The notes beneath the pieces were generated by a model. It saw nothing but the letters and a program-made list of their open reading frames with translations, made no database searches and was not told the DNA's origin. Position numbers and translations under genes: made by a program. Below are positions 1 through 27,669 of a stretch of 27,669 nt of DNA, one piece after another; the first letter of the stretch is position 1; every line of letters begins with the position of its first letter. Source of the DNA: a virus; IMG/VR virus record IMGVR_UViG_3300021964_000406, positions 1-27,669 of that record; one strand, 5' to 3'.

Positions 1-741
1 TTGTAAGATACCACCATTAATAAAGTCACCCGCAAGTCTATCTCCATCTTCTAATAATGTTTCAAAGTTAAGCATATCTAATGAGAATTGATCTTCTACT
101 GAATCAATAGACTCAATACCGGTATCAATAGTTTCAGAGCTATACTCAAATAATTCACAACGTAAGTCGTACGTCTGCAATCTACCATGCTGATAGAAAA
201 TAGATTCATGTTCTACAAATTTTATTTCAAACAGTTTCTCCACCAGAGGAAAGTATATTAGATCTCCTTCTGTTGGTCTGTTTGATGTAATTGAATAGTT
301 GTTAGCTGTGCCTTCTTCTAGTACAATAGATTCTGTATTTGCAGAACCAGAAAGCAATCTTCTTGATGGAACATCGGTAAGAGCATCTTCAGTCAGATAG
401 TTATATCCAACCTCAGTCATAAGTTTTTCTTGTCTTACTTGATCAAATCTTTTACGTGCTACAGTAAATGTAAGTGAGTCTCTTATCTCTAAACCAAACT
501 TAGATAAGAAGTCACCTTCACCTTCAAAACCTTCAACGTTTTTAATATACATTTCTACTTCTGCTGCAGTGTTAAACTGAGACAGAGTATCCTCACCAAA
601 CAGGTGATCATTTTTGATAACAGTTCTTGGAAGATATCTTACATCATGTCCATATATTTTTATTGACTCGATAGTAAGGTCTTCTACTAGATCTTGTTCT
701 CTTGGATAGTTAAAGTTTTTGAAGTATACATTAGTAGCCAT
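1..741 (-). CDS. 14: Neck protein gp14 (T4-like), 3' end cut by the window edge
   Basis: The frame is open from an ATG at 741-739 to the window edge (247 codons, no stop), so this is the N-terminal part of a longer protein. It opens MATNVYFKNFNYPREQDL and later contains IKIYGHDVRYLPRT, FEGEGDFLSKFGLEIRD, TFTVARKRFDQVRQEK, EGDLIYFPLVEKLFEI and HESIFYQHGRLQTYDLRCE. I recognise these blocks from gp14 of marine T4-like phages. In T4, gp14 joins gp13 in the neck complex that completes the DNA-filled head and receives the tail. The start lies one base past the gp13 stop codon, matching the T4 order 13-14 and implying translational coupling. The next genes, 15 and beyond, should lie outside the window. 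The family call comes from remembered motifs, not an alignment. Confidence 0.88.
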   Translation of the reverse strand, partial: MATNVYFKNFNYPREQDLVEDLTIESIKIYGHDVRYLPRTVIKNDHLFGEDTLSQFNTAAEVEMYIKNVEGFEGEGDFLSKFGLEIRDSLTFTVARKRFDQVRQEKLMTEVGYNYLTEDALTDVPSRRLLSGSANTESIVLEEGTANNYSITSNRPTEGDLIYFPLVEKLFEIKFVEHESIFYQHGRLQTYDLRCELFEYSSETIDTGIESIDSVEDQFSLDMLNFETLLEDGDRLAGDFINGGILQ

Positions 742-742
742 A

Positions 743-1486
743 TCATCCTACCATATCCATGACGATACCGCCATAGTTTGTTGTAACCTCCTGTTCCATT
801 CTTAGAACTTCATCGTTAGCTTCATTCCAAATTTGCTGTCCATTAAACTGTAATCCACCTGGAAGCTGCATACCTTCAAACTTTTTGAGATTCTCACCCC
901 ACTGTCTTTTAATAAGTTGGGTTGCATAGTTTCTTAACCACATATCACCATATACGTCGGTATATGTGTCTGGATCAAGTATTCTGTAACACTCAATAAC
1001 AATGAACTGGCCGGCTAGTACATCACTATTCCAATCCATATCTATATGTAATCTGTTTTTATGTCTTTGAAAACGTAAGGGTTTTTTACCAACAAAAATT
1101 TCTTCGAGCTGCTCAACATGACGCATAGCAGTTACGTAAGGAAGATATGTTGTTGAGGTAAAATCAAAGAGATCGTTTAGATGTATTTGATAACGAATAT
1201 TGAATAAATTTGATGAATTAATTGCATCACCAATATCAAATACTCTTACAACACCTATGATAGCATCACTAGTTGTAATGTATTCATTGTTAATATCATC
1301 TTGGGTAACCTGATGTTTAAGATATAATCTTTCAGTTCCATCATAGTGATAGTCCTGATAGAACTTCAATGCATCATCAATTCTATCTTCAACTTGGTCA
1401 TCATCAACATTTACATCTACTACAGGTTCACCCAATCTACGAAGACAGTAGTCTTTTAATTCTTGTCTTGAAGCTGGATTGGCCAT
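743..1486 (-). CDS. 13: Neck protein gp13 (T4-like head completion)
   Basis: The 247-aa product begins MANPASRQELKDYCLRRLG and has VDVNVDDDQVEDRIDDALKF, KHQVTQDDI, RFQRHKNRLHIDMDW and LIKRQWGENLKKFEGMQLPG near the C terminus. These are hallmark segments of the gp13 neck protein in marine T4-like phages. Its length fits the marine branch and is shorter than T4's own gp13 (about 309 aa). It works with gp14 to seal the packaged head and form the head-tail junction. A good Shine-Dalgarno (TTAGGAG) lies 7-8 bases before the ATG. The leader holds an inverted repeat that partly overlaps this site and a weak late-promoter match (described separately), so expression may switch between read-through from the fibre genes and local initiation. 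The stop is one base from the gp14 start. Confidence 0.9.
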   Translation of the reverse strand: MANPASRQELKDYCLRRLGEPVVDVNVDDDQVEDRIDDALKFYQDYHYDGTERLYLKHQVTQDDINNEYITTSDAIIGVVRVFDIGDAINSSNLFNIRYQIHLNDLFDFTSTTYLPYVTAMRHVEQLEEIFVGKKPLRFQRHKNRLHIDMDWNSDVLAGQFIVIECYRILDPDTYTDVYGDMWLRNYATQLIKRQWGENLKKFEGMQLPGGLQFNGQQIWNEANDEVLRMEQEVTTNYGGIVMDMVG

Positions 1487-1495
1487 GAGAAACTC

Positions 1496-1527
1496 CTAAG
1501 GTTTTGCCTATATTTAGCTTTCCTTAG
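1496..1527 (-). promoter_or_regulatory. Inverted repeat overlapping the gp13 ribosome-binding site
   Basis: In the transcript, CTAAGG (1527-1522) can pair with CCTTAG (1501-1496), leaving a 20-base loop. The second arm overlaps the first bases of the AGGAG ribosome site of gp13. Only transcripts reading through from the fibre gene contain both arms. A transcript started at the weak late-promoter match inside the loop would lack the first arm. The repeat is exact, but the stem is short and the regulatory role is inferred. Confidence 0.35.
1511..1518 (-). promoter_or_regulatory. Weak late-promoter match upstream of gp13
   Basis: The minus strand reads GCTAAATA, one mismatch from the T4 gp55-type late motif NATAAATA. 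It lies in the 44-bp gap between the 1294-aa gene and gp13. If used, initiation about six bases downstream (near 1505) would give a short leader that still contains the TTAGGAG ribosome site. The mismatch at the second position keeps confidence low. Confidence 0.3.
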
Positions 1528-1530
1528 TCG

Positions 1531-4500
1531 TCATCTTGCATTTGCATATTTGAATGGTTGTTCTGCCATAGCCCAGAATATATGTCTTGCTGCATAGTTT
1601 TGAGCATACTGATCTCTAAACTTGATACCATTAGATACAAAATCTAAATTTCGAGTTGATACATTAACAGATTCAGCACCGCTACTTGCCGCGGCCAAAT
1701 AACTATTCATTACATTGGTAGGATATCTTGTAGTATCATATATATTCCATTCAATATTAGTAGTAGTTGCGTCTGCTATCATTAACCATGCCGGTTTAAA
1801 TCCTAGGTGTACATAGGTCCCATCCGCGGATGCATTTCCGGTATAAAATCCAAATTTAGAAAATCCTGGTACTGATTTGAATGCATATAACATTTTGGTT
1901 TGTCCACTGGCAGAAGTATCAGCATGAGCACCCATGTAACCACCAAATGCAAAAGCACTAGCTGTAGGGGCTGTATCATTGAGATGATTTATACCAGGAT
2001 TAAATTCTGCGACACCTGTATCAAGATTCATAATATGTGTACCTGCAGCTGCATTAGCTAATCCAGTGTGCCAAACAAACCAGTTTACATTATGGCCACG
2101 ATCTGTAGCTATAATCATATCAGGTGTCTGACCTAATCCATGATCAATAGTACCAGTTCCAGCTGATGCAGTATAGGTAACAATACTTAAACCAACTCTT
2201 TTGTCAACAAGTCTTTTAGCATCTGTAAAACCTGAGCCAGAAATAGCTGAGTTAGCTTCTTCAACAACATCGTCATGCATACACCAATTCCAGGCAACAT
2301 AAGATTCACCTGCAGTATTGACTTGTACATCATTCCCAATCTGGAAACCACCAGGTAAAAACTTTTGTAGAGTATTTACTTCGGTTGTCTCTGCAGCATT
2401 AAGATCTGGATGAGCTACTTTTGTTGGACCTCTTAATTGATCAAACAACATATGTGAATCTGTTGAATCTCTGTTCTTGATCCATGTGATTACAGGAGTT
2501 TTTCTTCTTGCTATACCTTTAGTACCTTTAGCTGGAAAGTTATCTGTATTTAATGCTTTGTATCCAGCTGGCGGTGTATACTTAAATTCTGCACCTAAGC
2601 CATCAGTATTTGCACTAGCTGCAATTTGTCCAGCAAACGAACTATCCTGGCCAAAGTTATATCTATTGCCTCTTGTAGTTGCACCAACATATCTAACAAA
2701 CATCTTTTGACCTTGAGTTTCAAAGCCGTGTGTATTGCCTTCTTGTGATCCATTACGATAGAAAGAAACTTCTTTGTCATCCATATTAACTGCTACACCA
2801 AAAATAGTACCAGCTGTATGAGCAGTCAAACTAGATTGTAAAGTTGTTGCTGTTGAACCAGATGATCCAAGAATAGAACCAGAACCAGCATAACCAATAC
2901 GAGGAGTATCGGCCTGTGGATATGGAGATGTACCTGAAACTACTGTATCTTCACCTTGAATTAGAATCTGTGAATCTTCAACATTACCACCACCAGGTGT
3001 TTCAATATACACTTCATAATAATACTTGCCAACATCTGGTATAGGCATAGAACCAAACACTGCTTGGTAATCTGAACCTGCTGATGCTTTCAAGTTACCT
3101 TCTGACATAGTAACAGTGCCTTTACGGCCACCAAGTGTCATAAAGTTTCTGGTTGGTGTGTCAATAACTGTATTAGCAGTTGCAAGATTAACTGGAGTAA
3201 AGTGGTTATTGTTTGCTGAACTATCACCTATACCGCCAAGACCTGGACGAAGATCTGGGTTTTCAAACTCTAAATGGAATCCATTCTGCCCATGATTGCC
3301 AGTAAATGTTTTTGGAATCCATGTTTCTGTTGAAGGATCTGTTTGGCCAAAGGATGTTGGATCTAGTGCTTGCCCGTCCACGAAGTGAACGTCTGCCATA
3401 TAGCCGTCTAGCTGAAGTCCCGCGGGATTAATTCTATACCCAATGTAATGTGCTATATTCGTGTTAAATTTACTATCTAAATTTGAGCCTGGATTAGATG
3501 ATGAGTCAAATTCTGTTACCCGTTCACCGTCAACGTAAATACGCATACGGTCTGCTGCTGTTCCATTTGCAGTATCCCAAACACAAACAATATGATACCA
3601 AACACTAGTATCTCTTAACTTCTTAGTAGTTACTTTGTAATGATTATTTGAGCCATCATTATGTTCAAAATAAACCCTGTCAGTACTAAACACAATTTGA
3701 ACTGAGTTATAATTTGCTGAAAATAATGTACCGTCTACTAGGTTACCACGTTTTACCCATGAGCTCCATGTCCACGCTTTAGTGTTGCCACTAGAGCCAG
3801 GAGTTCTAGTTAAGTGAGGAGTATCACCATCCTCAAATCTAATTGCATTGTTGACTGTCTTAACTTCATTCAACGGCAAGAACTGACCAACTCTTTGGCC
3901 ACCTCCATCACCTTCATATAGTGTTGTATAGAAGAATGAGTTTTCAATTGACTCGTTTCGAGGTGTATTTACTGGTTCTGGTAGATTACTTACTTTGAGT
4001 GCTTTGAAACCCGTTGGAGGCTGATATTTGAAATCTCCTCCTGCAGATTGTGAATATCCATTGGCACCTGTTACATTACCACCAAACGTAGCATCTTGTC
4101 CAAAGTTAACTGTATAAGTTTCATTGTAAGAACCGCCCCTTGTTAGAGATGGTACAACGGGTGATAATGCAGCACTAAGCGTTGAAGAAACATCTAACCC
4201 ACCTGTTCCTGCACCAGGATCTGCACTATTAAAGTACGTTCCATTTTTAGCGTAATAAAATCTTTCATTATCAACATCTAACAAAATTGAATATATATCG
4301 CCATTAGTTGCAACATTTGTTCCAGTCGACCCATATCCACCCGATTGGCCACTGTTATCTAATAAAACCTGTTCATTATATGTGCTAAAATATATTCCTT
4401 TAGAACTTGAGGATTCATCAACACCCAAACTTGTATCTGTACCCCATCCCATGTAAGTACCGCCGCCAGAAGCATATGAGTCAACACGAACTTCATAATA

Positions 4501-5415
4501 CCATTTTCCACTTAAAGGTAGATCCAGTGTACCATGCGTTGCTCGATTATTTGTACTGGTAGCTAATTTTAAATTACCCTCAGAGTGAGTGCCAATAGTG
4601 CTGTAAGCAATCGAATTTAGTGTACAGAAGTTGTTTGTAGGACTGTCAACAATTTGATCAGATGCTGTTAATCCTGAAGTAGCAAATGTTGCAAATGTAT
4701 TACCCGTTGCAATATTCTTACCTAAGTCGGATGAGTCAGCAAAATCTAAATGGAATCCATTAGTGCCATAAGTAACACCAGTAACTTGTTTTGGAATCCA
4801 AATACCGTTTTTATTCTCACCAAAATATTCTGGACCGTAAAGAGTTCCATCTATTACATGCATTTCTGCAAGATACCCGTCCCAATAGTGCGATGCATCA
4901 TCGACATTTCTGCCGACCATTGTTGTTTGGCCTGTTTTCAAAACATTTAAAACTTGATCTTCTGGGGTAAATGATGGTGCTTCGTTTGTTAATTCTTGAC
5001 CATTCAACCAAACCCGATTTCTAGCTGATGCTACAGCGTTTGTTGAATCGCCTTGATATACTATGTGATACCAAGCTGCTGTGTCACGAAACAATCCCTC
5101 ACTGCGAAAACCTACATAACCAGTGTCAAAACAGTTGGCTTGCAGTTTATCAGATTGCAAACGTATTTCACCAGCACCCCCGTTTCTAGAGTGTAAAATA
5201 ACTGCTCTGCCAGAAGTTGATTTCAAATTGCCTAGCTTAAACCAAACACTGACTGTTATCAGTTTATTGTTTGTCTGAGTTGTTGAGTAGGCTTTGCTAA
5301 GATACGCACCGTCACCATCCTCAAAACGCAAGGACTGATCGATTGTCTTATTATAGAAAGTCGCGCCAATAGCTTGTGGAGAACCTTGCCTTAGTGTATC
5401 ACTACCAAAACCCAT
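1531..5415 (-). CDS. Giant tail/receptor-binding protein with tandem LamG-SPRY modules (copy B)
   Basis: The 1294-aa protein has a visible repeat architecture. A concanavalin/LamG-like domain spans about residues 28-195 (SVWFKLG, AWYHIVYQ, RVWLNGQ, YWDGYLAEMHVIDG). A SPRY-like domain spans about 270-475 (GKWYYEVRV, GDIYSILLDVDN, FYYAKNG). A linker at about 482-525 contains GDGGGQRVGQFLPLNEVKTV. A second LamG (about 527-690) and second SPRY-like domain (about 765-955) follow. The C-terminal region (about 960-1294) starts GIARRKTPVITWIKNRDSTD and ends HIFWAMAEQPFKYANAR, a tail type I know from marine phages. LamG and SPRY folds commonly bind glycans or proteins, so a host-recognition role is likely but inferred. 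It is a paralogue of the 1279-aa gene at 6063-9902. The ribosome site TAAGGAG overlaps the stop codon of the preceding 199-aa adaptor, 7 bases before the ATG, so the two are probably translated together. Confidence 0.82.
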   Translation of the reverse strand: MGFGSDTLRQGSPQAIGATFYNKTIDQSLRFEDGDGAYLSKAYSTTQTNNKLITVSVWFKLGNLKSTSGRAVILHSRNGGAGEIRLQSDKLQANCFDTGYVGFRSEGLFRDTAAWYHIVYQGDSTNAVASARNRVWLNGQELTNEAPSFTPEDQVLNVLKTGQTTMVGRNVDDASHYWDGYLAEMHVIDGTLYGPEYFGENKNGIWIPKQVTGVTYGTNGFHLDFADSSDLGKNIATGNTFATFATSGLTASDQIVDSPTNNFCTLNSIAYSTIGTHSEGNLKLATSTNNRATHGTLDLPLSGKWYYEVRVDSYASGGGTYMGWGTDTSLGVDESSSSKGIYFSTYNEQVLLDNSGQSGGYGSTGTNVATNGDIYSILLDVDNERFYYAKNGTYFNSADPGAGTGGLDVSSTLSAALSPVVPSLTRGGSYNETYTVNFGQDATFGGNVTGANGYSQSAGGDFKYQPPTGFKALKVSNLPEPVNTPRNESIENSFFYTTLYEGDGGGQRVGQFLPLNEVKTVNNAIRFEDGDTPHLTRTPGSSGNTKAWTWSSWVKRGNLVDGTLFSANYNSVQIVFSTDRVYFEHNDGSNNHYKVTTKKLRDTSVWYHIVCVWDTANGTAADRMRIYVDGERVTEFDSSSNPGSNLDSKFNTNIAHYIGYRINPAGLQLDGYMADVHFVDGQALDPTSFGQTDPSTETWIPKTFTGNHGQNGFHLEFENPDLRPGLGGIGDSSANNNHFTPVNLATANTVIDTPTRNFMTLGGRKGTVTMSEGNLKASAGSDYQAVFGSMPIPDVGKYYYEVYIETPGGGNVEDSQILIQGEDTVVSGTSPYPQADTPRIGYAGSGSILGSSGSTATTLQSSLTAHTAGTIFGVAVNMDDKEVSFYRNGSQEGNTHGFETQGQKMFVRYVGATTRGNRYNFGQDSSFAGQIAASANTDGLGAEFKYTPPAGYKALNTDNFPAKGTKGIARRKTPVITWIKNRDSTDSHMLFDQLRGPTKVAHPDLNAAETTEVNTLQKFLPGGFQIGNDVQVNTAGESYVAWNWCMHDDVVEEANSAISGSGFTDAKRLVDKRVGLSIVTYTASAGTGTIDHGLGQTPDMIIATDRGHNVNWFVWHTGLANAAAGTHIMNLDTGVAEFNPGINHLNDTAPTASAFAFGGYMGAHADTSASGQTKMLYAFKSVPGFSKFGFYTGNASADGTYVHLGFKPAWLMIADATTTNIEWNIYDTTRYPTNVMNSYLAAASSGAESVNVSTRNLDFVSNGIKFRDQYAQNYAARHIFWAMAEQPFKYANAR
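3335..3363. repeat. 29-bp exact direct repeat, copy 1 (partner at 7837-7865)
   Basis: Twenty-nine identical bases recur 4502 bp away in the same orientation, inside the second LamG domain of each giant gene (encoding DPTSFGQTDPS). A further near-identical stretch (CCAGTAAATG TTTTTGGAATCCAT) lies just to its left in both copies. It marks the paralogy of the two genes and could serve as a recombination site. Confidence 0.85.
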
Positions 5416-5421
5416 TTATCT

Positions 5422-5459
5422 ACTCCTTATGTACCAAGGAGATCTAATGTCACCGAGGC
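5422..5459. repeat. 38-bp direct repeat with one mismatch, copy 1 (partner at 9908-9945)
   Basis: The repeat covers the 3' end of the adaptor gene (encoding VTLDLLGT and the stop) and the ribosome site of the following giant gene. Thirty-seven of 38 bases match the copy 4486 bp away. It lies at the junction inside each adaptor-giant pair. Confidence 0.9.
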
Positions 5460-6026
5460 TTGGATTGTATTACTACTAAAAACAACAAAGTCAATTCTAT
5501 CTTGTGCATTTGCTGAAGTAGATAAGGATGGAGCAGAGCCTGAAGGGAATCTCCAATATTGACCAAATGTAACTGTTCTGTTTCCAGTTGAATCTTGTTT
5601 GAGGAAGATAGATCCACTCTGAACATTACTTACTGTTGAATTACCAATACTTAAAGGATTAGTAATAACAATATTATTACCCACAGTTATATCAAAGAAG
5701 TTACCATTAGCTAAATTTAGTGTAATATTTGAATTACCAGCGCCAAGTCCTACAGTGCCAAGACCTACTCTTTCAAAAGTAATTGACCTTTCCCATCTTG
5801 TGGAAGTATTTGTATCTACACTACCTCCTCCAAGACCAGAAAGACCAACAACATTGGCACCGGTAAAGTTTACATGAGTAGTATTTGCAAAGACAATATT
5901 AGCACCAATAAATCTTGTCTTAGTACCACCAAAAAAAGTATTGGAGCCAAGAAAAGATGAGTTTGCAGTAAAGTGAAATTCCTGCGTTTGATTTAGTGAT
6001 GAATTTGCTACTCTTGATAATGCCAT
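5427..6026 (-). CDS. Fibre adaptor protein preceding LamG giant copy B
   Basis: The 199-aa product has an N-terminal half rich in short Asn/Thr/Phe repeats (TANSSFLGSNTFFGG, IVFANTTHVNFTGANVVG) typical of beta-structured phage fibres. Its compact C-terminal domain contains GSIFLKQDSTGNRTVTFGQY, RFPSGSAPSLS and ASVTLDLLGT. The C-terminal domain is almost the same as that of the 233-aa adaptor at 9913-10614. The middle segment is instead shared with the 216-aa adaptor at 18555-19205, so the gene is mosaic. It lies immediately before the 1294-aa LamG/SPRY gene, with the stop codon inside that gene's ribosome site. I infer that it links or seats that protein on the tail. A late-promoter match (GATAAATA) lies in the 36-bp gap upstream. 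No enzymatic motif is visible. Confidence 0.75.
   Translation of the reverse strand: MALSRVANSSLNQTQEFHFTANSSFLGSNTFFGGTKTRFIGANIVFANTTHVNFTGANVVGLSGLGGGSVDTNTSTRWERSITFERVGLGTVGLGAGNSNITLNLANGNFFDITVGNNIVITNPLSIGNSTVSNVQSGSIFLKQDSTGNRTVTFGQYWRFPSGSAPSLSTSANAQDRIDFVVFSSNTIQASVTLDLLGT
5545..5573. repeat. 29-bp exact direct repeat in adaptor C-terminal domain, copy 1 (partner at 10031-10059)
   Basis: The bases encoding VTFGQYWRFP are identical in the two adaptor genes, 4486 bp apart. The spacing equals that of the 38-bp repeat at 5422-5459/9908-9945, so the whole C-terminal coding segment is collinear between copies. Confidence 0.85.
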
Positions 6027-6049
6027 ATCATTTTCCCGATGTTATGATT

Positions 6050-6057
6050 TATTTATC
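6050..6057 (-). promoter_or_regulatory. Candidate T4-type late promoter before the 199-aa adaptor
   Basis: The minus strand reads GATAAATA in the 36-bp gap between the two duplicated units, about 24 bases before the ATG at 6026. It matches the phage late consensus NATAAATA. Initiation would fall near 6044, leaving a short leader with a GGGA ribosome site. Confidence 0.6.
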
Positions 6058-6062
6058 TTTTG

Positions 6063-9000
6063 TCATCTTGCATTTGAATATTTGAATGGGGATTCTGCCA
6101 TTGCCCAGAATATATGTCTTTGATTACTACCATTTGTTTCACCATAAGTACCATTACGAATTTTAAAACCGTTACTTAAAAAATCTACATGAAGAAGATT
6201 TGATGTGTATGTAGCATTATTAAGACTTGCAAATAATGGAAATTGCATTTGATTATAAGAGTCTCTCTTATTATCATATATTAACCAATTTGTAGCTCCA
6301 TTTGCAGTATTCTTTAAAAATAAAAATCCCGGTTTGAACCCGCAAAATGCAAATGGACCATCTGCGTTATTATTTCCAATATAAGATCCTATTTTTGAAT
6401 AACCTGGCACACTATGAAAACAATAATACACAAAATCATTACCTATGGTATTGTAAGTTGATCCATTTACAGATATTACTGTACTTGATGGTGGTGTATC
6501 TTGAAAATAACTATTTGGTCCATTGTCAAATTTAGCACCAGCCGTGTTTAAATTTAAAAACGACCTTCCGTCTGTACCGCCATCAAATTTATGATATACT
6601 ATCCAGTTAGATACTGTTTCTAAAGATGCCACCATTATCATTTCTGGTGCTTGACTCAATCCATGACCCACTGTACCATTTGCGCCTGTGCCAGTAAATT
6701 TTACTATACTGAAACCAAGTCTTCTGTCTGCTAATCCAGTAGCTGTAATAGATCCAGCTGGTGACATTGTTTGTGGCCCGGCATTGACTATTTCATCATG
6801 CATACACCAATTCCATGCAACATATGACTCACCTGTTGTATTAACCTGAACGTCATTACCAATTTGGAAACCACCAGGTATGAATTTCTGTAATGTATTT
6901 ACTTCGGTTGTTTCTACTTGATGTGTGTCTGGATCTGAATGTATTACTTTTGTTACTCCACGTACTTGATCAAACAACATATGTGAATCAGTAGAGTCTC
7001 TGTTTTTGATCCATGTAAACACTGGAGTTTTTCTTCTTGCTATACCTTTAGTACCCTTGGCTGGAAGATTATCAACATTGAGTGCTTTGTATCCAGATGG
7101 TGGAGTGTATTTGAATTCAGCACCCAGTCCGTCTGTATTAGCAGCAGGAGATAAATTTCCAGCAAACGATGAATCTTGACCAAAATTATAAGTATGTGCA
7201 CCATTTTGATAAACTAAGCTATATGAAGAAAATTCACCACTTAATCCAGTCCAAACAGGATTACCAGAATTCTCTGCTGTACCATTTTTATACATGTACA
7301 GATCACCATTATCCATATCTAATGCAACACCAATAATATCTCCTGCTGTCCATGTACCTACTAAACCACTATAATTAGTACCATTGTTTCGGAAAATTGA
7401 ACCAGCTGTTACCCAACCATACATATCAGCTGAGTTATAAAGTGCATAGTTATCACTAGGAAGATTGTTTGGATGTTTTGCTATACCAACAATATTTGAA
7501 CCAGCCTGAGCTCTAATATAAACTTCCCAATACCATTTTCCATTTCTCACTTTTTGTGTGCTTACCATTCCAGGATTAGTGCTTGTCTGTGTTGAGTAAA
7601 CATCCAAGTTACCTTCAGAAAAGACTTGTGATTGAGAGTTTATATAATTAGGATCTTTTGTTGCAAAGTTTCTGGTTGGAGTATCAATAACTGTATTTGC
7701 AGTTGTAAGATTAACTGGAGTAAACGAATTAGTGTTAGCAGAATCAGCACCAACTTCATTATTCAAGAACTCTAAATGGAAACCATTTTGACCATGGTTA
7801 CCAGTAAATGTTTTTGGAATCCATTGCTCTGTGGATGGATCTGTTTGGCCAAAGGATGTTGGATCCAACGCTTGCCCATCTACAAAGTGAACGTCAGCCA
7901 TATAACCATCCCAGTATGAAGCATAGCGCTGAGCTCCAATCTTATGAATTACGTTACTGTTAAATTTATACTCATCATCTAAATCTGGATTGGTTCTAGA
8001 TGAAAAAGATGTTTCTTCAGTTCCATTAACATAAATTCTAAGTCTTTGATCTGCAGTAGGATTTGATGTGTCCATACTACAAACAACATGGTACCAAACT
8101 GATGAGTCTTTTAATTTTCTATTGGTAATTAACAGAGCATTACCTCCACCACCATTCTCAGCAATAAATTCTATATTACCATCTGTACCTAATCTTATTA
8201 CACTATCTGGTGTAGATGTATCAGCATTGAAAAGTGGAGGATAGTTCGTAGCTGCTGGATTAACCTTAATCCAAGCTGAAAATGTAAATGTTTTTCTATT
8301 ACTAGCAGAAGGCGTTCTATACATATAAGCACTATCATCATCATTAAATCTAACAGAGTTGTTAACAGTCTTTACTTCATTCAACGGCAGGAACTGACCA
8401 ACTCGTTGGCCACCACCATTGCCTTCATACAATACTGTATAGAAGTATGAATTCTCAATTGAATCATTTCGAGGTGTATTTACCGGTTCAGCTAAATTAA
8501 ATGCTTTTACTTCTTTATAAGAATCATCACCATGACTCCAAAGACTTCTCTCAACTCTAATCTTGTGGCCCCCAGATACATTAATACCATTACCACTGAA
8601 GATAGTCCAATCTGTTCCAGTAAGTCCAGAGTCATAAAAACCAGTACCTGCATCTGGATCACCTGAATTAAACCATGTACCATTACGACCAATATAAAAC
8701 TTACCAGCCTTGATTAAATACATCCAAACATCATTAGCTGCACCAGCCACACCTAAAGTAGCTGTTTCAACACCATCAAGATAATACCAGAATTGATTAC
8801 TACCGCCAGCACCTCTTCGGTAAACACCCCACCAACCGGATCGGTCTGAGTCACCAGGAATACCACCATATTGGTTTATTGAATCTGTAAAATTCATCAT
8901 ACCATGAGTACAACCAGCACCCGGAGTACCTGTATGGGTTACTTCAAAATAATATCCATTTTCATCTTCTGCATCAAATGTTACTGTTCCTGCATATCCT

Positions 9001-9902
9001 GAACCGCTACCTCCTTCTTCTAGTCCACCTTCACGTATATCATTACTTGATGCATTTGTATACTTGTTTACGGCTGATAGTATAGCCATATTGTTAGTAG
9101 GACTGTCAGGAAGTATGTCATCAGCACCTATACCAGAATCTGTAAAGTGATTATCATTTCCACTTGTATCAGCACCTACAGTTGATGCAGATGCACCACC
9201 TGTTCCTGTTTGTTTGAATTCCAATCTATATCCATTAGCACCATATGTAACATTAGGTTCTTTTGGAATCCACACTCCGTTCTTATTCTCACCGAAATAT
9301 TCTGGACCATAACTTTGACCGTCACAAAAGTTTATTTCTGCTAAGTATACATCAGCTCCAGGATTACCATTAGCTATACCAGTCTTACCACCCCAGTTTT
9401 GAGTCACACCACTTGCATTTATAAATGACCATGTAGATTGTGAAATTCCATCTGTAGAAGTATCAGTTTCTAAAACTCCATTAACATACCATCTTAGTTT
9501 ATCAGCTGTTGCAACTTGGTTCAAATCTGCTCTAAAAACAAAATGATACCAAGTACTAGTATCTCTAATAACACGGTTCCAGTTTTTATTTCTAGCACCT
9601 GGCAATTCAGTTTGATGTGTTAATTGTTCAGATGCGTTAAGTGCAAAAAAACTATATGCTGAGCCACTAGTTCCAGCACTGAAGAATTCAGTAGCAGCTT
9701 GACCGGCTTCTGGATCCCAAAACTTTATCCAAAAACTCATTGTCCATATAGAAGTACTATCTGGAGTACCGGCTGACCATTGCAATGTTGTATTATTATC
9801 ATTACTCATACGCAATGAATTGTCAATAGTCTTATTATAGAAAGTTCCTCCAATAGCTTGAAGAGAGCCCATTCTATTTGATGCATCGGTTCCGAATGCC
9901 AT
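6063..9902 (-). CDS. Giant tail/receptor-binding protein with tandem LamG-SPRY modules (copy A)
   Basis: The 1279-aa protein has the same order of modules as the 1294-aa gene at 1531-5415. LamG spans about residues 28-205 (SFWIKFWDP, STWYHFVFR, RWYVNGV). A SPRY-like region follows at about 270-470 (NGYYFEV, FYIGRNGTWFN), then a linker with GNGGGQRVGQFLPLNEVKTV at about 505-525. A second LamG (about 530-695) and second SPRY-like domain (KWYWEVYI, GDIIGVALDMDN, LYMYKNG) come next. The C-terminal region starts GIARRKTPVFTWIKNRDSTD and ends HIFWAMAESPFKYSNAR. Both ends and the linker are most alike between the two paralogues, while the domain faces differ. That pattern is expected if scaffold is conserved and binding surfaces vary. 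The ribosome site TAAGGAG overlaps the stop of the preceding adaptor. A structural receptor-binding role is inferred; catalysis is not evident. Confidence 0.82.
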   Translation of the reverse strand: MAFGTDASNRMGSLQAIGGTFYNKTIDNSLRMSNDNNTTLQWSAGTPDSTSIWTMSFWIKFWDPEAGQAATEFFSAGTSGSAYSFFALNASEQLTHQTELPGARNKNWNRVIRDTSTWYHFVFRADLNQVATADKLRWYVNGVLETDTSTDGISQSTWSFINASGVTQNWGGKTGIANGNPGADVYLAEINFCDGQSYGPEYFGENKNGVWIPKEPNVTYGANGYRLEFKQTGTGGASASTVGADTSGNDNHFTDSGIGADDILPDSPTNNMAILSAVNKYTNASSNDIREGGLEEGGSGSGYAGTVTFDAEDENGYYFEVTHTGTPGAGCTHGMMNFTDSINQYGGIPGDSDRSGWWGVYRRGAGGSNQFWYYLDGVETATLGVAGAANDVWMYLIKAGKFYIGRNGTWFNSGDPDAGTGFYDSGLTGTDWTIFSGNGINVSGGHKIRVERSLWSHGDDSYKEVKAFNLAEPVNTPRNDSIENSYFYTVLYEGNGGGQRVGQFLPLNEVKTVNNSVRFNDDDSAYMYRTPSASNRKTFTFSAWIKVNPAATNYPPLFNADTSTPDSVIRLGTDGNIEFIAENGGGGNALLITNRKLKDSSVWYHVVCSMDTSNPTADQRLRIYVNGTEETSFSSRTNPDLDDEYKFNSNVIHKIGAQRYASYWDGYMADVHFVDGQALDPTSFGQTDPSTEQWIPKTFTGNHGQNGFHLEFLNNEVGADSANTNSFTPVNLTTANTVIDTPTRNFATKDPNYINSQSQVFSEGNLDVYSTQTSTNPGMVSTQKVRNGKWYWEVYIRAQAGSNIVGIAKHPNNLPSDNYALYNSADMYGWVTAGSIFRNNGTNYSGLVGTWTAGDIIGVALDMDNGDLYMYKNGTAENSGNPVWTGLSGEFSSYSLVYQNGAHTYNFGQDSSFAGNLSPAANTDGLGAEFKYTPPSGYKALNVDNLPAKGTKGIARRKTPVFTWIKNRDSTDSHMLFDQVRGVTKVIHSDPDTHQVETTEVNTLQKFIPGGFQIGNDVQVNTTGESYVAWNWCMHDEIVNAGPQTMSPAGSITATGLADRRLGFSIVKFTGTGANGTVGHGLSQAPEMIMVASLETVSNWIVYHKFDGGTDGRSFLNLNTAGAKFDNGPNSYFQDTPPSSTVISVNGSTYNTIGNDFVYYCFHSVPGYSKIGSYIGNNNADGPFAFCGFKPGFLFLKNTANGATNWLIYDNKRDSYNQMQFPLFASLNNATYTSNLLHVDFLSNGFKIRNGTYGETNGSNQRHIFWAMAESPFKYSNAR
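7837..7865. repeat. 29-bp exact direct repeat, copy 2 (partner at 3335-3363)
   Basis: Identical to 3335-3363 and in the same orientation, in the second LamG domain of the 1279-aa gene. Confidence 0.85.
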
Positions 9903-9907
9903 TATAT

Positions 9908-9945
9908 ACTCCTTATGTACCTAGGAGATCTAATGTCACCGAGGC
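9908..9945. repeat. 38-bp direct repeat with one mismatch, copy 2 (partner at 5422-5459)
   Basis: It carries the adaptor C-terminal codons, the stop codon and the TAAGGAG ribosome site of the 1279-aa gene, matching 37 of 38 bases in the other unit. Confidence 0.9.
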
Positions 9946-10614
9946 ATGTATTGAATTTGCACTTCTTACTACGTAATCTATTCTATCTTGTGCATTTGCT
10001 GAAGAAGATAGTGAAGGAGCTGATCCAGATGGGAATCTCCAATATTGACCAAATGTAACAGTTCTATTTCCTGTTCCATCCTGTGTCAAAAATATTGAGC
10101 CACCTTGTGTATTTGACGTACCTGTTGGATTAGACATAACAATATTATTAGCTAATGTAATATCAAAATAATTATTGTTTGCTAAATTTAATGTTACTGT
10201 AGAAGTACCGGTATTAGATCCTGCAGTAAATCCAACTGGAGCAAATCTTTGAGCCGCTGTAAAGACTGTTATTGCACTAGGTTGAGCACCGCCAGCTGGC
10301 AAACCTTGAACATTTGCACTTGCAAAATTGATTACTGGTTTGACATTACCAATAGTATTTGCAAAGTTAACATTGGAAGAGAATAAAGTATTAGCTGAAA
10401 CTACTCTTAATTGTGAACCAGATATGAATGTGTTTGATCCACTAAGAGTTGTGTTAGCTGATTTGATATGAGTGTTGGATCCTTGGAATACAACATTAGA
10501 TGATACTGTTAGATTGTTAGCTAACTCAGTACCTGAAAGACTTCTATCAAGTACCTTTATAGATGTAACACTATTGTTAGCTAGAAATGCACTTTGTACA
10601 ACTGTCTGCGACAT
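9913..10614 (-). CDS. Fibre adaptor protein preceding LamG giant copy A
   Basis: The 233-aa product begins MSQTVVQSAFLANNSVTSIK. It carries a run of fibre-like repeats (GSNTHIKSANTTLSGSNTF, SANTLFSSNVNFANT) and ends in the same C-terminal domain as the 199-aa adaptor (GSIFLTQDGTGNRTVTFGQY, RFPSGSAPSLSSSANAQDR, ASVTLDLLGT). The N-terminal halves of the two adaptors differ, which suggests different attachment partners and a shared mode of joining the LamG giants. The ATG shares its A with the stop codon of the 186-aa gene (TAATG). Its own stop lies in the ribosome site of the 1279-aa gene, so three genes appear translationally coupled. The adaptor role is inferred from position and fibre-like sequence. 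Confidence 0.75.
   Translation of the reverse strand: MSQTVVQSAFLANNSVTSIKVLDRSLSGTELANNLTVSSNVVFQGSNTHIKSANTTLSGSNTFISGSQLRVVSANTLFSSNVNFANTIGNVKPVINFASANVQGLPAGGAQPSAITVFTAAQRFAPVGFTAGSNTGTSTVTLNLANNNYFDITLANNIVMSNPTGTSNTQGGSIFLTQDGTGNRTVTFGQYWRFPSGSAPSLSSSANAQDRIDYVVRSANSIHASVTLDLLGT
10031..10059. repeat. 29-bp exact direct repeat in adaptor C-terminal domain, copy 2 (partner at 5545-5573)
   Basis: Identical to 5545-5573 and in the same orientation; encodes VTFGQYWRFP in the 233-aa adaptor. Confidence 0.85.
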
Positions 10615-11174
10615 TATACATCCTCAGCATCTGGGTCTGTTGGCCAGTCTTGCATTGAAGCAAGAACATTGATTGAACCGTTAGCATGATATGTAGAAGT
10701 GTGTAGAGTAATAATTGCATCAATATCAGCTGCATCATTTACAGATGTTTCAAGCGCATTACCTTTTGCACGTACATCTGATCTGTATGTTGCATACACT
10801 GAAGGAACAGTATTACCAGCCACTTCATTAGCCTTGATTACCATCCAGTCAGTTGGTTGTAATTTGCTAGCAACAGTGCTTTTAATTGTTACAATCTCAG
10901 CTTCTTTTGTTTCTGTAAGATCTTTAGCTGTTGGTGTGTATGTACCAGTAACAGTACCAGCTGAATCATCTACTGTATAAACAGGACCAGAGTTTGTGTA
11001 GTAATCTGTTCTACCCTTACCAGTTTCAGAATAGCTATAGATACCAATATCCTTGAGAGCAGAAGCTGTCCAAGATGAAAAAATATTGGCTGGATATTGC
11101 AGGCCACCAATCGTCAAAGCGGTTGGCCTACTATACAGCCTTACTACTTGAGAATTTTTAACGTAAGCCCACAT
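10614..11174 (-). CDS. Tail-fibre-assembly-like (DUF4376-like) protein
   Basis: The 186-aa product begins MWAYVKNSQVVRLYSRPTAL and has a C-terminal helical part with ASKLQPTDWMVIKANEVAG, VPSVYATYRSDVRAKGNAL and a final MQDWPTDPDAE. The pattern of an N-terminal small beta domain followed by 'PTDWxVxKxxE...VPxxxxxYRxxVR' and a C-terminal 'DWP' is one I know from phage tail-fibre assembly (DUF4376-like) proteins. The same block occurs in the 140-aa gene at 21470-21892. Such proteins are usually encoded beside the fibres they help fold or attach. Here it is the first gene of the adaptor/LamG group, with a late-promoter match just upstream and a TAATG overlap with the next adaptor. Chaperone function is inferred. 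Confidence 0.65.
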   Translation of the reverse strand: MWAYVKNSQVVRLYSRPTALTIGGLQYPANIFSSWTASALKDIGIYSYSETGKGRTDYYTNSGPVYTVDDSAGTVTGTYTPTAKDLTETKEAEIVTIKSTVASKLQPTDWMVIKANEVAGNTVPSVYATYRSDVRAKGNALETSVNDAADIDAIITLHTSTYHANGSINVLASMQDWPTDPDAEDV

Positions 11175-11198
11175 TGTTTTTCCTTTATTTGTTTATTG

Positions 11199-11206
11199 TA
11201 TTTATT
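11199..11206 (-). promoter_or_regulatory. Candidate T4-type late promoter before the 186-aa gene
   Basis: The minus strand reads AATAAATA in the 33-bp gap after the third RCC1-like gene, 24 bases before the ATG at 11174. It would start a transcript carrying the assembly-like protein, both adaptors and both LamG giants. Confidence 0.55.
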
Positions 11207-11207
11207 G

Positions 11208-13448
11208 TTAGAATGCTCTAAATCTACCAGTTTGTCTACCAGTATCAAGAACTGTTGAACCAGTAAAATTGGCGCGGGTTAAGAGTGGGTTAGCAACTGA
11301 AAGTGCCGTTTTTCCAAAGAAACCAGCTGTTCCATCTTCATAGAAAGTTACATAAGCTCCAGTACCAAGACTAGATGTATCTAGGTTACCACGTAAACCA
11401 CCCATATGTGTAGCTTTTTGTGACATTGGCCCAAAATGCTGGCTAGTTGGCCCACCGTTAATTAAATCATTTACTGGTGTTAGCTCATCAGCAAATAATG
11501 TTTTACCTCCAGTTTCGAATGCCTCGTGATTACCACCTGTAGGAGTGCCACTATGATTTATACCCATTCCGGTATTATCAGCATTTGTAAATGTTGCTCC
11601 AGCTGCTTTTACTCTTCCATCTTCTGTCATTACAGCACAACCAAGTTCCTGAGAATTTGTAGCATAACCACCCCACCATTGTAGATATTCTACTTGACCA
11701 TTAAGTGAAGACCAATCAGAAAGTAAAGGAAAAGTAGCAGAATTTATATCATCATCAATGCGATCAGTTACGGTCCCGCGCGCATCACCATTTTGATTAA
11801 ACATTCCTGATGTTGGATAATTTGTCAGAGCATCTCCAATTACAAAGATATCATGATCATAATTCTGCCATGCTACATTACCGTTAAAAGCGTTCTCACC
11901 TTCCGACATCCATATATTCTGAACATCTTGGAATACATCAGCCATAGAGGCTATTGTTGGATGCTGCTTTTTATATGAATTATAAAACATTTGAGAGACT
12001 TCAGCAAATCCAGGTACTCTATCATTACCATCATCAGCTGCTGATACACCTCCAAAAAATACTTCACCTGTAGAGTCGGCATTACGAGATCCAGAAATAT
12101 GTAAACTACCATCGTTCATAAGTAAAATTGTACTACCATAATAATTATGCATAGCAGTTAATTTCTTTAGTCCACCATGTTTACCACAGTCAAAAACAGG
12201 CGTTGGTCTTCTTACATAATCATATTCTACACCAAGCTGACTCATGTGGTTTTCACCCCATGCCCATAATATACCATTGTTATCTAAAGCAAAAACACCT
12301 TGTCGGCCATTGGTTGCAGGACCCATAAAAGTCCAAATATCAATGATAGGAGAACCACCAAACCAATTATTATAATCTAACTTAAATGGAGTGCCTGAAT
12401 CAGTATCAAATGCCGGTGCGTTTTCAGGATGACCCCAGCCAGTAGCACCATAAGTAGAATCACCCCAAGTCCAAACATTGCCATCTGAATCTAAAGCTAA
12501 ACAATTACCATCGACACTACGATCTTCGCCAATAAATGCAGTTGCAAGTTTAACTATAAATGAATCTCTAAATGTTCCTGCTGAAATAGCCGCATTCCAA
12601 TTTGTACCTGTTGAAGTATTATCTTTACCTACTGTGCTTGGACCATAATTACGTGTACTATTTGTATCTCCTGTACCACCCATCTTGTTTGTATTATATC
12701 CGCTATGAAAAACTTCACCATTATTAGATAGGTACCAAGCATTTCTTGATGTTGCGGCTATCTGGATAATTTCATTTTCACCAGTAATAGGTTGTTTATC
12801 ATGCTCAAGAAAATCGGTCCAAGGCATTGAGAAAATTCTAGCACGTCTACTAAATATCTGCGATGCGGCCGCGGGATTTGTTCCAAGAAAATAATGACCA
12901 GCTGTTGTGTTATATTTTCCACCAAAATGGCAAGGGTTACCATCCCAATCAACAAGAAAACATCCTTGTATTCCCTGCTGCGTCGGAGCATCTGTTCCAT
13001 AATGTCTATCCCAACCTAGCGGAGCTTGATTACCAACTAATGGAACAAATTTACCAGGGTTAGACATTCTTGGACTTTTTGCAACTCTAGTCCATTTGTT
13101 TGTTAGTGCACCATGATCATAAACTGGGTGAATACCTCTACCTCCAGTTACACAAACATACCAGTCACCTTTATAAGAAACCAAATCACCTTTATGATAA
13201 GTTCTCTGAGGACTCCATCCACCTCTGTTTACATTACCGTTAGTATGGTTTTCCCAAAAGTTAGATTTACCAGGCTCATAATAATAACCTTGATATCTTT
13301 CGTTAGCACCTTCATCACTTTTAGCATACCATGTTCTACCTCTATGACGTACAACATCATGCCGGCCATAAACAACATGCGGTTTCCAATCACCTTTCCA
13401 CGTGTATTTGAAAGTTGCTGGGTTTAAATTTTGTCCGCCGAAATGCAT
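11208..13448 (-). CDS. RCC1-like repeat protein with two N-terminal carbohydrate-binding-like modules (third copy)
   Basis: The 746-aa product starts with two short aromatic modules at about residues 14-66 and 76-121. Each has the pattern W-x-x-x-x-x-Y-x-x-x-D-hydrophobic-V-x-x-x-x-x-x-W-Y (YTWKGDWKPHVVYGRHDVV; GGWSPQRTYHKGDLVSYKG), resembling the small CBM5/12-type chitin-binding fold. A connector containing PLGWDRHYG follows. Several RCC1-type repeats come next: YLSNNGEVFHSGYNTN, LALDSDGNVWTWGDSTYGA (about 317-335), FALDNNGILWAWGENHMSQLG (about 386-406), and later ones such as MTEDGRVKAAGATF. RCC1 repeats build beta-propellers that bind proteins or other ligands. A tail-tip receptor-binding role is inferred from position between fibre genes. 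It follows a 168-aa orphan, with a ribosome site AAGGAAT before the ATG. Confidence 0.75.
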   Translation of the reverse strand: MHFGGQNLNPATFKYTWKGDWKPHVVYGRHDVVRHRGRTWYAKSDEGANERYQGYYYEPGKSNFWENHTNGNVNRGGWSPQRTYHKGDLVSYKGDWYVCVTGGRGIHPVYDHGALTNKWTRVAKSPRMSNPGKFVPLVGNQAPLGWDRHYGTDAPTQQGIQGCFLVDWDGNPCHFGGKYNTTAGHYFLGTNPAAASQIFSRRARIFSMPWTDFLEHDKQPITGENEIIQIAATSRNAWYLSNNGEVFHSGYNTNKMGGTGDTNSTRNYGPSTVGKDNTSTGTNWNAAISAGTFRDSFIVKLATAFIGEDRSVDGNCLALDSDGNVWTWGDSTYGATGWGHPENAPAFDTDSGTPFKLDYNNWFGGSPIIDIWTFMGPATNGRQGVFALDNNGILWAWGENHMSQLGVEYDYVRRPTPVFDCGKHGGLKKLTAMHNYYGSTILLMNDGSLHISGSRNADSTGEVFFGGVSAADDGNDRVPGFAEVSQMFYNSYKKQHPTIASMADVFQDVQNIWMSEGENAFNGNVAWQNYDHDIFVIGDALTNYPTSGMFNQNGDARGTVTDRIDDDINSATFPLLSDWSSLNGQVEYLQWWGGYATNSQELGCAVMTEDGRVKAAGATFTNADNTGMGINHSGTPTGGNHEAFETGGKTLFADELTPVNDLINGGPTSQHFGPMSQKATHMGGLRGNLDTSSLGTGAYVTFYEDGTAGFFGKTALSVANPLLTRANFTGSTVLDTGRQTGRFRAF

Positions 13449-13459
13449 GTTTTTATTCC

Positions 13460-13966
13460 TTAAACATTAAAAGTATAAGTGTTTGCAAAATTGTAACCAA
13501 AAGCCTCTGCATCTACTTGTGCTTGTACGGTATTTGCTGTTAAAGGATCCATAAATCTTTCACATATCTGATCAGCTGCTTCTGTATATATTTCTGTATT
13601 AGAGGATTCTTCACCGGGTTTTAATATAATTAAGTTTGTATCTGCTTCACTAAGTGGTAATGATTCTTCTGCATAACCATATTCTGTCTTTTCAGCAGTT
13701 GTCCATGTAACAAAACTATTATCTCTCACTGCAAAATAACTCTTATCATTTATGTCACCTATATGTAAACATGAACTATTTAATGGATTATCAGTGAAGA
13801 AATCAGAATTGATTTTATCAAAATTAATAGTTGTTTCAGTACCATCGCCAAGTATTACATTTTTACTAACTGTAGTAGTTTCAACATAACGAGAGTTCCA
13901 ACCGGGCCACTTATTAGTAAACGGAACTGCTGTATTATTATTTATAGAAAAAATTAATCTAGCCAT
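13460..13966 (-). CDS. Unrecognised 168-aa protein between two RCC1-like genes
   Basis: I do not recognise this 168-aa protein. It begins MARLIFSINNNTAVPFTNKW, is acidic through the C-terminal half (SLPLSEADTNLIILKPGEES, EAADQICERFMD) and ends AFGYNFANTYTFNV. No membrane segment, signal peptide or metal motif is visible. The ATG at 13966 shares its A with the TGA stop of the 778-aa gene (TGATG), so it is probably translated by ribosomes finishing that gene; a TTG 12 bases upstream in frame would overlap further and is not preferred. Its place between two RCC1-like giants suggests a partner, trimerisation aid or chaperone for one of them, but nothing in the sequence proves this. Confidence 0.7.
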   Translation of the reverse strand: MARLIFSINNNTAVPFTNKWPGWNSRYVETTTVSKNVILGDGTETTINFDKINSDFFTDNPLNSSCLHIGDINDKSYFAVRDNSFVTWTTAEKTEYGYAEESLPLSEADTNLIILKPGEESSNTEIYTEAADQICERFMDPLTANTVQAQVDAEAFGYNFANTYTFNV

Positions 13967-16302
13967 CACGACCCCCAATACATAAAGTCAGCAAGAGCAC
14001 GTGCATCTTCTTCTCTACCATCACTAATTAAACTTGCAGTATATGTACCAAAATGTTTTAATCGTCCATCTTGAGTAAGAACAGTACAAAACCATGGATA
14101 GTAAGTACTGGTACTATACACAAATGCGTGGCCATCAGCTCTAACATCAATTGCTTTTGAACCATCTTTATGCATGTATGATGGAACGGCTATTTCTTTC
14201 CATCCATATTGTGATACATCAGTTCTTCCTGATCTTGAACCTGCGCCATCTCTCTGTGCAATATCATAATTAGTATTATTATTACCTAATTCACCTAAAC
14301 CAGATGTATAAGTAGCACCATTCTGAGGCATAACTAATACATCTCTATCTTTTGTGAGACAAATTAATGCACCAGATCGGTTACCACCTGTATCATTATG
14401 AATCTTAATGGGGAAAGATATATCGTTACTTATAACAGGTGTTGATTGATTAGTTGTTCCAGTAACAGTTCCGTTGTTGAGTTCATAAAAGCCATTATGT
14501 CCTACACCATATACAGCTCCGTTGGCTTGAGCAGTCCAAAGGTTACCAAAGTTATAATGACCTGTTGCCCACATATTAACCGTGGTGTTGCCTTGCGGCC
14601 AACTTGTTCTTCTGTACGTAGCTGGACTTGCTGCTACATCTACCGTGTTATTATGATTAGTAGTTGAACCATCACCTAAATTACCAACACCATTATATCC
14701 CCAAGACCAAACATGACCATGGCCATCTAGTATGTAAACAGTTTGGTATTGTTCCCAGCCAGAAATAATAACTTTTTGAATTCCATTATATGCATTCCAA
14801 TCTAAATCAATTTTACGGAATATAGAACAATGTGTTGCTGTTTGTGTACCCGTATTAGTTGGATGTCCAAGTTGACCCAAATTATTATAACCACAAGTCC
14901 AAAGATATCCAGCTTGTGTAAGAACCATACTCATTCCGAATGTTTCACCAACGGCCCAACAATCTACAATTCTTTCATTTTCAAATTGTGACATTGGTAT
15001 TTTAGTTGGTGATGTTACATCAACTACTCTATCTTCAGCAAAACCACCCAAAAATGAAGTTTTTGGATCATCTCCTAATTCAGGACCAACACCACATTGA
15101 CCATAACTATTATCACCCCATGTCCAAATTTCACCGTCTTCATCAAGTGCAATTGCATGTCCTTGATTAAGTGTCGCCACGGCCGAGGTGGTAAAATCAC
15201 CACACGCCATGGCTAGTTTAACTATTCTTTTATTACCAAAATCTTGTTTACTGTAAGAATAATTACCAGATGTATGTTCCTGAACTTCAGAAGCACCGCC
15301 TGGATTAGAAGTAGAATTAAAACCACCAGTAACACCTAAAGTAATAGTTCCATCACTCATAAGAGAGCCATGTGCAGCACCACCTGCAATTGACATAATA
15401 GTTGGCCAACCTGAAGTACCTGGTGTATCAAATACATTTTGAAGTGCTGGTAAAGTGTATTCATCAGCATTCACATATTGATTATCAGTGTCATGTCCTC
15501 CATATAGCGGACTTGTTCTTACAGCTGTATCATAATAGAATCTTGAATGTACATTTGGATCGTACGGAAGAGATATTTCACCTCCTTGGCTTGGAGATGT
15601 ATTATATGGTGCACTATAGTAACCACCCCAACCCCAACCAGCAATACTTCCATCCCATTTTACACCAACAAAGCCTCCATGAGTAGTCATGGTTGAAGGT
15701 GTTGCTGCATTGTAAAGTTCACTTTGGCCATTAGCTCCATACGTATTCAATGGAATATTACCATTCCACGTATTTGCCCAACCGGTATTAGCATGAAGAC
15801 TTAGTTTTGGATGACCTCTCCAACCTACTGGATTTTCATTTACAAGACGAGTAATTTTTCTATCATGTATAACAGGACCACCTTCTATGTAAAGTTCCCA
15901 TGTTCCGTAATGGTTAAATACAGGGTCATCGCCTTTAGAAGTTCTTTTAGCGTAATATGCTGCACCAGAAGCCCCAGTTACAACTTGACCAGTAAGATAG
16001 ATATTACTGTTTGACCAATTGCCTACATACTCACCAAATTGGTTTTCTGATTCAAAGTAATCCCAATATGTAGTATTTACTTTGAACTTTTTCATAGCTG
16101 GATCACGTACTTCTGCAGCGGCTGAATATTGCCAGTTAGTGTCTCTAATCAATGGATCATTGTTTGATGTACTAGTTCCATTCTTATAGATAAACTTAGC
16201 ATTTTGATAAACAACAATATCATCAACATTGTAAGTAACAGTGTTGGAGTAGTCACCTTTAAATTCAAATTTTACTTTACCTAAATTAATTATGGTTGCC
16301 AT
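13966..16302 (-). CDS. RCC1-like repeat protein with two N-terminal carbohydrate-binding-like modules (second copy)
   Basis: The 778-aa product begins MATIINLGKVKFEFKGDYSN. A first module spans about residues 10-62 (YSNTVTYNVDDIVVYQNAKF) and a second about 92-138 (VGNWSNSNIYLTGQVVTGA, YYAKRTSKGDD). Both resemble small chitin/cellulose-binding folds. A connector with NENPVGWRGHP follows, matching the PLGW connector of the third copy. RCC1-type repeats include IALDEDGEIWTWGDNSYGQCG (about 384-404), LTQAGYLWTCGYNNLGQLG (about 461-479) and YILDGHGHVWSWGYNGVGNLG (about 523-543). The C terminus has LTQDGRLKHFGTY. This copy has the clearest RCC1 signature of the three. Its TGA overlaps the ATG of the 168-aa gene. 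The ribosome site is AGGAG, 7 bases before the ATG. Function as a receptor-binding protein is inferred. Confidence 0.78.
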   Translation of the reverse strand: MATIINLGKVKFEFKGDYSNTVTYNVDDIVVYQNAKFIYKNGTSTSNNDPLIRDTNWQYSAAAEVRDPAMKKFKVNTTYWDYFESENQFGEYVGNWSNSNIYLTGQVVTGASGAAYYAKRTSKGDDPVFNHYGTWELYIEGGPVIHDRKITRLVNENPVGWRGHPKLSLHANTGWANTWNGNIPLNTYGANGQSELYNAATPSTMTTHGGFVGVKWDGSIAGWGWGGYYSAPYNTSPSQGGEISLPYDPNVHSRFYYDTAVRTSPLYGGHDTDNQYVNADEYTLPALQNVFDTPGTSGWPTIMSIAGGAAHGSLMSDGTITLGVTGGFNSTSNPGGASEVQEHTSGNYSYSKQDFGNKRIVKLAMACGDFTTSAVATLNQGHAIALDEDGEIWTWGDNSYGQCGVGPELGDDPKTSFLGGFAEDRVVDVTSPTKIPMSQFENERIVDCWAVGETFGMSMVLTQAGYLWTCGYNNLGQLGHPTNTGTQTATHCSIFRKIDLDWNAYNGIQKVIISGWEQYQTVYILDGHGHVWSWGYNGVGNLGDGSTTNHNNTVDVAASPATYRRTSWPQGNTTVNMWATGHYNFGNLWTAQANGAVYGVGHNGFYELNNGTVTGTTNQSTPVISNDISFPIKIHNDTGGNRSGALICLTKDRDVLVMPQNGATYTSGLGELGNNNTNYDIAQRDGAGSRSGRTDVSQYGWKEIAVPSYMHKDGSKAIDVRADGHAFVYSTSTYYPWFCTVLTQDGRLKHFGTYTASLISDGREEDARALADFMYWGS

Positions 16303-16311
16303 TATTTACTC

Positions 16312-18555
16312 CTAGTTACCTGGCAAAAAGACGGTACCGCCTTTTGTTTCAATATCTGTACCTTGTGTTGGAAAATCACCCGGAGCTGAATAGTTGTCAA
16401 GCCCATAGTAAGTTGCTCCTGTAGCAATAACTCTTCCTACATCTTTATCAAAGTATATAGCCGCACTAGTTGCTTGAGTATAACCTCTTGTTTGTAATGA
16501 AATTCTATAAGGATTAACACCTGGGAAAACTCTTAGGTTTTGATGATAATAATATTGTTCTGTTGCTGAAGCTGAAGGTTTAGGTAAATCAGCATCTAGG
16601 GTATTAGTAGTGGGGCTAGCCGCGCTACCTAATTCAAAAACATTACCGTATTGATCACCTTGGAAATACCATCTTGTCTTATATCCATTTTGATTTGTTA
16701 TACTTGTATCTGCTATATATTGTTCCAAACCTATACCTATATGGACAGCACCAGTACCGGTAATAGCTTTTACATTTACAATATTTGATATAGTAGCACC
16801 GTAGCTATCTAGAGGTTGTACAAAAGATTGTTGATCTGTTGCATTACCTTGACCAAGAACATAGTTAGCACCATCACCACAAGCATAAAGATCATTATCT
16901 GTTTGTGACGTTCCTTTTGTTGCAAAAGTGACATGATCGCCAGTGCCAGTACCGGAGCCACCAAATACCCAAACATTTTGCCAATCAGTGTCAGACCCAA
17001 CTTGTGTTGGTGATGATCTAACGCTTGTATCACCTTGACCTAATGCACCTGCGGCATTTTCACCCCAAGTCCATAATGTACCGTTACCAGCAACAACTGC
17101 GGCAACATTACGCTGATTACCAGCAGTAGCAAACTTTTTGATACCACCTACTGTACCCCAGTCTTTGACTAATGTCCAGACTGGTTTACTAACTAAATCT
17201 CCTACACCTAACTGACCATGAACATTGTAACCACATGCATACATTTTACCTGTATCGGTAAGAACCCATATTCTACCATAGGTACCACCATTGGCCCATA
17301 TATCTACAGGATTACCAAAGGCGGCCTGATCCCAACCGTTGGCACCTGTTGTTATATGTGTTGGAACTGTATTATCTACTGACCCAGCTGCTGCACCTTG
17401 ACCATAATGATTATCACCTGAATGCCAAATTTCATTTGTATTGTTTGCCCCATATGAAATAAGAGCATAAGTTGCTGTATCAGTATTAGTTGCATTTCCT
17501 AATGTCATAGCAATTCGAATAGCTTTTTTGCCTCTAAGAACTTTTGTTTCACCGGTTCTGTTTACGTTTGCATAACCCCATCTATTAAAAGCACCATTTT
17601 GTTCAGTATCAGTGGTAGTACCTCTACCAGCTTGGCCCTTGGTGTTAGCACCATAGTAATGTACTTCACCATTGTTAAACAATACGAACATACCAGCGTA
17701 ATCTTTAAGTAACATTGAAACTTTAGGAGGTTCCCCATCTGGTGTATCAAGCACACCATCAAGATAATCTAAATGTCTAAACGGTACTTCAGATGTAGTC
17801 CAAAAATTATCAACCTGTTCAAAAGGTGGGCTACCTGCAGTTGCATTTGCGGCATCACCTGGAATAGTAACAGGTAAAAAGTTTTTATTTATAAAACAAC
17901 ATCCACCCATGAAATACTGAGTTGAATCGGTCACCCCATACCCATACGTATCACCAAACCAAGCTGGGGTTGAGTTACCAACCATATTATTACCAGACCA
18001 CTGACTTCTAAGGATATAACCTGAGTTAGGAAAAGGTTCCGCGCAATCTGGATGTACTAATGCGGTTTTGTTAGGACTTGCTGTACCAAAAGCAATACGA
18101 TCCCAATCAGTAGTTGGGTTTGCTGTTGTATTAGCTGGCGGTAAAGTTGTTGATGCAACATTAACTCTATATGTACCACTTACACCATTATTAGCAATGT
18201 ATTGAACATTGTCACCGTGATAATATGTTCCTGAACGCCAGTATGAATTTGTTAAATGCCCATGTGAGCTTCTATCTGTTCCAAACATAAATGTGTTCGA
18301 ACTTTTGTAACCTGTTTCACCTCTGTTTGCATCTCCACCTAAACCAGAGTGTGAATACAATGTCCATTCAGTACCGGCAGAACCTGGATTATCTGAATTA
18401 GTTGTAACTCTATCTTGTGGACTTGTCGTTGAAGATGTGTTAGCATTACAAATATAAGTTTGGCCCTTATACTGCACCATGTCGTCTGGTTTATAGTTTG
18501 TACCAGAAACCCAGACGCCTCTCCAATTAAATCTTAATTTACCTATATGAGCCAT
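16312..18555 (-). CDS. RCC1-like repeat protein with two N-terminal carbohydrate-binding-like modules (first copy)
   Basis: The 747-aa product opens MAHIGKLRFNWRGVWVSGTN, giving a first small module (about residues 8-66; NYKPDDMVQYKGQTYIC). A second, more diverged one lies at about 104-156 (YWRSGTYYHGDNVQYIANN, TTDWDRIAFG). RCC1-type repeats follow: VLFNNGEVHYYGANTKGQAG (about 291-310), EIWHSGDNHYGQG (about 375-387), VLTDTGKMYACGYNVHGQLG (about 431-450), GNGTLWTWGENAAGALGQG (about 490-508) and DLYACGDGANYVLGQGN. The N-terminal modules resemble CBM5/12-type domains; the propeller could present a receptor-binding face. Its ATG overlaps the stop of the 216-aa adaptor (TAATG), tying its synthesis to that adaptor. 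It and the two downstream relatives form a tandem family. Confidence 0.78.
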   Translation of the reverse strand: MAHIGKLRFNWRGVWVSGTNYKPDDMVQYKGQTYICNANTSSTTSPQDRVTTNSDNPGSAGTEWTLYSHSGLGGDANRGETGYKSSNTFMFGTDRSSHGHLTNSYWRSGTYYHGDNVQYIANNGVSGTYRVNVASTTLPPANTTANPTTDWDRIAFGTASPNKTALVHPDCAEPFPNSGYILRSQWSGNNMVGNSTPAWFGDTYGYGVTDSTQYFMGGCCFINKNFLPVTIPGDAANATAGSPPFEQVDNFWTTSEVPFRHLDYLDGVLDTPDGEPPKVSMLLKDYAGMFVLFNNGEVHYYGANTKGQAGRGTTTDTEQNGAFNRWGYANVNRTGETKVLRGKKAIRIAMTLGNATNTDTATYALISYGANNTNEIWHSGDNHYGQGAAAGSVDNTVPTHITTGANGWDQAAFGNPVDIWANGGTYGRIWVLTDTGKMYACGYNVHGQLGVGDLVSKPVWTLVKDWGTVGGIKKFATAGNQRNVAAVVAGNGTLWTWGENAAGALGQGDTSVRSSPTQVGSDTDWQNVWVFGGSGTGTGDHVTFATKGTSQTDNDLYACGDGANYVLGQGNATDQQSFVQPLDSYGATISNIVNVKAITGTGAVHIGIGLEQYIADTSITNQNGYKTRWYFQGDQYGNVFELGSAASPTTNTLDADLPKPSASATEQYYYHQNLRVFPGVNPYRISLQTRGYTQATSAAIYFDKDVGRVIATGATYYGLDNYSAPGDFPTQGTDIETKGGTVFLPGN

Positions 18556-19205
18556 TAAAATGTCACCGTTAAAAATCCAGTTGAGCTAATTGTTGTATTT
18601 GACCTTGCGCTAAAGAATGCTTGCACATATGGGTCTGTCATATTTATATTGTTATTTGAATTATAGAAAGAAACATCCAAGTCACCATTTGCAGTTTCTG
18701 AAATAACTGTAACACCATTTATACTACCACCGCTAGAACCACCAACACCAGAAAGACCAACAACATTAGCACCAGTAAAGTTAACATGGGTAGTATTAGC
18801 AAAGACAATGTTTGCGCCTGAGAAAACAACGTTGGAGGATGCTACTTGTAAAACATCATTTAACTTAGGACCAGTTACAGCACCGTCTGCAATAGATCTT
18901 GTAAGAACTGCATTATCAGAAGCCATACCTACATTTAATGTATCACCAAGTAGATATGCGAAGAATGTTGTACCAGCTGTAGGAGCAGTAGTAAATGTAA
19001 TTGAACTACCAGATACAGTAAAGTCTACTGTTGGTTTTTGAATAACACCACCAAGGCTCACAATGAGCCCGTTAGGGACAAATACGTTTTGTGGATCCCC
19101 ACCGTTCTTTAAAACAAATGTAGTTAAAGTACCATTAAATTGAGATGAGATATCATCAATTTGTGTATATCTACCTACTTGTGGTTGTCTTCCTAGATAA
19201 GCCAT
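18555..19205 (-). CDS. Fibre adaptor protein preceding the RCC1-like array
   Basis: The 216-aa product begins MAYLGRQPQVGRYTQIDDIS. It continues with FNGTLTTFVLKNGG, GLIVSLGGVIQKPTVDFTVS and ITFTTAPTAGTTFFAYLLGD, the common N-terminal domain of marine phage tail-fibre proteins that attach to the tail. After ADGAVTGPKLNDVLQVASSN come fibre-like repeats including IVFANTTHVNFTGANVVG. That segment is identical at the protein level to part of the 199-aa adaptor at 5427-6026. A distinct C-terminal domain ends TTISSTGFLTVTF. The stop overlaps the start of the 747-aa RCC1-like gene (TAATG), so I infer that this protein joins the RCC1-like proteins to the tail. The ribosome site AAAGGG lies upstream. 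Confidence 0.75.
   Translation of the reverse strand: MAYLGRQPQVGRYTQIDDISSQFNGTLTTFVLKNGGDPQNVFVPNGLIVSLGGVIQKPTVDFTVSGSSITFTTAPTAGTTFFAYLLGDTLNVGMASDNAVLTRSIADGAVTGPKLNDVLQVASSNVVFSGANIVFANTTHVNFTGANVVGLSGVGGSSGGSINGVTVISETANGDLDVSFYNSNNNINMTDPYVQAFFSARSNTTISSTGFLTVTF
18641..18648 (-). promoter_or_regulatory. Candidate late promoter inside the 216-aa adaptor gene
   Basis: The minus strand reads TATAAATA, an exact match to the T4 late-promoter core, about 86 bases before the ATG of the 747-aa RCC1-like gene. Being inside a coding region of AT-rich DNA it may be chance, but it would allow the RCC1 array to be transcribed apart from its adaptor. Confidence 0.4.
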
Positions 19206-19215
19206 TAATTACCCT

Positions 19216-19581
19216 TTAGTAAGGACTATCGCCTAATAGATCTGAGTCCCAAGCTGCTTTTAATTCTGCGATGGTTGTTGCATTTGTAATAGCTGAAGCT
19301 TCAGGTGCATCTCTAAGAGCTGTCTTCTTAGTAACTGATGCTGCTTTTGCATCTGCGTCATCAGCTTCCATTGCTTTCATGTAAACAACGTCTTCAGCAT
19401 CAAGAAGAGGCTTACGAACTTCGCGAATCTTGTCTTTAAAGATATCTTTAGCTGTTGCCAAGTCTTCTGAAATTACTGTACCACTAATTACCCAAGCACC
19501 TCTAAATGCACGGTCAGAAGGCATAGAGGATGGGCCGGTGATACTTTGTCCATCTTTATCAATAATTGTTGTTGTAGCCAT
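19216..19581 (-). CDS. Small conserved phage tail-region protein (121 aa)
   Basis: The product begins MATTTIIDKDGQSITGPSSM and continues DRAFRGAWVISGTVISEDLA. A helical middle follows (AKDIFKDKIREVRKPLLDAE, MKAMEADDADAKA), then a C terminus AELKAAWDSDLLGDSPY. I have seen this type of small protein beside tail-fibre genes in marine phages, usually with the 'FRGAW' and 'IREVRKPLLDAED' segments. Its function is unknown, and an accessory or assembly role is only suggested by context. A strong ribosome site (AAGGAGG) is encoded in the last codons of the upstream gene, whose TAA directly abuts this ATG. A late-promoter match (CATAAATA) lies about 33 bases upstream. Confidence 0.72.
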   Translation of the reverse strand: MATTTIIDKDGQSITGPSSMPSDRAFRGAWVISGTVISEDLATAKDIFKDKIREVRKPLLDAEDVVYMKAMEADDADAKAASVTKKTALRDAPEASAITNATTIAELKAAWDSDLLGDSPY

Positions 19582-20067
19582 TTACGCTACCTCCTTAATA
19601 TATTCTTCTCCATTATTTATGTCTAATCTCCATGCATTTCTCCACTCTCTTGTCTTTGGAAGACATTCCTTTGTAGTAATGCAGAACCTAGGTTTGTTTG
19701 CCATATCGTGGTCTTGCCACACTCTACGTGGTATATCCTTCATTACGAGGTATTCAATTGCTTGCTCTTCAGTCATGGGACCGACAGGTTCAGTCTGATG
19801 TAGTAAGTAACCTCTTGTATGCTTCTTAAAATCTGGTTTAGCTTCATCATCAGCTAACTCATGGTATACCCAAACCGGTGGTAATATTCCTCCTTGAAGA
19901 GCACAGGCCATCCAATTTGGATCTGGAATAGTAACCTTAGCACATTCATCTGGTGCGTCTGGATCTTCCCACACTACTCTATATTCACTTTGATATCCTT
20001 CAAGATTTTCTTTTGCCCAACACAGGCGATCGAAAAGATGTACATTATTAAAATCAGGTGTTCTCAT
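19582..20067 (-). CDS. Conserved phage protein of unknown function (161 aa)
   Basis: The product begins MRTPDFNNVHLFDRLCWAKE and has WEDPDAPDECAKVTIPDPNW, GGILPPVWVYHELADDE, EEQAIEYLVMKDIPRRVWQD and CITTKECLPKTREWRNAWRL. It is soluble, acidic and rich in Trp and Cys (five Cys), unlike the Ser/Thr/Asn-rich fibre genes around it. I think related proteins occur near tail genes of marine myoviruses, but I cannot name a domain. It starts a small group after a 56-bp gap that holds a late-promoter match and a short hairpin. Its stop codon abuts the start of the 121-aa gene (TAAATG). The GGAG ribosome site is about 10 bases from the ATG, separated by a T run. Confidence 0.72.
   Translation of the reverse strand: MRTPDFNNVHLFDRLCWAKENLEGYQSEYRVVWEDPDAPDECAKVTIPDPNWMACALQGGILPPVWVYHELADDEAKPDFKKHTRGYLLHQTEPVGPMTEEQAIEYLVMKDIPRRVWQDHDMANKPRFCITTKECLPKTREWRNAWRLDINNGEEYIKEVA
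19590..19596 (-). promoter_or_regulatory. Strong Shine-Dalgarno for the 121-aa gene
   Basis: AAGGAGG lies 8 bases before the ATG at 19581 and within the last codons (KEV) of the 161-aa gene. It is the fullest Shine-Dalgarno match noted in the window and supports this start. Confidence 0.75.
19614..19621 (-). promoter_or_regulatory. Candidate late promoter within the 3' end of the 161-aa gene
   Basis: CATAAATA on the minus strand, about 33 bases before the ATG at 19581 and just upstream of the strong AAGGAGG ribosome site. The spacing to the gene start is typical for a phage late promoter. Confidence 0.45.
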
Positions 20068-20094
20068 AAAAAAAGATCTCCAAAATGTGCATTG

Positions 20095-20117
20095 TTGATA
20101 CTATCAAGTTATTTATC
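20095..20117 (-). promoter_or_regulatory. Candidate late promoter and short hairpin before the 161-aa gene
   Basis: The 56-bp gap between the 232-aa and 161-aa genes reads GATAAATA (20117-20110), followed by TTGATAGTATCAA (20107-20095), which can form a 5-bp stem with a 3-base loop. Initiation near 20104 would fall inside the hairpin. The remaining leader carries GGAG and a run of seven T before the ATG at 20067. Confidence 0.55.
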
Positions 20118-20123
20118 TTAATA

Positions 20124-20822
20124 CTACTTATTGTTCAATCTAAATTTTTTGATCTGATTCTTAGGCTTGAACCTTAAACTATCATCAAACAAGTTTTTCC
20201 ACTTCATAGCCATTGTCAATCTATTATAATTTTCTCTCTCTTTTAAATAATTTAATAGATCAGGTCTGCTACATGGTACTAGTTTTACTCGCTCTTCATT
20301 TGGTGTAAAAAAAGTTACGCTGTATGCTGGGTCACCTTTCTTAATTGAAATCTTTTGACCTTCTGATAGAAAAACACTTGAGTGAGTTACTCTTGGAAAC
20401 TTGTATATGTCAACTATAGCTGGAATAACTGGTGCTAAAGGACTATCCTTATGAGGATGTATTAACATCTTTACTCCAGGTGTATCAGAAAAGAAAAACA
20501 CATCAGTGCAAAGACATTCAAATATATTACCAACCCATGAAAAGAATGGTTCCCTGTCCTCATATCTAGCTAGGTATTTTGGATCACTACTAAAGAGCTG
20601 TTGATCGTTAACATTAAACTCAACTGAAAACGGATAATCGACTCTAAAAGAGTTATACATATAAGTTTGGACAGCTGGACATCTTTGAAAAATTGTATCC
20701 TTCCTTAATGTATTTGGTTGTTTAACATCTGATATTTGTAATGGCTTTGGTTCATTTATCTCCATCATAGGAGCCGATGGATGACAAAAACCAACTTCAA
20801 TATTTTTAGATAACAATGACAT
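20124..20822 (-). CDS. Unrecognised 232-aa protein following the 2OG oxygenase
   Basis: The product begins MSLLSKNIEVGFCHPSAPMM. It includes IFQRCPAVQTYMYNSFRVD, PFSVEFNV, PFFSWVGNIFECLCTDVFFF, KMLIHPHKDSPLAPVIPAIV, GQKISIKKGDPAYSVTFFTP and a basic C terminus KPKNQIKKFRLNNK. The layout (a central 'W...N.F' core, then an IKKGDPxxxVxFF strand) loosely recalls uncharacterised phage proteins such as DUF6065, but I am not certain. I chose the ATG at 20822, two bases after the oxygenase stop; an in-frame TTG at 20831 overlaps the oxygenase and is less likely. Close coupling with the oxygenase suggests a shared process. No ligand set of its own is obvious, and a carbohydrate- or peptide-modification role would be speculative. 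Confidence 0.7.
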   Translation of the reverse strand: MSLLSKNIEVGFCHPSAPMMEINEPKPLQISDVKQPNTLRKDTIFQRCPAVQTYMYNSFRVDYPFSVEFNVNDQQLFSSDPKYLARYEDREPFFSWVGNIFECLCTDVFFFSDTPGVKMLIHPHKDSPLAPVIPAIVDIYKFPRVTHSSVFLSEGQKISIKKGDPAYSVTFFTPNEERVKLVPCSRPDLLNYLKERENYNRLTMAMKWKNLFDDSLRFKPKNQIKKFRLNNK

Positions 20823-20824
20823 AA

Positions 20825-21451
20825 TTACCAACTATTAGAAGATAGCTGTCTGTTATTTCTATTCACTTTCAAGTTAAATGCAACAGATACTCTTTCTTTA
20901 TCGGATTCGTTGACTTGAACATTATGAAAAACATGTCCAGGAAAAATAACCATTGAATCTTCAGTAGGAGTATGTGCATATTGCAATCGACTAAACGGAG
21001 TGTCGTTTAGTAGTGGTGTTGAGTAAAAAGGCATATACTGTTTGATTGGATCATTGCTATAGAAAACAATATCACCACTATCTTCTGGAACTTTTAAGTA
21101 AATAACAACTGCAAAATCAGCACCTGGATGATTATGAATATGGTTCCAGTGATCAGGGTCATTAATATTCATCCAAATACCATCAACTGCAAAGCTAGTA
21201 CTTGCTTCTATCCCAAGAAAACCGATAGCAGCAGTAACATCTTTCATTGCTTGACTCATAAGATCAGCAACTACTTCATCGGAAGGATTTAGGAAGTCAG
21301 ATTGGAAACCGCCAGCGTTGCTGCTTTCTTTTGCAGGGTATTGTCTTGCATTTTCAATAAAACGGTTTTTTTCTTCGAATTTAAAATCTTTAACAAATAA
21401 AGGGACGGCAAATAAGGATTCAATCCTCTTATTCTCATTATCACTATTCAC
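20825..21451 (-). CDS. Putative 2OG-Fe(II) oxygenase
   Basis: The 208-aa product starts with a GTG supported by a GAGGAT ribosome site 7 bases upstream; the next in-frame Met lies far inside. It has a short N-terminal ESLFAVPLFVKDF opening typical of the TIGR02466-type putative 2OG-Fe(II) oxygenases. WMNINDPDHWNHIHNHPGAD with FAVVIYLKVPEDSGDIVFYS follows (about 93-132). The distal part is VIFPGHVFHNVQVNESDKER then VSVAFN (about 168-193). Likely iron ligands are in the HNHPGAD segment (His106 and/or His108) and His176; Arg187 would bind 2-oxoglutarate. Such enzymes hydroxylate proteins or small molecules and recur near tail-fibre genes of marine phages; the substrate is unknown. It lies between a tail-fibre-assembly-like gene and an unrecognised gene, so acting on fibre proteins or host surface molecules is possible but unproven. 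Confidence 0.85.
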   Translation of the reverse strand: MNSDNENKRIESLFAVPLFVKDFKFEEKNRFIENARQYPAKESSNAGGFQSDFLNPSDEVVADLMSQAMKDVTAAIGFLGIEASTSFAVDGIWMNINDPDHWNHIHNHPGADFAVVIYLKVPEDSGDIVFYSNDPIKQYMPFYSTPLLNDTPFSRLQYAHTPTEDSMVIFPGHVFHNVQVNESDKERVSVAFNLKVNRNNRQLSSNSW

Positions 21452-21456
21452 AATTT

Positions 21457-21462
21457 ATCCTC
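21457..21462 (-). promoter_or_regulatory. Ribosome-binding site supporting the GTG start of the oxygenase
   Basis: GAGGAT sits 5 bases (GAGG core 7 bases) before the GTG at 21451. No ATG gives a plausible full-length product, so this site decides the start. Confidence 0.65.
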
Positions 21463-21469
21463 ATAAAAA

Positions 21470-21892
21470 TTATACAGATGGAAGGTCTGGCCAATCATCT
21501 AAGTTTTCAGCATCGTCAATATTCAATGCATTATATTGATCAACTGTTGTACATGCATTAATATCAGCTATAATACTATCGCATGCAGTTTTTACAGCTG
21601 CTCTATATGTAGTTACTGCAGCAGGAACATCTGTACCAAGTTCATATTTTCTAATTATATACCAATCATAAGTTTCTTGCAACCTACGAGCTGTATTTTT
21701 AATAGTAGCTATCCCATCAGTTTTTAAAGTAGCTAGATCTACTGAGGGTGATGGATCATCCTGCCATGTAATACCAAGAGCAGCCTTACCATCGCTAGAC
21801 AATTTTGCCCAACCTTTACCAACCTGGTAACCGTCAGTATTTAAAAATGATTGGTTTGGTGTGATCTCTGATCCATTATACATCCAAGCCAT
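21470..21892 (-). CDS. Tail-fibre-assembly-like (DUF4376-like) protein
   Basis: The 140-aa product begins MAWMYNGSEITPNQSFLNTD. Its helical C-terminal half contains ARRLQETYDWYIIRKYELG, DVPAAVTTYRAAVKTACDSI and a final DDWPDLPSV. This matches the C-terminal block of the 186-aa protein at 10614-11174 and of phage tail-fibre-assembly/DUF4376-like proteins I know; the N-terminal part is different and shorter. It follows a set of small fibre genes and precedes the oxygenase, so it probably helps assemble the upstream fibre proteins, by inference. The ribosome site is TAGGAG, in which the first bases are the stop codon of the 187-aa gene, so translation is likely coupled. Confidence 0.65.
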   Translation of the reverse strand: MAWMYNGSEITPNQSFLNTDGYQVGKGWAKLSSDGKAALGITWQDDPSPSVDLATLKTDGIATIKNTARRLQETYDWYIIRKYELGTDVPAAVTTYRAAVKTACDSIIADINACTTVDQYNALNIDDAENLDDWPDLPSV

Positions 21893-21905
21893 TTTAATTT
21901 ATCTC

Positions 21906-22469
21906 CTATGAAAACGAATAATTTGCTTGACCAATTGGTTCTAAATCATATGCAGAATTCTGGCTATCAAAACTACATGTATAAACATTCCATGTTGTAT
22001 TTGTATCATAATTATATGTATATATCAATGTATCATCACCACCGTATATTCTTATCTGATTTGCATATCCACTTTGATTGGTCATGTCTAAAATTACATA
22101 AGGTATGTCTGTTGCGTAATTATATGTACCGCTTGTATAAGTAAAAGAAATACCGTTAAATCTATAAGTTAAATGACCTGAAGATTGCCATTGGAAAATA
22201 CCACCCTGACTATACATTTGTCCTGTTTGTCCTTGAATGGTAGTACCATTAGCTATACCAATCCATCTAGGTACTTTTTGATGCATCCCAATAACATACA
22301 TACCACCACCGGTAGTAGAATAGCTCACTGTACCAGCTGTTGATAGATTATATACACCGCCACCAGCCGCGTATACACCTCTAACCTGGCTATTCATGAG
22401 ACCGCCCCAGTTGTCATATCCTAAGCCGAGATCATATCCCCAACCATTTGTTCCAAAAGGTCCTGACAT
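21906..22469 (-). CDS. Unrecognised Gly/Tyr-rich virion-type protein (187 aa)
   Basis: The product begins MSGPFGTNGWGYDLGLGYDN and is rich in Gly, Tyr, Ser and Thr throughout (VYAAGGGVYNLSTAGTVSYS, YRFNGISFTYTSGTYNY, IRIYGGDDTLIYTYNYD), ending EPIGQANYSFS. No metal, catalytic or membrane motif is visible. The composition and alternating pattern suggest an all-beta protein such as a fibre tip or small carbohydrate-binding domain. It follows the 175-aa adaptor-like gene with 10 bases between, and its stop lies inside the ribosome site of the assembly-like gene. That position, adaptor then unknown then assembly protein, parallels the adaptor-giant groups further left, so it may be the tip protein of a simpler fibre. 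I do not recognise a family. Confidence 0.68.
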   Translation of the reverse strand: MSGPFGTNGWGYDLGLGYDNWGGLMNSQVRGVYAAGGGVYNLSTAGTVSYSTTGGGMYVIGMHQKVPRWIGIANGTTIQGQTGQMYSQGGIFQWQSSGHLTYRFNGISFTYTSGTYNYATDIPYVILDMTNQSGYANQIRIYGGDDTLIYTYNYDTNTTWNVYTCSFDSQNSAYDLEPIGQANYSFS

Positions 22470-22479
22470 ATTCTAATCC

Positions 22480-23007
22480 TTAACCAAAATCCAACTGTGG
22501 TGCACCTAACAAAATTCTGTCGGAGGCAATTACAATGTATGGAACTACGTCTGTATCGGCATTACCAATTGATAGTGTAATCCCCCCAGCTGCTGGTGTT
22601 TCATAATCTGTGCCAAGTGTGACTGATCTATTGCCAGATGCATCTTGTATAAAGACAATGAATCCAGACTGGCCAACTGCTTCTGTGCTTGGGTTAGCCA
22701 ATGAAATTGTATTTGCTAGTGTTAGTACAAAATTCTGACTTTGATCAAAATTCAAAGTTACAGTTGAATCAGCTGTTGTCGATCCAACGGTTGCTGTATT
22801 AGTAGTACCCTGAACTGATTTAGCTAAAATTAAATCATTAAATGTGGTATTACCGGTAATTGTAGAATTAGTGAAGGTTGTATTACCAGAAACAGTACTT
22901 CCACCAGAAAATGTTACATTGCCTGAGAAGGTTGCACCAGTAGCTACCGTAATATTTCCAGAACCTGCTAAGGTTTCTAATCTATCTACTTTTAATGTGC
23001 TAGCCAT
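22480..23007 (-). CDS. Short tail-fibre/adaptor protein (175 aa)
   Basis: The product begins MASTLKVDRLETLAGSGNIT and has a repeat run (TGATFSGNVTFSGGSTVSGN, TTFTNSTITGNTTFN) typical of phage fibre shafts. Its C-terminal domain contains GQSGFIVFIQDASGNRSVTL, GTDYETPAAGGITLS and LGAPQLDFG. This domain resembles, at lower similarity, the C-terminal domain of the 199- and 233-aa adaptors (G-x-S-x-x-x-x-x-Q-D-x-T/S-G-N-R-x-V-T pattern). I know close versions as small fibre proteins in marine phages. An exact TATAAATA late-promoter match overlaps the stop codon of the upstream gene, and AAGGAT serves as ribosome site. Its stop codon begins the ribosome site of the 187-aa gene. Confidence 0.75.
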   Translation of the reverse strand: MASTLKVDRLETLAGSGNITVATGATFSGNVTFSGGSTVSGNTTFTNSTITGNTTFNDLILAKSVQGTTNTATVGSTTADSTVTLNFDQSQNFVLTLANTISLANPSTEAVGQSGFIVFIQDASGNRSVTLGTDYETPAAGGITLSIGNADTDVVPYIVIASDRILLGAPQLDFG

Positions 23008-23045
23008 AATGCTATCCTTGTTGTGTTAAATTATTAGTATTCAAT

Positions 23046-23053
23046 TATTTATA
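23046..23053 (-). promoter_or_regulatory. T4-type late promoter before the 175-aa gene
   Basis: The minus strand reads TATAAATA, a perfect match to the T4 late core, overlapping the stop codon of the 84-aa gene and 38 bases before the ATG at 23007. It is the best placed exact match in the window. Confidence 0.7.
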
Positions 23054-23303
23054 CTATCTCTTGTGATGCTACATGAGCTGCATAAGCATCTTTAATTGCT
23101 TGTGTGTGTACTGCATTACAAACAGCCTGCACTTCTGCGCTTTCACCTGTGATGTCAGCGTCAGGTGCTACAGTGTGTCTGTGAAAAGTACGACTAATCT
23201 CAACGCCATCACGCTTGATGACTGTTGCGGTGCGCACTTGAACGTGCTTGAAGTCACCTACAACTTCTATTTTGTCTTGGATTGTTTCTTCTGTTAGTGC
23301 CAT
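23049..23303 (-). CDS. Small conserved phage protein of unknown function (84 aa)
   Basis: The product begins MALTEETIQDKIEVVGDFKH and continues VQVRTATVIKRDGVEISRTF, HRHTVAPDAD and ending AVHTQAIKDAYAAHVASQ. I recognise this type as a small conserved protein found beside tail-fibre genes in many marine phages; the 'VQVRTATVIxxDGxEISRxFHRH' block is distinctive. It probably forms a small beta sheet plus a C-terminal helix. Its role is unknown. An AGGAAAT ribosome site precedes the start. The DNA looks richer in G and C than its neighbours, as does the gene before it, hinting that the two moved together. Confidence 0.72.
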   Translation of the reverse strand: MALTEETIQDKIEVVGDFKHVQVRTATVIKRDGVEISRTFHRHTVAPDADITGESAEVQAVCNAVHTQAIKDAYAAHVASQEIV

Positions 23304-23330
23304 TTTTATTTCCTATGGATGGACTGACTG

Positions 23331-23348
23331 CCTGATAATCCAATCAGG
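23331..23348 (-). other. Short intergenic hairpin after the 228-aa DYEEGTWTP gene
   Basis: CCTGAT and ATCAGG form an exact 6-bp stem with a 6-base loop immediately after the TAA stop. There is no T run behind it, so it is not a standard intrinsic terminator; it could protect or process the mRNA end. Confidence 0.35.
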
Positions 23349-24035
23349 TTACGATGTGAAGTAAGTAAATGTTGTCCACAAATACATGCCAGCGGGTGCA
23401 CCATGCTGTGATGCTGACCATGCTCCGGCAGCGTTTATGTCATAAAAATTCAAAGTAGTGCCACCATTGCCCATATAAACACCTGTGTGTTCTCTACTAG
23501 CATTAGCACCCAGCAAAGAGTAAATCATACCCGCCGCCCCACCCGCACTAAAACCAGACGCTTGAGCAAACGGAAATGAATCAATGCTTACAGCACCGCT
23601 ATAACCAGTCATGTTTTTATTATCAAAATCCATTAAAACACTCACCTGATTGCCAATTTTTGTGTATACGCCATTGCCAGTAATTAGTGTACCCGGTTCG
23701 CTGCTTCCCCCCCTTATTCTTGGTGTCCAAGTGCCTTCTTCATAATCATCTAACTGATTAGCAGACGTTGTTCCACCGTTTAAATAGATTCCTGTTCCAA
23801 AGTATGCTGACTGAAATGATGCAGTGTTTGATCCAAGCGTATATGTATTAGCAGATCCTGGTATAATATTACCCATAATAGTTGCTGTATTACTAATGGT
23901 AGTTGCACCGGCCAACGTAATAGCAGTATTGGTTACAGTCACTCTATCAGCACCACCAGTTTCAAGTGTAAGGGTATCACTTCCTACACCTGATGTTAAA
24001 CCCGCAATTTTCTTTATGTTAAGTTGACTGCTCAT
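23349..24035 (-). CDS. Tail fibre protein with DYEEGTWTP C-terminal domain
   Basis: The 228-aa product begins MSSQLNIKKIAGLTSGVGSD. It has a beta-repeat middle (TISNTATIMGNIIPGSANTY, LGSNTASFQSAYFGTGIYLN) and then the widespread marine-phage motif LDDYEEGTWTPRIRG at about residue 95. GNGVYTKIGNQVSVLMDFD and a final LYLWTTFTYF-like strand region (MYLWTTFTYFTS) follow. Proteins with this motif are fibre or tail-spike tips whose C-terminal domain is thought to face the host. Its start overlaps the stop of the 179-aa gene by 4 bases (ATGA), so the two are probably a base-and-tip pair. The C-terminal half is visibly richer in G/C than its surroundings, suggesting domain exchange. Confidence 0.75.
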   Translation of the reverse strand: MSSQLNIKKIAGLTSGVGSDTLTLETGGADRVTVTNTAITLAGATTISNTATIMGNIIPGSANTYTLGSNTASFQSAYFGTGIYLNGGTTSANQLDDYEEGTWTPRIRGGSSEPGTLITGNGVYTKIGNQVSVLMDFDNKNMTGYSGAVSIDSFPFAQASGFSAGGAAGMIYSLLGANASREHTGVYMGNGGTTLNFYDINAAGAWSASQHGAPAGMYLWTTFTYFTS

Positions 24036-24571
24036 AGTATCGATAAGTATCCATTAACTGTTAATGTTGTTGAAGCATCTACTGTAATAGGACCAGCTGC
24101 TGATGCATTCTCTGTTGTATTTATCTGCACGTTAGAAGTAAGTGTTTGTGAGTTAACTCTAAAGATATCACCAAGATTACCAGCATTACCTATAGTACCA
24201 TTATTACCTTTAAATTGTGAACCACCAAGCGATACACTAGCATCAATTTTGGCCTGAGTAATTGCTCCATCTTTTATTTGGCTTGTGTCAACCGAATTTG
24301 GTGCTGGCTCATTAAGACGAATGGCCGAATTATTATTTACAATATAGATTGTTTCACCTTGAATCGGTGCACCGGTAAATGTAAGGGTTGTTCCGTTTAC
24401 TGTATAAGCAACACCTGGCTCTTGACGAATATTACCAACAAATACTTCTATGATCTCTGGTCTTGAAATTGGATCACGCATAGTAAATTGAGTCGTTGTA
24501 CCATCACCAGTAAACGTCTGCTTATCGATAAAATCGAATCCGTTATTGAGCGGGTTGCCAAGATATGACAT
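24032..24571 (-). CDS. Tail fibre N-terminal/adaptor protein (179 aa)
   Basis: The product begins MSYLGNPLNNGFDFIDKQTF. It carries the classic marine fibre attachment domain: TGDGTTTQFTMRDPISRPE, VFVGNIRQEPGVAYTVNGTT, LTFTGAPIQGETIYIV, then DTSQIKDGAITQAKIDASVS. The C terminus (DASTTLTVNGYLSIL) is a short beta domain. The domain is the same type as the N-terminal part of the 216-aa adaptor at 18555-19205. It probably attaches a fibre to the tail. Its TGA overlaps the ATG of the 228-aa DYEEGTWTP protein (ATGA), supporting a base-and-tip pair. A GATAAATA motif near its 3' end might start transcripts for the next gene. Confidence 0.78.
   Translation of the reverse strand: MSYLGNPLNNGFDFIDKQTFTGDGTTTQFTMRDPISRPEIIEVFVGNIRQEPGVAYTVNGTTLTFTGAPIQGETIYIVNNNSAIRLNEPAPNSVDTSQIKDGAITQAKIDASVSLGGSQFKGNNGTIGNAGNLGDIFRVNSQTLTSNVQINTTENASAAGPITVDASTTLTVNGYLSIL
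24118..24125 (-). promoter_or_regulatory. Possible late promoter inside the 179-aa gene
   Basis: GATAAATA on the minus strand, about 83 bases before the ATG at 24035. It fits the NATAAATA pattern but lies in coding AT-rich DNA, so it may be chance. Confidence 0.3.
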
Positions 24572-24574
24572 TCA

Positions 24575-24910
24575 TTACGCTCCGTTTTGAATTAGCACTG
24601 ACATTACAGCATCTACTGCGCCAGCAGTGTTAGCCGATACTTTAATTGATTCACCATGGAGAACGATCTTCTGATCACCACCAATAGGAACTAAAGTAGA
24701 ACCTGCTGTAATAGGAGCATTTTTAATAATGAATGTATTGGCTGTATTAGATGCGTGAGCAACATCAACCAAAATAGCTGAGTTTGATTTATTTGAAATA
24801 GCCAAACCAATCACTGTAGAAACATTAGCACCTGGTGAGTTAAAGTTACCAACAGATGTTAATGACGTTCCTATATTTCTAGATGTGAATGTCCTGAATA
24901 TATTTGCCAT
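24575..24910 (-). CDS. Conserved marine phage virion protein (111 aa)
   Basis: The product begins MANIFRTFTSRNIGTSLTSV and contains VSTVIGLAISNKSNSAILVD, FIIKNAPITAGSTLVPIGGD, QKIVLHGESIKVSANTAG and AVMSVLIQNGA. I recognise the 'IFRTxTxRNxGT' opening and 'PxxxGxxLVPIGGDQKxVLxxGxxIKV' core from small structural proteins of T4-like marine phages. The pattern suggests a single small beta-sandwich, perhaps decorating fibre or baseplate. The function is not established to my knowledge. Its ribosome site (TTAGGAT) overlaps the last codons of the 228-aa fibre gene, and three bases separate the two. Confidence 0.72.
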   Translation of the reverse strand: MANIFRTFTSRNIGTSLTSVGNFNSPGANVSTVIGLAISNKSNSAILVDVAHASNTANTFIIKNAPITAGSTLVPIGGDQKIVLHGESIKVSANTAGAVDAVMSVLIQNGA

Positions 24911-24913
24911 CTT

Positions 24914-25600
24914 TTATCCTAATGCAATTGCAAATGCTAACGAGTCATCCCCTGACGAGTCAGCTGTTGTTTTTACTTCGTTAATAGCGCCGGAGATACT
25001 ATTACTTGTTGTATTTAGGCCGACCATCTCTGTTGTTCCAGTAATTCTTAAACGACCACTTATATTAGTATTGGCACCCAATAAGTTTGTATTGGCACTA
25101 TTGAATACAACTTTAGATGTTGTAATAGTAAGATTAGATCCTTGGATTAATGAATTTGCTGTTACGTTCAGCTGATTAGAAAAAATGTTTGTATTGGCAC
25201 CAGTAAATGTATTATTAGCTGATGCAAATGAAACTGTATTAGAAAACGTAACTGGACCTGTAAACTGAATGTCAGCACCAGAAAATTTTGTATTAGCTGA
25301 AACATTAAAGAAGTTTGTAAAGATGTTTGTATTAGACTGCTGACCGGTGAATGTTGCATTAGCACCAGCAATAATTACATTAGCAGTAAATGAAGCAGTA
25401 TTACCTGCAACATCTAATCTTGGACCATTGATAGTAGTATTAGCTGCAGTAAACGATACGTTAGCAAATAAATTGTTTGCATGTAACTGACTATCATTTC
25501 GAGTGAAAGAATTCAAACGAGCTGAGATAGTATTTGTTCTTCGACGCCAGGCGTCAAAGGTATTATCGAGTGCTACATTAGCTATAGGGCTACCTGCCAT
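24914..25600 (-). CDS. Repetitive tail fibre protein (228 aa)
   Basis: The product begins MAGSPIANVALDNTFDAWRR, with 'DNTFDAWRRRTNTISARLNS' being the common N-terminal helix of marine T4-like fibre proteins. It continues as an irregular repeat of about 10-13 residues (AANTTINGPRLDVAG, GANATFTGQQSNTNIF, ANTKFSGADIQFTG, ANNTFTGANTNIFSNQLNV, SANTNLLGANTNISG), which should form a beta-helix or triple-stranded shaft. It ends with a helical tail (SGAINEVKTTADSSGDDSLA). It lies between an 81-aa coiled-coil gene and the 111-aa virion gene with tiny gaps. It is likely a fibre shaft attached near the baseplate; the partner is unknown. Confidence 0.78.
   Translation of the reverse strand: MAGSPIANVALDNTFDAWRRRTNTISARLNSFTRNDSQLHANNLFANVSFTAANTTINGPRLDVAGNTASFTANVIIAGANATFTGQQSNTNIFTNFFNVSANTKFSGADIQFTGPVTFSNTVSFASANNTFTGANTNIFSNQLNVTANSLIQGSNLTITTSKVVFNSANTNLLGANTNISGRLRITGTTEMVGLNTTSNSISGAINEVKTTADSSGDDSLAFAIALG
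25000..25460 (-). repeat. Coding repeats of the 228-aa fibre shaft
   Basis: Short Asn-rich units (patterns such as ANTxFTGAN, ANTNIFSNxLNVxAN) recur every 10-13 residues. At DNA level GTATTGGCAC-like and GTATTAGC-like words recur on the plus strand. The repeats are degenerate and best read as structural periodicity of a fibre shaft. Confidence 0.6.
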
Positions 25601-25601
25601 T

Positions 25602-25847
25602 TTATTTCCTGTCTAGCAGTTGTCTCAACATATCTTTAATTTCATTCACTTCAGACTTTATACTATTTATTTCTTCATTCTGAGATTGATAAACTCTTTT
25701 TCTATTTCTATGAGCGTTTAGCGCATTTACATCTGTTGCTAGTAAAGCCTTACTATACACATTTCTTGTAAAACCCGGTTTTTCGGTTTGTACGTTTACA
25801 TGATGAACTTCAGGTTTGTTAATTAACGATTCATATTCTTCAGACAT
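25602..25847 (-). CDS. Small coiled-coil virion-region protein (81 aa)
   Basis: The product begins MSEEYESLINKPEVHHVNVQ, has a basic middle (VNALNAHRNRKRVYQSQNE) and ends with a probable coiled coil (EINSIKSEVNEIKDMLRQLL, hydrophobic heptad pattern from about residue 58). Small proteins with a C-terminal 'EIKxMLxxLL' coil recur in this place in marine T4-like phages. It may help oligomerise the next fibre or link it to the upstream structural protein. Its ATG overlaps the stop of the 535-aa gene (TAATG), and its stop lies in the AGGAAATAA ribosome site of the 228-aa fibre, so all three are probably coupled. Confidence 0.7.
   Translation of the reverse strand: MSEEYESLINKPEVHHVNVQTEKPGFTRNVYSKALLATDVNALNAHRNRKRVYQSQNEEINSIKSEVNEIKDMLRQLLDRK
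25664..25671 (-). promoter_or_regulatory. Possible late promoter inside the 81-aa gene
   Basis: AATAAATA on the minus strand, about 64 bases before the ATG of the 228-aa fibre gene. It fits the late pattern but lies within a coiled-coil coding segment in AT-rich DNA. Confidence 0.3.
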
Positions 25848-27454
25848 TAATCTACCGCTATTGCTCTAAAGTTTTTAATTCTTGGCACATCAGTTGGATT
25901 AGATCCATACATTGCAATCTTTACTGCAAACTGCTTAAAGTTATTATATGTTATACCTCCTGCAGTATATGTAATTGGATCTGGTGCTTGGAACTGATAC
26001 TCAATAAACTCATCTTCCTGTACAGATGCTGGAGCAGTACCAACTTCAGTACACAAAACATAAGGAAGATCATCAAAGTTTGTTTGATCTTCATCAGCCT
26101 TTGCTTTAACATACACAGCAAATTGTGAATGTGCTTTTCTGTATGCATCAAAAATAATTCTTACTGAGTTTGCATCAAAGCCATCTTCAAGTGTAATAAT
26201 TCTTGTAATATATTTTGAGATAATGTTACCACCTGATGGTGATGTTTCACCTGAAACAGTTGCTGTAGCAAGATTCGATCCTACAGGACTACCACCAGTA
26301 AATGTAATAGTAGGTGTTTCAATATATCCAGAACCTTTGTTAGTGAATACTAATCTTTCAACAGAATTTGAAGCTGCACTGTTAACAACCGCAACAGCTG
26401 TAGCAGTTACACCACTTGGACCAGTAGGTGCTGAAAAGGTAACTGTTGGAGCAGCTCTGTAATTAGAACCACCAAACAGATTAATAACACCAAGATCATT
26501 ACTGAGTTCTGCATTATTAAGTTCATTCTTAATGTATATAAAGTTCATACCTCTTTGATCAATGACAGGACTAACATCTGGATTATTAGACTTCAAAGTA
26601 GCTTGTACTGTAATAGCTCCATTAGCTTTAAAAATCTGTCTTGAAGTAAAGTAGTTTTCACCTTCAGGATTATAGTTACTAAAAGATGTAGATAGTGTAT
26701 TTGATGATTCAGGTGTTGTTTTGATTCTATAATCTATATCTGCTGTATCGTTAAAAGTAATATCATTTAGCTGGCCAAGTAAAAAATCATATCTAAAGCC
26801 ACCTGTGTTTAATTCTCTTCTTGTTGATGGGATGTCACCAACACTTCGGTGAATACCGTTAGCATTCATACCAAGTCTTGTGTCCAGTGTCATTTCTTGT
26901 GATTTAAATAATGCAACTTTATCTTCATCTGTAGTAAAATTTGCCTTGAAGATTTTAAACATCAGGTCTTGAGTGCTATCTGGTTCATATGTAGAAGAAT
27001 TTGAAGACTTAAAAAGAACACCGGAATAAGGTTGTCTTGTAATTTGAGTTTCTAAGCCAATTACCTTCTCACCTATTTGAGCTGTATAAACTCTATGATT
27101 ATCTGAGTTTGAATAAACTATTATAGCATACTCACCACCAGGAGCTAAATGTATTGGTGCATCAAAACTAAAGTCAGTTGGATTAGCTAGAATGTCATCT
27201 ATATCTGTTATAGTAGTAGGAACATTCACATTAGCAGGATTTACAGAGACATCTGATCCTGGTACAACTTCATCAGCTGATGGAAAACCATTCAACACTT
27301 CTCTGATTTCTAAGAATACAGGAAAACTATCATCCTTCTCTTGGAAGAACAATTGGATTTTAGTTAAAAATATTCCAAGAGGATGCTTACCACTATTCAC
27401 AAAGAATGTTTGGGCAAGAGAATCACCCCTATATAAGGTTGTACTTTGAGCCAT
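25847..27454 (-). CDS. Tail/baseplate-associated structural protein (535 aa, DUF4815-type region)
   Basis: The product begins MAQSTTLYRGDSLAQTFFVN. Its N-terminal domain (about 8-175) has GIFLTKIQLFFQEKDDSFPV, EIREVLNGFPSADEV, IHLAPGGEYAIIVYSNS, YTAQIGEK and SGVLFKSSNSSTY. The C-terminal domain (about 410-535) has SKYITRIITLEDGFDANSV and RIIFDAYRKAHSQFAVYVKA. These regions match parts of large structural tail proteins of marine T4-like phages that I associate with DUF4815. Between them lies a small two-strand repeat (LFGGSNYRAAPTVTF at about 326-340; NKGSGYIETPTITFTGG at about 372-388), a beta motif seen in other phage proteins. In cyanophages such regions often belong to much longer proteins, so this may be a shortened or split form. 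The ribosome site AAAGGAT overlaps the stop of the upstream fragment. Confidence 0.72.
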   Translation of the reverse strand: MAQSTTLYRGDSLAQTFFVNSGKHPLGIFLTKIQLFFQEKDDSFPVFLEIREVLNGFPSADEVVPGSDVSVNPANVNVPTTITDIDDILANPTDFSFDAPIHLAPGGEYAIIVYSNSDNHRVYTAQIGEKVIGLETQITRQPYSGVLFKSSNSSTYEPDSTQDLMFKIFKANFTTDEDKVALFKSQEMTLDTRLGMNANGIHRSVGDIPSTRRELNTGGFRYDFLLGQLNDITFNDTADIDYRIKTTPESSNTLSTSFSNYNPEGENYFTSRQIFKANGAITVQATLKSNNPDVSPVIDQRGMNFIYIKNELNNAELSNDLGVINLFGGSNYRAAPTVTFSAPTGPSGVTATAVAVVNSAASNSVERLVFTNKGSGYIETPTITFTGGSPVGSNLATATVSGETSPSGGNIISKYITRIITLEDGFDANSVRIIFDAYRKAHSQFAVYVKAKADEDQTNFDDLPYVLCTEVGTAPASVQEDEFIEYQFQAPDPITYTAGGITYNNFKQFAVKIAMYGSNPTDVPRIKNFRAIAVD

Positions 27455-27457
27455 TTT

Positions 27458-27669
27458 TTATCCTTTTAAAACCTTCATTCTTTCATCATAGAGATCATGG
27501 TCTGTAAAACATGCATGATCATAGTCGTTATAGAAATCCCTTAAAAATGTTTTGGTATTGTTTTCCTTTAACTCCATACCATGATACTTTGTATATCTTT
27601 TGTGTAAAGCTGTTTCACCAGTTACAGTATATACTAATTTACATCCTTCTTCTTTGGCCAAGTCCATAA
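27458..27669 (-). CDS. C-terminal fragment of an unidentified protein (cut at window edge)
   Basis: Seventy codons or fewer are visible. They read MDLAKEEGCKLVYTVTGETA, then LHKRYTKYHGMELKE and FYNDYDHACFTDHDLYDERM and end VLKG. The first visible Met at 27667 sits at the edge without room for a ribosome site, so it is probably internal and the gene continues to the right. The 'AKEEGCKLVYTVTGETALHK...YTKYHGMEL' pattern recalls the last helix and strand of a GNAT-type acetyltransferase, where a Tyr-rich segment follows a strand, but this is weak. It is unlike the Ser/Thr/Asn-rich fibre genes that follow. Its stop codon lies in the ribosome site of the 535-aa gene. Confidence 0.45.
   Translation of the reverse strand, partial: MDLAKEEGCKLVYTVTGETALHKRYTKYHGMELKENNTKTFLRDFYNDYDHACFTDHDLYDERMKVLKG

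Follow-up and report, generated by a model that had tools for sequence, protein, structure and literature searches.

The viral record IMGVR_UViG_3300021964_000406 (IMG/VR) contains three large genes, here called A, B and C, whose products join small N-terminal modules of the CBM5/12 type (N-modules) to repeats of the RCC1 type, and the locus raises the question of what such proteins do for a phage. An initial annotation, made from the sequence alone, had read the three genes as an adjacent array in a T4-like fiber region and had proposed a receptor-binding system with alternative or combined heads joined to glycan-binding modules. The analysis presented here covers a stretch of 27,669 bases (the window) and compares it with related viral and bacterial contigs, cultured phages and solved protein structures.

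Gene content and genomic setting

Every substantial gene called in the window lies on the minus strand, and the three large genes are real ORFs of 747, 778 and 746 aa in which the repeat strings quoted by the initial annotation and the PVGW and PLGW connectors were found (Table 1). Adjacency holds only for A and B, since a gene omitted from that annotation (gene i; 168 aa, 13460-13966) separates B from C. The start of gene A shares one base with the upstream gene, and the ATG of gene i shares one base with the stop of gene B (TGATG), overlaps that resemble those of a tightly packed operon. PHROG matches to fiber and virion families were observed throughout the window and flank the cassette on both sides, and T4-type neck genes (gp13-like and gp14-like) lie downstream of it on the same strand, at the low-coordinate end of the window. 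Judged from these neighbors, A, B and C lie within a structural gene cluster, as the description of a T4-like fiber region had anticipated. The predicted gp13-like product belongs to phrog_211, a family present in 10 of 17 related records, and this assignment places the window in the T4-like structural cluster.

Table 1. Coordinates of the A-B-i-C cassette, its predicted domains and two context genes in the window.
Feature	Residues (aa)	Window coordinates	Strand	Description	Basis
Gene A		16312..18555	-	747 aa; N-modules and RCC1-type propeller	ORF, Pfam, orthologues, PDB profile (UVR8/HERC2)
A first N-module	3-67	18355..18549	-	CBM5/12 type, conserved W at end	
A second N-module	104-157	18085..18246	-	Degenerate; better kept in orthologues L013, L026, L032	Sequence
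A propeller region	286-716	16408..17700	-	Seven blade-like repeats	By eye
Gene B		13966..16302	-	778 aa; N-modules and RCC1-type propeller	ORF, Pfam, orthologues, PDB profile
B first N-module	7-58	16129..16284	-	Best match All3316/Cis13 tail-fiber-like protein	Family profile
B second N-module	92-142	15877..16029	-	Partly degenerate	B-family profile vs ChiA1 chitin-binding domain, E 0.005
PVGW connector of B		15820..15831	-	W161 invariant in B family	
B propeller	301-757	14032..15402	-	Seven strand groups	Low-confidence model
Gene i		13460..13966	-	168 aa, acidic, pI ~4.2	ORF between B and C
Gene C		11208..13448	-	746 aa; two N-modules and weaker RCC1-type propeller	ORF, Pfam, PDB profile
C first N-module	13-70	13239..13412	-		Pfam CBM_5_12, PDB profile
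C second N-module	74-124	13077..13229	-		Above Pfam CBM_5_12 cut-off
PLGW connector of C		13011..13022	-	P143, G145, W146 invariant in C family	
C propeller	225-716	11301..12776	-		Pfam, PDB profile, low-confidence model, Foldseek
Gene directly upstream of A		18555..19205	-	216 aa; tail-fiber/virion N-terminal family	phrog_18673
T4 gp13-like head-tail adaptor		743..1486	-	Context gene	phrog_211

Other features of the window were also recorded. Two paralogous giants (1531-5415 and 6063-9902; 1294 and 1279 aa) carry DUF7483 and SPRY domains and both match phrog_19943, with a laminin-G domain detected in the first, and this pair is another internal duplication within the fiber region. A 2OG-Fe(II) oxygenase (PF13759) is encoded within the same region at 20825-21451, and Synechococcus phage S-SRM01 likewise encodes such an oxygenase close to its RCC1 genes. 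In a promoter scan of the window, TATAAATA was seen 4 times against 3.7 expected, which is chance level, with all four sites (13939, 17886, 18641 and 23046) on the gene strand, and sigma-70-like sites were at shuffle level.

RCC1-type propellers

RCC1 repeats occur far beyond chance in all three proteins. RCC1 or RCC1_2 was matched above the curated Pfam cut-off in each of A, B and C, and WD40_RLD gave E-values of 4e-29 (A), 9.5e-42 (B) and 1.4e-17 (C), strong matches that nevertheless fall under that profile's own 150-bit cut-off. Family profiles built from 15 (A), 14 (B) and 16 (C) sequences and run against all solved structures retrieved mainly RCC1-fold chains (e.g., UVR8, HERC1/2 and RCC1), with best E-values of 4e-57, 3.5e-33 and 4e-41, respectively. 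AlphaFold models of B and C, made from shallow four-row alignments, were poor (pLDDT 32 and 39), and we relied on them solely for the rough arrangement of strands and for fold matching. RCC1-fold chains ranked top in Foldseek searches with both models (E to 1.5e-11), at target TM-scores of only ~0.3-0.5 on these poor models. The propellers proposed in the initial annotation were thus recovered by profile and fold searches alike, the latter from low-confidence models. Seven is the likely number of blades, since a relative of B (L043) contains seven repeats spaced 56-63 aa apart; the low-confidence models contain strand groups (seven in that of B) and, near aa 165-225, an additional pair of strands that may represent closure or an eighth blade. 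The name RCC1 carries no function, because the matched structures span RCC1-fold proteins with unrelated functions. RCC1, UVR8 and HERC2 share the repeat family and propeller fold with A, B and C, but they are eukaryotic regulators that lack virion modules.

N-terminal modules: docking or glycan binding

When the modules of A, B, C and their relatives were isolated, 18 of 18 matched CBM_5_12 (PF02839) at E<=0.1 (best 9.7e-10); on whole proteins, C scored above the Pfam cut-off and A just under it. The initial annotation had assigned two such modules to each protein, and both are clear in C, whereas the second is degenerate in A and B. A profile pooled from the modules retrieved chitin-deacetylase and chitinase modules first from the PDB (E 3.4e-8 to 2e-5), and the terminal W is near-invariant across the modules. 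These observations could be taken to mean that the N-modules truly bind glycans, with each protein gripping host sugars at both ends as one of several alternative or combined receptor heads. However, inspection by eye indicates that most modules lack the second W of the GWxP stretch, an aromatic chitin-contact reference of CBM5/12 modules in ChiA1, and the first modules of B and C match fiber proteins better than they match chitinases. The best match of the B first-module profile in the whole PDB is All3316/Cis13 (residues 39-65, E 3.5e-6), and the short tail fiber of A-1(L) is matched weakly (residues 139-164, E 0.0045). For the first module of C, Cis13 (0.001) and another solved tail fiber (residues 29-55; 0.007) precede chitinase A1 (0.014). 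The Cis13 and A-1(L) matches are short, each covering fewer than 50 residues. By sequence, the N-modules fall in a family that also includes parts of virion proteins.

The functions reported for these fiber proteins bear directly on the choice. Cis13 is a trimeric tail-fiber-like protein that attaches to the baseplate through its N-terminal domains (PMC8894136), and in the short tail fiber of A-1(L) a joint domain (residues 111-215) binds the wedges and anchors the fiber (PMC10966104). The A-1(L) residues matched by the first module of B fall within this wedge-anchoring domain, which makes docking a well-motivated proposal for the N-modules. In addition, a carbohydrate-binding module at the distal end of the A-1(L) neck fiber did not bind to host cells (PMC10966104). 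For gene A, docking by the first module is less certain, because this module is closer to chitin-deacetylase CBMs (6.5e-6) than to the A-1(L) fiber (0.099). The similarity to Cis13 is also limited to the module; Cis13, which belongs to the thylakoid contractile injection system of Anabaena, has only 154 aa, anchors in the thylakoid membrane through C-terminal helices and, unlike B, has no propeller. The solved structures that match closely include at least one baseplate-bound fiber-like protein; caution is therefore warranted, and "CBM5/12" in phage fibers need not mean sugar binding.

Conservation within the proteins points in the same direction for the clade of the window. When the window is compared with its closest relatives, identity is 95-97% in the N-terminal parts (omega 0.07-0.11) and 84-91% in the propellers (omega 0.24-0.32), and the connector region varies. 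That the N-modules are the most conserved part is expected of a dock and not of a receptor head, and the pattern would fit an anchor joined to a more variable head. We rejected a general rule by which conservation would always lie in the N-module, as it fails for A in L013/L023 and in L026/L034, and in some clades outside that of the window the pattern is absent or reversed. With the genes also inherited as a fixed and not an alternative set (see below), we consider glycan binding by the N-modules unlikely. The CBM5/12 family assignment of the initial annotation stands, while the nearest relatives of the first modules of B and C are fiber proteins, Cis13 in particular. The N-modules are probably virion docks and the propellers probably the heads.

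Distribution and co-inheritance of the cassette

Relatives were found by scanning viral contigs with sequences and profiles and then annotating the ORFs. The initial annotation had suggested looking for the same array in other marine phage genomes, and the ordered cassette A-B-i-C was complete in 20 IMG/VR contigs, T4-like cyanophages included, which represent 14 distinct sequence sets with the window among them. One acidic ORF (pI 4.1-4.6) fills the gap between B and C in every complete cassette. For gene i, Pfam and PHROGs gave no homologue of known function and no convincing PHROG family; its acidic product is probably a dedicated assembly factor or adaptor of A, B and C. The T4-type gene gp23 was present in 7 of the 15 related records tested, and genes of the psbA/psbD family were present in 4 of 18 related records, indicating that some carriers are cyanophages. 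The cassette was not found in 50,697 phage records searched by single-sequence tblastn with A, B, C and several orthologues, a search in which very near records may have been left out.

In a phylogenetic tree, one branch separates every A row from the rest (99/98), another does so for the C rows (97/96), and the B rows form two adjacent groups. The four genes A, B, C and i also have correlated pairwise distances (Spearman rho 0.64-0.91, permutation p 2e-4). The tree and the correlated distances together indicate that the duplications are older than the divergence of these phages and that the genes have been inherited together, confirming the old origin that had been deduced from DNA-level divergence. 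A fixed set inherited in this manner argues for three different components that act jointly, and the four genes, each encoding a separate part, make up an old set that is passed on as a unit. The proposal of alternative or switchable heads was rejected, given the fixed order, the correlated distances and the lack of any swap in the 14 sequence sets.

Several related contigs display variations on this arrangement. In L025 (9662-12234), gene B occurs as two ORFs (708 and 144 aa), which may reflect an assembly error or a real split. Tandem pairs of genes combining an N-module with RCC1 repeats were observed in other viral contigs (L014 and L015). In two contigs (L037:3725-8830 and L043:2988-6584), the gene immediately before A encodes a giant with tandem N-modules, demonstrating that both module classes can share one fiber cluster. 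These contig giants contain several copies of the module type seen in A, B and C but have other C-termini, with no RCC1 repeats seen, and are related to giant tail-fiber-like proteins of marine phages (S-CAM1, P-SSM2, S-SSM7 and Pelagibacter phage Mosig). Metabolic genes were also recorded near the cassette, including, a short way downstream of it in L037 (18376-20176), domains for tetrapyrrole synthesis (uroporphyrinogen decarboxylase and porphobilinogen deaminase) and radical SAM proteins upstream of it in two related contigs (L013:1314-2411 and L033:4469-5521).

Comparison with known phage RCC1 proteins

The closest parallel in gene arrangement is Escherichia coli phage W70 (Septuagintavirus), in which three consecutive RCC1-type genes (W70_237-239; phrog_4219) encode proteins identified in virions by mass spectrometry; these are about half the size of A-C (~40-43 kDa), and an N-module is not mentioned in the part of the source consulted (PMC11370258). 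RCC1-like virion proteins are also present in GAP32 and phAPEC6 (PMC5259590, PMC7247149), and Clostridioides difficile phage LIBA6276 has a 1,627-aa RCC1 protein beside a tail fiber gene. In S-SRM01 (Kyanoviridae), three RCC1 genes (gp335, gp337 and gp344) lie just downstream of baseplate wedge and tail-fiber genes, and gp336 (L124:14834-15478), acidic with a pI of 4.6, sits between two of them much as gene i does. Unlike A-C, the S-SRM01 proteins have only 344-405 aa and lack the N-module, with only ~29% identity to B over a third of B, and thus the module is not needed for RCC1 proteins of the tail region. A scan of bacterial contigs yielded mostly RCC1 proteins that aligned over the propeller only, but three prophages were informative. 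In Pseudovibrio, Lautropia and a Comamonadaceae bacterium, an N-module is followed by RCC1 repeats (with tandem pairs in two of the three), and the genes are located between the tape measure and a gpJ-like tail-tip gene, these neighbors being named from sequence. The prophage versions consist of one or two genes of ~550 aa, with a long tape-measure-like gene present and no gene i recognised. Phage RCC1 arrays are therefore already known as virion proteins, and what is new here is the N-module-joined, three-paralogue, four-gene form.

These locations also bear on where A, B and C might act. They could be lateral decorations, neck or collar fibers, or adhesins for non-receptor surfaces instead of receptor-binding parts of the baseplate, as the gp13 and gp14 neck genes downstream on the same strand and the A-1(L) neck fibers, with their distal carbohydrate-binding module that does not bind the host (PMC10966104), might suggest. 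We regard this as quite unlikely, as the module matches indicate baseplate-attached fibers, the prophage genes lie between tape measure and tail tip, and baseplate wedge genes precede the RCC1 genes of S-SRM01. That the RCC1 proteins condense or organize DNA within the head, in keeping with the PHROGs label "regulator of chromosome condensation" (category DNA metabolism) and with the DNA ordering or packaging suggested by the phAPEC6 and W70 authors (PMC7247149, PMC11370258), is very improbable for propellers that are fused to virion-fiber-type modules amid fiber genes, have a predicted pI of 5.3-5.8 in the window proteins, unlike most DNA-binding proteins, occur near the tail tip in prophages and match RCC1-fold proteins of unrelated function.

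Proposed role of the cassette and implications

The interpretation that we favor, with moderate confidence, is that A-B-i-C encodes a fiber set docked by its N-modules, with the propellers directed at the host and i acting as assembly factor or adaptor. The cassette would form one conserved unit in the structural region of a T4-like phage, and A, B and C would be three non-interchangeable fiber proteins on the tail or baseplate. Docking would occur via the N-terminal CBM5/12-like module or modules, the short connector (PVGW or PLGW in B and C) would link dock to head, and the C-terminal seven-bladed RCC1-type propeller would touch the host surface, while the small acidic protein i would be dedicated to assembling or adapting A, B and C. 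The three proteins would accordingly be components of the virion, possibly as trimers or as a hetero-complex, and a receptor-binding role, exerted through the propellers, is probable. A more specific version, offered tentatively and still doubtful, is that A, B and C, with i as chaperone or adaptor, constitute a single hetero-oligomeric tail device for receptor recognition. It would be built from three RCC1 paralogues of ancient origin that co-evolve, and its carriers would be uncultured T4-like cyanophages and related phages, with no example among the cultured phage records that were searched.

Several cultured phages have RCC1-like proteins in their virions, but these proteins are catalogued under DNA metabolism, and papers describing them have guessed at DNA packing. 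A cassette that joins the propellers to fiber-type modules, in cyanophages among others, makes a role in the tail or in receptor binding directly testable.
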